A stretch of DNA of 64,000 nt from Methylobacterium sp. (GTDB taxonomy: Bacteria; Pseudomonadota; Alphaproteobacteria; Rhizobiales; Beijerinckiaceae): NCBI GenBank assembly GCA_020253445.1, contig JADCBP010000004.1, forward strand, positions 186,001 to 250,000. Direction: 5' to 3'. Under the pieces are notes generated by a model. The model was not told the DNA's origin. It saw only the letters and a list, made by a program, of their open reading frames with translations, and did no database searches. Positions within the stretch are counted from its first letter, which is position 1. Each line of letters begins with the position of its first letter. The translations under genes and the position numbers were made by a program. Shown here in pieces: positions 1 through 64,000 of this stretch.

Positions 1-308
1 ACCTGGAAGCCGCCACTGTCCGTGAGGATGGGGTATGGCCAGCGGGCCATCTCGTGCAGGCCGCCGAGCCGCGCCACGCGCTCCGCGCCCGGCCGGAGCA
101 TGAGGTGATAGGTGTTCCCGAGGATGATATCGGCTCCCGTCCCCCTCACCTGCTCCATGTAAAGGCCCTTCACCGTGCCGGCGGTGCCCACGGGCATGAA
201 GGCAGGCGTGCGGATATCGCCGCGCGGCATGGCGAGCACGCCCGAGCGGGCCGCGCCATCCGTGGCGTGAAGCGTGAAGGTGACGCGAGGCATTGAAGTC
301 GTGTTCAT
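1..308 (-). CDS. tgt: tRNA-guanine transglycosylase (N-terminal part, cut by window edge)
   Basis: Exchanges guanine at the wobble position of tRNAs for Asp, Asn, His and Tyr for the queuosine precursor base. About 102 codons are visible. They include an invariant-looking PAFMPVGT segment, GNTYHL (residues about 50-55) and the active-site DSGGFQV near the window edge; its Asp is the family's catalytic or base-binding residue. The start ATG (306-308) overlaps the queA stop in an ATGA junction, so the two are probably translationally coupled. An in-frame ATG five codons later (293) is a weaker alternative. The C-terminal two thirds, with the zinc site, lie outside the window. Confidence 0.95.
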
Positions 309-1423
309 GCACCCCCCGGCCAGAGCAGCGACGAATCCCCGTAGGAATAGAAGCGATAGCCGTTCTCGATGGCATGCCGGTAGGCGCGTTTCGTCGTCTT
401 GGTGCCTGCAAAGGCCGAGACGAGCATCAGCAGCGTCGATTTCGGCAGATGAAAATTGGTGATCAGCGCATCCATGCCCCTGAAAACATGGCCGGGCCGG
501 AGGAAGATGTCGGTCTCGCCGAGGAAGGGCTGGATGTGTCCGCTTGCATCCACCGCGCTTTCGAGCAGGCGGCAGACCGTGGTGCCGACCGCGATGATCC
601 GCCCGCCTTTCGCCCGCGTCTCGTTGATGCGGCGTGCGGTTTCGGCGCGGATCTCGCCCCATTCGGCATGCATGCGATGGTCGGCGATGTTCTCCGCCTT
701 CACCGGCAGGAAGGTGCCCGCGCCGACATGCAGGGTGAGAAAGGCATGGCCGATGCCCTTCGCCGAAAGCCGCTCGATGAGGGCCGGCGTGAAATGCAGC
801 GAGGCCGTGGGGGAAGCGACCGCGCCCTCCTTCTTCGCGAAAACGGTCTGGTAATCGGCGGCATCCGCGGCTTCATCCGCGTCGCCCAGCCTTTTGCGCG
901 CCTCAAGGATGTAGGGCGGCAGCGGCATGGCCCCGACCAGCGCGATGGCCTCGTCGAGACAGGCGCCGGCGCGATCGAAGCGGAAGGTCACGATCCCCTC
1001 CTCGCCCTTCTCCACCATTTCGGCGGAGAGCGAGCCCATGAGGCAGACCTGCCCCCTTTCGCCGAAAGTCACGCGATCGCCCGGTTTCAGGCGTTTTCCC
1101 GGCTTGGCGAAGGCGGTCCAGGTGGAATCGTCGAGCCGTTTCAGCAGAAGGGCCTCGATCGAAACGCGGTTTCCCTCACGCTCCCGCTCGCCGAGAAGCC
1201 GGGCGGGAATCACGCGGGTATCGTTGAAAACGAGGAGATCGCCCGCGTTCAGCAGGTCGGGCAGGTCGTGGAAGATGCGATCCTCGAAATGGTCCTGCCC
1301 CACCACGAGCAGTTTCGAAGCATCGCGCGGGGAAACCGGATGCAGCGCAATGCGCGCTTCCGGCAGGTCGTAATCGAAATCGGCGAGCGTCGGCGACGCC
1401 TCGCCCGCCGGTTTCGTGGTCAT
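305..1423 (-). CDS. queA: S-adenosylmethionine:tRNA ribosyltransferase-isomerase
   Basis: Transfers and isomerises the ribosyl moiety of SAM onto preQ1-modified tRNA to give epoxyqueuosine, the step after Tgt. The 372-residue product starts with the family's [14 protein letters not shown] region. It also has [16 protein letters not shown], the [10 protein letters not shown] block near residue 240 and the C-terminal YSYGDSSLL. It is slightly longer than the E. coli enzyme (about 356 residues). It lies 3 nt downstream of a cyclophilin gene and overlaps tgt by 4 nt, so ppi, queA and tgt are probably co-transcribed. Family assignment is secure. Confidence 0.97.
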
Positions 1424-1426
1424 GGC

Positions 1427-1891
1427 TCACGCATCCGCCGCGATTGTGGCCTTGTTGATGCGGTCCGGGTTGCGCACGGGCTCGCCACGCGCGAAGAGGT
1501 CCACATTCTCCATGCCCTCGATCACCTTGCCCCAGACCGTGTATTGCTTGTCGAGGAAGGTCGCGTCGTCGAACACGATGAAGAACTGCGAATTCGCCGA
1601 ATCGGGGCTGCGCGCGCGGGCCATGGAGCAAACACCGCGCAGATGCGGCTCGGCGTTGAACTCGGCCTTGAGGTCGGGGTAGCTGGAGCCGCCCATGCCG
1701 GTGCCATCCGGGCAGCCGCCCTGCGCCATGAAGCCATCGATCACGCGATGGAACGACAGGCCGTCATAGAAGCCCTCGCGCACGAGCTTCTTGATATGCG
1801 CAACATGGCCTGGGGCCAGATCCGGGCGCATCTCGATGGTCACGACGCCCTTGGTCGTGTCGAGGATGAGGGTGTTTTCGGGTTCAGCCAT
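1427..1891 (-). CDS. ppiB: Cytoplasmic cyclophilin-type peptidyl-prolyl isomerase
   Basis: A 154-residue single-domain cyclophilin catalysing cis/trans isomerisation of prolyl bonds. Active-site residues are visible: FHRV with Arg49, then F54, M55 and Q57 in GFMAQGG, and the NSQFFI segment. There is no signal peptide, so the protein should be cytosolic. It lies between a second, exported cyclophilin gene and queA, 3 nt upstream of queA. The tandem cyclophilin pair followed by queA is a familiar order in Rhizobiales. Confidence 0.95.
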   Translation of the reverse strand: MAEPENTLILDTTKGVVTIEMRPDLAPGHVAHIKKLVREGFYDGLSFHRVIDGFMAQGGCPDGTGMGGSSYPDLKAEFNAEPHLRGVCSMARARSPDSANSQFFIVFDDATFLDKQYTVWGKVIEGMENVDLFARGEPVRNPDRINKATIAADA

Positions 1892-1928
1892 CGGGCACTC
1901 CTTGATCGATCAATCGGGAATTCGAAAG

Positions 1929-2501
1929 TCAGCGGATATCGGCGGCGACGCGCACGCGGATCATCTTGTCGAGCTGCTCCTTGGGGACGCGCTCGCGCTG
2001 CGGATCGACGCGGCGGATCCTGTCGACATGCTCCATGCCTTCCACCACGCGGCCCCAGATCGTATACTGGCCGTTGAGGCCCGGCGCTTCCGCGAACATG
2101 ATGAAGAACTGCGAATTGGCCGAGTTCGGGTCCTGCGTGCGGGCCATGCCCACGGTGCCGCGCACATAGCGCTCGGTCCGGGAGAATTCCGCAGGAAGGT
2201 TGCCGAGATCCGAGCCGCCCATGCCGGTGCCGGTGGGATCGCCGGTCTGCGCCATGAAGCCATCGAGCACGCGATGGAAGACAATGCCGTCATAGAAGCC
2301 CTTGCGCGCGAGCATCTTGATGCGCTCGACATGTTTCGGCGCGAGATCGGGCCGGAGCGCGATCACCACGCGGCCGCTCTTCAGCTCGATCACGAGCGTG
2401 TTCTCGGGGTCCGCCTTCGGCTGGGCCTGCGCGAAGGCGAAGCTCGGCGCGAGGGCGAAGGTCGGCGCGAGAGCGGCGGCAAGAAACGATCGGCGAAGCA
2501 T
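1929..2501 (-). CDS. Exported cyclophilin-type peptidyl-prolyl isomerase
   Basis: A 190-residue cyclophilin with an N-terminal signal peptide: MLRRS, a hydrophobic Ala/Leu stretch, then a likely cleavage after FAFA around residue 24. It should act on periplasmic proteins. The catalytic pattern FHRV...GFMAQTG is intact (R77, Q85). The start at 2501 was chosen over a longer frame because AGAGGTG lies just upstream and the signal peptide begins there; the extra upstream residues overlap coaD. It is paralogous to the next gene downstream. Confidence 0.93.
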   Translation of the reverse strand: MLRRSFLAAALAPTFALAPSFAFAQAQPKADPENTLVIELKSGRVVIALRPDLAPKHVERIKMLARKGFYDGIVFHRVLDGFMAQTGDPTGTGMGGSDLGNLPAEFSRTERYVRGTVGMARTQDPNSANSQFFIMFAEAPGLNGQYTIWGRVVEGMEHVDRIRRVDPQRERVPKEQLDKMIRVRVAADIR

Positions 2502-2517
2502 GGTTGCACCTCTGGGG

Positions 2518-3015
2518 TCACGCCTTTTGGGCGAATTTTGCTTGGAGCGCGGCGAGCACCTGTTGCGGCACGAAGCCGGAAACATCGCCGCCGAGCGAGG
2601 CGATCTGGCGCACGAGCGTGGCGGTGATGGGGCGCACCGGCGGCGAGGCCGGCACGAAAACGGTCTGGATCTCCGGCGCCATGCTGCCGTTCATGCCCGC
2701 GAGCTGCATCTCGTAATCGAGATCCGTGCCATCGCGCAGCCCGCGGATGAGGATCGAAGCCCCCTCGCGCCGCGCGGCATGCACGGTCAGATCGTTGAAG
2801 GTGGTGACGCGCACGCGCTTGCCGCGCGCCTCTTCGGCCACCACGGTTTCGAGCAGCCCCTGGCGCTCTTCCGCCGAGAAAAGCGGCGCCTTGCCCGGAT
2901 GCGTGCCGATGGCGATGACGAGCTCATCGGCAAGGGCCAGCGCGCGGCGGATGACATCGAGATGCCCGTCCGTCGGCGGATCGAAAGACCCGGCATAGAA
3001 GGCGATGTTCGGCAT
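2518..3015 (-). CDS. coaD: Phosphopantetheine adenylyltransferase
   Basis: Transfers AMP from ATP to 4'-phosphopantetheine in coenzyme A synthesis. The 165-residue product carries the nucleotidyltransferase signature [12 protein letters not shown] (TDGH at 15-18), RGLR at 91-94 and the ATP-binding PITATLVR near 129-136. The start at 3015 gives the usual family length (about 160) and places GAGGGAGA nine bases upstream. Starts at 3024 and 3087 are possible but worse. It is followed 16 nt later by the exported cyclophilin gene, as in related genomes where both lie near gyrA. Confidence 0.94.
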
Positions 3016-3130
3016 CGTCTTCATTCTCCCTCTGGCGCTTCGGGCGCTCGTTCCGTTCGGGGCACGAGGTATCGCCGTTGCGGGCACGAGGTATCGCCCT
3101 TCCGGGGGAAAGGCAATCGCCGCAAGGGCT

Positions 3131-3793
3131 TCAGGCTCGCAAATCCGCGACGATCGAGGGGAGTTCCGCCAAGCGGTCGATCACGGTCAGCGCCCCGGCC
3201 TTCGCGAGGCGATCGGCGAGGTCATCCGCGCCGTGGTTCGCGCCGGCAAAGCCGATGACGCGCATGCCGGCGCGCAAGGCCGCCGTGACGCCCGCCACCG
3301 AATCCTCGATCACCAGTGCATGCGCGGGGTCCACGCCCAATTGGCTCGCGGCAAACAGGAAGACATCCGGTGCCGGCTTGCCCCGCGCGACCTGGCTCGC
3401 GGAATAGATGTGATCGCCGAAAAGCGGCGCGAGACCCGTGAATTCCAAGTTCTTCCTCAGGCGCGCGAGGCCGGTCGAGGATGCCACGGCCCGCTTGCCC
3501 GCGATGGCGTGGATGGTCTCCACCACATCGGGAATGAGCATGAGCTCGGTATCATGCCGCCGATGGATTTCCGCATCGATCCGCGCATTGAAACCCTCGG
3601 GAAGCGTGAACGGCAGCTCCGCGCGCAGGATCTCCCAGGTTTTCGCCGCGGGCACGCCATTGAAGCGCGCATTGAACTCGCGCATCGTGATGGGCCATCC
3701 GAGGCCCGTCAGAGCCTCCGCGCAGACCGAGCCGGCAATGTGCTCGCTGTCGATCAGCGTGCCGTCGCAATCATAGAGAATTCCGAAATCCAT
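3131..3793 (-). CDS. HAD-superfamily hydrolase, beta-phosphoglucomutase-like
   Basis: A 220-residue HAD phosphatase, subclass I. Motif I is DCDGT with nucleophile Asp8 and Asp10, followed by the helical cap. Motif II Ser/Thr is in VASSTG (105-107), motif III is Lys139 in RGKP, and motif IV is VIEDS (E163, D164). Motif I reads [10 protein letters not shown] rather than the commoner DCDGVLVDSE. The substrate cannot be told from sequence; phosphoglycolate and sugar phosphates are typical of this group. The start at 3793 follows AGGAAA; the longer open frame reads into the antisense of the PPK2 gene. It ends about 115 nt upstream of coaD. Confidence 0.85.
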
Positions 3794-3908
3794 GCCGTTT
3801 CCTATGCCCCGGCGCGGCCGACAGCACAACCTGCCTTGCAGGCCGGGGCCAGACATGCACCATGGGAACCTCCTGCAAGAAAGCGCCCTCCCGCCCGCGG
3901 AGCTGCCG

Positions 3909-4814
3909 ATGATCCTCGATGATGCCGCCGCCTTCGTCGCCCCGTTCCGCATCAGCAAGGGCAAGGGCTTCGCGCTGGCGCAGCATGCGCCGGACGATAT
4001 GGGTGGCGCGAACCTGACCAAGGAGGAGGCGAAGACGCTTCTGGAACTCGGCAAGGAGCGCCTGCGTGAATTGCAGGAACGGCTCTATGCGTCGGATACA
4101 TGGTCCGTGCTGATCATCCTCCAGGCCATGGACGCCGCAGGCAAGGATTCGAGCATCGAACATGTGATGTCCGGCGTGAACCCGCAGGGCTGCCAGGTCT
4201 TCTCGTTCAAGGCGCCCTCGCCCGAGGAGCTCGATCACGATTTCCTCTGGCGTACCGCGCGCGCCCTGCCCGAGCGCGGGCGCATCGGCATCCACAACCG
4301 CTCCTATTACGAGGAAGCTCTGGTGGTGCGCGTGCACCCGGAATTTCTCAAGGGCCAGCGCCTTCCAACGAAAAACCCCTTCGCGGCGGAGGCGGGCTCG
4401 AAGGATTTCTGGGCCGAGCGCCTGAAAGCCATCGCCGATCACGAGCGGCACCTCGCGCAGAGCGGCACAAAGATCATCAAGCTCTTCCTCCATGTCTCGA
4501 AGGAGGAACAGAAGGCGCGCCAGCTCGCGCGCATCGACGACCCCTCCAAGAACTGGAAGTTCAATGCCCGCGACGTGGCCGAGCGCGCCCATTGGGCCAG
4601 CTACATGTCGGCCTATGAGAGCGCGATCGGCGCGACCGCGGCGAAACACGCGCCGTGGTATGTCATCCCGGCCGACCGGAAATGGTTCATGCGGCTCGCC
4701 GTGATGGCCGCCATCGTGGCGGAACTCGAAAGCCTGAACCTCGAATATCCGAAGCTCTCGCCGGAGGAGACCGCCAAGCTCGCGCAGGCGCGCAAGGCGC
4801 TGCTGGCGAGTTGA
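3909..4814 (+). CDS. ppk2: PPK2-family polyphosphate:nucleotide phosphotransferase
   Basis: Transfers phosphate between inorganic polyphosphate and nucleotides. The 301-residue protein has a P-loop AMDAAGKDS (73-81), the lid/Walker B region GIHNRSYYEE (127-136) and the family block FKAPSPEELDHDFLWR. The extended N-terminal helices match the group annotated as PPK2-family transferases; ADP or AMP as acceptor is not decidable here. GGAG lies six bases before the chosen ATG; an ATG at 3855 is an alternative. It is the only plus-strand gene between coaD and gyrA, and its stop lies 6 nt from the convergent gyrA stop. Confidence 0.9.
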   Translation: MILDDAAAFVAPFRISKGKGFALAQHAPDDMGGANLTKEEAKTLLELGKERLRELQERLYASDTWSVLIILQAMDAAGKDSSIEHVMSGVNPQGCQVFSFKAPSPEELDHDFLWRTARALPERGRIGIHNRSYYEEALVVRVHPEFLKGQRLPTKNPFAAEAGSKDFWAERLKAIADHERHLAQSGTKIIKLFLHVSKEEQKARQLARIDDPSKNWKFNARDVAERAHWASYMSAYESAIGATAAKHAPWYVIPADRKWFMRLAVMAAIVAELESLNLEYPKLSPEETAKLAQARKALLAS

Positions 4815-4820
4815 GGGGCA

Positions 4821-7580
<2,760 letters not shown>

Positions 7581-7680
7581 GTTTCGACACCTTTCGATTG
7601 CCCATCGCGCGAGCACGCGCGCACGGAACCCCGTGTCTATTTGATTCCAACCGGGAAGGCGAATGCGGGGTGAGGAAAAT

Positions 7681-8766
7681 TCAGGCGCTGATGGCCAGCG
7701 GCGTGCACGTGATCACATGCGCGAATTCCTTCATGAGCGCCGGATCGAGCTTGCCGGTCATGCCGCGCATGATGTCGTAGGCCTCGCCAGCGTCGAGGCG
7801 TCTCTTGTAGGGGCGCTCCTCGATCAGCGCCGCGAAGATGTCGCAGATCGTCACCGCGCGCACGATATCCGCGATCTGGTTGCCGGCGAGCGCGTCGGGA
7901 TAGCCGGTGCCGTCGAGCATCTCGTGGTGATGCACCACGATATCGATCATCTCGTCGGAAAATCCGCCCTTGCGCCTGAGGATGTCACGCCCGAATTCAG
8001 GGTGATGACGCATGGCCTCCATCTCATCCGGCGTGAGGGCGGAGGGCTTCTCGAGGATGCTCACCGGGATTTCGGCCTTGCCGACATCGTGCAGCAGGCT
8101 GCCGAGCGCCAGCCGGCGCAGATCCCGGTGGCCGACGCCGAGGAGATGGCCAAACCCCACCGCCACGCCCGTGACCAGCAGGGAGTGCCGGAAGGTTTGG
8201 CTATGGTGCCGCGCCACGATTTCGACCCAATCCCCAAGGCCGATGTCAGCAATGGCATCAATGATCTGATCACCATGCGTGTAAAGCTCGTCCTGCGTCA
8301 GCTCAAAGCTCGAGGTTGCGAAACGCAGGATGTTATCCAGCGCCGAGACACCGGCATCGAGCGCAAACCGGCCCGCATCATGAGAGCCGGCTATCGACTG
8401 CTCGTGCAGGATCTGATCGATCGTGGAATGGACGACATCCCGGCGAAGGGGCCGCGACAGCACGGCCTCGGCGCCGCAGACGGTGGCGCGGGCCATCAGG
8501 ATGCGCCGTTTGTCATCGATGACGAAGACGCGCCGCACCGCGCGCGGCGAGAACTTGTTCAGCGCCTCGCGCAGGCGCAGCACTTGCACCTCGTTCTCGA
8601 GCGGCACGTCCAGCACGACGAGCTTCGGGTTGCCGGACACGCCATTCTCATAATCCCCGAGCGTGAGGGTTCTGACGAGATAGCGCTCCTCAAGCACAGC
8701 CATCAGGTCCGGACGCGGCTTCGCGGAATAATGGACGAGCAGGATTGAATCGCGGAGCAGGCGCAC
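7681..8766 (-). CDS. HD-GYP domain protein with receiver-like N-terminus
   Basis: A probable cyclic di-GMP phosphodiesterase of about 361 residues. The N-terminal ~120 residues resemble a response-regulator receiver with a possible Asp in LVVLDVP but lack the clear acidic pocket. The C-terminal HD-GYP domain has [26 protein letters not shown] and the ICDIF segment, so the metal ligands and GYP loop look complete. The start is ambiguous: TTG at 8772 or GTG at 8766. GGAAA six bases before the GTG favours the latter. It lies about 100 nt upstream of gyrA on the same strand. Confidence 0.88.
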
Positions 8767-9046
8767 GAGCAATTTCCAAAATGGAACGCAAGCGAAACCC
8801 TCGCATGGAGAATTAAATAATTCGCAAAACGATACTGTTAAAGCCGGTCATATTTTACGAAATGCCGACCTCCAGGAGCTTTTGTGCCCGCCCTGCAAAG
8901 CGCTGACCTTTCGCGTTGGAACCGCGATCGGGACAGCCCTTGGGCGGGAGTTGCGCCGCGAACACCTTCCCCGGCTTTGACAAACCGCATCGCATCCCTG
9001 AAAGCTCGTCGGCGCGTGGAAGCTTCGCCACGAAAGAGGTCCCTGC

Positions 9047-9694
9047 ATGTCGCCGTCCCTCGCCGGGCTTGTCGAGTATTTCCTCTCGGCGCTCACCACA
9101 TTGATGGTGACGGTGGACCCGCCGGGCCTCGCGCCGATCTTTCTCTCGCTGACAATCGGCATGAATGCGGCGGAACGGCGTTCCGTCGCGATCCGCGCGA
9201 CCCTGATTGCCGCCGGCATCATGGCAGGCTTCGCGTTTTTCGGACAGCCGGTGCTGCGGGCGCTCGGCATTGGCGTGCCCGCCTTCCGCATCGCCGGCGG
9301 GTTGCTGCTGTTCTGGATCTCCTTCGAGATGATCTTCGAGCTGCGGACCCAGCGGAAGACGAATGTCGCGGCAACCGCGATCAATCTCGACCATATCCGC
9401 AATGTCGCGGCCTTTCCGCTGGCGATCCCGCTGATGGCAGGGCCGGGCACGATCACCGCGACCATGCTGACAGCGGGCGCGGCGCAGGGCGACGCGGCGA
9501 AGCTCGCGGCCCTGATGCTGGTGATCGCGATTGTCAGCCTCGCCTGCCTCCTGACCTTCCTTGTCTCGGATAGGCTGTCGAAGCTGCTCGGCGTCACCGG
9601 CAATCTCGTGCTCACGCGCCTGCTCGGCGTGATCCTCGCGGCGCTGGCCGTGCAGTTCGTGATTGACGGCGTGAAGGCCGTGATCGCCGGCTGA
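9047..9694 (+). CDS. MarC-family integral membrane protein
   Basis: A 215-residue protein with about six hydrophobic segments (roughly residues 8-30, 45-70, 75-97, 118-140, 148-170, 190-212). It has family features such as TVDPPGLAPIF near the N-terminus and PLMAGPGTIT in the middle, which is the MarC/YchE/YhgN pattern. Members are often called antibiotic-resistance proteins, but no transport function is firmly established. AAAGAGGT precedes the ATG. It is convergent with the Lrp gene, with 2 nt between the stops. Confidence 0.9.
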   Translation: MSPSLAGLVEYFLSALTTLMVTVDPPGLAPIFLSLTIGMNAAERRSVAIRATLIAAGIMAGFAFFGQPVLRALGIGVPAFRIAGGLLLFWISFEMIFELRTQRKTNVAATAINLDHIRNVAAFPLAIPLMAGPGTITATMLTAGAAQGDAAKLAALMLVIAIVSLACLLTFLVSDRLSKLLGVTGNLVLTRLLGVILAALAVQFVIDGVKAVIAG

Positions 9695-9696
9695 GC

Positions 9697-10188
9697 TTAT
9701 TTCTGCGCCTTCTTGCGTGACTTGAAGACCGGCGAATCGTCGAGCGGCAGCGCGGTCGTCGCCTTCACCTTCTCCATGGCGAAGCGCGAGGTGACGTTCT
9801 TCAGAGGGACCACCTTGATGAGGCGGCGATAGAAGCCGTCATAGGCATCGATGCCCGGCACGACAACGCGCAGCATGTAATCGACATCCCCCGACATCCG
9901 GTAGACATCGACCACCTCCGGCATGGTCGTGATCGCGGCGGCAAAACGCGAGAGCCAGCCTTCCGAATGGTCGCTCGTCTCGATGGAAACGAAAACGGTG
10001 ACGCCAAGCCCGAGTTGCGCGGCATCCAGCAAGGCGACCCGCCCCGTGATGATCCCGAGTTCCTCCATCTTGCGGATGCGGTTCCAGCAGGGGGTGGGAG
10101 AAAGGCCAACGCGGTTTGCGATCTCGTTCAGGGGCAGGGAGGAATCCTGCTGGAGAATCCCGAGGATCGCGCGGTCGAAGGAATCCAT
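9697..10188 (-). CDS. Lrp/AsnC-family transcriptional regulator
   Basis: A 163-residue regulator with an N-terminal winged helix-turn-helix (residues about 4-50, including LNEIANRVGLSPTPCWNRI) and a C-terminal RAM/AsnC ligand-binding domain (about 65-140, with SGDVDYMLRVVV). AGGAG lies upstream of the ATG. It is divergent from an exported sulfurtransferase, with a 137-nt intergenic region that contains a palindrome; this suggests it controls that gene, its own, or both. The inducer is unknown. The Lys-rich C-terminus (SRKKAQK) is beyond the usual family core. Confidence 0.92.
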   Translation of the reverse strand: MDSFDRAILGILQQDSSLPLNEIANRVGLSPTPCWNRIRKMEELGIITGRVALLDAAQLGLGVTVFVSIETSDHSEGWLSRFAAAITTMPEVVDVYRMSGDVDYMLRVVVPGIDAYDGFYRRLIKVVPLKNVTSRFAMEKVKATTALPLDDSPVFKSRKKAQK

Positions 10189-10263
10189 TGTCGATCTCCT
10201 GGCCGTGTCGGAAATCCGCTCCGCCCCGTTTTAGCGCGGCAGAACAATTTCCCTTTTTCTTGC

Positions 10264-10275
10264 CACAACATTGTG
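10264..10275. promoter_or_regulatory. Palindrome in the Lrp/sulfurtransferase intergenic region
   Basis: CACAA-CA-TTGTG is a perfect 5-bp inverted repeat with a 2-nt centre. A further CACAA half-site occurs at about 10297. Both lie in an A+T-rich stretch between the divergent lrp-type gene and the exported sulfurtransferase. This is a reasonable operator candidate for the neighbouring regulator, but it is only an inference. Confidence 0.4.
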
Positions 10276-10325
10276 AATACCAGAAAAAAATTCTACCACA
10301 ATACCCTGATCTCTGGGAGACAAGA

Positions 10326-11267
10326 ATGCGCCCCTTCTTCCCTCGCCTGTCCCTGCCCCTCGCCGCCCTGTCGCTGACCGTGCTCGCGACTCTCGCGCAT
10401 GCCGCGGAGCCGCTGCGCGGGCTGATCGACGCCTCCGGCCTGAAGGCCCGGCTCGGCCAGCCCAATCTTGTCATCCTTGATATCCGCTCCGGCGAAACGA
10501 AGGAACAGGGTCGCGCGACCTATCTTGCGGGGCACATTCCCGGCGCGGTGCATGCGGATTACGCGCATGCCTCCTGGCGCCTGCCGCGCAACAATGTCTC
10601 GGTTTATCTGCCCGAGCCGGCACAGTTCGAGGCTCTTGCCGGAAATCTCGGTGTCTCGAACGAGAGCGATGTCGTGATTGTCCACGAGGGCACCGATGCC
10701 ACGAGTTTCGGTTCGGCCGCGCGCGTCTACTGGACCTTCAAGGCCATGGGCCATGCCTCGATCGCCATCCTCGATGGTGGCCTTCAGGCGTGGCAGAAAG
10801 CTGGATATCCGTTCGAGACGAAGCCCGCGCAGCCCGTGGCCTCGATCTACGAGGCGAAGCCGGAGCCGGCCCTGCGCGCCCGGCTCGACGACGTGCTCGC
10901 GGCGAAGGAAAGGAACGTCACGCTCGTCGACAGCCGGCCCGAAACCTTCTTCTCCGGGCAGGAGAAGCACAAGGCCATCGCCACCGGCGGCCATATTCCC
11001 GGCGCGATCAACCTGCCGCATCACCATGCGTTTGGCCCCGATTTCCGTCTGAAGGACAGGGCCAGCCTCGCCAAGGCCTTTGCTCCCGCCAAGGGGAAAG
11101 CGGCCATCGCCTATTGCAATACCGGCCATTGGGCCGCCACCGACTGGTTCGTGCTCTCGGAAGTGCTGAACCAGCCGAATGTGAAGCTTTATGATGGCTC
11201 GATGCTCGAATACTGGCTCGAGAACAAGGGGCCGATCCAGGCTTCGCGTCCGGGCTCCGGCTCGTAG
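10326..11267 (+). CDS. Exported two-domain rhodanese-type sulfurtransferase
   Basis: A 313-residue protein with a signal peptide (cleavage likely after LAHA, residue 26) and two rhodanese domains, acting in the periplasm. The C-terminal domain holds the catalytic Cys264 in YCNTGHW, a loop more like bacterial thiosulfate-type enzymes than SseA. The N-terminal domain has no Cys at the equivalent loop and is probably structural. GGGAGAC precedes the ATG; the longer upstream frame lacks a ribosome site. It is transcribed divergently from an Lrp-type regulator and followed by a strong terminator. Thiosulfate versus mercaptopyruvate preference is not decidable. Confidence 0.9.
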   Translation: MRPFFPRLSLPLAALSLTVLATLAHAAEPLRGLIDASGLKARLGQPNLVILDIRSGETKEQGRATYLAGHIPGAVHADYAHASWRLPRNNVSVYLPEPAQFEALAGNLGVSNESDVVIVHEGTDATSFGSAARVYWTFKAMGHASIAILDGGLQAWQKAGYPFETKPAQPVASIYEAKPEPALRARLDDVLAAKERNVTLVDSRPETFFSGQEKHKAIATGGHIPGAINLPHHHAFGPDFRLKDRASLAKAFAPAKGKAAIAYCNTGHWAATDWFVLSEVLNQPNVKLYDGSMLEYWLENKGPIQASRPGSGS

Positions 11268-11352
11268 CGCACGCCTTTCGGTCTGAGTACGCGGGGCCCT
11301 CTCCTTCTCGCGGCATGCTCGACCGGAACTCCCGCTCGGGGGAGACTTGCAA

Positions 11353-11390
11353 GGGTCGGTTCGCGTGATCGCGGATCGGCCCTTTCTTTT
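11353..11390 (+). terminator. Rho-independent terminator after the sulfurtransferase gene
   Basis: A 13-bp stem pairs 11353-11365 with 11370-11382 (three G-T wobbles) around the loop TGAT and is followed by TTTCTTTT. It lies about 85 nt after the sulfurtransferase stop, oriented for plus-strand transcription and facing the end of ssb. Confidence 0.85.
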
Positions 11391-11412
11391 GCTCAATCGC
11401 GGCGGCTGCCCC

Positions 11413-11946
11413 TCAGAACGGGATGTCGTCGTCGAGATCGCCGCCCTTGCCACGCGGAGGCGCGGAGCGACCACCGCCGCCACCCATTCCGCCACCACCG
11501 CCGCCACCACGGCTCATGCCACCCCCGCCCCGATCGTAACCCACCGCACCGCCCATATCGTCGCCGCCGCCCATCTCGGCGCGGCCGCCGCCTTCGCGGC
11601 TATCGAGCAGCGTGAGTTCACCGCGATAGCGCTGGAGCACGATTTCGGTGGAATAGCGCTTCTGGTTGTCCTTGTCGGTCCATTCGCGGGTCTGGAGCTG
11701 GCCTTCGAGATAGACCTTCGAGCCCTTGCGCAGATATTGCTCGGCGACTTTCGCGAGGTTCTCGTTGAAGATCACCACCGAATGCCATTCGGTCTTCTCG
11801 CGGCGCTCGCCGGTCTGCTTGTCGCGCCAGTTCTCCGAGGTCGCGATGCGCAGGTTGACGACCGGATCGCCATTCGCGAGCCGCCGCGTCTCGGGATCGC
11901 GCCCGAGATTTCCCACCAGAATGACCTTGTTGACCGAACCCGACAT
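11413..11946 (-). CDS. ssb: Single-stranded DNA-binding protein
   Basis: A 177-residue SSB. The OB-fold occupies residues 1 to about 110 (start [16 protein letters not shown], with [16 protein letters not shown]). A Gly-rich linker follows, with Met/Arg/Asp interruptions, and the protein ends in the acidic tip DDDIPF that recruits DNA-metabolism partners. The start at 11946 was chosen by homology and a GGGGAAC upstream; the open frame extends 37 codons further without family similarity. It is divergent from uvrA across about 300 nt that contain a LexA-type box. Confidence 0.96.
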
Positions 11947-12247
11947 GCCCGTTCCCCGTCTCTCGCGCTGTCCCGACGGCCCTCCGGCCGAAGCTTGTCT
12001 TTCATAAGCCGGCCCAACGGCCCATGACAGGCCTGATGACGGCTTGTGCACAGCCATGGCGCCAGCATGCTCATGCCGTGCTCATGCCATGCTCGGCCAT
12101 TCTTTGATATGTTCTTTTTTTGTTCTTTTCAATCCCGTCAATCCGTGTCATGTTTTCTTGCGTAGAATCGGCATCGGGCAGGGGCCGGCTTGCGGGCGGG
12201 TTGGCGCGTGCCTAACTCTCGTGCAGCTCCACCGGTCACAGGTTCCC
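11947..12247. promoter_or_regulatory. Divergent ssb-uvrA intergenic region
   Basis: About 300 nt without a gene. It holds an 11-bp tandem repeat (12069-12100), a LexA-type box (12111-12125) and A+T-rich sequence. No open frame with a ribosome site and family similarity was seen. Promoters for both genes should lie here. Confidence 0.7.
12111..12125. promoter_or_regulatory. LexA box (SOS operator) for uvrA
   Basis: The sequence is GTTC, seven bases (all T), then GTTC, exactly the alphaproteobacterial LexA consensus GTTC-N7-GTTC. It lies 122 nt before the uvrA start and 165 nt before the ssb start, between the divergent genes. uvrA is a classical SOS gene, so LexA repression is very likely; whether ssb is also controlled is uncertain. 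Confidence 0.85.
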
Positions 12248-15187
<2,940 letters not shown>

Positions 15188-15591
15188 GGCGGCATGGATC
15201 GGGATCGCGAAGATCGTGATCGGGCAAGGCTCATCACGATCCAGGCGGCTGGCGGGCTTTGCCTGCCTTTCGCGCAATCCCCCGGCCCTTCCTTGCAGAA
15301 CCCTGATAATGCGGGAGAATTCTGGCTGCTCCAGACGCGAATGCGCTCCGGGCGGCGCGCGGGCCACGCCATGGGCTGCCCCTCCTGATCTGCAAAAAAC
15401 GCATAGATTCTGCCCAAAAAAGAGGCAATCATGCCTATTTTCCGCCTTTTTTGCACTGCACAAGAGCTTGCGAAACCGAGAGCGGTGACGCGGTTGGCGC
15501 GGTTCTCACGCGGGGTGGTCCGAAAGGATCCGATCCCGAGCGAGAGGGTCCGGCACCCCTGCCCCCGGTTCGCCAGTTTTGGAGAAAGACA
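15188..15591. other. Intergenic region between uvrA and the DUF1127 gene
   Basis: About 400 nt with no recognisable gene on either strand. A 64-codon frame from 15194 has a possible GAGG before its ATG but no resemblance to any family. An A+T-richer stretch at about 15385-15470, with runs of A and T, is the likely promoter area for the small gene downstream. Confidence 0.6.
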
Positions 15592-15747
15592 ATGATCCTG
15601 ACCACCCTCATCGGCCGCCTCAAGGCCTATCTGCGCTATCGTCGTTCCGTCGAGGTGCTTTCGCGCCTCACCGACCGCGAACTCGACGATATCGGCATCG
15701 CCCGCTGGCGCATCGACCAGGTGTCGCGGCAGATCGCAAACACCTGA
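15592..15747 (+). CDS. DUF1127 small protein
   Basis: A 51-residue basic protein of the DUF1127 family (YjiS-like), recognised from the C-terminal pattern RRSVEVLSRLTDRELDDIGI. GGAGAAAG precedes the ATG; the longer open frame upstream has no ribosome site. Small members in alphaproteobacteria have been linked to RNA turnover and to phosphate or carbon metabolism, but nothing here fixes the role. It is followed directly by a tandem array of terminator hairpins. Confidence 0.85.
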   Translation: MILTTLIGRLKAYLRYRRSVEVLSRLTDRELDDIGIARWRIDQVSRQIANT

Positions 15748-15794
15748 GCAAGCTCCCTGACGTGTTGGGGTCCTCCCTGCCCGAACACGCTCCT

Positions 15795-16003
15795 GGCCCG
15801 CCGGAAACGGCGGGCCTTTTTTCTTGCCCGGAAGGCTTCCTGGCCCGCCGGAAACGGCGGGCCTTTTTTCTTGCCCGGAAGGCTTCCTGGCCCGCCGGAA
15901 ACGGCGGGCCTTTTTTCTTGCCCGGAAGGCTTCCGGCCCGCCGGAAACGGCGGGCCTTTTTTCTTGCCCGGAAGGCTTCCTGCCCGCCGGAAACGGCAGA
16001 TCT
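15795..16003 (+). terminator. Tandem array of five terminator hairpins
   Basis: Four identical 22-nt hairpins (GGCCCGCC, loop GGAAAC, GGCGGGCC), each followed by six T, start at 15795, 15842, 15889 and 15935. A fifth degenerate copy spans about 15982-16003. The repeat period is 47, 47 and 46 nt. Each unit also holds the small palindrome GGAAGGCTTCC. The array sits after the DUF1127 gene and before trmFO, so it should insulate them strongly. Confidence 0.9.
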
Positions 16004-16107
16004 TTCTTCGCCATCGCATTCCAACGGTTTGACGCTTCCCCCGGCAAGGCCTAATTCCTCGACAGGGAAACAGGGCGTTGCGCGCCCGGAAAGCAGGGAT
16101 CAGCGGG

Positions 16108-17535
16108 ATGACCGAACCGGTTCATGTCATCGGTGGCGGGCTCGCCGGGAGCGAGGCGGCGTGGCAGATCGCGCAAAGCGGCGTGCCGGTGATGCTGCAT
16201 GAAATGCGCCCGGCGCGGATGACCGAAGCCCATAAGGGCCAGGGGCTTGCGGAACTCGTCTGCTCGAATTCCTTCCGCTCGGATGACAGCGATTCGAATG
16301 CTGTTGGCCTCATCCATCACGAGATGCGCCAGCTCGGCTCGCTCATCATGGCCTGCGGCGACCGGCACCAGGTGCCGGCGGGATCGGCGCTCGCGGTGGA
16401 TCGGGACGGATTCTCGGATGCCGTCACGGCCGCGCTGGAAGCGCATCCGCGGGTGACCATCGCGCGAGGCGAGATGGCCGGCCTTCCGCCGGAAGAATGG
16501 GACAACGTGATCATCGCGACCGGTCCCCTCACTTCGCCGGCGCTTGCCGAGGGCATTCGCGGGCTGACGGGTGAAACCTCGCTCGCTTTCTTCGATGCCA
16601 TCGCGCCGATCGTGCATCGCGAGAGCGTGGATATGGAGACGGCCTGGTTCCAGTCGCGTTACGACAAGGCCGGCCCCGGCGGCACGGGCGCGGATTATCT
16701 CAATTGCCCGATGGACAAGGCGCAATACCACGCTTTCGTGGAGGCCCTGCTCGCCGCCGAGAAGACCGAGTTCAAGGAATGGGAGAGGGATACCCCCTAT
16801 TTCGACGGCTGCCTGCCCATCGAGGTGATGGCCGAGCGCGGCGTCGAAACCCTTCGCCACGGGCCGATGAAGCCGGTTGGGCTCACCAACCCGCATGACC
16901 CGACCGTGAAACCCTATGCCATCGTGCAGCTGCGGCAGGATAACAAGCTCGGCACCTTGTTCAACATGGTCGGCTTCCAGACCAAGCTGAAACATGGCGA
17001 GCAGGGCCGCATCTTCCGGATGATCCCCGGCCTCGAAAATGCGGAATTCGCCCGCCTCGGCGGCATTCACCGCAACACCTATCTCAATTCGCCGCGCCTG
17101 CTTGATGGCCGACTGCGCCTGAAGATGCGCAGAAGCCTGCGCTTCGCAGGGCAGATCACCGGCTGCGAGGGCTATGTGGAAAGCGCGGCGGTGGGCCTGT
17201 TGGCCGGGCTTTTCGCGAGCCGGGAACGGTTGGGTCGCGAACTCGCCCTGCCGCCTTCCACAACGGCACTCGGCGCCTTGCTCAATCACATCACCGGCGG
17301 GCATATCGAGACCATCGATGCCGGCCCGCGCTCCTACCAGCCGATGAACATCAATTTCGGCCTGTTTCCACCGGTCACCGAGGCGCCGCGCGACGAGAGC
17401 GGCAAGCGCCTCCGCGGCTCGGAGAAAGCGCATGCGCGCAAGCGGATGATCACCGCACGGGCGAAGCAGGATCTCGCGGGCTGGATCGCGGCGCAGAACC
17501 TGCGCCCCGCCGCCCTGCCCGACGCGGCCGAGTGA
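16108..17535 (+). CDS. trmFO: Methylenetetrahydrofolate--tRNA-(uracil-5-)-methyltransferase
   Basis: Folate- and FAD-dependent enzyme that makes 5-methyluridine at tRNA position 54. The 475-residue product has an N-terminal FAD-binding GGGLAGSE (9-16) and the family blocks LVCSNSFRS near residue 52, [17 protein letters not shown] near 190-205 and [10 protein letters not shown] near 245. The C-terminal FAD region is [15 protein letters not shown]. The start at 16108 fits the family; the open frame extends ten codons upstream. Its stop lies inside the first unit of an 18-bp tandem repeat and faces the convergent phytoene synthase-like gene. Confidence 0.96.
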
Positions 17536-17577
17536 TCAACCGCGACCGAGTGATCAACCGCGACCGAGTGATCAACC
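17528..17577. repeat. 18-bp tandem repeat (2.8 copies) across two gene ends
   Basis: The unit CCGAGTGATCAACCGCGA is repeated at 17528, 17546 and, partly, 17564. Each unit contains the palindrome TGATCA. TGA in unit 1 is the trmFO stop. TCA in unit 3, read on the minus strand, is the stop of the convergent gene. Confidence 0.9.
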
Positions 17578-18477
17578 CGCGCGGCGCGAGAGCCATGCGC
17601 CGCGCGCGATGTGCCAGAGGCGGCCGAGCGGACTCAACCCGATGTAACTCTCGAAGGGGTCGTAATCCGGCCGCTCCATCTGCCGCAGCAAGGGCTCGCA
17701 GAGCGTGACGGGATAGAAGGCCGGCGCGATTGCCGGGTGGATCTCGCGGATGCCCGCGCGCAGGGTCAAGAGATGGCCGCGGGCGCGCTCGCGCATGGCG
17801 GCAAGTGCCGCGCGGAGGCGCTCGCTGTCCTTGCCCTCGAAGATTTCCTCATGTGTCACGCCACAGGCGATCAGCACCTCATGCGGCACATAGCATTGCT
17901 GGCGCCGGGCATGGATGGGGAAGGCGCGCAGCAGACCCGTGATCGCGTAGGTCACGCCCGCCTGCCCGCACAATGCGGCCGAGCCCGGCTCCTCGCCGCC
18001 CGCGAGAATGATCGAGGCGAGGCGGATCAGCGCTGATGAGGTTTCCCCGCAATAGCCCTCGAGGTCGAGCCAGGTCGGCATCGGGTCATCATAGAGGTCG
18101 AAACTGCGAGCCTCGATCAGGTTGAGGAAAGGCTCCGGCGGCAGGCGGAAACGTCTCATGGTATCCAGCAGGGCCGCCGCGACCGGGTGCGACCGCGCAG
18201 CCTCGCCAGCTGCGCAGGAGAGCGCCTCCCGCCACCATTGATGACGGATCTCGCCGGGAATCGCCTCGCTCACCATGTCGCGCACGCGGGCGATCTCGCA
18301 GTTGAAGGCATGGAGCGCGAAAAGCGGCGGGCGCGAGGGAGCCGGGGCGAAAAGGATCGCAGCATAGCGATCGGGATCTTCGGCGCGCACCACCGCACGG
18401 CAGGCTTCGAAGGCCGAAGCGAGTGGCGCCGTCTCGATCTCCGCGATCGGCTGGTGATGGCGACTGGCGATCGTCAT
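17572..18477 (-). CDS. Squalene/phytoene synthase-family protein, NDUFAF6-like
   Basis: A 301-residue all-helical prenyl synthase-fold protein. Sequence blocks AFNCEIARVRDMVSE (near residue 57) and YCGETSSALIRLA (near 141) lack the paired Asp-rich motifs (DxxxD) of active squalene or phytoene synthases. They resemble NDUFAF6, a mitochondrial complex I assembly factor of the same fold. A catalytic prenyl synthase is therefore doubtful and a complex I assembly role is a reasonable inference. No carotenoid or hopanoid genes are near. It follows a DUF498 (NDUFAF3-like) gene and secF on the same strand. Confidence 0.8.
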   Translation of the reverse strand: MTIASRHHQPIAEIETAPLASAFEACRAVVRAEDPDRYAAILFAPAPSRPPLFALHAFNCEIARVRDMVSEAIPGEIRHQWWREALSCAAGEAARSHPVAAALLDTMRRFRLPPEPFLNLIEARSFDLYDDPMPTWLDLEGYCGETSSALIRLASIILAGGEEPGSAALCGQAGVTYAITGLLRAFPIHARRQQCYVPHEVLIACGVTHEEIFEGKDSERLRAALAAMRERARGHLLTLRAGIREIHPAIAPAFYPVTLCEPLLRQMERPDYDPFESYIGLSPLGRLWHIARGAWLSRRAG

Positions 18478-18567
18478 TTCGCGAACTTTCCCCTTGGGCC
18501 CATATGGTGCCAGCGCGGGAAAGGAAAAGAGCGGAAGATTGCTCTGACGCGAAATCCGCCCGGAGGC

Positions 18568-18954
18568 TCAGGCCATGCGCATGAGCAAGGCAGCCACGCG
18601 CCGGTTTTCGGCCAGAAGCACGTTATAGGTGCGGGCGGCCGCAGGCGTATCCATGAATTCGGGCCGGAAACCGGCTTCGCGGAGGCGATCCGCCAGCGGG
18701 CCGATGGGCAGCACGGCCTTCCGGCCCGAGCCGATGATCAGCAGTTCGATCGCCTCTTGTTCCGCACGGAGGGGGGCGAGATCGGCGTCACGGACCTGCG
18801 CCAGATCATCCACCGGCCATGCCCGGATGCCGGAGGGCAAGGCGAGGATCGAGCCGGGATGCGCCATGCCCGCGAAGCGGAAACCATCCGCGCCATAGCC
18901 CTCGATGGGGTGTCGGCCCGGCGCGAAACCCGGGGCGGGCGCGAGCCTAGTCAT
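18568..18954 (-). CDS. Mth938-like domain (DUF498/NDUFAF3 family) protein
   Basis: A 128-residue single-domain protein of the DUF498/Mth938 family. Supporting blocks are IEGYGADGFRFAG near the N-terminus, ELLIIGSGRK near 70-80 and MDTPAAARTYNVLLAENRRV near 100-120. The eukaryotic member NDUFAF3 helps assemble respiratory complex I, and proximity of its bacterial relatives to secD-secF has been noted. Its ATG overlaps the secF stop by 4 nt, indicating coupling with the Sec genes. Confidence 0.88.
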   Translation of the reverse strand: MTRLAPAPGFAPGRHPIEGYGADGFRFAGMAHPGSILALPSGIRAWPVDDLAQVRDADLAPLRAEQEAIELLIIGSGRKAVLPIGPLADRLREAGFRPEFMDTPAAARTYNVLLAENRRVAALLMRMA

Positions 18955-19901
18955 CGGGCCGGTGCAGGCGTGGTCTTGTCCGCCGGCTTCTCGGAGCCGA
19001 CACCTTCGCCGACGCGCACGCCGAGATAGATCAGGATGGGCGCCGCCACGAAGATCGAGGAATAGGTGCCGATGAGCACGCCGAAGAGCAGCGCGATGCA
19101 GAAGCCCCAGATCGCGTCACCCCCGAAGATCGACAATGCGATCAGCGCGAGAATGGTCGTGACCGAGGTGATGACCGTGCGCGGCAGGGTCGAGTTCATC
19201 GACAGGTCGAGAAGCTCGAAGAGCTTGATCTTCTTGTATTTGCGCAGCAATTCGCGCACGCGATCGTAAACGACGACCGTGTCGTTCAGCGAATAGCCGA
19301 TGATGGTGAGGATCGCCGCGATCGAGGTCTGGTCGAACTGGATCTGCGTCACGGCGAAGAAGCCGATGGTCAGCACGAGATCGTGCATCGTCGCGATCAC
19401 GGCCCCCACCGCGAACTGCCACTCATAGCGGAACCACAGATAGATGAGGATCGTGAGGATGGCCAGCAGCACGCCAATCGTGCCGTTCTGCACGAGTTCC
19501 TGGCTCACGCGCGGGCCTACAACCTCAACCTTGCGGAAGTCATAATCCTTCTCGAAGGCCTGCCGCAGCTTCACCACCACCTCGGCCTGCGCGCGATCGC
19601 CACCGTCCTGCAGGCCGACGCGCAGGAGCACCTCGCGCGGGCCACCGAATTCCTGCACCTCGACATCCCCGAAGCCGAGCCTGTTCGCTTCCTCGCGGAT
19701 CAGCGCGACATTGGCGCGATCACCCCGGGCTTGCAGTTCCACCACCGTGCCCCCCTTGAAGTCGATGCCGACATTGAGGCCGAGCCAGAGGAAGGCCACC
19801 ACCGAAACGATGGAGGCGATCGCCGAGAACGGGAAGCTGAAGCGCCGGAAGCGCATGAAGCCGAATTTGGTGTTGTCGGGGACGATGCGCAGAAGTTTCA
19901 T
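18951..19901 (-). CDS. secF: Protein translocase subunit SecF
   Basis: A 316-residue inner-membrane partner of SecD that uses proton motive force to help late steps of Sec export. There are six membrane segments: one near 18-38, then a periplasmic domain with VGIDFKGGT, then five from about 135 onward. The family block IGYSLNDTVVVYDRVRE is near 215. The start at 19901 begins MKLLRIVPDNTKF, typical of alphaproteobacterial SecF; the open frame runs 29 codons further upstream into secD. It ends with a Pro/Ala/Lys-rich tail overlapping the next gene. Confidence 0.96.
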   Translation of the reverse strand: MKLLRIVPDNTKFGFMRFRRFSFPFSAIASIVSVVAFLWLGLNVGIDFKGGTVVELQARGDRANVALIREEANRLGFGDVEVQEFGGPREVLLRVGLQDGGDRAQAEVVVKLRQAFEKDYDFRKVEVVGPRVSQELVQNGTIGVLLAILTILIYLWFRYEWQFAVGAVIATMHDLVLTIGFFAVTQIQFDQTSIAAILTIIGYSLNDTVVVYDRVRELLRKYKKIKLFELLDLSMNSTLPRTVITSVTTILALIALSIFGGDAIWGFCIALLFGVLIGTYSSIFVAAPILIYLGVRVGEGVGSEKPADKTTPAPAR

Positions 19902-19948
19902 CGGGCAAGAACCTGTCTGGAGCCGAGGGAGGGTGGCGGAAGGCCTCC

Positions 19949-21547
19949 TCAGATCGGCACCACCTTGGGTTTGAACCAGCGATACCACGCCGCAACCATG
20001 ATGCGGGTGAGCGTGAACGCGGTGAAGATCGTCGTGAGAATGCCGAGGCAGAGCGTGACCGCGAATCCCTTGATGGAGCCCGTTCCCACGAGATAGAGGA
20101 TCGCGCCGGCGAGAAAGGTCGTGATGTTCGCATCGAGAATCGTCGCGAGCGCCCGCGTGAAGCCGGCATCGAGCGCCAAAGCCGCGCCGCGTCCCGCCGC
20201 CTGCTCCTCGCGGATGCGCTCGTAGATCAGCACGTTGGAATCAACCGCCATCGCGAGCGTCAGCACGATGCCGGCAATGCCCGGCAGCGTCAGCGTCGAG
20301 CCGAGCGCCGACATCAGCGCGAAGATCAGCATCACGTTCGCGACGAGCGCGATGAGCGCGATGACGCCGAACACGCCATAGGTCGCGATCGAGAAGACCA
20401 CGATCGCGCCGGCCGAGACCATGGAGGCGAGCGTGGCGGCGGCAATCGAATCCCTGCCCAGGCCGGGGCCGACCGTGCGTTCCTCGACGAGCGTGAAGGA
20501 GGCCGGCAGCGCGCCGGAGCGCAGCAGGATCGCGAGACGGTTGGCGGCTTCCACCGTGAAGCGGCCCGAAATCTGCCCCTGCCCTTGCGTGATCGGCGAG
20601 ATGATGCGCGGCGCGGAGATCACGCGGTTATCGAGCACGATGGCGAAGGGCTTGCCGACATTGGCGGTGGTGGCGGTCGCGAAAGCCTGCGCGCCACGCA
20701 CATTGAAGCGGAAATTCACCACCGGTTCGCTGGTGCGCTGGTCGAAGCCCGGCTCGGCGGAGACGAGATCCTCGCCCCGCACCAGAATGCGCCGCTCGAT
20801 GGTGATCGTGCCGCCCGCTTCCTCGGCATAGGGCAAGGTTTCGACCTCCGCCGCCGGCGCGCCGGGTTCGGCCACCATGCGGAATTCGAGCTTGCCGGGC
20901 TGGAGAACGTCGGTGATCTCCTTGGAATTCGTGGCACCCGGCATCTGCACCACGATGCGGTCGAGGCCCTGGCGCTGGATCACCGGCTCCTTCACGCCCT
21001 CGGGGTCGAGGCGGCGGCGGAAGATCTCGATCGACTGGTTCACCGCGCGGCCGATCTTGTCGTTGATCTCGGCATCCGTGATCGTCAGCGTGATGAGGCC
21101 GTCGCCGGAATCGACCACTTCAAGATTGCGCTGCCCGGTCTGCCCGATCAGCGCATTGGTGATGGGCTGCGCGAGTTCCTGCAGCTTCGGCAGGACGCGC
21201 GCGCGGTTCGCGGCATCGCTGATTCGCACGGCGACGCCGCGATTCTGCGCGACGATTCCGCCCGTCGGCGCCACGCGCTCGTTGCGCAGCACGCGGCGCA
21301 CATCTTCCTGCAATTGCCGTGTCATGTCACGCAGGAGCCCCGGTCGGTCGACCTCGAGCATCACATGCACGCCGCCCTGCAGGTCGAGCCCGAGTTTCAC
21401 CGCGCCCTTCGGCACCATGAAGGATGGCAGGTAGCCCGCAAGCGTGCGAACGACCTGATCGCCAAAGATGGTCGGCAGCGTCAGGTAGGCGCCAACGAAC
21501 AGCGTGAAGGCGATCAGGACGGTTTTGAGGGTCGATTGCCGGAACAT
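19949..21547 (-). CDS. secD: Protein translocase subunit SecD
   Basis: A 532-residue inner-membrane protein with one N-terminal membrane helix (about 5-27), a large periplasmic P1 domain with KLGLDLQGGVHVMLEV, and five C-terminal helices. AVDSNVLIYERIREE is the conserved segment before transmembrane helix 5. The start at 21547 is preceded by AGGGAT; an in-frame codon 11 residues earlier is not needed. It lies 47 nt upstream of secF and downstream of yajC, forming yajC-secD-secF. Confidence 0.96.
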   Translation of the reverse strand: MFRQSTLKTVLIAFTLFVGAYLTLPTIFGDQVVRTLAGYLPSFMVPKGAVKLGLDLQGGVHVMLEVDRPGLLRDMTRQLQEDVRRVLRNERVAPTGGIVAQNRGVAVRISDAANRARVLPKLQELAQPITNALIGQTGQRNLEVVDSGDGLITLTITDAEINDKIGRAVNQSIEIFRRRLDPEGVKEPVIQRQGLDRIVVQMPGATNSKEITDVLQPGKLEFRMVAEPGAPAAEVETLPYAEEAGGTITIERRILVRGEDLVSAEPGFDQRTSEPVVNFRFNVRGAQAFATATTANVGKPFAIVLDNRVISAPRIISPITQGQGQISGRFTVEAANRLAILLRSGALPASFTLVEERTVGPGLGRDSIAAATLASMVSAGAIVVFSIATYGVFGVIALIALVANVMLIFALMSALGSTLTLPGIAGIVLTLAMAVDSNVLIYERIREEQAAGRGAALALDAGFTRALATILDANITTFLAGAILYLVGTGSIKGFAVTLCLGILTTIFTAFTLTRIMVAAWYRWFKPKVVPI

Positions 21548-21628
21548 GGAAATCCCTGAACAAGGCCGCTGGCGGGGCATTTCGGCGCGGGCGGGGCGGC
21601 GCGCTCCGCCTCACCCGGCGAGAAGGCG

Positions 21629-21955
21629 TCAGCCGGCGCTGGGCTCGCTCTTCACGCGCAGCTCGGCGACCATGCCGCGCAGCATGCGAACCTTGACGCT
21701 GTCCGAGATCTCCACCTCGATCTCGTTGTCGTCGATGACCTTGGTGATCTTCGCGATCATCCCGTTATTCATCACGATCACGTCGCCGCGGCGGAGGTTC
21801 TTCACCATTTCCTGATGGGCCTTCGCACGCCGCTGCTGCGGCCGGATCAGCAGGAAATACATGATGATCAGCACGAGGCCGAACGGCAGCAGCTGAACGA
21901 AAAGATCCGTGCCGCCGGGGGCAGCCGCGCCTTGTGCGAAAGCAGGGGTAATCAC
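21629..21955 (-). CDS. yajC: Preprotein translocase subunit YajC
   Basis: A 108-residue single-pass membrane protein of the SecDF-YajC complex. A GTG start gives a short N-terminal part followed by the membrane helix LLPFGLVLIIMYFLLIRPQQ (about 22-41), then the RRGDVIVMNNGMIAKIT soluble domain. GGAG lies about ten bases before the GTG. It heads the yajC-secD-secF-DUF498 transcription unit; a candidate promoter lies about 60-85 nt upstream. Confidence 0.94.
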   Translation of the reverse strand: MITPAFAQGAAAPGGTDLFVQLLPFGLVLIIMYFLLIRPQQRRAKAHQEMVKNLRRGDVIVMNNGMIAKITKVIDDNEIEVEISDSVKVRMLRGMVAELRVKSEPSAG

Positions 21956-22012
21956 GAGCGTTTCACTCCATCAGGTCGGGCGGGAAAAGCCCGGAAATCA
22001 TATGTCGGGGCG

Positions 22013-22040
22013 TATATAATCGCTCGCCCCGGAAACGCAA
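22013..22040 (-). promoter_or_regulatory. Candidate promoter for yajC-secDF
   Basis: On the minus strand TTGCGT (22040-22035) and TATATA (22018-22013) are separated by 16 nt, about 58 nt before the yajC start. The region also reads TATAAT on the plus strand, facing the DUF815 gene, but without a good -35 there. Pattern-based only. Confidence 0.35.
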
Positions 22041-22150
22041 ACCAAAGCGGGCCCGGCATGGCACGCGGGCCACAGGCCTTTCCACGGATACATTGATCGG
22101 AGAGCCGGTTCCCGCTAATCCCGCGCGAGATCGCCAAGGATGAACCGCGC

Positions 22151-23020
22151 ATGAGCCTGCCCCCTTCCCCGGAACTCGAGCCGCTGCTGACCCGGATCGC
22201 CGAAGCCCTGGAAAGGCTGGCGCCGCCGACCCCGCCCGCGCCGGATTTTGCGAGCGCCGATGCCTTTCTCTGGAATGCCGCCCGCGGGGCGCTGCAGCCG
22301 GTATTCAGGGTCAATCGCATCCCGCTGGCGCTTCTCGTGGGCATCGATCATGTCCGCGACATTCTCGTGGAGAACACCCGCCGTTTCGCGAAAGGTTTTC
22401 CGGCCAACAACGTGCTGCTCTGGGGGGCGCGCGGCATGGGCAAGTCGAGCCTCGTGAAGAGCGCGCATGGCGCGATGACCGCCGAGGGTTTGCCGCTGAA
22501 GCTCGTGGAAATTCACCGCGAGGATATCAATTCCCTGCCCGCGCTGATGAACAGCCTGCGGCATGCGCCGCATCGATTCATCCTCTATTGCGACGATCTC
22601 TCCTTCGATAGCGGCGAAACCTCCTACAAGGCGCTGAAGGCCGTGCTGGATGGCGGCATCGAGGGCCGGCCGGAAAACGTGCTGTTCTACGCGACCTCCA
22701 ATCGCCGGCATCTCCTGCCGCGCGACATGATCGAGAATGAACGTGCCACCGCCATCAATCCCGGCGAGGCGGTCGAGGAGAAGGTCTCGCTGTCGGATCG
22801 TTTCGGGCTCTGGCTTGGCGTCCATAAATGCAGCCAGGACGATTATCTCGGCATGATCGACGCCTATGCCGCCCATTTCGGCCTCGAGATGGACCGCGAG
22901 CGCCTGCATTGGGAGGCGCTGGAATGGTCCACCACGCGCGGCAGCCGCGCGGGCCGCGTGGCCTTCCAGTTCATCCAGGATCTGGCGGGGCGCATGGGGC
23001 GTGCGATGGAGGTTGCCTGA
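22151..23020 (+). CDS. DUF815-family AAA-type ATPase
   Basis: A 289-residue ATPase of the DUF815 family. Walker A is GARGMGKSS (92-100), Walker B is FILYCDDLSF (143-152) and a likely sensor is YATSNRRHL near 175. Other blocks include PANNVLLWG and VEEKVSLSDRFGLW. The function of the family is not established. CAAGGATG precedes the ATG. It is divergent from yajC. After its TGA the same frame stays open for 45 more codons with coding-like composition (see findings). Confidence 0.9.
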   Translation: MSLPPSPELEPLLTRIAEALERLAPPTPPAPDFASADAFLWNAARGALQPVFRVNRIPLALLVGIDHVRDILVENTRRFAKGFPANNVLLWGARGMGKSSLVKSAHGAMTAEGLPLKLVEIHREDINSLPALMNSLRHAPHRFILYCDDLSFDSGETSYKALKAVLDGGIEGRPENVLFYATSNRRHLLPRDMIENERATAINPGEAVEEKVSLSDRFGLWLGVHKCSQDDYLGMIDAYAAHFGLEMDRERLHWEALEWSTTRGSRAGRVAFQFIQDLAGRMGRAMEVA

Positions 23021-23062
23021 GCGCTCGCACGTCTCGACGAGATCGAGACGGCGATCATCGGC

Positions 23063-23158
23063 ATGACCGAGGTCATTGGCGGTCTTTCGCCCGTCGCGCG
23101 GGCCTTCCTGCGGGCGGTGCCGGAATTGTGGACGAGTTCCCGAATTCCCGCGCCGTGA
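23063..23158 (+). CDS. Possible small ORF in frame after the DUF815 stop
   Basis: The DUF815 reading frame continues past its TGA for 45 codons (23021-23158) with strongly G/C-ending third positions; the first ATG in it is at 23063 and gives 31 residues. The peptide includes MTEVIGGLSPVARAFLRAV, which looks protein-like, but no ribosome site precedes the ATG and no family is recognised. It may be a C-terminal remnant, a tiny gene, or chance. Confidence 0.25.
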   Translation: MTEVIGGLSPVARAFLRAVPELWTSSRIPAP

Positions 23159-23205
23159 TCGACGCCGAACGGCTTCGCCACGCCCGCCTTCCTCCCCCGA
23201 GCGGA

Positions 23206-24156
23206 TCAGGCCATCAGCTTCACCACCTCTCCGCGCGGGCCCTGGCTCTTGTCATGCGAGCGCGGCTGAGCCTCGAGCGAGGCGGTGTTGTCGGCGACGC
23301 GCGCCAGCGTGACGCGATTCCGCCCCCCGGATTTCGAGGCATAGAGCGCGATATCCGCATCCTTCATGGCCTGTTCGAAGGTCATGCCGGGGTTGCGCTG
23401 GGCCACGCCGACACTGATCGTCACCTGCAATTCGACGGAAGGCAGCTTCACCGGCAGCATCGCGATCTCGCGGCGAACCTTCTCGGCGATGACCGCCGCC
23501 ATCTCGATCGGCCCGCGCACGAGCAGCGAGAATTCCTCGCCGCCGATGCGGGCAAAGCGGCTGTCGATCTCAGCCAGCCGACGTGCGACCTCCTGAAGCA
23601 CCATGTCGCCGCCATCATGCCCGTGGCGGTCATTCACCTGCTTGAAATAGTCGATATCGAGCACGAGTATGCTCGCAAGTTCCGGCTTGGCCTCGGCTTC
23701 CGCGATCATGTCAAAGAAGAAGCGACGGTTGCGCAGGCCGGTCAACGCATCGAAGGACGCGATGCGGATGAGTTCGCGCTGGGCATCGAGCATGCGCTTG
23801 CCGGAGCGCAGCCGCGCGAGAAGCTCCGTCTTGCGCGGGGGCTTGCCGATGAAGTCATCCGCGCCGGCATCCAGCGCCTCTGCGAGCTGTTCCTCGTCGG
23901 TCGAGGCTGACATCACGATGATGAAGAGCGGGCGATGCGTGCTCGCGACAAGCCGCGCGGACCAGCAGAGTTCGAGGCTCGACATGCCCTCGAAGTCGAT
24001 GGCCATGAGCAGGACGTCGGGTCCATCCTCGGCCTCCAGATGCTGCAGGGCGACCTCGGCACTGTCACAGGCGAGCACCTGGTGGCCGTCCGTTTCCAGC
24101 ATCAGCGTGAGGATCAATCGTCCGATCTTGTTCGGCTCAGCAAGAAGGATACGCAT
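23206..24156 (-). CDS. Diguanylate cyclase with degenerate receiver domain
   Basis: A 316-residue protein. Residues 1-118 form a receiver-like domain and residues about 130-295 a GGDEF domain with GGEEF at 205-209 and the metal Asp168 in LDIDYFK. This should make cyclic di-GMP. In the receiver the usual phospho-accepting Asp aligns with Ala52 (LLMAIDFEGM) and the acidic pair is replaced by EPN, although Lys105 and the Ser/Thr switch (S83) are kept; phosphorylation is therefore doubtful. No RxxD inhibitory site is obvious five residues before GGEEF. It is convergent with the DUF815 gene region. Confidence 0.9.
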   Translation of the reverse strand: MRILLAEPNKIGRLILTLMLETDGHQVLACDSAEVALQHLEAEDGPDVLLMAIDFEGMSSLELCWSARLVASTHRPLFIIVMSASTDEEQLAEALDAGADDFIGKPPRKTELLARLRSGKRMLDAQRELIRIASFDALTGLRNRRFFFDMIAEAEAKPELASILVLDIDYFKQVNDRHGHDGGDMVLQEVARRLAEIDSRFARIGGEEFSLLVRGPIEMAAVIAEKVRREIAMLPVKLPSVELQVTISVGVAQRNPGMTFEQAMKDADIALYASKSGGRNRVTLARVADNTASLEAQPRSHDKSQGPRGEVVKLMA

Positions 24157-24323
24157 CGGAACTCAACCCATACAAGGTCGGATCCAGCTCCCCCGGAGTC
24201 TTCGACCGTGAGAAACCCTGCCAAAAATCCTTTAACAAGCCCCGTGAAGGGTTCGCCGAAAACAATGGTAAACGCACTTTCGAGACCTGGGCGACGAACC
24301 TGCGCATCGCGCTCGCGCAAACA

Positions 24324-24360
24324 GAAACCCCGCCGCCCCTTTCCTTGGAGGCGGCGGGGC
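24324..24360 (-). terminator. Terminator after the nlpD-like gene
   Basis: A perfect 10-bp stem CCCCGCCGCC (24328-24337) and GGCGGCGGGG (24350-24359) is followed on the minus strand by TTTCTGTTT. It lies about 55 nt downstream of the minus-strand lipoprotein gene, so it is the likely end of the serS-surE-pcm-nlpD unit. Confidence 0.75.
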
Positions 24361-24414
24361 TTTCCCGGCGCGAAGGAGGTGTCTCGCGGCTCCGTCGATC
24401 CGGTCAAACCTGTG

Positions 24415-25776
24415 TCAGTTCATTGACAGCATCTTCATCGGGTCCACCGCCTGCGATCCCTTGCGGATCTGGAAATGGAGCTGCGGCGAGGTGACATTGC
24501 CCGAGGAGCCCGAGGCCGCGATCACCTGGCCGCGCTTCACGCTCTCGCCGCGCTTCACCTTGATCTCGCCGTTATGGGCATAGACGCTGACATAGCCGTT
24601 GGGGTGACGGACGAGCACCAGCTTGCCATAGCCCTTCAGCGCGTCATCGGCATGGATGACCGTGCCCCCTTCGGCGGCGCGCACCGGCGTGCCTTCCGGC
24701 ACGGCGATGTTGATGCCATCATTCGTGCCAGAGGCCCCCTTCGCGCCGAATCCGGAAATCACCCGGCCCTGGGCGGGCCAGCGGAAATTCGCCGCCTGCT
24801 CGGCCGGCTCTTCGGCCTGCGGGGCGGGAGCGGCCACGGCTGCCGGGCGCTCGGCATTGCGGGCCACCACCTTCGGCTCGGGGATCGAGGCCGTGGTTTC
24901 CGGTTCGGCGGCCGGAACCTTCTTCGTCGCCTGCCTCGCGCCGCGCTCGGCTTCGAGGCGCTTCTGCTCGGTGATCTTCTTCTCGGGCATGGGCTGCGCG
25001 GCTGCCTTCGCGGCCGGGCGGGAGGCGGGCGCCTCATCTTCGACCTCGTCGCGGGTGCGCAGCTGCTTCAGCTTCGCGGCAGCGCGCCGTTCGGCTTCGG
25101 TTTCGGGCTTGCCGGTCACGTCCCGCACGGCAGGACGCGTGGCCGGGCGAGCCGGGGAGGCTTCCGCGAGAGTCTCGCGCGACGGGACGGCGCTGGCCAC
25201 GCGACGCGGCGCGCTCGTGGAACCCGCGCCCTGCACGGCGCTGTAGGCCGGAATCATGATCTGCTGGCCGGGCTGCGCCTGGTTGACCGACGAGAGCCCG
25301 TTGACCGCCAGCAGCGCGCTGACCGGCACACCGTAGCGGCTCGACAGCGTGCCGAGGCTCTCTCCCTGCTGCAGCACGATCGGCGTGCCACCAACGGCGG
25401 TCCAGCCCTGCGTGGCGCCAAGCGCCGTGCCAGGGCGCGGCGCGACCGGCGCCAGCGCGGGATAGGAGGCGGAGGCGACGGAGCCCGTCGCGGTGGGCGC
25501 GGAAGCCTGCGGGGAGGCCCGCATCATCGGCTGGGTTGGCGGCGGAAGAGCCTGTGTGGTCACCGATCCGGAAGGCGCCGCGCGAAGGGGCGCGTTCGGC
25601 TGGATCCGGTCGATCGAGGCAGTCGACACCGGATCGAAACTCGTCCGGCTGTTGAACGGGTTCTGGAAGGGATTGTCATTGAAGCGGGCCGTATCGGAAG
25701 AGCAAGCCGCAACGAGACTTGCCACCATGACCGATGCCAGCAACCGGGGCTTCACCCGTTCGAACAGGATTGTCAT
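24415..25776 (-). CDS. nlpD: NlpD-like lipoprotein with LysM and degenerate LytM (M23) domains
   Basis: A 453-residue lipoprotein with the lipobox LVAAC (Cys25). A LysM domain lies near 132-176 (QQGESLGTLSSRYGV...NQIMIPA-like), then a long Pro/Ala/Glu-rich linker, then a LytM domain at about 330-453. The LytM zinc ligands look lost: the usual HxGxD reads NDGIN and HLH reads QLH in SPQLHFQI. That matches NlpD/EnvC-type amidase activators rather than active endopeptidases. The position after surE and pcm mirrors the E. coli surE-pcm-nlpD order. GTG 25779 is an equally placed alternative start. Confidence 0.88.
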   Translation of the reverse strand: MTILFERVKPRLLASVMVASLVAACSSDTARFNDNPFQNPFNSRTSFDPVSTASIDRIQPNAPLRAAPSGSVTTQALPPPTQPMMRASPQASAPTATGSVASASYPALAPVAPRPGTALGATQGWTAVGGTPIVLQQGESLGTLSSRYGVPVSALLAVNGLSSVNQAQPGQQIMIPAYSAVQGAGSTSAPRRVASAVPSRETLAEASPARPATRPAVRDVTGKPETEAERRAAAKLKQLRTRDEVEDEAPASRPAAKAAAQPMPEKKITEQKRLEAERGARQATKKVPAAEPETTASIPEPKVVARNAERPAAVAAPAPQAEEPAEQAANFRWPAQGRVISGFGAKGASGTNDGINIAVPEGTPVRAAEGGTVIHADDALKGYGKLVLVRHPNGYVSVYAHNGEIKVKRGESVKRGQVIAASGSSGNVTSPQLHFQIRKGSQAVDPMKMLSMN

Positions 25777-25898
25777 CACTACGCCTACCCACGCACAACA
25801 TTCAAAGGCGACTGGCGTCAGTCATGAAGGATTCAGTTTAAGTCAGGGTTAGAGGACACGGTTAGGAGAATATGAATCGCCCTGCATTGTTGGAAATT

Positions 25899-26618
25899 CT
25901 ACAAGGCCAGCGGAAGGTTGGCGCGCATGCGGGTCATCCGCGCGGGGCCGAGATCACTTTCCACGGGAAAGCCCTGCGCATCGATGCGCCAGAGCGTGAG
26001 GCGCGTTTCCTCTCCCCGCACCCGGCCACCGATGGCGATGCCGCCGGGCACAAGCCCTTCGAAAAGCTGGGACGGCACGATTCCCAGCGCGCCACCGATG
26101 ATGAGCCGGTCGAATGGCCCGCCAACCCCGCGCCTGGCCAATCCATCCGCCTGCAGGGCGGTGATGCGCGGCAGGCCGAGCAGGTTGAAGGCCCGCATGG
26201 CCGCGACCCCCAGGGTCGCAAAGCGTTCGAGCGTCACCACCTCCGCACCGGCTGCGGCCATCAAGGCGGCGCTGAAACCGGAGCCCGTGCCGATTTCCAG
26301 CACGCGCTGGCCCGGCGCGATGCGCGCGAGCACAAGCAGGCGCGCAAGGCTGAACGGATCTTCCGCTTCCTCGCCGCAGGCGATCGGCAGGTTGATCGGC
26401 GCGTAGAGCAGGCCGGGGCGGATTTTCGGGAGGAAGGGCGCGCGCGGCACGCGCTCGAAGGCGTTGAAGATCGCCGGCTCGGTGAGGCCCTTCGAGCGCA
26501 GGTCGAGCAGGAAGCGCGCCAGCGCGGTGTCGTTCGCCTCGCCGAGGCTCGCACGCGGAGCCGGATTTCCCCCTTCGCGCAGGGCATGGCCGGCCCGCGC
26601 CTCGCCCTGCGGGATCAT
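25899..26618 (-). CDS. pcm: Protein-L-isoaspartate O-methyltransferase-like
   Basis: A 239-residue SAM-dependent methyltransferase of the PCMT family, which repairs isoaspartyl residues. The SAM motif I is VLEIGTGSGFSAAL near residue 105, and FERVPRAPFLP near 54 is the typical N-terminal block (usually ...VPRExF). The GxGQTIS loop of classical enzymes reads ACGEEAEDPFSLA here, so the protein is divergent and its activity uncertain. Its ATG lies one base after the surE stop, with GGAG inside surE. Confidence 0.88.
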   Translation of the reverse strand: MIPQGEARAGHALREGGNPAPRASLGEANDTALARFLLDLRSKGLTEPAIFNAFERVPRAPFLPKIRPGLLYAPINLPIACGEEAEDPFSLARLLVLARIAPGQRVLEIGTGSGFSAALMAAAGAEVVTLERFATLGVAAMRAFNLLGLPRITALQADGLARRGVGGPFDRLIIGGALGIVPSQLFEGLVPGGIAIGGRVRGEETRLTLWRIDAQGFPVESDLGPARMTRMRANLPLAL

Positions 26619-26619
26619 C

Positions 26620-27381
26620 TTACTCCAGCGCCTCCGCCAGACGCGTGAGTTGCGGCAGATCGGTCAGATCCAGTCGCAGCGGCGTCACCGAGATCCGGCC
26701 ATGCGCGAGCGCGTGCAGATCGGTGCCCTCGGCCGGGGTGATCCTGCCGCGGGCGAAGGCGATCCAGAAATACGGGTTGCCGCGCCCGTCCTGCCGCTGG
26801 TCGATATCGAGCAGCGCCTGGTTGCGCTGGCCCTGCACGGAGACTGCTATTCCCCGCATGGCCTCCGGCTTCACGGCCGGGAAATTCACGTTGATGACGA
26901 TGCCCGGCGCAATGCCTGCCGCGAGCACCTTGCGGATGACGTTCGAACCATGCGCCTCGGCGCAATCCCAGCGAAAATTCGCCCGATCCTCCGGGTTCAC
27001 GGCCTGGCTCAGCGCGATCGAGGGCACGCCGAGCAAGGTGCCTTCCATGGCGGCCGCAATGGTGCCGGAATAGGTGACATCCTCCGCCACGTTCTGCCCG
27101 CGATTGACGCCGGAGAGCACGAGATCGGGCCGACCGCCCTTCAGCACATGGCGCAAACCCATGATGACGCAATCGGTTGGCGTGCCCTTCACCGCGAAAT
27201 GCTTCGGTGAAATCTCGCGCAGGCGCAAGGGATCGTTCAGCGAGAGCGAATGCGACACGCCGGATTGATCGCTCTCCGGCGCCACGATGATCACATCATC
27301 GCTGATCTCGCGCGCGATTCTCTCCAGCACCGCGAGGCCGGGGGCATGAATGCCGTCATCATTGGTGAGGAGGATGCGCAT
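26620..27381 (-). CDS. surE: 5'/3'-nucleotidase SurE
   Basis: A 253-residue metal-dependent nucleotidase. The N-terminal [10 protein letters not shown] carries the metal-binding Asp8-Asp9. Further family blocks are SQ..VSHSLSL near 43, [12 protein letters not shown] near 88 (Ser and Asn metal ligands) and [11 protein letters not shown] near 104. Its ATG shares a base with the serS stop (TGATG), so surE is translationally coupled to serS. Confidence 0.96.
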
Positions 27382-29006
27382 CAGCCTGCTTTCTCGATTC
27401 TTGTGAGGCCACCCATATAGGGGGCGAGCACGGGCGGCACCGTGATGGAGCCGTCAGGGTTCTGGTAGTTCTCCATGACGGCAATGAGACACCGCCCCAC
27501 CGCGACGCCCGAGCCGTTGAGCGTGTGCACGAAGCGCGTTTCCTTTTCGCCGGAACGTCTGAACCTCGCACCGTCATCACCGGCAGCCGACCGACGGTCG
27601 AAGATACGACGCGCCTGGAAATCACCGCAAACCGAGCAGGAGGAAATCTCGCGATAGGTGTTCTGGCCGGGCAGCCAGACTTCCATGTCGTAGGTTTTCT
27701 GGCTCGCAAAACCCATATCGCCGGTGCAGAGCGTCATCACGCGGTAATGCAGGCCGAGCTTCTTCAGCACGGTCTCTGCGCAGGCCAGCATGCGCTCGTG
27801 CTCATCGGCCGATTTTTCCGGCGTGGTGATGGAGACGAGTTCCACCTTGCTGAACTGGTGCTGGCGCAACATGCCGCGCGTATCCCGCCCCGCCGAGCCT
27901 GCTTCCGCCCGGAAACAGGGCGTGAGCGCGGTAAAGCGCAAAGGCAGCTCCTCCTCCGACAATATTCGGCTTGGCACCAAGTTGGTGAGCGGGACTTCCG
28001 CCGTGGGGATGAGCCAGTGGGCTCCTTGGGACTCGCGGACGTAACTCGAAACTAGGGGCGCGCAATCCTCAACAGTGCTCTGAGCATAGGCTGCATAGCT
28101 GCCGGTTTGGGACAATAAGATATCAAGCTTTTCAGCTAAGTGTGGACCAGCCTCGTGAACAAATTTTCGTACTTCTGCAAACCCACTTTCCCATAGGTCA
28201 ACAGTATCTTTTGTGTTTTTGGAGAATAGTGAGATTGAACGGTTTACTCGTTCCCAAATTTCTAATTGCTTCGGATCTAATAACTCACTTACGGCCTTAA
28301 ACTGATCCTCCCGGAACTTCGGCAACTGCGCCGTTCCGAACATCGCGTCGTCCTTCACGAGGATCGGCGGGTTCACTTCCGTGTAGCCATGCTCCGTCGT
28401 GTGCAGATCGAGCATGAACTGCCCCAAAGCCCGCTCCAGCCGCGCGAGGCCCTTCTGGAGCACCACGAAACGGCTGCCGGAGAGCTTCGCGGCAGTTTCG
28501 AAATCCATCATGCCAAGGGCTTCGCCGAGTTCGACGTGATCCTTGCCGGTCTCGATGAGCTTCTCGGGAATGGGCAGTTCAGTGCCCTTAATGTCTGCGA
28601 TCTTCGGGCGCTTCTCTGCCTTGTATTCCACATTGCCGTGCTCATCCGCGCCGTCCGGCACATCCTCCTTCGGGATGTTGGGAAGGCCGGCGAGGATGTC
28701 GCGGATTTCCGCTTCCATCTTGGCGGTTTCGGCTTCCAGTTCGGCGAGACGCTCCTTGCCGCTGGCGACCTCGGCCTTCAGCGCCTCGGCCCGGGCCATG
28801 TCCTTCGCGGCCATGGCGGCGCCGATTTCCTTCGAGGCCGCATTGCGCCGCGCGAGCAGCGTTTCCTTCTCGGTGAGGCGCTGGCGGTAAGTTGCATCAA
28901 GGTCGAGAACCTTGGCGACGTCATCGTGCTCCTTCTGCTTCCTCCGCCGGAGCATCGCGTTCTTCAACGCATCAGGGTTCGCTCGAAGGGCGCGCAGATC
29001 GTGCAT
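27381..29006 (-). CDS. serS: Seryl-tRNA synthetase with a 92-residue internal insertion
   Basis: Class II synthetase charging tRNA-Ser. The 541 residues far exceed the usual 420-430. The N-terminal coiled-coil arm (about 30-105), TAEVPLTN (336-343), motif 2 [14 protein letters not shown] (365-378) and motif 3 with NGSGVAVGR are all intact. Residues 239-330 (28017-28292), between [11 protein letters not shown] and WLIPTAEV, are extra; relatives usually have about five residues there. That DNA is A+T-rich (about 41% G+C over 210 nt by hand count) with TTA, ATT, ACA and AAA codons unlike the rest. A smaller extra segment of about ten residues follows CGDFQARR. The gene heads serS-surE-pcm-nlpD. 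Confidence 0.95.
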
Positions 29007-29064
29007 GGGAGGCTCGTGTGGAGGCTCGTGTGAAGGCTCGCGAATCGGAAATCGGTCGCACCTC

Positions 29065-29162
29065 CGTCATGGCCGGGTTCGGCCCGGCCATCCACGGTTT
29101 TGTGCAAGCGATGCGGAACCTTTTAGAAGACGCGAATGCCCGGGCCAAGCCCGGGCATGACG
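29065..29162. repeat. Dispersed palindromic intergenic element, copy A
   Basis: A 98-nt element between tatC and serS, beginning CGTCATGGCC and ending GGCATGACG. It holds two hairpins: ATGGCCGGG with CCCGGCCAT, and TGCCCGGG with CCCGGGCA. Related copies lie at 55815-55870 and 59534-59623. It resembles the short palindromic repeats common between genes in Rhizobiales. Confidence 0.85.
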
Positions 29163-29169
29163 CGTGCGC

Positions 29170-30021
29170 TCACTCGCCAGGCACCACGGCGGTTTCCGCT
29201 TCTTTCTTCCTGTGCTTCTTCTCCACCATCTGCACCGCGAAAATCGCGAGTTCGTAGAGCAGCAGGGTGGGAATCGCGAGCGCGAACTGGCTGATGACAT
29301 CCGGCGGCGTGAAGATCGCGGCGATCACGAAGACGATCACGATCGCATAGCGCCGCTTCTCGCGCAGGAACTGTGCGTCGATCAGGCCGATCCGCGCCAG
29401 AAGCGTCAGCACCACCGGCAGCTGGAAGGTGATGCCGAAGGCGAAGATCAGCGTCATGATCAGCGAGAGGTAATCATCCACCTTCGGCAGGAGCGAGATG
29501 GAGGCCACGCCCTCGGTCGCGGCCTGCTGCATGGAGAGCGAGAATTTCATCAGCAGCGGCATCGCCACGCCCATCACCATCAGCGTGCCGAGCAGGAAGA
29601 ACAGCGGCGTGGCAATGAGATAGGGGCGAAACGCGTCGCGCTCGTCCTTGTAGAGGCCCGGCGCCACAAACTTGTAGATCTGCGTCGCGATGACCGGAAA
29701 TGCGAGGAACGCACCGCCGAACACGGCAAGCTTCAGCTGCACGAAGAAATATTCGAGCGGATGGGTGTAGATCAGGGGCGCCTTTTCCGGCCCGCCCGCC
29801 GCCCAGACATAGGGCATGACGAGGATGCCGTAGATGTATTTCGCGATGCCGAAGCACACGAAGGTCATGACGATGAAGGCCGCGATCGCCTTGATGATGC
29901 GCGAGCGCAGCTCGATCAGATGCTCGATGAGCGGGGCGCGCGAGGCCTCGATCTCGTCCTGTCCGGCGCGGGTGTCGGGGCCGGTCGTCGGGGTCGGGTT
30001 CGGGTCCAGCGCGGTGCTCAT
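29170..30021 (-). CDS. tatC: Twin-arginine translocase subunit TatC
   Basis: A 283-residue six-helix membrane protein that binds twin-arginine signal peptides. The N-terminal cytoplasmic segment has the conserved [11 protein letters not shown] near residue 32, then helices with [17 protein letters not shown] in the first large loop region and FTPPDVISQ near 235. Its ATG overlaps the tatB stop by 4 nt. It completes tatA-tatB-tatC. Confidence 0.97.
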
Positions 30022-30482
30022 GCGGCGTTTCCGCTCCTGGTGGGTTCAACGGCCGCCGGCGCAGGCTCTGCGGTGGGCGTGGTCGCATCCGAGGCCCCGG
30101 CACGGATTTCCGCTTCCATCGCCTGGGCTTCGGCCGAAAGGCTCTGAACGGTCTCGTTCACGGTTGTCACGCCGGTCTCGCCGCTGGCGGTCGCCCTGGC
30201 ACTTTCGGCCACGCCCTGCAATTCCTTGCGGATGGGATCGAAGGTCGCGGTCGAGAGCCCGGTCGCCTGGTTCTTGAACTCGTCGAATTCCTTCTTCACG
30301 TCGTGCAGTTCGGCCTCGCGCAAGGCGTCGTCGAACTGCGCGCGGAATTCGCCGGCCATGGTGCGCAGTTTCGCCAAGCTGCGGCCCACCGCGCGGATGA
30401 CGCCCGGCAGCTCCTTCGGTCCGATCACGATGAGCGCGACGACGCCCACGATGATGAATTCACCCCAGGAAATATCGAACAT
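30018..30482 (-). CDS. tatB: Sec-independent translocase protein TatB
   Basis: A 154-residue TatB. The N-terminal [20 protein letters not shown] forms the membrane helix with the conserved Glu8, followed by [13 protein letters not shown] and an amphipathic helix, then a long charged tail ending Pro/Ala-rich. It forms the signal-peptide receptor with TatC. It lies 65 nt after tatA and overlaps tatC. Confidence 0.95.
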
Positions 30483-30547
30483 GGCGAAAGGGGCACTCCT
30501 TCAGGCGCGCGGGGCTTCACCCGAACGCCAACTCGCCCGGGGGAAGC

Positions 30548-30784
30548 TCAACTCGCCTTCGGCGGCTGGCTGGCGGGCGTCTGCGTCTGCACGGTTTCGG
30601 CGGCCTTGGCCTCGAGCTCCTTGGCTTTCTCGGCGGCGGCCTGTTCATCTTCCTTCATGCCGGCCTTGAAATTCTTGATGCCCTTGGCGACGTCGCCCAT
30701 CAGTTCCGGGATCTTCCCGCGACCGAACAGCAGCAGCACGACCACTGCGACAATCAGCCAATGCCAGATGCTCATGCTGCCCAT
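30548..30784 (-). CDS. tatA: Sec-independent translocase protein TatA
   Basis: A 78-residue pore-forming subunit with a short N-terminal helix ([17 protein letters not shown]), the hinge [11 protein letters not shown] and an amphipathic helix, then a Glu/Ala-rich tail. The start at 30784 has GGAGG seven bases upstream; the inner ATG at 30775 is possible. It is the first gene of the tat cluster, downstream of an ABC ATPase gene. Confidence 0.95.
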
Positions 30785-30839
30785 GAAGAGGCCTCCTCGA
30801 GAAACGCGTTCCGACCACTCCGGTCCCTGGCGGCGGAAA

Positions 30840-31934
30840 CTAGGCTTCCCCGGTGGCAAAAACAAGGACTTCACGCGGATCGATTTCGATCCCGACATCC
30901 GCGCCCGGCTGGAAAGGCACGCTTTCACGCGCCCGCATGCGCAAGGGCAGGTCCAGTCCCTGCACGGCGAGGTCGAAGAGTTCCACCTCCCCGAGGAAAC
31001 GCCGCTCCAGCACGCGGCCCGGCAGGCAGAAGCCAGGCGCGCGCAGGCGAATGGATTGCGGGCGGATGGCGGCGATACCGCGGCGCCCCCCGGTAAGCCC
31101 GCCGGCCGGGAAGTTCCCCACGGGCGTCGCCAGGGCACCATTGCGAAACATGCCAGGCACCTCGTTGAGATCACAGAAGAAACGCGCCGCATCAAGATCC
31201 ACCGGCTGGTGGTAGATCGAGCGGGCATCGCCCACCTGCACCACGCGGCCCGCCCGCATCAGCACGATGCGATCGGCGATGCGCATCGCCTCCTCGGGGT
31301 CATGCGTCACGATCAAGGCGGTGGCACCGGTTTCGCGCAGCAGGGCGACCGTATCCTCCCGCACCATATCGCGCATGCGCTTGTCGAGGTTCGAGAAGGG
31401 CTCGTCCATCAAGAGGACGCGCGGACGGGGCACGATGGCCCGCGCGAGCGCCACGCGCTGCTGCTCGCCGCCGGAGAGATCGCCCGGCTTGGCCCTGAGA
31501 CGATGCCCCAGCCCCACGCGGCGCAGCGCATTATCCGCCGCCGCGAGGGCCGTGCGGGAATCGAGGTTCGCAAGGCCGAACGCCGCGTTGCCCATCACGT
31601 CAAGATGCGGGAACAGCGCGTAATCCTGGAAAACCAGCCCCACGCCGCGCCTCTCCGGCGGCACGAAACTGTTCGGCCCGGAAATCTCCCGCCCATCGAG
31701 CAGGATGCGCCCGCGAGTCGGCTCCTCGATGCCCGAAGCCAATCGCAGCAGCGTGGATTTTCCGCAGCCGGAGGGCCCAAGAAGGCCAATCACCTCTCCG
31801 GCTTCCGCCGTGAAAGTGACGTCCTCGACCGCGTGGATATCACCGAACGATTTCCCCACGCCCTCGAAAGCGAGGGTGGCGGGAATGACCGCGGAAGCGC
31901 GGATGCGGGGCGCGGTGCTCGGGAAATCAGCCAT
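30840..31934 (-). CDS. ABC transporter ATP-binding protein, FbpC/PotA-like, orphan
   Basis: A 364-residue ATPase with Walker [10 protein letters not shown], signature LSGGEQQR, Walker B LLMDEP and a C-terminal TOBE-like region (about 270-364). The segment [21 protein letters not shown] is characteristic of ferric-iron (FbpC) type importers, though polyamine and other substrates use similar ATPases. No permease or binding protein gene is in the window. Its ATG overlaps the scpB stop by 8 nt, so it sits inside the usual scpAB-tatABC order. Confidence 0.88.
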
Positions 31935-32721
31935 CAGGATCGGGGCGCGGTCGGGGCGGGTTCTCCCGATCCGCTGACATATCCGCGCCGTCGGGGTCAA
32001 GCGGCGGGGTTTCCGCCTCCTCCTCCAGGCGCTGCTCGAACATGGCCTCGAAGAGATCGGGTTCGAGCGGGTCCTCGTCGGCGCGAAGGGCGGGGTCATC
32101 CGTGGGAAGCGGCATGGCCAGCGTGGAGAGCACAGGCTCGGCCATGCCCATGCCCGCAAGTTCCGAAAGGCTCGGCAGATCGCCCACCTTGTCAAGGCCG
32201 AACTGGATGAGGAAGGCCTCGGTCGTGCCGAAGGTCACGGGGCGGCCCGGCGTGCGACGGCGACCGCGCAGGCGGATGAAGCCCGCTTCCAGCAGCGCGT
32301 CGATCGTGCCCTTGTTGGTGGAAACGCCGCGCAATTCCTCGATTTCCGCGCGCGTCACCGGCTGGTGATAGGCGATGATTGCCAGCGTCTCGAGCGCGGC
32401 GCGTCCCAGTTTCTTTTCCTCGTGGCTTTCCTTCCTCAGGAGGTAGCCGAGATCGGGCGCGGTGCGGAACATCCATTTTCCGGCGACGCGCAGCAGGTTC
32501 ACGCCTCTGTTGTGGTAGAGCGCCGCCAATTCAGCGAGCACCGCCTGCACCGCCACACCCTGCGGCAGCATGCGGGCCAGGGTTTCCTCCGCGAGCGGTT
32601 CGGGCGAGGCAAAGAGCAGCGCCTCGGCGATGCGCAGGCCATGCGCGAAACGCTGGATCGTCTCGTCATCGGCATCCACGGTGCGGAGAACCGGGGCGGG
32701 GCGCGAAGGCGGTTTGCTCAT
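31927..32721 (-). CDS. scpB: Segregation and condensation protein B
   Basis: A 264-residue kleisin-associated winged-helix protein that works with Smc and ScpA in chromosome condensation. Family blocks are EALLFASPEPL near residue 33, LETLAIIAYHQPVTRAEIE near 110 and GRPVTFGTTEAFLIQFGL near 160. A long acidic, Pro-rich C-terminal extension follows. It overlaps scpA by 4 nt at its start and the ABC gene by 8 nt at its end. Confidence 0.95.
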   Translation of the reverse strand: MSKPPSRPAPVLRTVDADDETIQRFAHGLRIAEALLFASPEPLAEETLARMLPQGVAVQAVLAELAALYHNRGVNLLRVAGKWMFRTAPDLGYLLRKESHEEKKLGRAALETLAIIAYHQPVTRAEIEELRGVSTNKGTIDALLEAGFIRLRGRRRTPGRPVTFGTTEAFLIQFGLDKVGDLPSLSELAGMGMAEPVLSTLAMPLPTDDPALRADEDPLEPDLFEAMFEQRLEEEAETPPLDPDGADMSADRENPPRPRPDPDG

Positions 32722-33557
32722 GACGCGGGCTCCGCCGGGAGCGGCGGCCGTTCCGCGCGGCGCAGGAACAGGGGTGCGAAAATCGCCTCCTGTCTCACAT
32801 CCGCCCTGCCGTCACGCACCAGTTCGAGGCTCGCCGCGAAGGCCGAGGCGCGCGCGCTGCGCGGCGCGGAACGGCTTGCGGTGCGGCTTGCGGCCATGCG
32901 CGCGAGCAGGCTGTCCAGCGTGGTCCAGTCGCGCTCCCGCGCCAGTTCCCCTTCCAGGAAGCTCCGCGCTTCCGGAACGGGCACGCTGGCGCGGGCATCG
33001 ATGCGGTAGCGGCTCTGCGCATGAAGCTTCCGCAACTCGGCATAGGCCGCAATCAGGTCCTGCAGGCTCGCTTCCCAGGAGAATTGCCGCTCGATGACCA
33101 CGGCCTCCCCTGCCCCGCGCGGCAGGCTTTCGCGCGCATCGCCGAGGCGCGCGCCGAGCATCTCGCCCAGGCGACGGACGCTTTCGAGCCGTTGCAGGCG
33201 ATCCGCGAGCCGGCTCGCGAGATCGACCGCCTCCGGGTCGGCGTCGTTGGTTCTCTGCGGCAGGATCAGGCGCGATTTCAGATAGGCCAGCCACGCGCCC
33301 ATCACGAGATAATCGCCGGCGACCTCCAGTTTCAGCCGGGCGGCCTCCTGAATGTAAGCGAGATACTGGTCCGCGAGGTCGAGGATGGAAATTGCGCGCA
33401 GGTCGAGCTTGTTGCGCCGCGCGAGATCAAGCAAGAGGTCGAGCGGGCCTTCATAGCCCTCGAGGGTGACGGTCAGGCGCTCGCCCTCGTCGCGATCCTC
33501 GCCCGCGACAAGCACGCTCTCCTCGAAATCGAGGCTGGTATCGATGGGTTCCGCCAT
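32718..33557 (-). CDS. scpA: Segregation and condensation protein A
   Basis: The kleisin subunit of the bacterial condensin, 279 residues. The N-terminal block YEGPLDLLLDLARRNKLDL (about 34-52) and LADQYLAYI are the Smc-binding part; the C-terminal winged helix includes IFAPLFLRR-like sequence. It lies 15 nt after nagZ and overlaps scpB. Confidence 0.95.
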   Translation of the reverse strand: MAEPIDTSLDFEESVLVAGEDRDEGERLTVTLEGYEGPLDLLLDLARRNKLDLRAISILDLADQYLAYIQEAARLKLEVAGDYLVMGAWLAYLKSRLILPQRTNDADPEAVDLASRLADRLQRLESVRRLGEMLGARLGDARESLPRGAGEAVVIERQFSWEASLQDLIAAYAELRKLHAQSRYRIDARASVPVPEARSFLEGELARERDWTTLDSLLARMAASRTASRSAPRSARASAFAASLELVRDGRADVRQEAIFAPLFLRRAERPPLPAEPAS

Positions 33558-33572
33558 CGGTCGAGAATCGCC

Positions 33573-34592
33573 TCAATGCTTGGGGATGGCAAGCAGCTCC
33601 GCGAGGCGTGCCTGGGCTTGTCCACGGTCAATCGCCCGCCGCGCAGTCCGCTTGAGCGCAGACAGCGCCCGGCTGAGCCGACGCTCCGCCTCCGCCGTGA
33701 GACCCGGGCAACCTTCGGCGATCGGGATCATCTCGTCCATCTCGCCATTGCAATGGAGAACGAGATCGCAGCCTTCGGCGAGCACGGATTTCCGGCGGTC
33801 GGCAAAATGGCCCGAGAGCGCCTTCATGGAGAGATCGTCGGACATCAGGAGGCCATCGAAGCCCATCTGCCCGCGAATGACCTCCGTGATCACCTTGCGG
33901 GAGGTGGTCGCGGGTTCCTGCGGGTCGATCGCCTCGTAGACGACATGGGCGGTCATCGCGAGGTCAAGATCGCCCAATGCGCGGAAGGGTGGAAAATCCG
34001 TGCGATCCAGCTGATGGCGGCTGGCATTCACGCGCGGCAGCGCATGATGGCTGTCCGACATCGCGCGGCCATGGCCGGGAATGTGCTTGATGACCGGCAG
34101 GACGCCGCCTTCCAGCAGGCCCTGCGCGGCGGCACGCCCCAGCGCCATCACGACATGCGGCTCGCGACCATAGGCGCGGTCGCCGATCACGTCATGCGCG
34201 CCGGGCGCGGGCACATCAAGCACCGGCAGGCAATCGACATTGATGCCCAACTGGAAGAGGTCTTCCGCGATAAGCCGCGCGCCCAGAAAGGCGGCTTCGC
34301 CCGCAAGATCCGGGTCAACACGCCAGAGCGCGCCATAGGCCGCGCCGGGCGGGTAGCTTGGCCAATGCGGTGGCCGGAATCTGGCGACGCGTCCGCCTTC
34401 CTGATCGACCAGCACGAGGGCATCCGGGTTGCCGGAGGCCTCCTTCATGGCGGCGACAAGCGCCTTGACCTGCGCGGGGTCCTCGATGTTCCGGCGGAAG
34501 AGGATGAACCCCGCCGGCTTGTGCTCGGAAAAGAAGGTGCTTTCGCTGTTCGTCAGGCGCGGACCCGCCGCGCCGAAGATCAGGGGCTTCAT
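33573..34592 (-). CDS. nagZ: Beta-N-acetylglucosaminidase (glycoside hydrolase family 3)
   Basis: Cytosolic peptidoglycan-recycling enzyme of 339 residues. The signature KHIPGHGRAMSDSHH (near residue 169) holds the mobile His-Asp acid/base loop, and MSDDLSM near 247 supplies the nucleophile Asp. DQEGGRVARF near 64 is also conserved. No signal peptide is present. The nagZ-scpA-scpB order is common in alphaproteobacteria. Confidence 0.95.
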   Translation of the reverse strand: MKPLIFGAAGPRLTNSESTFFSEHKPAGFILFRRNIEDPAQVKALVAAMKEASGNPDALVLVDQEGGRVARFRPPHWPSYPPGAAYGALWRVDPDLAGEAAFLGARLIAEDLFQLGINVDCLPVLDVPAPGAHDVIGDRAYGREPHVVMALGRAAAQGLLEGGVLPVIKHIPGHGRAMSDSHHALPRVNASRHQLDRTDFPPFRALGDLDLAMTAHVVYEAIDPQEPATTSRKVITEVIRGQMGFDGLLMSDDLSMKALSGHFADRRKSVLAEGCDLVLHCNGEMDEMIPIAEGCPGLTAEAERRLSRALSALKRTARRAIDRGQAQARLAELLAIPKH

Positions 34593-34597
34593 CGCGG

Positions 34598-36454
34598 CTA
34601 CTGGCGCGCGACAAAGCAGGCACCGCCGGCCGCGCGGATGCGGTCGCAGGCGGCGGTGGCATCGGCTTGCGCGAAGCCGGTCACGCGGACGCGATAGACC
34701 GTCTGTCCGTTCGATTCACCCCGCACGACCACCGGTGATTTCCCGCCGATCTGGCCAGCGAAGCGCTGCCCCAGCTGCCGGCTGGCATTCTGCGCATCCG
34801 CTTCCGAGGGGCGCGAGGCGAGCTGGATCGCAAAGGCACCGCCCGCTCCGGCTGCCGGCGCAGTCGCGACACGGGGAGCCGGGCTCGTCGGCGTCGCGGC
34901 ATTGGCCGGGGGCGAAGCCGGGCGATTGGCATTGACGAGGGGAAGCGGGGCATTCGTGGCGGGCCGCTGGGCAGCCGGCGGCGCAGTCTGGGGCCGCGGC
35001 GGCGTGACGGGGGATTGCGGCCGAGCCTCGACCTTCGGCCCAGTATCCGCCGAGGATGTCGCGGCTGTCGGCGGCGTGGGTGCCGGGGGCGGCACCACAA
35101 CGGAAGGCAGGTTGACGGATGGCGTCGGGCGAATGGCCGCCTGCGCGCCGGGCGGCATGGTCATCGGGGCCTGAGGGCGAGCGGGCGGGACGGAACCAGC
35201 CGCTCCCGTCGCGATGCCGGCAATCGGCCCGGTGCCGATTCCCGAAGTTGCGGACGGCGTGACAGAAGGGGGCGGCGTGACGGACGGGGGTGGCGTGACC
35301 GGGTCGGCGATCCGCACGGATTGCACGCGACGCGGCTCACCGGGCGCCGGGGCGGGTGTCGTTCCGGCCGGCGTGACGCCGGGCGGAGGGCTATCGCTGC
35401 TGGGCGTCGTCGGGTTTGGCGTCGTCGGGTTCGGCGTCGCCGGGTTTGACGCACCCTGGAACGGGCTCGGCGCCACGATGCGCACGCTGTCGCGCCGCGC
35501 GATCTGGTTGAGGTCGACGGGCTGCTCGGTCTGGTTCACGACCTGTGCCGGGCGCGAATCAGTGGGGGGTGCGTTGCGCGCCGCCAGCACCTGCTTGTTC
35601 TGGTCCGGCACCTCGAGCCCGCCCGGATTGGCCGGGCGTTCCTTGGCCGGCTGCGGTTTCGCCACGACCACCGGGACATTGCCGCCGGACGCGGTCTGGT
35701 TTTTCGTTCCGCCGGAGAAGAGCGCGAGGCCGCCAATCACCGCGAGGCCGGTCACGGCGACGCCGCCGAGCGCGAGGAAAATCCCGCGCGAGCGTCCCGC
35801 GCCTTCCCTGGTGCCCGCCGCGAGGGCGGCACCCCCGGCAAAGGCTGCGGCCTCGGCCTCGGCATTGAGGCGGTTCTCGGTCGCAGCCAGCGCCTGATGC
35901 GTATCGGACGGGTCAAATTCCGGCTCGGTGATCGCCTGCGGCTCAGGCGCCCGGCCATCCTGGGAAACGGGCTGCCCGGAATCCGACCAACCCTGCCGGG
36001 AAGGCATCCGCGCATCGCCCGCATATTCCGCGCGGAGCGGTTCGACCGGATTGGCAGGCACCGGAGGGCGGCTCATCGCTTCGAAACGACGTAATTCTTC
36101 CTCGAAATCCAGCAGCGGATCGCGCCCAAGCGGCGGAGCGGCCTCGCTCGACACGACGGGAACGAATTGCGGCGGCTTGTCGAGATCGGACCGCAAGGCC
36201 TGCTCGATGGCCGAAATGCGTGAAAAGCTTGGCGGTCCGCCCGGTGCCTCGAACACCACGGGCGCTTCCACGAGGCGGTTGAACTCGGCCAAAGCCGAAT
36301 CAGCCTTGATTGCCGGCTCAGGCGTTTGCGCAGGCTGGAGCGGCACGGCGGCAGGCTCCAGGCCATCCGCCTTGAGGCTGTCCCGCAAGAGACGGTCGAA
36401 AGCTTCGAGGTCCGCGAGAGACGGCTCGCGCCGGGGCTCATTCTTGAGGGTCAT
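34598..36454 (-). CDS. SPOR-domain membrane protein with Pro-rich region
   Basis: A 618-residue cell-envelope protein: a cytoplasmic N-terminus (about 1-220), one membrane helix (GIFLALGGVAVTGLAVIGG, about 221-243), a long Pro/Thr-rich periplasmic stretch with short repeats (NPTTP, VTPPPS), and a C-terminal SPOR domain (about 540-618). SPOR domains bind denuded glycan strands at the septum, so a division role is likely. The Pro-rich repeats correspond to 15- and 18-nt DNA repeats near 35403-35447 and 35265-35300. Start 36454 follows GGAAGGGAAG. It lies between argS and nagZ. Confidence 0.88.
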   Translation of the reverse strand: MTLKNEPRREPSLADLEAFDRLLRDSLKADGLEPAAVPLQPAQTPEPAIKADSALAEFNRLVEAPVVFEAPGGPPSFSRISAIEQALRSDLDKPPQFVPVVSSEAAPPLGRDPLLDFEEELRRFEAMSRPPVPANPVEPLRAEYAGDARMPSRQGWSDSGQPVSQDGRAPEPQAITEPEFDPSDTHQALAATENRLNAEAEAAAFAGGAALAAGTREGAGRSRGIFLALGGVAVTGLAVIGGLALFSGGTKNQTASGGNVPVVVAKPQPAKERPANPGGLEVPDQNKQVLAARNAPPTDSRPAQVVNQTEQPVDLNQIARRDSVRIVAPSPFQGASNPATPNPTTPNPTTPSSDSPPPGVTPAGTTPAPAPGEPRRVQSVRIADPVTPPPSVTPPPSVTPSATSGIGTGPIAGIATGAAGSVPPARPQAPMTMPPGAQAAIRPTPSVNLPSVVVPPPAPTPPTAATSSADTGPKVEARPQSPVTPPRPQTAPPAAQRPATNAPLPLVNANRPASPPANAATPTSPAPRVATAPAAGAGGAFAIQLASRPSEADAQNASRQLGQRFAGQIGGKSPVVVRGESNGQTVYRVRVTGFAQADATAACDRIRAAGGACFVARQ

Positions 36455-36531
36455 GAACGCGACTTCCCTTCCTGCAACGCCGCCACGATGGACGACCGCT
36501 CGCCGAATGGACACGCGATGCCCGCGTCGCC

Positions 36532-38295
36532 CTAGCGCATCTCGTCCGGCGCGGAGACGCCGAGAATTGCGAGGCCATTCGCAAGCACCGTTCTCGTGGC
36601 CTTCACGAGAGCCAGCTTCGCCAGTGTTCCTTTTCGATCATCGTTATTAATAAACCTCAAATCGGGCAATTCCTTGCCCTTGTTCCACAAGCCGTGAAAG
36701 GCACTTGCAAGATCGTAGAGGTAGAAAACAATGCGATGGGGCTCGCGGCTCAGCGCCGCCTGTTCGACCAAACGCGGGAATTGTGCGACGAGCCGAATGA
36801 GGGCAGCCTGCAACTCATCGTTGAGAATTGCAAGATCGGACATGGCCATTTCGGCATGCGTGACGGGCGGTATCACCAGCGTTTCGGCCTGCCGGAACAC
36901 GCTCGCCGTTCGGGCATGGGCGTATTGCACGTAGAAGACGGGGTTGTCCTTGGATTGTTCCAGCACCCTGGCGAGGTCGAATTCCAGCTCCTGGTCGTTC
37001 TTGCGGTCGAGCATCATGAAGCGGATCGCATCGCGGCCAACCTCGTCGATCACGTCGCGCAGCGTGATGAAATCGCCCGCGCGCTTGCTCATCTTGACCG
37101 GCTCGCCGTTGCGCATCAGCTTAACGAGCTGGCAGAGGCGAACTTCAAGGCTGCCCTTGCCGCCGGTCGCGGCGCGGGTTGCCGCCTGCATCCGCTTCAC
37201 ATAACCGCCGTGATCCGCACCCCAGACATCGATCATCTCGGCGAAGCCACGGGCAAACTTGTTCGCGTGATAGGCGATGTCCGACGCGAAATAGGTGTAG
37301 CTGCCATCGGATTTCAGCAGCGGGCGGTCCACATCATCGCCGAAATCGGTCGCGCGGAACAGCGCCTGCTCGCGATCCTCCCAATCCTCGTCGCGCTGGC
37401 CCTTGGGCGGGGGAAGCCGGCCCTGATAGATGAGGCCGCGATCCCGGAAATCCTGGATGGTCGCGGCCACGCGATCCCCCTCGCCCGCGTTCCTGCCCTG
37501 CAGCGAGGCCTCCGAGAAGAACACGTCATGCTTCACATTGAGGGCGGCGAGATCCTCGCGGATCATGTCCATCATGGCGTCGATGGCGATCTGGCGGACC
37601 TTCGGAAGCCATTCGCTTTCATCAAGGTTTTCGAGCGTCTCGCCAAACTCTTGCCGGAGCTTCCTGCCAACCGACACGAGGTAATCGCCGGGATAGAGCC
37701 CCTCGCCCACCGGGCCAACATCGCGGCCCAGAGCCTCGCGGTAACGATGGAAGGCGGAACGCGCGAGCACATCGACCTGCGCGCCGGCATCGTTGATGTA
37801 GTATTCACGCGTGACATCATAGCCCGCGACCGAGAGCAGGGTCGCCAGCGCATCGCCATAAACCGCGCCGCGGCCATGGCCGATATGCATGGGCCCGGTG
37901 GGGTTGGCCGAGACATATTCCACGTTGATCTTCCGGCCCTGCCCCAGATCGGATCGCCCAAAATCCGCGCCGGCCTTCAGCACCGCGCGCAGCACATCGT
38001 GATAGGCAGAGGGCGGCAGGGTCGCGTTGATGAAGCCCGGACCAGCGACATCGAGCTTCACGTAGCGGCCGGTTTTTTCGAGCGCGGCGGCGATCTCGGT
38101 CGCGAGCGCGCGCGGGTTCGTCCTCGCATCCTTCGCCAGCACCATGGCGGCGTTGGTGGAGAGATCGCCATGGCTCGCATCGCGCGGCGGCTCGACCGTG
38201 ACGCGCGCCAGAGCCTCGGCGGGGAGGTTCGCGGTCAGCGGCAGGGCGCGAAGGGCCGCCTGCACATCGGCGGCGAAGGACGAGAACAGGTTCAT
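36532..38295 (-). CDS. argS: Arginyl-tRNA synthetase
   Basis: Class I synthetase of about 587 residues. The HIGH motif appears in [15 protein letters not shown], and the KMSK-type loop as VKMSKRAG. The C-terminal anticodon domain begins near [12 protein letters not shown]. The start is uncertain: [12 protein letters not shown] (38295) fits the family; an ATG at 38319 lies directly after GAGGAA but with almost no spacing, and a TTG at 38346 is less likely. It lies between dgt and the SPOR gene, on the same strand. Confidence 0.95.
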
Positions 38296-38360
38296 GCGGA
38301 ACACCAGCGAAACGGCCATTTCCTCAAGGAAGAATGGCGAAGACAAGCGGGGCTCGCGGC

Positions 38361-39569
38361 CTAGCGAAGCGGCGGCGTTTCGTCAAACAGGCGCTGGAAT
38401 TCGGCCAGCGCGAAGCGGTCGGTCATGCCCGCGATGTAATCCGCGATCGCGCGGGGGCGCGCCGCTTCGCCTTGCGCTGCCCCCATGGCGGCGGGATCGG
38501 CCATGTAGCGCTGGAAGAGCGCGCGAAGGATGCGCTCCGCCTGCTCCCGCATGACCATCACGCGCGGGGCGCGATACATCCTTTCGAACAGGAACGCCTT
38601 GAGTGCCTTTTCCTCCCGCGCCATGCCGCCAGAAAAGGCGATGACGGGGAGTGGCGCGCGGCGGATATCCTGGGCCGAAAGCGGGTCAAGGCGCATGATC
38701 CGCCGCTCAGCCTCCTGCCCCACATCCTCCACGAGACGCGTGATCACCCGCCGCATGATTTCATGGGCAAAGCGCGGAGGCTCGAGGCCCGGCCATTTCG
38801 CGTCGATCTCGGCAATGATCAGCCCGATCAGCGGCACGTCGCTGAGGTCGTCAATGCCGAAGAGCCCGGCGCGCAGGCCGTCATCGATGTCATGGGCGTT
38901 GTAGGCGATATCGTCCGCAATCGCGGCGACCTGCGCCTCGGCCGAGGCATGGCTCGCAAGTTCGAGCGCAAACAGCTTATCGAATTCGCAAATCGCGAGC
39001 GGCACGCCTTTCGCGCGGTAGCGGCCGATGGGCTCTCCGGTCGGCGCGACGAGCGGTCCGTTATGCTTCACGAGGCCTTCCAGCGTCTCCCAGGAAAGGT
39101 TCAGCCCGTCGAACCCGGCATAACGCTGTTCGAGCCGCGTGACGATGCGCAGGGCCTGCGCGTTGTGGTCGAAACCGCCATGCGGGGCCATCAACGCGTC
39201 GAGCGCATCCTCCCCGGCATGGCCGAACGGGGTGTGGCCGAGATCATGCGCGAGGGCCAAAGCCTCCGCGAGATCCTCGTCGAGGCCGAGATTGCGGGCG
39301 AGCGCGCGGGCGATCTGGCTCACCTCGATCGTATGCGTGAGGCGCGTGCGATAATGGTCGCCCTCATGCTCCACGAACACTTGCGTCTTGTGCTTCAGGC
39401 GGCGAAAGGCGGTGGAATGGATGATGCGATCACGATCCCGCTGGAATTCCGTGCGCGTCGGCGAGGGCTCGGCCGGAAAGAGCCTCCCGCGAGAGGCGCG
39501 ATGGTCGACGGCGAAGGGCGAGAGCGGGCGCTCGCGGGTGAACAGCATCGTGATCGTCGGCCTTGTCAT
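38361..39569 (-). CDS. dgt: dGTPase-like HD-domain triphosphohydrolase
   Basis: A 402-residue HD-superfamily dNTP triphosphohydrolase. Metal ligands are in RLTHTIEV (H79 region), [14 protein letters not shown] and further down [13 protein letters not shown]. The N-terminal [17 protein letters not shown] block is typical of type 2 deoxyguanosinetriphosphate triphosphohydrolase-like proteins. It precedes argS and is divergent from the A-type Fe-S carrier gene, a common alphaproteobacterial arrangement. ATG 39569 lacks a strong ribosome site; 39548 is an alternative. Confidence 0.94.
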
Positions 39570-39657
39570 GAATCTTGCGGGCGGGCCGCGCCTTCCTTAC
39601 ATTCAAATGCACCAGTCACGCAAAAGGCGGCAGGGCCTTGAACCCTGACCGGTAACG

Positions 39658-40053
39658 ATGATGGCTCCGAAATTTGCCCTTTCCGCGACCGATATCGTCG
39701 CGCCTCCTCCCGTCGTCCGGCCGGAGAAGCCGCCGCTGGCGGTGACGGAAAGCGCCGCGAAACGTCTTGCGGTGATCCTGTCCAGGGAGAAGCCCGGCGC
39801 GATGATGCGCGTGGCGGTGGAAGGCGGCGGCTGCTCGGGCTTCCAGTATCGCTATTCGATCGAGACCGAAGCACGGCCCGACGACCTCAGCATCGAGCGC
39901 GAGGGAATCATCGTGCTCGTGGACCCGGTTTCCGCGCCCTATCTCGAAGGCTCGGAACTCGATTTCGTCACCGAGTTGCTGGGCCAGAGCTTCCAGATCC
40001 GCAATCCGCAGGCGACCGCGAGCTGCGGCTGCGGCACGAGTTTCAGCGTCTGA
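39658..40053 (+). CDS. erpA: A-type iron-sulfur carrier, ErpA-like
   Basis: A 131-residue Fe-S carrier with the three ligand cysteines C59 (GGCSGFQY), C123 and C125 (SCGCGTSF). It delivers clusters to apoproteins. The N-terminus has about 25 extra residues before the core (LAVTESAAKRL). Two adjacent ATGs could start it. It is distinct from the sufA-like gene at 50964-51371; the divergent pairing with dgt argues for the ErpA/IscA2 role. Confidence 0.9.
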   Translation: MMAPKFALSATDIVAPPPVVRPEKPPLAVTESAAKRLAVILSREKPGAMMRVAVEGGGCSGFQYRYSIETEARPDDLSIEREGIIVLVDPVSAPYLEGSELDFVTELLGQSFQIRNPQATASCGCGTSFSV

Positions 40054-40146
40054 GGGCGCCAGGCTGAGGAGCCATGCAATCGGGCGCCATGGAGACTGAG
40101 CCCCGGCTTCCGCGCGACACGGCAGGGTCTGAAGCTCGAACTCTCG

Positions 40147-40374
40147 TCAGACCGCCGCGCGCCAGCCGGGCAGCGCTGCGATCATCTTGGTGAAGCCGAA
40201 ATGATGCCCCGCCGCGAGGGTGAAAAACCCGGCCAGCACCGCCAGCATGGTCACCTTCTTCCCCCGGCCGGGATGCGCGACATAACGCGGCTCGAAATCA
40301 TCCTCGCAGCAGCCGAAGGCACCGCCGGCCGCATGGGCGCAGTTTTCGAGCGACTTCATGCGGGGCGAGTACAT
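40147..40374 (-). CDS. Small hypothetical protein with one membrane helix
   Basis: A 75-residue open frame with GAGG seven bases before its ATG. It has three cysteines near the N-terminus (one in ENCAH, two in GCCED), a basic stretch HPGRGKK, and one hydrophobic helix (about 43-59). No family is recognised. It is convergent with the erpA-like gene and divergent from phoX. Confidence 0.45.
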   Translation of the reverse strand: MYSPRMKSLENCAHAAGGAFGCCEDDFEPRYVAHPGRGKKVTMLAVLAGFFTLAAGHHFGFTKMIAALPGWRAAV

Positions 40375-40559
40375 GGCACAACCTCGTGGACGGAACAGCG
40401 ATTCGAACGCCCGCGATCATCCATTTCGATCGTGAAGTTTTGCTGAATGCGCCGGTCATCGGCGAGCCATCCCGGATACGCGGCCGTCCACGCGGCCGTC
40501 ATGGAGATTTGCCAATCTCGAAAAGGCATGTTTCGCTGTCAGGAAACAGGGGGGGCACC

Positions 40560-42578
40560 ATGAACACCCATGAGCGCACGATGCTGGAAGCCGTCACCGG
40601 CATGGATGACGACGAGGACAACGAGGCCAACCCCACCACGAGCCCGACCATCGGCGACATCATCGCCGAGCGCATGGATCGCCGCGACCTCATGCGCGGC
40701 CTGCTCGCGAGCACCGTGCTCGCCGCGGCCCTGCCCGCCGGCTTCATGGCCGCTGGTTTCATGGCCGCCGAACCCGCGCAGGCGCAGACACCGAAAGGCG
40801 GCAAATCCGCTTTCAGTTTCAAGGAGGTGACAGCCGGTGTCGATGGCAACCACCACATTGCCGAAGGCTACGATGCCGATATCCTCATCCGCTGGGGCGA
40901 CCCGATCATGCCCGATGCCCTGCCCTTTGATCCGATGGCGCAGACCGGCGCGCGGCAGGCGAAGCAGTTCGGCTACAACAACGATTTCGTGGGCTATTTC
41001 CCGCTGAAGGGCAGCAATCGCGGCCTGCTCGCGGTCAACCACGAATATACGAGCACGGAACTGCTCTTTCCCGGCCTGAAATCCGTCTCCGATGCCCGCT
41101 CGGCCGACCCCACCAGGATCACGCGGCAGATGGCCGAGGTGGAGATGATGGCGCATGGCGGCTCGGTGGTGGAAATCGAGCGCGGAAAGGAGGGCAAATG
41201 GGCCGTGGTCGAGCGTTCAAGATATGCGCGCCGCATCACCGCCGAAACGCCGATGGAGATCACCGGCCCCGCCGCCGGGCATGATCGCATGAAGACCAAG
41301 GCCGACCCCACGGGCCGCCGCGTGCTCGGGATGATCAACAATTGCGCGGGCGGCACCACGCCCTGGGGAACCTGGGTCACCTGCGAGGAGAACATCAACA
41401 ACTATTTCCTCGGCCCCGTTCCGGCCGGGCATCGCGAGGAGGCGAACTGGAAGCGCATCGGCATTCCCGGACGCCGCTATGCCTGGGGGCATTATGTCGA
41501 TCGCTTCAAGGTCGAGAAGGAGCCGAACGAACCCAACCGCTTCGGCTGGATCGTCGAGATCGACCCCTATGATCCTGCCTCCATGCCGAAGAAGCGCACC
41601 GCTCTCGGCCGCTTCAAGCACGAGGGGGCGGCGGGCATCGTCAACCCGAAGGGCGGGCAATACGTGCTCTATTCCGGCGACGACCAGATCAACGATTACG
41701 TCTATCGCTTCGTGACCAGGGGCAAGGTGGTGCCGGGCAAGCGCGCGGAGAACATGAACCTGCTCGACGAGGGTGTGCTCTCGGTCGCGAAATTCGGCGC
41801 GGATGGCACGATGGAATGGTTGCCCCTCGTCTTCGGGCAGGGCCCGCTCACCGCCGCCAATGGCTTTGCAAGCCAGGCCGATGTGCTGATCGAAACCCGT
41901 CGCGCGGCCGACCTTCTCGGCGCGACGAAGCTCGACCGCCCGGAGGATGTCGAGGCCAACCCGAAAACGGGCAAGGTCTATATCATCCTCACCAAGAACG
42001 CGAACCGGAAGCCCAATGAGGTGGATGCCGTCAATCCGCGCGCGGATAACAAGCATGGGCATATCGTGGAACTGACCCCGCCGGACGGGGACCAATCCGC
42101 CGCAAGGATGAAGTGGGAAATCCTCGTGAAATGCGGCGATCCTTCCGTGGCCGCCGTGGGTGCGAGCTTCAACCCGCTGACCTCGAAGGACGGCTGGTTC
42201 TCGAACCCCGATAACTGCGCCTTTGACGCCATGGGCCGCATGTGGATCTCCACTGACGGCAATGCGGATGATTTCAACGGCCGTTCCGATGGCATCTGGG
42301 CGCTGGATACGGAGGGTGCTGCGCGCGGCACCTCGAAGCATTTCTACCGGGCGCCGGCCGGTGCCGAGGTGTGCGGCCCCTGCATGACACCGGATATGCA
42401 GACCTTCTTCGTCGCGGTTCAGCACCCGGCCGAGGATGGCAAGGAATGGAAGGCCTGGGGCAAGGATTCCACCTTCGATGATCCCTCGACGCGCTGGCCG
42501 GATTTCAAGCCGGGCATGCCGCCACGCCCGGCCATCGTGGCCATCACGAGGAAGGGCGGCGGAAAAATCGCGGTCTGA
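40560..42578 (+). CDS. phoX: PhoX-family (DUF839) phosphatase with Tat signal
   Basis: A 672-residue exported protein. The N-terminus has a twin-arginine signal (RRDLM at 41-45, hydrophobic stretch to about 70, likely cut after AQA). The rest is a PhoX beta-propeller with AVNHEYTSTELLFPG, NNCAGGTTPWGTWVTCEEN and WGHYVDRF blocks. PhoX enzymes are calcium/iron-dependent alkaline phosphatases and typical Tat substrates; tatABC lies 10 kb away. An AGGGGGG run precedes the ATG. Phosphate control is plausible, but no clear Pho box was found. Confidence 0.9.
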   Translation: MNTHERTMLEAVTGMDDDEDNEANPTTSPTIGDIIAERMDRRDLMRGLLASTVLAAALPAGFMAAGFMAAEPAQAQTPKGGKSAFSFKEVTAGVDGNHHIAEGYDADILIRWGDPIMPDALPFDPMAQTGARQAKQFGYNNDFVGYFPLKGSNRGLLAVNHEYTSTELLFPGLKSVSDARSADPTRITRQMAEVEMMAHGGSVVEIERGKEGKWAVVERSRYARRITAETPMEITGPAAGHDRMKTKADPTGRRVLGMINNCAGGTTPWGTWVTCEENINNYFLGPVPAGHREEANWKRIGIPGRRYAWGHYVDRFKVEKEPNEPNRFGWIVEIDPYDPASMPKKRTALGRFKHEGAAGIVNPKGGQYVLYSGDDQINDYVYRFVTRGKVVPGKRAENMNLLDEGVLSVAKFGADGTMEWLPLVFGQGPLTAANGFASQADVLIETRRAADLLGATKLDRPEDVEANPKTGKVYIILTKNANRKPNEVDAVNPRADNKHGHIVELTPPDGDQSAARMKWEILVKCGDPSVAAVGASFNPLTSKDGWFSNPDNCAFDAMGRMWISTDGNADDFNGRSDGIWALDTEGAARGTSKHFYRAPAGAEVCGPCMTPDMQTFFVAVQHPAEDGKEWKAWGKDSTFDDPSTRWPDFKPGMPPRPAIVAITRKGGGKIAV

Positions 42579-42646
42579 CGGCCCGAAAGGCGGGAAAACC
42601 TGCAAAGGGGGGAGGAATTCCTGCCCCTGTTTGTGGCATGTTATGG

Positions 42647-42660
42647 CTGATTCGAATCAG
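42647..42660. promoter_or_regulatory. 14-bp palindrome with two GANTC sites upstream of parE
   Basis: CTGATTCGAATCAG is a perfect palindrome 26 nt before the parE ATG. It contains GATTC and GAATC back to back. GANTC is the target of the cell-cycle methylase CcrM, and TGATTCG on each strand matches the reported GcrA motif YGAKTCG. It probably marks a cell-cycle-controlled parE promoter. Confidence 0.6.
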
Positions 42661-42686
42661 TCAGCGTTCCCAGCCCCCAGGTCTTG

Positions 42687-44819
42687 ATGTCCTCGAAATC
42701 CTCGCCCGCCCTCGATCTTTTCGGCCAGCTTGAGAAAGCCGCGCAGGACATGGTGCGCGAGGCGAAGCCGAGGCCGGCCATTGCCGGCACGGGCGAGAAA
42801 CCGCCTGCGCCACCGGCCAATCCCGCCCCGGCGGGCGAGGGCAGCGGTGGGGGCAGCAAGACCCCGCCTCCGCCTGCCTCGCCCTCCTCCGGCGGCTATG
42901 ACGGCTCCTCCATCGAGGTGCTTGAAGGGCTGGAGCCCGTCCGTCGCCGCCCCGGCATGTATATCGGCGGCACGGATGAGAAGGCCTTGCACCACCTCTT
43001 CGCCGAGGTGCTCGACAATTCGATGGACGAGGCCGTTGCGGGCCATGCGACCTTCATCGACATCAACCTTGCATCCGACGGCTTCCTCACGGTGGCCGAT
43101 AATGGCCGCGGCATCCCGGTGGATGCGCATCCGAAATTCCCGGGCAAGTCCTCGCTCGAAATCGTGATGTGCACGCTGCATGCCGGCGGCAAGTTCGATG
43201 GCAAGGCCTATGAGACCTCCGGCGGCCTGCATGGCGTGGGCGTCTCGGTGGTGAACGCGCTTTCCGAACTCGTGGAGGTGGAGGTCGCGCGCGAGCAGAA
43301 GCTTTACCGCATGCGCTTTTCGAAGGGGCTGCCGCTGGGTCCGCTGGAGCATCTCGGCGCCATCCGCAACCGGCGCGGCACAAGCGTGCGCTTCAAGCCG
43401 GATGGCGAGATCTTCAAATCCGGCTCCGCCTTCTCGCCCGCCCGCCTCTACAAGATGGCGCGGTCGAAGGCCTATCTCTATCGCGGCGTGGAAATCCGCT
43501 GGGCCTGCGATCCCGCCCTCGTCGCCGGCACCGATACGCCCGATCGCGCGGTTTTGCGCTTTCCCGGCGGCCTCTCCGACTATCTCGCGCGCGAGGTGGA
43601 AGGCAAACCGCTCGTCGTGGAGGAGATGTTCGCCGGGAAACTGGATAAACAGGGCCACGGCGCCTGCGAATGGGCGCTCGCCTGGTTCCAGCACGATGAC
43701 GGCTTCGTCTCCTCCTATTGCAACACCGTGCCGACGCCCGATGGCGGCACGCATGAGGCCGGGTTGCGCGTCGCGCTGCTGCGGGCGCTGAAGGATCATG
43801 CCGAGCGGATCGGACAGATAAAGCGCGCAGCCAGCATCACCTCCGACGACGTGATGACCGGCGCGGCGGTGATGCTCTCGGTCTTCATCCGCGAGCCGGA
43901 ATTCGTCGGCCAGACCAAGGACAAGCTCGCAACCCCCGAGGCCTCGCGCATCGTCGATACCGCGATCCGCGATGCTTTCGACCATTGGCTCGCGGGCAAC
44001 CCGAACAACGCCAATCGGCTTCTCGATTTCGTCATCGAGCGCGCGGAGGATCGCCTGCGCCGCCGTGCCGAGAAGGATGTCGCGCGAAAAACCCCGGTGC
44101 GGAAATTGCGCCTGCCCGGCAAGCTCGCAGATTGCACCAACTCAGCGGCGCAAGGCTCGGAACTCTTCATCGTCGAGGGCGATTCGGCCGGTGGCTCCGC
44201 CAAACAGGCGCGCGATCGCGCCTCACAGGCCGTGCTGCCCCTGCGCGGCAAGATCCTCAACGTCGCCAATGCCGGCAAAGATAAACTCCAGGCGAACCAG
44301 CAGCTCGCCGATCTCATGCTCGCGCTCGGCTGCGGCACAGGCTCGCAATATCGCGAGGATGACCTGCGTTATGGCCGCATCGTCATCATGACCGACGCGG
44401 ATGTGGATGGCGCGCATATCGCCTCGCTGCTCATCACCTTCTTCTACCGGCAGATGCCGAAGCTGATCGAGAACGGGCACCTCTTCCTCGCCGTGCCGCC
44501 GCTCTATCGCATCACGCATGGCGGAAAAACCGTCTATGCCCGCGATGACGCGCACAAGGAGGAAATCCTCGCGCGCGACTTCAAGGGCAAGAAGCCGGAT
44601 GTCGGGCGCTTCAAGGGGCTGGGCGAGATGAACCCGGAGCAGCTGAAATCCACCACGATGGACCCGAGGAAGCGCATGCTGCTGCGCGTCGTGGTGCCCG
44701 CCGAGAGCAAGGCCGAAACGGATGATTCGGTCGAGCGCCTCATGGGCGAGAACGCCAAGGCCCGTTTCGCCTTCATCCAGGAGCGTGCGGCCTTCGCCGA
44801 GGAACTGGTCGATCTCTGA
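42687..44819 (+). CDS. parE: DNA topoisomerase IV subunit B
   Basis: A 710-residue ATPase subunit of topoisomerase IV. The GHKL domain includes VLDNSMDEAVAG, ADNGRGIPVD and SGGLHGVGVSVVNAL; the TOPRIM domain has ELFIVEGDSAGGSAKQ and MTDADVDGAHI. It has an N-terminal extension of about 70 residues, largely Pro/Ala/Gly-rich, before IEVLEGLEPVRRRPGMYIGG. ParE rather than GyrB is favoured by the short length (no GyrB insertion) and IENGHLFLAVPPLYRI. The paired parC is not in the window. The upstream palindrome suggests cell-cycle control. Confidence 0.94.
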   Translation: MSSKSSPALDLFGQLEKAAQDMVREAKPRPAIAGTGEKPPAPPANPAPAGEGSGGGSKTPPPPASPSSGGYDGSSIEVLEGLEPVRRRPGMYIGGTDEKALHHLFAEVLDNSMDEAVAGHATFIDINLASDGFLTVADNGRGIPVDAHPKFPGKSSLEIVMCTLHAGGKFDGKAYETSGGLHGVGVSVVNALSELVEVEVAREQKLYRMRFSKGLPLGPLEHLGAIRNRRGTSVRFKPDGEIFKSGSAFSPARLYKMARSKAYLYRGVEIRWACDPALVAGTDTPDRAVLRFPGGLSDYLAREVEGKPLVVEEMFAGKLDKQGHGACEWALAWFQHDDGFVSSYCNTVPTPDGGTHEAGLRVALLRALKDHAERIGQIKRAASITSDDVMTGAAVMLSVFIREPEFVGQTKDKLATPEASRIVDTAIRDAFDHWLAGNPNNANRLLDFVIERAEDRLRRRAEKDVARKTPVRKLRLPGKLADCTNSAAQGSELFIVEGDSAGGSAKQARDRASQAVLPLRGKILNVANAGKDKLQANQQLADLMLALGCGTGSQYREDDLRYGRIVIMTDADVDGAHIASLLITFFYRQMPKLIENGHLFLAVPPLYRITHGGKTVYARDDAHKEEILARDFKGKKPDVGRFKGLGEMNPEQLKSTTMDPRKRMLLRVVVPAESKAETDDSVERLMGENAKARFAFIQERAAFAEELVDL

Positions 44820-44885
44820 TCGGTCAGATCCGGGAAAAATCGCCTGACCTGCGCCGCCGTTCTTGGAAAATTGTGCTTTGGTTAT

Positions 44886-44905
44886 ACAGCCTCAGGCTGT
44901 TTCTT
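44886..44905 (+). terminator. Weak terminator after parE
   Basis: ACAGCC, loop TCA, GGCTGT, followed by TTCTT, about 67 nt after the parE stop. The stem is only 6 bp and the T-tract is broken, so the strength is doubtful. Confidence 0.45.
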
Positions 44906-44914
44906 CGCCCGAGT

Positions 44915-44928
44915 TAACCGCGCGGTTA
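44915..44928. promoter_or_regulatory. Palindrome upstream of the chemoreceptor gene
   Basis: TAACCGCGCGGTTA is a perfect 14-bp palindrome about 85 nt before the chemoreceptor start. It could be an operator, but no regulator is known. Confidence 0.35.
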
Positions 44929-45013
44929 CAACCTGCGCGACATTGTTCTTTGGAAGAACTTCGATCCGAGTGGCAGTCCGATGATGGGATTGCCATCCTT
45001 CTGGGGGAGCAAG

Positions 45014-46684
45014 ATGCACAAGATTTCGACTCGGCTGATCACCGCCTTCCTGGTGGTGTTCACGCTCACCATGGGCGTTGCCGGAACCGCGTGGTTTGCG
45101 CTCAACGAGAAGACCGCCGCGCTGGATGAAATCTACCGTTCTCACGTCATCCCCCTGCGCAACCTGAAGGTGATTTCCGATCGCTATGCGGTGGACGTGG
45201 TCGATGCCGCCCACAAGGCGCGCAACGGCAATTTCAAGCCCGAGCAATCCCTGAAGGCGATGAAGGTCGCCATGGCCGAGATCGACAGGCTCTGGCCGGA
45301 ATACATCGCCCAGGCCAGCACGGAGACCGAGCGCAAGCTGATCGGCGAGACGCAGGGCAAGCTCTCCCTCGCCCGCAAGGCCACGCTCGACATGATCGCC
45401 CTGCTTGAAAAGGGCGACATGAAGGGCCTCGAGACCTTCATCGTGAAGGATATGTATGATGCCATCGATCCCGGCACCGAGAAGATCGCCGCGATCATCG
45501 AGTACCTGCTCGACCATTCCAAGAGCGATTACGAGGCTTCCGAACGGACCGGCGCGCAGGCCAAACTCGCCTTGCTCATCCTCACCACCTTCGCCTGCAT
45601 TCTGGGCATGGCGGTCGCCTGGTATGTTGCCTTCGGCGTGGCTGCGCCCCTGAAGCGCTCGGTCGAGGCCATCAACAAGCTGGCTGCCGGCGATCTCGAC
45701 GCCGAAATCCTGGGCACGGAGCGCCGCAACGAACTCGGCGACATCTCGCGCGCCATGCAGAGCTTCCGCCAGGGCGCGGTCGAGCGCGGGGCCATGCGCT
45801 TGCAGGCGGAGGAAGAGCAGAAGCGCCAGCTTCAGCGCGCGGCCGAGATCGAGCAGAACATCCGTGAATTCGAACAGGCCAGCGCGAGCATCGTGCATTC
45901 GGTCACCCAAACCGCGAGCGAACTCGAGCGGGCCGCCAATTCGATGCTGGAGGTCTCACGCACAGCGACCGAGCAATCCACGGCCGTTGCCGCCGCCTCG
46001 CATGAGGCCTCGGAAAGCGTGCAGGCCCTCGCCGGCAATACCAGCGAACTCGCAAGCTCGATCCAGGAAATCGGCCGGCAGGCCGAGCAATCCTCGGCCT
46101 ATGCCGCTGCCGCCGCGGACAAGGTGCATGAGACCGATCGCGCCGCCCAGCGCCTCAGCGAGGCCGGCAAGAAGATCGTGGAGGTCGTCGAGATGATCAA
46201 GTCGATCGCCTCGCAGACCAACCTGCTGGCGCTGAACGCGACCATCGAGGCGGCTCGCGCGGGCGAAGCGGGACGCGGCTTTGCCGTGGTGGCCAGCGAA
46301 GTGAAGGAACTCGCGACCCAGACGACGCGCGCGCTTGATGTCATCGCCGAGCATGTCAGCGCCATCCAGAGCGCCTCGGGGGATTCGATCAACGCCATCC
46401 GCGAGATCACCTCGATGATCGAGGAGATCAATCAGGTCGCCTCCTCCATCGCGGTCGCGGTCACCGAGCAGAGTGCCGCGACGCAAGGGATCTCGGAGAA
46501 TGTGCAGCAGGTCGCGGCCGGCACCGAGCATGCCTCGCATGGCATCTCGGTCGTCACATCGGCCACGGCGAATACCGGTGCCGCTGCCGAGCAGGTGCTC
46601 GCGGCCTCGAAGGAACTGGCCGAGCAGAGCGTGATGATGCGCATGCGGGTCGATACCTTCCTGCGCACGGTGCGCGCCGCCTGA
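45014..46684 (+). CDS. Methyl-accepting chemotaxis protein
   Basis: A 556-residue receptor: membrane helix 1 (about 8-30), a periplasmic four-helix-bundle sensor (about 31-183), membrane helix 2 (about 184-207), HAMP (about 208-262) and a cytoplasmic signalling domain with the conserved hairpin LNATIEAARAGEAGRGFAVV (around residue 412). It should signal to CheA/CheW. No C-terminal NWETF-type pentapeptide is present. GGGGGAGC precedes the ATG. The ligand is unknown. No che genes are nearby. Confidence 0.93.
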   Translation: MHKISTRLITAFLVVFTLTMGVAGTAWFALNEKTAALDEIYRSHVIPLRNLKVISDRYAVDVVDAAHKARNGNFKPEQSLKAMKVAMAEIDRLWPEYIAQASTETERKLIGETQGKLSLARKATLDMIALLEKGDMKGLETFIVKDMYDAIDPGTEKIAAIIEYLLDHSKSDYEASERTGAQAKLALLILTTFACILGMAVAWYVAFGVAAPLKRSVEAINKLAAGDLDAEILGTERRNELGDISRAMQSFRQGAVERGAMRLQAEEEQKRQLQRAAEIEQNIREFEQASASIVHSVTQTASELERAANSMLEVSRTATEQSTAVAAASHEASESVQALAGNTSELASSIQEIGRQAEQSSAYAAAAADKVHETDRAAQRLSEAGKKIVEVVEMIKSIASQTNLLALNATIEAARAGEAGRGFAVVASEVKELATQTTRALDVIAEHVSAIQSASGDSINAIREITSMIEEINQVASSIAVAVTEQSAATQGISENVQQVAAGTEHASHGISVVTSATANTGAAAEQVLAASKELAEQSVMMRMRVDTFLRTVRAA

Positions 46685-46709
46685 TCGGCGCACCCGCTCC
46701 GGCAACAAG

Positions 46710-46733
46710 AAGGGCGCCCGCCGGGCGCCCTTT
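46710..46733 (+). terminator. Terminator after the chemoreceptor gene
   Basis: AGGGCGCCCG and CGGGCGCCCT form a strong G+C stem about 26 nt after the stop, followed by TTTGCATTT. The T-tract is modest. Confidence 0.7.
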
Positions 46734-46753
46734 GCATTTCTGTCGGCTGCGAG

Positions 46754-46892
46754 AGCATTTTCCGATCTGACCGGATGAGATCAGGTGCTTTGTCTCTTTA
46801 ATTTCATCACTTTTTCTTTGCGTAAATTTTTCTGTGCGCAAACCGGTGCTCACCCCGGCCTTCGCGGGGGCATGCTTCGTTCGAAAATGCTT
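46754..46892. repeat. Repeat block left of the xth'-OB-fold-'ybbN segment
   Basis: It starts with an AGCATTTTCC-type palindromic element (46754 to about 46790) and ends with a 60-nt unit (46833-46892) that begins TGTGCG, contains CCTTCGCGGGGGCATGCTTC and ends GAAAATGCTT. The unit recurs in the same orientation at 47818-47875. It abuts the truncated xth sequence. Confidence 0.8.
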
Positions 46893-47131
46893 GTTCGGGC
46901 GGGCAACTGGGTGGACATCACCCGCCAGGACATTCCTTCAGGGCTGCTCTACAGCTGGTGGTCCCACCGAGCCCCCGACTGGGACAAGGCGGACAGGGGC
47001 GGCGTCTGGATCACATCTGGGCCACGCCCGATATTGCCGGCGTCGCGCATGGCAGTCGTATCCGGCGGCCTGTGCGCGGATAGGATCAACCGTCGGATCA
47101 TGTTCCGGTTTTCGCCGATCTTGAGCCTTGA
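46893..47131 (+). pseudogene. xth: Exonuclease III C-terminal remnant
   Basis: Translation gives NWVDITRQDIPSG, LYSWWSHRAPDWDKADRG, then after a one-base frameshift near 47000 RRLDHIWATPDIAG, then a TAG at 47081-47083 where a Trp is expected, then DQPSDHVPVFADLEP and a stop. This is the conserved C-terminus of alphaproteobacterial exodeoxyribonuclease III, including the catalytic SDH. The 5' two thirds are missing and the remnant begins exactly at the repeat, so it is a dead fragment with two further lesions. Confidence 0.85.
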
Positions 47132-47159
47132 TCGCTCGCCGGACCCTGTGCGTGCCCGG

Positions 47160-47507
47160 TCAGGGCAGAATTTCGAGCGATTTCACCCAGACATAAGGGC
47201 CGCTCCGGCCGGTATCGACCTCGCCCAGCAGGCGGACGTTCGTCTCTGGCCCAACGGGACGTTTCCGGAAAACCTCGGCATCAATTTCGACCCGGATTTC
47301 GCCCGAGGCATCGCGGAAGGTGAAGTAATCCTCGCGCTGGTGCGCAACGATTTTCCCGACCAACGTGACATAGGTGCCCGCCCGGGCCGCAGCGGCCTGC
47401 GCCACCGTCACTTGTGCACCTGTAACGCTGGGGCCGGTAAACTGGGCCGCCACCGGCGTTGCCGCAACAAGGGCCGCCAAGCAGGCTATCTTCGCGACAT
47501 TTTTCAT
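47160..47507 (-). CDS. Exported OB-fold (YgiW/YdeI-type) protein
   Basis: A 115-residue protein with a signal peptide (MKNVAKIACLAALVAATPVA, cut near residue 22) and a bacterial OB-fold domain: TYVTLVGKIVAHQREDYFTF, then SGEIRVEID, then VRLLGEVDT. The YgiW/YdeI family is periplasmic and linked to stress tolerance in enterobacteria; the molecular role is unclear. It is the only intact gene between two gene fragments bounded by direct repeats. The start at 47507 has GAAAAG closely upstream. Confidence 0.8.
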   Translation of the reverse strand: MKNVAKIACLAALVAATPVAAQFTGPSVTGAQVTVAQAAAARAGTYVTLVGKIVAHQREDYFTFRDASGEIRVEIDAEVFRKRPVGPETNVRLLGEVDTGRSGPYVWVKSLEILP

Positions 47508-47676
47508 CTTTTCATCCAAACTCCATACCTGTGGCCAAGTGCCACTCGGTAAAATGGTTCCATTCAGCCGTGACAATGTCAAGGCGCAACCTGTGTCGCG
47601 CCGATTGCCACCCGGTTGCCTCTTGGCCTTTGTCGCGCCTGCGACCATTCGGAGCAAATCCAATGCAGAGCGAGAG

Positions 47677-47807
47677 TTGCCAAGTTCGGATGTGCACAAT
47701 AAGCCGCATCCCGCGCCCGGCCTGATCACGGACACGACCGAGGCCAGCTTCCTGGCCGATGTGATCGAGGCCAGCCAGACCCTCCCCGTGATTGTCGATA
47801 TCTTCCC
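47677..47807 (+). pseudogene. ybbN: 5' fragment of a YbbN/CnoX-type thioredoxin gene
   Basis: About 42 codons from a possible TTG (47677) or GTG (47692) encode HNKPHPAPGLITDTTEASF and LADVIEASQTLPVIVDIF, which match the N-terminus of alphaproteobacterial YbbN. In intact proteins this is followed by the WAPWCGPC active site. Here the sequence changes at about 47805 into the right-hand repeat and the active site and TPR part are absent. Confidence 0.75.
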
Positions 47808-47937
47808 GCATTTTCTTTGTGCGAACCGGAAGTCACCCCCGCCTTCGCGGGGGCATGCTTCGCTTGAAAATGCTTCTCTCCTTGTTTGATCGCATTTTCT
47901 TCGACCAACCGGTATCCACTTGGTCGGCAAATGCTCT
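47808..47937. repeat. Repeat block right of the xth'-OB-fold-'ybbN segment
   Basis: It holds the second copy of the 58-60-nt unit (47818-47875) and then an inverted-repeat element (47891-47937, arms GCATTT...AAATGC and GACCAA...TTGGTC). It ends 4 nt before the stop codon of the Spy-like gene. Such GCATTTTC elements are typical interspersed repeats in Rhizobiales. Confidence 0.8.
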
Positions 47938-47940
47938 GGC

Positions 47941-48540
47941 TCAGCGCCAGCGCGGGCCTTCGCCGGAACCGCCCATACCTGAACCGCCCATACCGGCGCC
48001 TCCGAAGCCACCGCCGTGATGGCCGCCATGGTGGCCGCGCATGCGGCGACGCTCGGCGAGTTCATCCACGCGCGCCTTCTGGCGATCATCCAGCGTGGCA
48101 TAGAAGGATTTCGCCGGCTGAACCGTCTTTTCCGCCGCATCCGCCGCCTTGCGCAGGATGATGGCGAGCCGCTCAAGCCGCTCCGGCGCGGTGCCGGTCT
48201 TGCCCGCGAAATTGTTGCACACCTCGTCGCGGAGGTCCTTCAGAGCCGGCACGAGAATGGCCGCGAGCTTGTCCATCTCGGCATTCTGTTCGGCCTTGAG
48301 ATCAAGATCAGCCCGCAGGAAGGCGCGCGCCACGCCCTCGTAGCGCAGAGGATCGCGCTCGCATATCCGGGCCTGCTGGCGCATCATGCCGTCGGGCCCC
48401 TGGCCGCGCCAGCCGCCCGCGCCGCCATAGCGCGGGCCCCATTCGGCGATGCCGACGCCGATGCCGATGGCAAGGACCGCCGCACCGGCAATCAGCCATC
48501 TGGTGAGCGGCTTCGAAAAGGTGGAGCGGGTCTCGCTCAT
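47941..48540 (-). CDS. Membrane-anchored Spy/CpxP-like (LTXXQ) protein
   Basis: A 199-residue protein with one N-terminal membrane helix (about 15-33) and a helical periplasmic domain. The pattern FYATLDDRQKARVDELAERRRM resembles the LTxxQ motif of Spy/CpxP chaperone-like proteins. The C-terminus is a His/Gly/Met-rich tail (GHHGGHHGGGF, GMGGSGMGGSG) that could bind metal. GGGAGACAGG precedes the ATG. An 8-bp inverted repeat (48635-48656) lies about 100 nt upstream. Confidence 0.75.
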   Translation of the reverse strand: MSETRSTFSKPLTRWLIAGAAVLAIGIGVGIAEWGPRYGGAGGWRGQGPDGMMRQQARICERDPLRYEGVARAFLRADLDLKAEQNAEMDKLAAILVPALKDLRDEVCNNFAGKTGTAPERLERLAIILRKAADAAEKTVQPAKSFYATLDDRQKARVDELAERRRMRGHHGGHHGGGFGGAGMGGSGMGGSGEGPRWR

Positions 48541-48737
48541 GTTGCCTGTCTCCCGTGTTTCGGATGTCGCGTCCCTTGGTAAGCAAGCGCCGGAAGCCGG
48601 GGTAATTCAACTTAAGGATTGGTCATGTTTCAGACGGTTTCCGCCCATGGAAACCGGAAAACGGGCCGGAATAACCAAGCATTAAGCCTGTTTGTTCATG
48701 ATGGTGAGGATGTGCCGCGCCCATTCCGGAGGCCCCC

Positions 48738-49022
48738 ATGCTGCGCGAAAGCCTGTTTCTGCTCTCATCCGAAAAGCGGGTGATGCGCGATTTCACGATC
48801 CTCCTGCTGGCCGTGGTCGGTTTCGCCTTCCTCGGCGCGCAGGCCACCGTGAAGGCGATGGAATGGTTCGTGCCCGTGGCGCAGCAGACCTTCTCCACCC
48901 CGCGCAATCCGGCCCAGGCAGAAACCCGCCTCTACACCGTGACACGTTCGGTGCTGGATGATCGCATGGCCACCGGCTCCATCGGCCCGATGGCGAAGAG
49001 AGAAGCCGATTGCCGCCGCTGA
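48738..49022 (+). CDS. Small hypothetical membrane protein
   Basis: A 94-residue frame with GGAGG just before its ATG. One hydrophobic helix (FTILLLAVVGFAFLGA, about 19-34) is followed by a soluble part ending Arg-rich. No family is recognised. It is divergent from the Spy-like gene and upstream of the helicase gene on the same strand. Confidence 0.65.
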   Translation: MLRESLFLLSSEKRVMRDFTILLLAVVGFAFLGAQATVKAMEWFVPVAQQTFSTPRNPAQAETRLYTVTRSVLDDRMATGSIGPMAKREADCRR

Positions 49023-49214
49023 GCGGCAATCCGCCTCGTTTTCGCTGATATTTGCGGTAGATCAGAGATTTCGCGGTTGCAAAGAGGACTCGCGAGGACT
49101 ATCGCCAAGCATGCATGACGCCGTCCGAGGCGTGAGGGCGCGACGCGCGCGGGGTTCGCCCGCGAAAGCGGGTTCGGCGCCCGCGCCGATCGCGCGACAA
49201 AGGCAGGCCCGTCC

Positions 49215-50825
49215 TTGACCGAAACCGAGACCAAACCTCTTTCCTTTTCCGATCTCGGCCTCTCGCAGGCCGTGCTGGATGCCGTCACGACATCCGGTTA
49301 CACCATACCCACCCCCATTCAGGCCCAGGCCATCCCGCATGTGCTGCAGCGGCGCGATGTCCTCGGCATCGCGCAGACCGGCACAGGCAAGACCGCGGCC
49401 TTCACTTTGCCCATGCTCTCGATTCTCGAGCAGGGCCGCGCCCGCGCCCGCATGCCGCGCACGCTGATCCTCGAGCCCACGCGCGAACTCGCGGCACAAG
49501 TCGAGGAAAGCTTCGTCAAATATGGCCAGAACCACAAGCTCTCGGTGGCCTTGCTGATCGGCGGCGTCTCCTTCGGCGACCAGGACCAGAAAATCACCCG
49601 TGGTGTCGATGTTCTCATCGCCACGCCCGGCCGGTTGCTCGACCATTTCGAGCGCGGCAAGCTGCTGCTCACCGGCATCGAGGTGCTGGTGATCGATGAA
49701 GCCGACCGCATGCTCGACATGGGCTTCATCCCGGATATCGAGCGCATTGCCGGCCTCTGCCCCTTCACCCGCCAGACCCTGTTCTTCACCGCGACGATGC
49801 CGCCGGAAATCCAGCGCATCACCGAGAAGTTCCTCTCGAACCCGGTGAAGATCGAGGTCGCGCGCGCCTCCTCCACCGCCACGACCATCACGCAGAAGCT
49901 CGTGGCCACGCATGGGCGTGATTACGAGAAGCGCGAGACGCTCCGCCGCCTCATCCGCGTGGCGCAGGAAGAGGGTTCGGATAACCCGCTCAAGAACGGC
50001 ATCATCTTCTGCAACCGGAAGAGCGAGGTCGCGACCGTCTACAAGAGCCTGCAGAAGCACGGGTTTTCGGTTGGCGCGCTGCATGGCGACATGGACCAGC
50101 GCTCGCGCATGAACGCGCTCGATGCCTTCCGCAAGAACGAGTTGACCCTGCTTGTGGCCTCGGATGTGGCGGCGCGCGGCCTCGACATCCCCGATGTCAG
50201 CCACGTCTTCAACTACGACATTCCGCATCACGCCGAGGATTACGTCCACCGCATCGGCCGCACCGGCCGCGCCGGCCGCCTCGGCACGGCGCTGACGCTC
50301 ATCGCGCGCGGGGATGAAAAGTCTCTCGCGGCCATCGAGAAGCTCATCAACCGTTCCATCCCCTGGGATGAAAGCGGCGACCTGGCCGCCCTGCCGCCCG
50401 CGCCGGAAGGCGAGGAGCGCCCGGCCCGTCGCGGTCGTGAGAGCAGCCGCGGCGGCCGCGACAAGGAACGCAGCCCGCGCGGGAAATCCCGTGGCGAGCG
50501 CGAGCATGTGCGCACCGCCAGGGAACAGAAGATCATCGATGCCGCCGGCGGCGAGGCCGAGGACGCGCCCCTGGTGGCCGAAAAGCCGCGCCGCGAGCCG
50601 CGCCCCCCTCGGGAAGAGCGCGCACCGCGTGAGGCCCGTCCGCCGCGAGCAGACCTGGCGCCGCGAGCAGACCTCGCGCCGCGTGAGGAAGCCCCTCGCC
50701 CTGCCCTGCAGGTGACTGATCGCTCCCGCCGCGAGGAGCGCCGCCCGCGCCGCGATCGCGACCAGGATGACGGCCCGACGCCCAAGGGCTTCGGCGAGTT
50801 CCTGCCGGGCTTCATGAAGCGCTGA
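49215..50825 (+). CDS. DEAD-box RNA helicase, RhlE-like
   Basis: A 536-residue ATP-dependent RNA helicase. The Q motif is near 25-35 (PTPIQAQ), motif I is AQTGTGKT, motif II is DEAD, motif III reads TAT in FFTATMP, and motif VI is HRIGRTGRAG. The C-terminal ~150 residues are Arg/Glu/Pro-rich and low complexity, ending in GFGEFLPGFMKR; an 18-nt repeat encodes ADLAPR twice. The start is TTG, preceded by AAAGGCAGG; the next in-frame ATG would remove the Q motif. The ~190-nt leader could fold, but no known cold-shock element was seen. Confidence 0.93.
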   Translation: MTETETKPLSFSDLGLSQAVLDAVTTSGYTIPTPIQAQAIPHVLQRRDVLGIAQTGTGKTAAFTLPMLSILEQGRARARMPRTLILEPTRELAAQVEESFVKYGQNHKLSVALLIGGVSFGDQDQKITRGVDVLIATPGRLLDHFERGKLLLTGIEVLVIDEADRMLDMGFIPDIERIAGLCPFTRQTLFFTATMPPEIQRITEKFLSNPVKIEVARASSTATTITQKLVATHGRDYEKRETLRRLIRVAQEEGSDNPLKNGIIFCNRKSEVATVYKSLQKHGFSVGALHGDMDQRSRMNALDAFRKNELTLLVASDVAARGLDIPDVSHVFNYDIPHHAEDYVHRIGRTGRAGRLGTALTLIARGDEKSLAAIEKLINRSIPWDESGDLAALPPAPEGEERPARRGRESSRGGRDKERSPRGKSRGEREHVRTAREQKIIDAAGGEAEDAPLVAEKPRREPRPPREERAPREARPPRADLAPRADLAPREEAPRPALQVTDRSRREERRPRRDRDQDDGPTPKGFGEFLPGFMKR

Positions 50826-50862
50826 AACAGCTTATCCCCCTGCCGGCCGCTTCTCTTCTCAT

Positions 50863-50907
50863 GGGTGAAGGGGCTGCGGGTGAAGGGGTCGCGGGTGAAG
50901 GGGTCGC
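50863..50907. repeat. 15-bp tandem repeat, three copies
   Basis: GGGTGAAGGGGCTGC is followed by two copies of GGGTGAAGGGGTCGC (50863, 50878, 50893). It lies between the convergent helicase and sufA genes and is probably non-coding. Confidence 0.85.
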
Positions 50908-50963
50908 GCCGCGGCTTTCGAACAGCCCCGCGCGTGCCGCCATCGATATCGGCCTCCGGCCGC

Positions 50964-51371
50964 TCAGGCTTTCGCCAGAGCTTCCGGATCAGCCGGGGTG
51001 ATCGCGACCGATTCGCCGCAGCCGCAGGCGGATGTCTCGTTGGGGTTGCGGAACACGAAGGTGGAGGAAAAGACATCGGTCTTCACATCCATTTCCGTGC
51101 CCAGCAGGAAGAGCACGGCCTTGGGATCGACCAGGATGGTCACGCCCTTGTCCTCGATCACCTCGTCGAGCGGGTTTTTCGCTTCCGCATATTCCATGGT
51201 GTAGGACATGCCGGCGCAGCCGCCATTCTTCACGCCCACACGAATGCCGAGGATGGGCTTGTCAGCCTTGGCGATTGTCTCGCGAACACGGTCGGCAGCG
51301 GTATCCGTCAGGCTCATGACCTGGAAACGACGACGCGGCGCGGCGGATGCGCCGGCAGGAACGGAACTCAT
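50964..51371 (-). CDS. sufA: A-type iron-sulfur carrier SufA
   Basis: A 135-residue Fe-S carrier with cysteines C52 (GGCAGMSY), C116 and C118 (SACGCGES). The N-terminal ~18 residues precede the core. GGAGG lies before the ATG. In relatives it is the last gene of the suf operon; here a plus-strand acetyltransferase gene separates it from sufT, so it must have its own promoter in 51372-51524. Confidence 0.93.
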   Translation of the reverse strand: MSSVPAGASAAPRRRFQVMSLTDTAADRVRETIAKADKPILGIRVGVKNGGCAGMSYTMEYAEAKNPLDEVIEDKGVTILVDPKAVLFLLGTEMDVKTDVFSSTFVFRNPNETSACGCGESVAITPADPEALAKA

Positions 51372-51524
51372 GACAACCTCCGGAACGGCGGGCTCAAAAA
51401 CCCGGGTCGCGTGGGTGAAAGGCCGATGCGAAAGGCAAGGGCCTGTTCACATCAGTATAAGCGCGCTTGCGAAAAAAAGCGAGTGGGGCTGTGATCTTGG
51501 CACACCCTCTGGTATCCGGACCTC

Positions 51525-52127
51525 ATGATTCTTCCATCTCCCCTCCCCAGCCTTCGCACCCAGCGTCTCGTCCTGCGGCGCCCTCTCCCGAGCGATATCG
51601 CCGATCGCCTGGCGCTGGGCCGCGATCCGGAGATCTACCGCTATCTCGGGGCGGATCCGCGCAAGCTCTCGCCCCTCACCGACGAGCAGGCCAAGGCCTG
51701 GGTGGAGAATATCGCGAGCCACCCCGCCGCCTGGGTGATCGAGCATCAGGGCCGGGCCATCGGCGAGATCCTGATCGACAATTTCGTCGAGGCCGATCGC
51801 CGCGCCGGCCTGATCATCGGCATTCTCGATCCCGCTGCCCTCGGCAAGGGGCTGGGCACCGAGGCGATCCGCGCCGTGGCGGAATTCTGCTTCGACGTGC
51901 TCGCTTTGCACAAGCTCTCGATGCGCGTGCTCTCCTTCAACACCCGCGCCATCCGCGCCTATGAGCGCGTGGGCTTCGTGCGCGAAGGGATCGAGCGCGA
52001 GAGCGCGCTGATCGCCGGCGACTGGCATGACGACGTGATTGTCGGCCTGCTGAAGCGGGATTTCGATGCGTTGCGCGGCCACACCAAGGGCTCGGGCGAA
52101 CTTGCCGGGGCGCAGCTCAGGAGCTGA
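51525..52127 (+). CDS. GNAT-family N-acetyltransferase, RimJ/RimL-like
   Basis: A 200-residue acetyltransferase. It starts with the typical LRTQRLVLRRPLPSDIA. The acetyl-CoA loop reads ALGKGLGTEAIRAV near residue 105-118, and the C-terminal pattern is FNTRAIRAYERVGFVREG. The substrate is unknown; relatives modify ribosomal proteins, amino acids or aminoglycosides. It is on the opposite strand between sufA and sufT. Confidence 0.9.
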   Translation: MILPSPLPSLRTQRLVLRRPLPSDIADRLALGRDPEIYRYLGADPRKLSPLTDEQAKAWVENIASHPAAWVIEHQGRAIGEILIDNFVEADRRAGLIIGILDPAALGKGLGTEAIRAVAEFCFDVLALHKLSMRVLSFNTRAIRAYERVGFVREGIERESALIAGDWHDDVIVGLLKRDFDALRGHTKGSGELAGAQLRS

Positions 52128-52141
52128 AGCTCCGCTCCTGA

Positions 52142-52525
52142 TCACCACATATCGAGCGCGACGCGGGCCTCATCGCTCATTCGCGACTGATCCCAGGGCG
52201 GATCGAAGGTCATGTTGACCTTCACGCCGGAAACACCGGGCACGCCGAGCACCGCCGTCTCCACCCAGCCCGGCATTTCGCCCGCCACAGGGCAGCCCGG
52301 CGCGGTCAGCGTCATATCCACGGTGATGAACCGCTCATCCGAGATATCGATGCGGTAGATCAGCCCGAGTTCGTAGATATCCGCCGGAATCTCGGGATCA
52401 TACACGGTCTTCAGCGCGGCGATGATGGCGTCGGTCAGCCGGTCGAGCTCTTCGGGCGGAATCGCTCCGATCGGGCTTGCGGTCGCGGCTTCAGCCTCGC
52501 GGGAAACATCAGCGGTGTTGTCCAT
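52142..52525 (-). CDS. sufT: SUF assembly protein SufT (DUF59/MIP18 family)
   Basis: A 127-residue DUF59 protein with YDPEIPADIYELGLIY (near residue 42-57) and APGCPVAGEMPGWVE containing the conserved Cys. Members help mature Fe-S proteins, often under high demand. It lies 12 nt after sufS, as sufX does in rhizobial suf operons. Confidence 0.92.
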   Translation of the reverse strand: MDNTADVSREAEAATASPIGAIPPEELDRLTDAIIAALKTVYDPEIPADIYELGLIYRIDISDERFITVDMTLTAPGCPVAGEMPGWVETAVLGVPGVSGVKVNMTFDPPWDQSRMSDEARVALDMW

Positions 52526-52537
52526 CTCGCCTACTCC

Positions 52538-53761
52538 TCACGCGAACAGCTTGTCGGCGCGCATCAGCGCTTCAGCCAGCCGGTCGACCTCCTCGCGCGT
52601 GTTGTAGAGCGCGAAGCTTGCGCGACATGTAGCGGTGACCCCGAAGCGCTTCAAGAGCGGCTGCGTGCAATGCGTGCCGGCCCGCACCGCCACGCCCTGC
52701 CGGTCGATCACGGTCGCGATGTCATGCGCATGCGCCGCCTTGTGCGAAAACGAGAGGATCGCGCCCTTGTTCCGGGCCCGGCCCATGATCGCAATCGAGT
52801 TGATCGCCGAGAGCCTCTCCGTGGCATAAGCGAGGAGATCATCCTCATGGGCGCGGATCGCGTCCTTGCCGATGGCGTTCACATAATCGATCGCGGCGCC
52901 GAGCCCGATGGCCGGAACGATCGACGGCGTGCCCGCCTCGAAGCGATGCGGGGCATCGCCATAGGTGACGTTCTCCTCGGAGACCTCGCGGATCATCTCC
53001 CCACCACCGAGGAAAGGCGGCATGGCGTTCAGCAACGCCTTCCGCCCCCACATCACGCCGATGCCCGAGGGGCCGTAAAGCTTGTGGCCGGTGAAGATGT
53101 AGAAGTCGCAAGCGAGGTCCTGCACATCGACCGGGAGATGCACCGCGGCCTGCGATCCATCCACCACCACCGGAATACCGTGCTTCTTCGCGATTCCCAC
53201 CACATCCTTGATCGGCACGATGGTGCCGAGCGCGTTGGACATGTGCGTGATGGAAATCACCCTGGTGCGCGGCGTGATGAGCTTCTCGAATTCATCGAGC
53301 AGGAAATTGCCCTCTGCATCGACCGGCGCCCATTTCAGCACCGCGCCATGCCGCTCGCGCCAGAAATGCCAGGGCACGATGTTCGAATGGTGCTCCATGA
53401 TCGAGAGGAGGATCTCGTCGCCCTCGCCGATCCTCAGGTGCCGGCCCAAGGCGGAAGCCACGAGATTGAGGCTCTCGGTGGCGTTCTTCGTGAAGATGAT
53501 CTCATCCACCGAAGGCGCATTCAGAAACGCCCGCACCTTTTCGCGCGCGGCCTCATAGGCCTCGGTCGCGGCATTGGCGAGGTAATGCAAGCCCCGATGC
53601 ACATTGGCATATTCGGACTCATAGGCTCGCGTCATGCGCTCCAGCACCTGCCGCGGCTTCTGGGCGGAAGCGGCGTTGTCGAGATAGGTCAGCGGCTTGC
53701 CGTAGGGCTCGAGCGCCAGCGCCGGGAAATCCGCGCGTATCCGCGCGAGGTCGAGCGTCAT
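52538..53761 (-). CDS. sufS: Cysteine desulfurase SufS (group II)
   Basis: PLP enzyme supplying persulfide sulfur to the Suf scaffold, 407 residues. Lys227 in TGHKLYGP binds PLP, and Cys365 in RAGTHCTQP is the catalytic cysteine of the group II type. Start 53761 overlaps the sufD stop by 4 nt; upstream frame residues are antisense noise. No separate sufE is in the window. Confidence 0.96.
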   Translation of the reverse strand: MTLDLARIRADFPALALEPYGKPLTYLDNAASAQKPRQVLERMTRAYESEYANVHRGLHYLANAATEAYEAAREKVRAFLNAPSVDEIIFTKNATESLNLVASALGRHLRIGEGDEILLSIMEHHSNIVPWHFWRERHGAVLKWAPVDAEGNFLLDEFEKLITPRTRVISITHMSNALGTIVPIKDVVGIAKKHGIPVVVDGSQAAVHLPVDVQDLACDFYIFTGHKLYGPSGIGVMWGRKALLNAMPPFLGGGEMIREVSEENVTYGDAPHRFEAGTPSIVPAIGLGAAIDYVNAIGKDAIRAHEDDLLAYATERLSAINSIAIMGRARNKGAILSFSHKAAHAHDIATVIDRQGVAVRAGTHCTQPLLKRFGVTATCRASFALYNTREEVDRLAEALMRADKLFA

Positions 53762-55026
53762 GAAATCGCCCTCGCCTGCATCCAGTCGCTCACGAGGCCG
53801 GCGAGCATCTCGCGCAAGGATTCCTCGCTCACGGTGTCGATCACCTCGCCGAGAAACGCCTCGACCAGCAGCGCTTCGGCGATTCTGCGGGGCAGGCCGC
53901 GCGCCTGGAGGTAGAAAAGCTGGTTCTCGTCGAGCGAACCGCAAGTCGCGCCATGGGCGCAGACCACGTCATCGGCGAAGATCTCGAGCTCCGGCTTGTT
54001 CGACATCCCGGCATCATCCGAGAGCAGCAAAGCGTTGGACGCCATCTGGCCGTCGGTCTTCTGCGCATGCGGGCGCACGATGATCTTGCCCTGGAACACG
54101 CCATGGGCCGAACCATCCACCACCGTGCGGAAAAGCTCGCGGCTCTCGCCATGCGGCACGGCGTGATCCACCACGAGGGTCGAATCATGGTGCTGATTGC
54201 CCTTCAGCATGGTCGCGCCGCGGATCGCCGCTTTCGCGTTCTCGCCCTGATAGGTCACGAATACCTGATGGCGGCAAACCTCGCCGCCGAGCGACACCTG
54301 CATCGTCTGCAACTCGGCCTCTTCGCCCAGCGTGGCGGCCACGCTCGACAACACCATCGCCTTGTCCCCGGAGAGGTTCAGGCGGATATGCTCGACCTTT
54401 GCCTGCCTGCCGAGGCGAAGTTCCACCACCTCGTTCACCTGATAGGCGATGCCGTCGGTCCCCTCATGTGTGGCGACCAACATGAGCGAAGCGCCCTCGC
54501 CCACTTCCACGATCACGCGCGGCAGGATGCTCGCGGCTGCGCCGACATTCTCGGAAAACGCAAGATGCAGCTTCGCGTGCCGGCCCGCCGCGATGCGGAT
54601 CACCACGCCGTCACGCGCGAAAGCCGTGTTGAGATCCACCACCACATCGCTCGCCTGCCCCATGCCGAGGCCGGGCGTGAGGCCCTCGCGATAGGCATCG
54701 GCCAGCGGCTGAACCGTCACGCCAGCGGAGGAATCTCCCCCCTGCCAGCGCCCGTTCGAAAAGCCGTGCCGCGCGAAGCCCTCAAGCTTCAACGTCTCGC
54801 CCGCCACCGCATCCTTCGCCGCGGGGGCAACGCTGCGCATCAGGTTGCGCACATCCGTGTAATGGTAGCTCTCGATGCGCTTCGAGGGCAGGCCCCTGGC
54901 CTCGAAGCGCGCGAAGGCTTCGGCCCGCGCCTGCGCCGCGCCGGGGAGCGAGGCCTTCTCGGCCGCAAAGCGCTCGATGAAAGCCGTCTCGGCCGGATTC
55001 CGCATGATCACGACAGGGTTCGCCAT
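53758..55026 (-). CDS. sufD: Fe-S assembly scaffold subunit SufD
   Basis: A 422-residue beta-helix subunit of the SufBCD scaffold. It has the conserved N-terminal ESYHYTDVRNL, the core region with RGATMLKGNQHHDS and the C-terminal CAHGATCGSLDENQLFYL. It lies between sufC and sufS, with GAGGG before its ATG at 55026. Confidence 0.95.
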   Translation of the reverse strand: MANPVVIMRNPAETAFIERFAAEKASLPGAAQARAEAFARFEARGLPSKRIESYHYTDVRNLMRSVAPAAKDAVAGETLKLEGFARHGFSNGRWQGGDSSAGVTVQPLADAYREGLTPGLGMGQASDVVVDLNTAFARDGVVIRIAAGRHAKLHLAFSENVGAAASILPRVIVEVGEGASLMLVATHEGTDGIAYQVNEVVELRLGRQAKVEHIRLNLSGDKAMVLSSVAATLGEEAELQTMQVSLGGEVCRHQVFVTYQGENAKAAIRGATMLKGNQHHDSTLVVDHAVPHGESRELFRTVVDGSAHGVFQGKIIVRPHAQKTDGQMASNALLLSDDAGMSNKPELEIFADDVVCAHGATCGSLDENQLFYLQARGLPRRIAEALLVEAFLGEVIDTVSEESLREMLAGLVSDWMQARAIS

Positions 55027-55033
55027 TGTACCC

Positions 55034-55783
55034 TCACGCCGCGTTGCCGAGATATTCGGCATAGCCGCGCTCTTCGAGTTCGAGCGCGATTTCCGGCCCG
55101 CCGGTGCGCACGATCTGGCCCTTGGCCATGACATGCACGGTATCGGGGCGGATATGATCCAGCAGGCGCTGGTAATGCGTGATGACGAGGAAGGCGTGGT
55201 CGGGATCGCGATGCGCGTTCACGCCCTCGGCCACGATGCGAAGGGCATCGATATCGAGGCCGGAATCGGTCTCATCGAGGATCGCCATCTTCGGCTCAAG
55301 CAAAGCCATCTGCAGGATTTCCATCCGCTTCTTCTCGCCGCCGGAGAAGCCGACATTCAGCGGCCGCTTCAGCATGTCCGGGTTGATGCCGAGCTTGCCG
55401 GCTGCCTCGCGCACCTTTTTCATGAACTCGCCGGGGGAGAGTTCATCCTCGCCGCGCGATTTCGCCTGCGCGTTGAGCGCGGCCTTGAGGAAGGTCATGG
55501 TCGCCACGCCCGGAATTTCCAGCGGATACTGGAAGGCGAGGAAGAGGCCGGCATGGGCGCGCTCATGCGGCTCCATCTCGAGGATGTTCACGCCGTCGAG
55601 CAGGATCTCGCCCTCGGTGACCGTGTAATCCTCCTTGCCCGCGATGACATAGGAGAGGGTGGATTTCCCCGAGCCGTTCGGACCCATGATGGCCGCGACC
55701 TCGCCGCGCTTCACATGAAGGTTCAGGCCGTTGAGGATCTTCTTGCCGTCGATTTCGACGTGGAGGTTGTTGATTTCAAGCAT
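55034..55783 (-). CDS. sufC: Fe-S assembly ATPase SufC
   Basis: A 249-residue ABC-type ATPase of the SufBCD complex. Walker A is GPNGSGKST, the signature is VGFSGGEKKR, and Walker B is AILDETDSGLDIDAL. It is separated from sufB by about 90 nt that include a palindromic repeat (copy B). Confidence 0.97.
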   Translation of the reverse strand: MLEINNLHVEIDGKKILNGLNLHVKRGEVAAIMGPNGSGKSTLSYVIAGKEDYTVTEGEILLDGVNILEMEPHERAHAGLFLAFQYPLEIPGVATMTFLKAALNAQAKSRGEDELSPGEFMKKVREAAGKLGINPDMLKRPLNVGFSGGEKKRMEILQMALLEPKMAILDETDSGLDIDALRIVAEGVNAHRDPDHAFLVITHYQRLLDHIRPDTVHVMAKGQIVRTGGPEIALELEERGYAEYLGNAA

Positions 55784-55814
55784 GGTTCTGTTCCGGATCT
55801 GGGTCTTTCCTCGA

Positions 55815-55870
55815 CGTCATGGCCGGACTTGTTCCGGCCATCCACGTCTTGGAGTGAGAAATCGTGGATG
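55815..55870. repeat. Dispersed palindromic intergenic element, copy B (partial)
   Basis: It begins CGTCATGGCC and contains the first hairpin (ATGGCCGGA with TCCGGCCAT), but the second half is cut short at the sufB stop. It lies between sufB and sufC inside the operon, so it is transcribed. Confidence 0.8.
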
Positions 55871-55872
55871 CG

Positions 55873-57342
55873 TCAGCCGACCGAGCCCTCAAGGCTCACG
55901 GCGATGAGCTTCTGCGCTTCCACCGCGAATTCCATCGGCAATTGCTGGAGCACTTCCTTGACGAAGCCGTTGACGATGAGCGCCACCGCCTCCTCTTCAT
56001 CGAGGCCCCGCTGCATGCAGTAGAAGAGCTGGTCTTCCGCGATTTTCGAAGTCGTCGCCTCGTGCTCGAACACGGCGCTCGAATTCTTGCTCTCGATATA
56101 GGGGATGGTGTGCGCGCCGCAGAGGTCGCCGATCAGCAGGCTGTCGCAATTCGTGAAGTTGCGCGCGCCCGTCGCCTTCCTGTGCGCGGTGACCTGCCCG
56201 CGATAGGTGTTGTCGGAGCGGCCCGCCGCGATGCCCTTGGCGAGGATCTTCGAGGTCGTGTTCTTGCCGAGATGGATCATCTTGGTGCCGGAATCGACCT
56301 GCTGATAGCCGTTCGAGATCGCGATCGAGTAGAACTCGCCCGAGGAGCCTTCCCCGCGCAGGATGCAGGAGGGATATTTCCAGGTGATGGCGGAGCCGGT
56401 CTCGACTTGAGTCCACGAGATCTTCGAACGCTGCCCCCGGCAATCGCCGCGCTTGGTCACGAAATTGTAGATGCCGCCCTTGCCGTCCTTGTCGCCGGGA
56501 TACCAGTTCTGGACGGTTGAATACTTGATCTCGGCATCGTCGAGCGCGACCAGCTCGACCACCGCCGCGTGAAGCTGCGCTTCATCGCGCTTCGGCGCGG
56601 TGCAGCCCTCGAGGTAGCTCACATAAGAGCCCTTGTCGGCGATGATCAGCGTGCGCTCGAACTGGCCCGTCTTCTGTTCGTTGATGCGGAAATAGGTGGA
56701 AAGCTCCATCGGGCATTTCACGCCCGGCGGGATGTAGACGAAGGAGCCATCCGAGAAGACCGCACTGTTGAGCGTGGCGTAGAAGTTGTCAGTCGTCGGC
56801 ACCACGGTGCCGAGATACTGCTTCACGAGTTCGGGATGCGTGTGCACCGCTTCGGAGATTGCGCAGAAAATCACGCCGGCCTTGGCCAGCTCTTCCTTGA
56901 AGGTGGTGACCACCGAGACCGAGTCGAATACCGCATCGACCGCAACCTTCGCGCCCTCGACGCCCGCGAGGATCTCGCGCTCGCGCAAGGGAATTCCGAG
57001 CTTCTCGTAAGTCTTCAGAAGTTCGGGATCGACCTCGTCGAGGCTCTTCGGGCCCGGCGTCTTCTTGGGTGCTGCGTAGTAATGCAGATCCTGGAAGTCG
57101 ATCTCAGGGTAACGCACGCGCGCCCAGGTCGGCTCCTGCATGGTCTGCCAGCGGCGGAAGGCTTCGAGCCGCCATTCCAGCAGCCAGGCCGGCTCGTTCT
57201 TCTTCGCGGAGATGAAGCGAACGGTATCCTCGTCGAGCCCCTTCGGCGCGAGTTCGGATTCAATGTCTGTCACGAACCCGTATTTATATTGATCGACGTC
57301 GATCTTCCGGACGGTTTCCACCGTCTCTTTCACTGCCGGCAT
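55873..57342 (-). CDS. sufB: Fe-S assembly scaffold subunit SufB
   Basis: A 489-residue scaffold subunit. Diagnostic blocks are [26 protein letters not shown]-type [12 protein letters not shown] with its Cys, NCDSLLIGD and the C-terminal [32 protein letters not shown] precedes the ATG. It follows a group I cysteine desulfurase gene by 69 nt, fitting the rhizobial sufS2-sufB order. Confidence 0.97.
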
Positions 57343-57411
57343 CTCATCCTCCTCATCGGCTTCAAGGACCGAGGGTTGTCCGCTTCTCTACGCATAACCA
57401 TGCCCGGCCGA

Positions 57412-58647
57412 TCAGGCCGCGCTCACCGCAAATGCCCCTTTCGAGGCAGAATTTTTCACTTTTTCCCGCTTCGCGAGCTGATCGACCACACCGAGCGCCT
57501 GATCGATATCGGCAGCGGTCGTGGTCGGGCCGATGGAAAGGCGGATCGCGCCGGCCTTCACCCAGCCCTGCTCGCCCATCGCTTCCAGAACATGGCTCGC
57601 CTTCACCTTGCCCGAGGAGCAAGCGGAACCGGAGGAGACCGCCACGCCCGCAAGATCGAACGCGATCAGCGCCTTCTCGGCGGTCACGCCGGGAATCGCG
57701 AAAAGGGAGGTGTTGGGAAGCCGCGCGACGCCTTCGCCCACGATTCGAACTTCCGGCGCGATCGTCTTGAGATGATTTTCGAATCGATCGCGAAGCTCGA
57801 TCAGGGTCTCGGGATCAAAATCCGCCTTCGCGGCGCGAGCCGCAGCCCCCATGCCGAGAATTCCAGGCACGTTCTCCGTGCCACCGCGCTGGCCCCGCTC
57901 CTGCCCGCCGCCGGGAATGAATGCACGGGCAAGCCGCGTTGTGCCATGCGCGAAAACAATGGCACCGACACCCTTGGGACCGCCGAATTTATGCGCGGAG
58001 AGGAACAGCGCATCCGCTCCGAGTTTATTGATGTCGATTTCGACACGACCCGGTCCCTGCGCCGCATCCACGATCACGATCGCTCCGCCCGCGCGTGCGG
58101 TTTCAGCCAGGGCCGGAATATCCTGCAGCACGCCCGTCTCGTTATTCGCGAGCTGGATCGCAACAAGCGGCCTCGCGCCTTCAGGCTGAAGCGGGCGCGC
58201 CCTTTCCAGCATCCCGGCCAGAGCGCCGGGAGAGATGCGGCCATCAGGCTGCGGCTTGATCGGCAGGGCTGCGCCAGCGAGATTCATCGCGCGCAAAGCC
58301 GCAGCGATCACGCAAGGATGCTCGGTCTCGCCGTAGATCACCGCTCCGCGCGGCGGATGATCATCGCCGCAGAGGAAAATCGGAGAGAAACCTGCCTGAT
58401 CCGCCCCGAGCAACGCATTTGCGGCTTCCGTCGCACCGGAGGTAAAAATCACATTCTCGGCCTCGCCGCCGACCAAGGCCGCGACGCCGGCGCGGGCCTC
58501 CTCAACAAGGGCGCGGGCCGCGCGCCCCTCAGCATGAATCGAGGACGGATTGCCGATGGTATCGAGCGCGCGCAACACAGCCTCGCGCGCAGCAGGGTGC
58601 AGCGGTGCTGTGGCGTTCCAATCGAGATAGGCGCGCGCCTTGGCCAT
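57412..58647 (-). CDS. Cysteine desulfurase, NifS/IscS-type (SufS2)
   Basis: A 411-residue group I PLP-dependent desulfurase. Lys220 in SAHKFGGPKG binds PLP and Cys343 in SSGSACSSGK is the mobile-loop catalytic cysteine. It heads the suf operon, corresponding to the first desulfurase (sufS2) of rhizobial operons, so the operon has two desulfurases of different groups. Start 58647 fits the family; the ORF extends 25 codons upstream. The promoter region has an iron control element. Confidence 0.94.
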   Translation of the reverse strand: MAKARAYLDWNATAPLHPAAREAVLRALDTIGNPSSIHAEGRAARALVEEARAGVAALVGGEAENVIFTSGATEAANALLGADQAGFSPIFLCGDDHPPRGAVIYGETEHPCVIAAALRAMNLAGAALPIKPQPDGRISPGALAGMLERARPLQPEGARPLVAIQLANNETGVLQDIPALAETARAGGAIVIVDAAQGPGRVEIDINKLGADALFLSAHKFGGPKGVGAIVFAHGTTRLARAFIPGGGQERGQRGGTENVPGILGMGAAARAAKADFDPETLIELRDRFENHLKTIAPEVRIVGEGVARLPNTSLFAIPGVTAEKALIAFDLAGVAVSSGSACSSGKVKASHVLEAMGEQGWVKAGAIRLSIGPTTTAADIDQALGVVDQLAKREKVKNSASKGAFAVSAA

Positions 58648-58734
58648 AGCGGCCGATGACCTCCGAATCCGCCCGAGCGGCAAAAAAACTTCCCTTTTCG
58701 CGTGGAATTGTGCTATTCGCACGCGCTCCCAAAA

Positions 58735-58754
58735 GTTTCCAGCCCTCTGGAAAC
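58735..58754. promoter_or_regulatory. Inverted repeat next to the iron control element
   Basis: GTTTCCAG, CCCT, CTGGAAAC is a perfect 8-bp inverted repeat directly beside the ICE, about 90 nt before the first suf gene. It may be a second operator; the regulator is unknown. Confidence 0.5.
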
Positions 58755-58755
58755 A

Positions 58756-58772
58756 ATTAGAACAATTCTAAA
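58756..58772. promoter_or_regulatory. Irr-type iron control element (ICE) upstream of suf
   Basis: The 17-nt site ATTAGAACAATTCTAAA matches TTTAGAA-N3-TTCTAAA at 13 of 14 fixed positions. It lies 109 nt before the first suf gene and 100 nt before the divergent hydrolase gene. The suf operon is a reported Irr target in rhizobia, so iron/haem-responsive control is likely. Confidence 0.8.
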
Positions 58773-58872
58773 GTGGGGCACAAGGCCCTCCCGTCAAGAG
58801 CCTGCCTTTTTCGTTTTCGTGGGGAGTGCCCCGCGAGGGGCGCGCTGGCCTGACATTCGGAACAGGAAAACC

Positions 58873-59523
58873 ATGCCTGAGGTGATTTTCAACGGGCCGG
58901 AAGGCCGTCTCGAAGGCCGCTACCAGGCCGCCAGGAAGAAGGGCGCGCCGATCGCGATCATCCTGCATCCGCACCCGCAATTCGGCGGGACGATGAACAA
59001 CCAGATCGTCTATAATCTTTTCTATACGTTCCATGAACGTGGCTTCTCGGTGCTGCGCTTCAATTTCCGCGGCGTCGGGCGCTCGGAGGGCGTCTTCGAT
59101 CACGGCGCGGGCGAACTCTCGGATGCCGCCGCGGCGCTCGACTGGATGCAGGCGCTGAATCCCGATGCCCGCCATTGCTGGGTGGCCGGCGTCTCCTTCG
59201 GGGCGTGGATCGGCATGCAGCTTCTGATGCGTCGCCCGGAGATCGAGGGCTTCATCTCCATCGCGGCCATGGCGAACCGCTACGATTTCTCTTTCCTCGC
59301 ACCCTGCCCGGCCTCCGGCCTCTTCGTGCATGGCGACCAGGACCGCGTCGCCCCGGCGGGCGAGGTGGTGAGCGTCATCGACAAGGTGAAGGTGCAGAAG
59401 GGCGTGAGGCTCGATCACGTGGTGATCGAGGGCGCGAACCACTTCTTCGAGAACCGCGTGGAGCAGCTCGTGGGCAAGGTCGGCGAATATCTCGACATGC
59501 GGCTCGGCGCGCCGCGCGCCTGA
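58873..59523 (+). CDS. Alpha/beta hydrolase
   Basis: A 216-residue alpha/beta hydrolase with the nucleophile elbow GVSFG (Ser108), a likely Asp155 in HGDQD and His190 in GANHFF. LHPHPQFGGTMNN and FNFRGVGRSEG near the N-terminus are typical of the group often annotated as CocE/NonD or lysophospholipase-like. The substrate is unknown. AGGAAA precedes the ATG. It is divergent from the suf operon and may share its iron-responsive region. Confidence 0.9.
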   Translation: MPEVIFNGPEGRLEGRYQAARKKGAPIAIILHPHPQFGGTMNNQIVYNLFYTFHERGFSVLRFNFRGVGRSEGVFDHGAGELSDAAAALDWMQALNPDARHCWVAGVSFGAWIGMQLLMRRPEIEGFISIAAMANRYDFSFLAPCPASGLFVHGDQDRVAPAGEVVSVIDKVKVQKGVRLDHVVIEGANHFFENRVEQLVGKVGEYLDMRLGAPRA

Positions 59524-59533
59524 CATCCGCCAG

Positions 59534-59623
59534 CGTCATGGCCGAACTTGTTCCGGCCATCCACGACTTGACTGGATCAGATGAGGAAAGACGTGGATAC
59601 CCGGGACAAGCCCGGGCATGACG
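59534..59623. repeat. Dispersed palindromic intergenic element, copy C
   Basis: A 90-nt element beginning CGTCATGGCC and ending GGCATGACG, with two hairpins (ATGGCCGAA with TTCCGGCCAT, imperfect; and CCCGGGACAAGCCCGGG). It lies between the hydrolase and tyrS genes, in the same orientation as copies A and B. Confidence 0.85.
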
Positions 59624-59678
59624 GTGAAGCTCTCATCCCGATCCGCGGCCTTCCGACTGTCAATTCCGAGTAGCCATC

Positions 59679-60938
59679 ATGAGCGACTTCACGCCGAAAT
59701 CCGATTTCCTCGCCACGCTCATCGAGCGGGGCTATGTGCATCAGGCTTCCGATTTCGCCGGGCTCGATTCGCTGGCGGCCAGGGGCGAGATCGTCGCCTA
59801 TGTAGGCTATGATTGCACCGCGCCGAGCCTGCATATCGGCCATCTCATCTCGATCATGATGCTCTCCTGGCTCCAGCGCACCGGCAACAAGCCGATTCCG
59901 CTGATGGGCGGCGGCACGACGCGCGTGGGCGACCCCTCGGGCAAGGACGAGACGCGCAAGATCCTGACCATCGAGCAGATCGACGCCAACAAGGAAGAAA
60001 TCAAGAAGACCTTTTCAAGCTTCCTCACCTTTGGCGCGGGCCAATCCGACGCCGTGATGGTCGACAATGCGGAATGGCTCGCGCCTCTGAATTACATCGC
60101 CTTCCTGCGCGATGTGGGCCGGCACTTCTCGGTCAACCGCATGCTCTCGATGGACAGCGTGAAGCTCCGCCTCGAGCGCGAGAGCGAACTTTCCTTCATT
60201 GAATTCAACTACATGCTGCTCCAATCCTACGATTTCGTGGAACTCGCCAAGCGCTATGGCTGCAACCTGCAGATGGGCGGCTCGGACCAGTGGGGCAACA
60301 TCGTTTCGGGGATCGATCTCGGGCGCCGCATGGGCACGCACCAGCTCTACGCGCTGACATGCCCGCTCCTCACCACGGCCTCCGGGGCCAAGATGGGCAA
60401 GACGGCCAGCGGCGCGGTATGGCTGAACGAAGATCAGCTCCCGGCCTATGATTACTGGCAATACTGGCGGAATACCGAGGATGCGGATGTCGGCCGCTTC
60501 CTGAAGCTCTTCACCTTCCTGCCCATGGGCGAGATCAATCGCCTTTCGGCGCTGGGCGGCGCGGAGATCAACGAGGCAAAGAAGGTGCTCGCCACGGAAG
60601 CCACGGCCCTTGTGCGGGGCCGCGCGGCGGCGGAAGCCGCAGCCGAGACCGCCCGCCGCGCCTTCGAACTCGGCGAGACCGCGACCTCGCTCCCCACGGT
60701 GGCGATCGTCTCGGGCGAGGTCGAAGCCGGCCTCGGCGTGCTCACGGCCTTCGTGAAGGCCGGGCTCGTCTCCGGCACGGGCGAAGCCCGCCGGCAGATC
60801 GAGGGTGGCGGGCTGAAAGTCAATGACGTCACGGTCAGCGATCCGCGCGCGGCACTCTCGCGGGCCGATTTCAATGCGGATGGCGTGGCGAAACTTTCGC
60901 TCGGCAAGAAGAAGCACATCCTGCTGAAGCTCGCCTGA
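59679..60938 (+). CDS. tyrS: Tyrosyl-tRNA synthetase
   Basis: Class I synthetase, 419 residues. The HIGH motif is LHIGH (51-55), the KMSKS equivalent is KMGKT (238-242), and DQWGN (203-207) with QMGGSD matches the tyrosine pocket. A C-terminal S4-like RNA-binding domain spans about 350-419. It is convergent with the AsmA-like gene, with 3 nt between stops. Confidence 0.96.
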
Positions 60939-60941
60939 GCT

Positions 60942-63900
60942 TCAGCGCACCGGCGCGCCTTCACGCTGCACCTCGAACAACTTGCGCAGGATGCCGGGCG
61001 CGATGACACTGAGCGCGTTGGTGCGCAATTGCGGCGCGCTGGCCCGCCCCTGAATGACAAAGGGTAGCGCGAAAAGCCCCTCATATTGCGTGCCGCCGAA
61101 GATCGGCCCGAAAATGGGCACCTGCGCGAAGAGATTGTTCAGCGCATAGGCCGGCACCAGCGCGCCTTTCATGTCGACGCGATCAGCAGCGTAATCGAGC
61201 ACGCCTTCGAGCGTGCCGCCCACCTGCTCGCCCCAAATCACCGCCTCGCGCAATTCGATGCGGCCCGGCCGGCGATCGAAATCGGCGCGCAGCTTGGTGA
61301 AGGCCACCGCGTCCCGCGCGCCCGGAGCCACCAGAGCCTGCGATGGCAGGCGCTGCTGGATGCTGGGATCCGATTTGTATCGCGCGAGCAACGGCTCGCC
61401 CCTGACCAGGAAGTCGCGCATCTGCACCACGCCGCTCTGCCCCTCGCGTCCCACGCGGATATCCGCCGCGAGCCTCCCGCCCTGAGCGCGCGAATAGATG
61501 TCGAGGAAGCGCAGCAATGCCCCGCCATCGGCGCTTGCGATGCGCAGCAACAGCCCTTCCCGCCCGCCTTCCGCGGTCTCGACCATCAGCGCATCGCCTC
61601 CGAACCGGCCGCTCGCCTGCACCCGCGCCAGCATGCCGGCGCGGCGCTGCACCTGCACATCGGCATTGGCGAGAAGTTCCCCCGCAAAGCCGACCAGGAC
61701 AGTCGATTGCAGATCAAGATCGAAATCCGGCGCCCGGCTGTCATCCACCTTGCCGGACTGGATGCCCCGGAGGAATGGCCGCGCGTCGAAGGAATTGCCC
61801 CGCACCGTGATGCGCGTCAGGTTGCGCCGGCGCTCGATGGTCGCCTTGGCATTGTCACCGGGCGAAAGGCGGAACTCCTCGAACTCCGCCTTGTTGAAAC
61901 CGCCATCGCGCTGCAGGTCAATGCGGCCCTTCAGGCTGATGCCGGGCAGATCGACCACGAGATCGCCGAGCAGGACGCGGTCGCCCTTGGCCTCGTAGTC
62001 GAAGGTCACCCGGGCGGGCTGGCCCGCGCGTTTTGAAAAGCCGGGAATGATGCCCTCGATGCGGCTTTCGGTGAGGTCGAGTGTCACGCCCACATCCGGC
62101 GGATCGTTCCGCTCGAAGGTCAGGGTCACGTTAGCCGTGATGGGCCCCGCCAGAGCCGGCCGGAGATCGATGCCGCGGCGCTGCCGCTGGGCCTCGTCCA
62201 GTGTCGCTCGCACGGTGGCAACCGAGGGCTTGTCGCCCTCCGCGCGCCATTCGATCTGTGCCGGCAGGCCGTTCAGCCGGGCATCACCCTTCAGCGTCAG
62301 GGTCGAGCCTCGCCATTGCAGCTGGAACTGGCCCGCTTCCAGCCGCTCGCCGGGCGCGATATTGTTGATCGCGACCTGCCGCAGATCGGCTCGCGCATCG
62401 ATCTTCAGCTCGCGCGGGCCACTGCCCTTCAGCGCAAGCTGCGCCTGGACAAGGCCCTCGACCTGCCCGTCCCCGGCCGCGATGGAAGGTGGAATTGTCG
62501 CGCCGATCGCCAGTCCGGGGCTGGCAATCACGGCCGCGACGCCAGCCAGCGACCCCTTGACCGGCAGGCGCATTTCGAGGATCGGCGGCACGCGATGAAC
62601 ATCGGCAACGCTGAATTCGGATCCTGCGATCGAAACCGGCGCCCCCGCAACCGCCTCCACGAAGCCGCTTTCGACCCGGAGCTGCGCCTTGCGCGCGGAA
62701 CTGCGCCCGGTCACCACCGCTTCACGCACGGGCGGCGCGTCGGAGACCGGCCGGAGCGTCACGCCCTCGAGCCGCCATTCGGCCGAGATCGATTCATCAG
62801 GCAGCGGGCGCTGGCGCCAGGCATCATCGAGCACCTTGCCCGCGAGACGCGAGCGCATGTCGAGGCTCGCGAGCAGACCGGCATCCAGCCGGTCGACCAG
62901 CCATTCGCGAATCTCGATGCTGACGAAGACCGGCCAGAGACGCAGGCCTTTCTCGGCCGGAAAACCGCGCGCAGCGATGCGTGTCGCGATAAGCCCGCCA
63001 TCGGCCAGCGAGAATTCCGCCGAGGCGGTCGCCTCGCCCCCGGAATCGCGCACCAGCAGCCGGTCGAGCAGCACACCCGAGAGATCGCGCGAGATGCGCG
63101 CCTCGAGACCGACCTCCTCGAAGGTGACGGGCTTGCCGCCCGCCTTGTTGGGCTTGACCACGGCGCCCTGCGCCGCAAGGCGCAGGCGCTTGAATTCGCC
63201 CTCGATATCCAGAGTGCCGGCAGCCTTGATATCGGTCTCGCGCGAGCGGAAACGCAAGGCGGGAATATTCATCCGGGGCGAGCCGGCCTCGCCCACGAAT
63301 TCGATGGAAAACTCGTCGAGCCGCAGGGCGGGCACGCCATAGGGCGTGAAATCGAGGGTGCCGCCCCCCATCGCGAAGCGGGCCCGCACCGCTCCGCGCG
63401 TCTGGCCTTCGCCAACGCCCGCATCAAGCTCTGCCTCGAGCCGCAAGGCCGGGTCGACGAAGCCCAGCGGCCAGTCGAGAAGATCCGCGAGCGCGCCAAG
63501 CGCACCCACCTCGGAGCGCAGTTTCAGCCGCCTGTGGCCGTCATGCGCGGGTTCCTTCACGAGGCTCAGCACCAGTGCCTTCGGAGCGGGCCGCGCTGTG
63601 ACGCCAGCCGCGCCCACTGGCCGGGCCCGCGCGATCTGCAGCCGGATCTCGTCGCCCTGACGGCGGATTTCCATGCTGAATGGCACGCCAAACGGAAGCG
63701 GCGCGCCCGCTTCCGTCCGCCTGGCGATGCTGAATCGCGGCACATCGACCGATTCGAGATTGGGCACCCCGGCGATCAGCTCGGCGAGGCCGGCAAGGCT
63801 TTCGAGCCCCATTGCCAGCCGTTCCACGACATCCGGCCCGCCCCCGGGCGGCGGCAGGACGAGATCGACCTGAGACACCGAAAGCCGCTTGGGGTCCATC

Positions 63901-64000
63901 GCGAGCCGGAACATCGAACTGGTGCTGAGATCGAGATCGAGCTGGCCGATGGCCACCGAATAGCCCGCTTTCGGGCTGTCGACCTTCAGACCCGAGAGCG
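60942..64000 (-). CDS. AsmA-like/DUF3971 large envelope protein (partial)
   Basis: At least 1,019 codons are visible and the frame stays open to the window edge, so the N-terminus is missing. The sequence is beta-rich with repetitive blocks such as IDLRPALAGPITANVTL and LPGISLKGRIDL, as in the DUF3971/YhdP/AsmA family of inner-membrane proteins that span the periplasm and are linked to lipid transport and envelope integrity. The C-terminus ends LRKLFEVQREGAPVR after FALPFVIQGRASAPQLRTN, typical of the family. An internal GTG at 63956 is unlikely to be the true start. Confidence 0.85.
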   Translation of the reverse strand, partial: LSGLKVDSPKAGYSVAIGQLDLDLSTSSMFRLAMDPKRLSVSQVDLVLPPPGGGPDVVERLAMGLESLAGLAELIAGVPNLESVDVPRFSIARRTEAGAPLPFGVPFSMEIRRQGDEIRLQIARARPVGAAGVTARPAPKALVLSLVKEPAHDGHRRLKLRSEVGALGALADLLDWPLGFVDPALRLEAELDAGVGEGQTRGAVRARFAMGGGTLDFTPYGVPALRLDEFSIEFVGEAGSPRMNIPALRFRSRETDIKAAGTLDIEGEFKRLRLAAQGAVVKPNKAGGKPVTFEEVGLEARISRDLSGVLLDRLLVRDSGGEATASAEFSLADGGLIATRIAARGFPAEKGLRLWPVFVSIEIREWLVDRLDAGLLASLDMRSRLAGKVLDDAWRQRPLPDESISAEWRLEGVTLRPVSDAPPVREAVVTGRSSARKAQLRVESGFVEAVAGAPVSIAGSEFSVADVHRVPPILEMRLPVKGSLAGVAAVIASPGLAIGATIPPSIAAGDGQVEGLVQAQLALKGSGPRELKIDARADLRQVAINNIAPGERLEAGQFQLQWRGSTLTLKGDARLNGLPAQIEWRAEGDKPSVATVRATLDEAQRQRRGIDLRPALAGPITANVTLTFERNDPPDVGVTLDLTESRIEGIIPGFSKRAGQPARVTFDYEAKGDRVLLGDLVVDLPGISLKGRIDLQRDGGFNKAEFEEFRLSPGDNAKATIERRRNLTRITVRGNSFDARPFLRGIQSGKVDDSRAPDFDLDLQSTVLVGFAGELLANADVQVQRRAGMLARVQASGRFGGDALMVETAEGGREGLLLRIASADGGALLRFLDIYSRAQGGRLAADIRVGREGQSGVVQMRDFLVRGEPLLARYKSDPSIQQRLPSQALVAPGARDAVAFTKLRADFDRRPGRIELREAVIWGEQVGGTLEGVLDYAADRVDMKGALVPAYALNNLFAQVPIFGPIFGGTQYEGLFALPFVIQGRASAPQLRTNALSVIAPGILRKLFEVQREGAPVR

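Follow-up and report, generated by a model that had tools for sequence, protein, structure and literature searches.

Aminoacyl-tRNA synthetases are textbook examples of conserved enzymes. Loci at which low-G+C alleles are swapped between conserved borders, with many alleles in existence, are familiar instead from the target-recognition domains of HsdS in type I restriction and from O-antigen and bacteriocin-type loci, and in-frame additions to alphaproteobacterial genes are familiar from the Rickettsia palindromic elements, a single repeat family found in many genes. Segmentally variable genes were introduced as genes with a variable region of at least 70 amino acids between conserved regions (Zheng, Roberts and Kasif 2004, PMC387263); its authors propose binding roles for the variable regions, and synthetases are discussed there with ProRS as the example. 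For human cytosolic SerRS, a review (PMC10817482) locates the catalytic-domain Insertion II (G254-N261) close to the active site and assigns it a negligible role in aminoacylation.

Here we analysed a window of 64,000 nucleotides (the whole stretch of DNA under study) from a genome of the genus Rhabdaerophilum, to which R. calidifontis (locus L066) also belongs, and describe an insert within its seryl-tRNA synthetase gene, serS. The features referred to throughout are these:

27381 to 29006, minus strand: serS, seryl-tRNA synthetase, 541 amino acids (PF00587, E 8e-36; PF02403, E 2e-23; TIGR00414)
28671 to 29006, minus strand: N-terminal tRNA-binding domain, residues 1-112 (PF02403)
28299 to 28388, minus strand: 90-bp 5' flank of the insert (approximately residues 207-236), where synonymous divergence is raised in other genera when the loop differs
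28017 to 28298, minus strand: hypervariable insert, K237-H330, 94 residues replacing a turn of about six, delimited by comparison with relatives
28029 to 28274, minus strand: unit of four predicted helices inside the insert (residues 245-263, 269-286, 288-300 and 304-326; AlphaFold2)
27978 to 28016, minus strand: conserved 3' border of 13 residues (331-343), with the TAE motif

The serS gene is an uninterrupted single frame of 541 codons, whose product scored 474.2 bits against TIGR00414 with the pieces joined, above the curated cut-off of 301.65; its neighbours, by the look of their sequences, are presumably tat genes and surE. The original prediction had marked residues 239-330 (28017-28292) as an extra in-frame stretch, and comparison with relatives both upheld this and widened the stretch to K237-H330 (28017-28298). 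It is bounded by a ten-residue sequence and by WLIPTAEV, and insert-free SerS relatives mostly have about six residues at this loop, for example AAGDGF. Two more small additions relative to three solved bacterial SerRS lie at 28542-28604 (about residues 135-155) and 27567-27605 (about residues 468-480). Searching with the TIGR00414 profile revealed one serS and no second copy in the window's genome, and the insert DNA likewise occurs there once. Frame and motifs are kept, as had been claimed: T335, A336, E337, R366, E368 and R505, which we take to be the class II catalytic and TAE motif residues, are unchanged in 44 of 44 aligned SerS proteins. Since this serS is the only copy, the enzyme carrying the insert is presumably essential and working.

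The foreign-looking composition noted at the outset was borne out. The G+C content is 45.7% in 28017-28292 and 41.0% over the 210 nt from 28083 to 28292, reproducing an earlier hand count of about 41%, and GC3 is 0.415 in the insert versus 0.794 in the remaining serS. When G+C was scanned in 240-bp segments, the insert was the sole place in the 64-kb window below 50%, and of the 241 ORFs scanned across 400 kb of this genome serS had the deepest internal A+T dip (-0.206; runner-up -0.133). The third deepest (-0.127, near codon 375) belongs to an ORF of 1152 residues (G000:C13:56075-59530), which by its start we take to be DnaE. In an AlphaFold2 model built from a 44-row alignment (mean pLDDT 81), four helices make up the insert, at pLDDT 57-69; a second model, of a 51-residue insert type described below (12 rows, mean pLDDT 51.6), was set aside. 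On the first model the insert is possibly a folded helical domain, at low to modest confidence.

Relatives were searched in 61 genomes (58 with a match) and in a 193-genome sample of the class, the loop survey covering Alphaproteobacteria. Within Rhabdaerophilum the loop was readable in 16 of 17 genomes, the window's included, and all 16 carried an insert; the remaining genome (83% complete) yielded no serS. One 51-residue type with host-like GC3 accounted for seven of the 16, and the other nine inserts, the window's among them, were mutually unrelated and 51-95 residues long, the best match of the window's insert among congeners having an E value of 0.12. Because the same site is filled by mutually unrelated sequences in many species, the insert is to be regarded as a recurrently replaced allele and not as a single graft, and a single origin was rejected. 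The proposal of a grafted new domain therefore survives in its foreign composition and in the absence of the sequence from relatives (congeners at E 0.12 or above), but not as a single event with a set accessory job. Aligning the relatives' SerS proteins, as had been recommended, found the site occupied in every readable congener, but by mutually unrelated sequences; and an insert of normal composition in most relatives, which had been thought to speak against the proposal, was found in a way in seven congeners, but as the different, host-like 51-residue insert.

Across the class, inserts are patchy, frequent in a few genera and absent in most. In Methylobacterium (with Methylorubrum) serS was matched in 109 of 111 genomes, and 38 of the 90 loci read had loops of at least 20 residues; among the short-loop loci, 30, the best-matching ones, had exactly six residues. 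Nineteen further Methylobacterium loci comprised 16 matched straight through, two cut by contig ends and one (G061, the same as L079) with a 90-residue insert. All 42 Hyphomonas genomes gave a serS match; 30 loci were fetched and 29 read (4 of 38 loci went unread in the Hyphomonas reading), of which 12 had a six-residue loop and 17 had inserts of 29-94 residues in 14 families, with GC3 below that of the remaining gene in 17 of 17. In the class sample the match ran straight through the loop in 150 of 193 genomes, among the matches listed. The other 43 comprised one without a match, the window's genome and G001, and 40 that were re-examined, eight of them split at the loop; about ten of the 193 class genomes therefore have long inserts.

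One 51-residue insert family spans several class lineages (L009-L014, L016, L047, L081-L083, L086, L087, L093, L095, L098, L101 and L113, joined by eye by L345). It has the pattern RxELLxxALxH...LVxxxLExAPxxED and mostly host-like GC3, and is perhaps a stable allele of long standing. L060 (G051, C28:4121-5413) is a second SerS-like gene, only distantly related (about 41% identity in the catalytic part), in a genome whose normal serS is insert-bearing too.

Searches for a source covered phages and plasmids, in which the window's insert had no match at E 1, and the PDB and congeners, in which only chance-level matches were obtained; no donor of an exchanged cassette was found, and homologous inserts surpassed the remaining gene in similarity in just 10 of 236 pairs. 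Recent transfer of an insert between species is weakly seen for L082/L083. Neither repeats nor silent cassettes were present in the window's genome, and a Rickettsia palindromic element or other repeat was rejected for want of further copies in the genome. An intein has Cys or Ser as its first residue and His-Asn at its end. The insert begins KAVSE and finishes QGAH, which confirms the earlier statement of no intein-like ends; by these ends it is not an intein. It matched no Pfam family at E 0.01, and with its flanks it gave Pfam matches of E 0.019-0.23, all below cut-offs and no intein among them. A phage SerRS as donor was also rejected, as the loops read among SerRS relatives in 62 viral loci were short. 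That scan comprised 63 sequences (the 62 and L237) and gave a loop string from 58 and none from five, L253 probably being a wrong match.

Several observations on SerRS genes of phages and plasmids were made in passing. Large Brevundimonas phages carry a seryl-tRNA synthetase gene (seven records matched; hits H33, H34, H39 and H40), one of them being L237 (ON529857.1, Brevundimonas phage Kikimora, Dolichocephalovirinae), whose SerRS loop is short. The 62 viral loci, L238-L299, are IMG/VR contigs with SerRS relatives, several longer than 200 kb and none with a long insert among those read; some short IMG/VR contigs with SerRS may be host DNA. In PLSDB, hits H21-H25 are E. coli plasmids annotated with serS, three of the five listed at only 73-88 kb, with 12 Escherichia records in all.

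Turnover at the loop was followed on a SerS tree built without the insert from 15 Rhabdaerophilum genes (L005, which is cut, was left out). Eight species with eight different inserts group at 92/99 support, and the tree has eight insert changes in all. The 51-residue-type genes fall in one clade (five) and on unresolved near-basal branches (two), so this type may be ancestral. In closely related genes elsewhere, the sister genes L022 and L139 share 96.5 and 97.7% identity in the two gene parts, yet the loop has 64 residues in one and 6 in the other; for L091 and L231, at 94% identity, the inserts are unrelated and 43 and 66 residues long. Where an insert is inherited, its dN/dS is 0 to 0.27 for the 51-residue insert (21 Rhabdaerophilum pairs), 0.14 for L078/L231 and L076/L179 and 0.37 for L079/L089; among pairs of the short type in Methylobacterium it reaches 0.48, and a single Bauldia pair has 0.68. 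All usable values were below 1 (some dS values failed or saturated, and two pairs were without a value), and on these ratios the inherited inserts are under purifying selection.

Most of the genes compared with serS did not share this variability. A G+C dip of more than 0.12 over 150 bp occurred at 41% of 81 serS loci, versus 1% of 75 for surE and 0% of 70 for pcm, these being the names we assume for two ORF families near serS. Among 20 other ORF families near serS, several of which are spurious frames, dips occurred in 0-13% for 19 and in 53% for an opposite-strand frame seen in 15 loci. ThrS in the 42 Hyphomonas genomes showed no break, with one match each of 1677-1734 nt except for one gene cut by a contig end.

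As judged from the sequences, the polymorphic site is the tip of the beta-hairpin leading into the SerRS TAE motif in several alphaproteobacterial lineages. Alleles the size of a domain, a foreign composition, conserved borders, constraint on each allele and turnover between sisters are together the reason why we favour, tentatively, the interpretation that the insert represents an allele of a hypervariable cassette whose diversity is maintained by selection, most probably because it would let SerRS elude some agent binding at this hairpin. By analogy, the pattern resembles what loci under frequency-dependent selection show. An agent such as a phage protein, a bacteriocin or another toxin might recognise SerRS at this hairpin, which is exposed and adjoins the active site; a domain that is bulky, acidic and rare in its surroundings could then deny the agent its site while serylation stays intact, and rare alleles would be favoured and common ones replaced. 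To our knowledge no SerRS-directed agent acting at the hairpin has been described, and none appeared among the papers listed in an open-access literature search. Phages and viral contigs with their own SerRS fit a contest over the enzyme, and other explanations for them exist. That SerRS is an immune-type polymorphic locus, at which alphaproteobacteria draw whole hairpin domains from a pool of hundreds of alleles and so evade molecules of phages or competitors that seize the enzyme, we put forward as a conceivable but rather doubtful generalisation.

Nearly as likely as escape, though itself open to considerable doubt, is a merely tolerant loop without an adaptive role, in which any small soluble acidic helical unit is accepted and foreign DNA, brought in occasionally by recombination, is kept as harmless. 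Purifying selection on inherited inserts would then reflect the need to fold and not a function. Human Insertion II lies immediately ahead of the segment matched, in the alignment, by residues 329 and following of the window's SerS and therefore occupies about the same loop, and its negligible part in aminoacylation (PMC10817482) is what a tolerant loop would lead one to expect. The same holds for the alternation of short loops and inserts among close species, and the acidic, cysteine-poor make-up detailed below could be a filter for harmlessness near the tRNA. Tolerance accounts less well for a turnover far above that of surE, pcm, most neighbouring genes and ThrS; loops of other proteins should be tolerant too, yet none of the 240 other ORFs in 400 kb dips as deep.

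The DNA next to the loop bears on how alleles arise. Close pairs of genes, each gene used once per set, were divided into 23 with different loops (16 plus the Hyphomonas additions; mostly Methylobacterium and Hyphomonas) and 36 with the same loop. Within 30 codons of the insert on its 5' side, the synonymous difference per codon was 0.27-0.50 in different-loop pairs, versus 0.14-0.20 beyond; in same-loop pairs it was 0.17-0.28 near and 0.12-0.18 beyond. The near-minus-far excess had a mean of 0.230 and was positive in 22 of 23 different-loop pairs, versus 0.060 and 25 of 36 in same-loop pairs (p 1.3e-5, a rough value, as are the others here, for pairs that share no gene within a set yet are not fully independent), so the same-loop pairs tend in this direction as well; in two of the 23, L209/L217 and L213/L227, inspection by eye suggests that the loops are related. 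Past codon 30 the excess was back at background, and pair by pair (20 different-loop pairs) it often began near the HGY codons, at about codon -30. On the 3' side the two sets were alike overall (p 0.45).

These differences would most simply be caused by replacement of the 5' flank and the loop with DNA of another serS. New alleles probably come in when the serS genes of two species recombine, a process in which LDLHTxEHGY upstream and a 12-residue sequence downstream would serve as short homology arms, and about 90 bp of the donor gene together with its insert would replace the resident loop. In Rhabdaerophilum, whose species are further apart, the flank showed no excess divergence, and the route taken by the window's gene is therefore inferred from the other genera. 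The idea that the Rhabdaerophilum 5' flank is unusually alike across species was rejected, same-insert pairs being equally so.

Localised A+T-biased hypermutation in place, for example through error-prone repair or a diversity-generating process focused on the loop and without import, would also leave an altered stretch that is bounded and one-sided. It could account as well for the lowered GC3 of the 5' 90 bp relative to the distal gene (-0.145 with an A+T-rich insert, n=44, versus -0.024 without, n=63; p 1e-6) and for the homologous inserts that differ more than the core in 226 of 236 pairs. We nevertheless regard this explanation as improbable: inherited inserts are under purifying selection, the flank differences are mostly synonymous, though amino-acid changes are raised there too, and by mutation in place it would be hard to obtain 64 to 96 residues versus 6 between genes that are 2 to 9% apart.

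Grouping of all loci by blastp at E 1e-3 assigned 99 distinct inserts (at least 28 residues) to 61 families, with 52 singletons and five pairs. A more sensitive comparison revealed weak links between a few families, such as one at E 0.004 that joins L112 with the 51-residue type, so that 61 is an upper figure for independent origins; the Chao formula applied to the family counts gave about 270 families unseen. Against Pfam, PHROGs, NCBIfam and PADLOC, 55 insert representatives (54 of 56, the short L125 and L213 being dropped, plus L005) had nothing better than E 0.003, the best library matches each being confined to one representative and none being in PHROGs, and alignment of the 55 gave zero conserved columns. 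GC3 was lower in the insert than in the remaining gene in 66 of 71 cases. All of 98 distinct inserts were open, versus a base-shuffled expectation of about 15 of 98, a weak result because the reading of loops required an open frame.

The unrelated inserts have a make-up in common. With one type per family, 53 of 64 were net negative, ten neutral and one positive, and only three cysteines occurred in 3,923 residues, in three of the 64 types (the window's insert has one). Hydropathy-matched segments of the window's own proteome, a background from one proteome for inserts from many, were 42% negative and 46% positive, and 31-35% had a cysteine. Such a composition speaks against binding of nucleic acid and suggests a requirement common to all inserts, perhaps that of not disturbing the tRNA-binding face. 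An RNA-binding accessory domain, as first suggested, is unlikely because only one of the 64 types is net positive.

An accessory domain whose partner, be it protein, RNA or DNA, is particular to the lineage, one per species and comparable to eukaryotic synthetase appendages, would suit the predicted helical domain and the purifying selection, and both human insertions take part in DNA binding (PMC10817482). Eight unrelated domains in eight grouped species would call for eight partners, and the net charge speaks against nucleic acid, so we give this explanation little credence. A selfish in-frame element of the Rickettsia palindromic element kind, or a mini-intein, would match an in-frame insertion in a presumably essential gene but is highly improbable for a sequence that is single copy by DNA and protein, lacks intein-like ends, has no column conserved across the 55 inserts and is found in one gene, always at the same site.

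Unrelated domains beside the active site in close relatives suggest selection on SerRS beyond serylation, at its surface. If escape is true, SerRS would be a target that has gone unrecognised in attacks by phages or rival bacteria, and the natural allele set, in which one pair is about 97% identical outside the loop, could be used to hunt for a SerRS-directed agent. The exchange would also exemplify how foreign coding DNA may come into a housekeeping gene along a bounded route and with the frame kept. Should the loop prove merely tolerant, it would remain a clearly defined position in nature at which a synthetase can gain domains.

Compared with described systems, the serS insert resembles the segmentally variable genes in being a domain-size variable stretch between conserved ones (PMC387263); the 94 residues in the window exceed the length of 70 given there, and many inserts of other species are shorter. 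It differs from what that paper describes in being confined to one catalytic-domain hairpin, in varying between sister species and in having a putative exchange tract, and the string 'seryl' is absent from the main text of PMC387263. Human Insertion II, like the serS insert, precedes the strand leading to the TxE motif, but it has eight residues, occurs only in higher eukaryotes and is not described as hypervariable in the sections of PMC10817482 concerned with it. Full-text searches of an open-access library showed no report of a hypervariable SerRS cassette; most subscription journals are outside that scope, and absence is accordingly unproven. HsdS, O-antigen and bacteriocin-type loci are non-essential defence or surface genes, whereas serS is a single-copy synthetase and, unlike them, has no A+T-rich partner beside it in the window. 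With the Rickettsia palindromic elements the serS inserts share their in-frame position in genes of Alphaproteobacteria; there one repeat family enters many genes, whereas here one gene receives many unrelated sequences.
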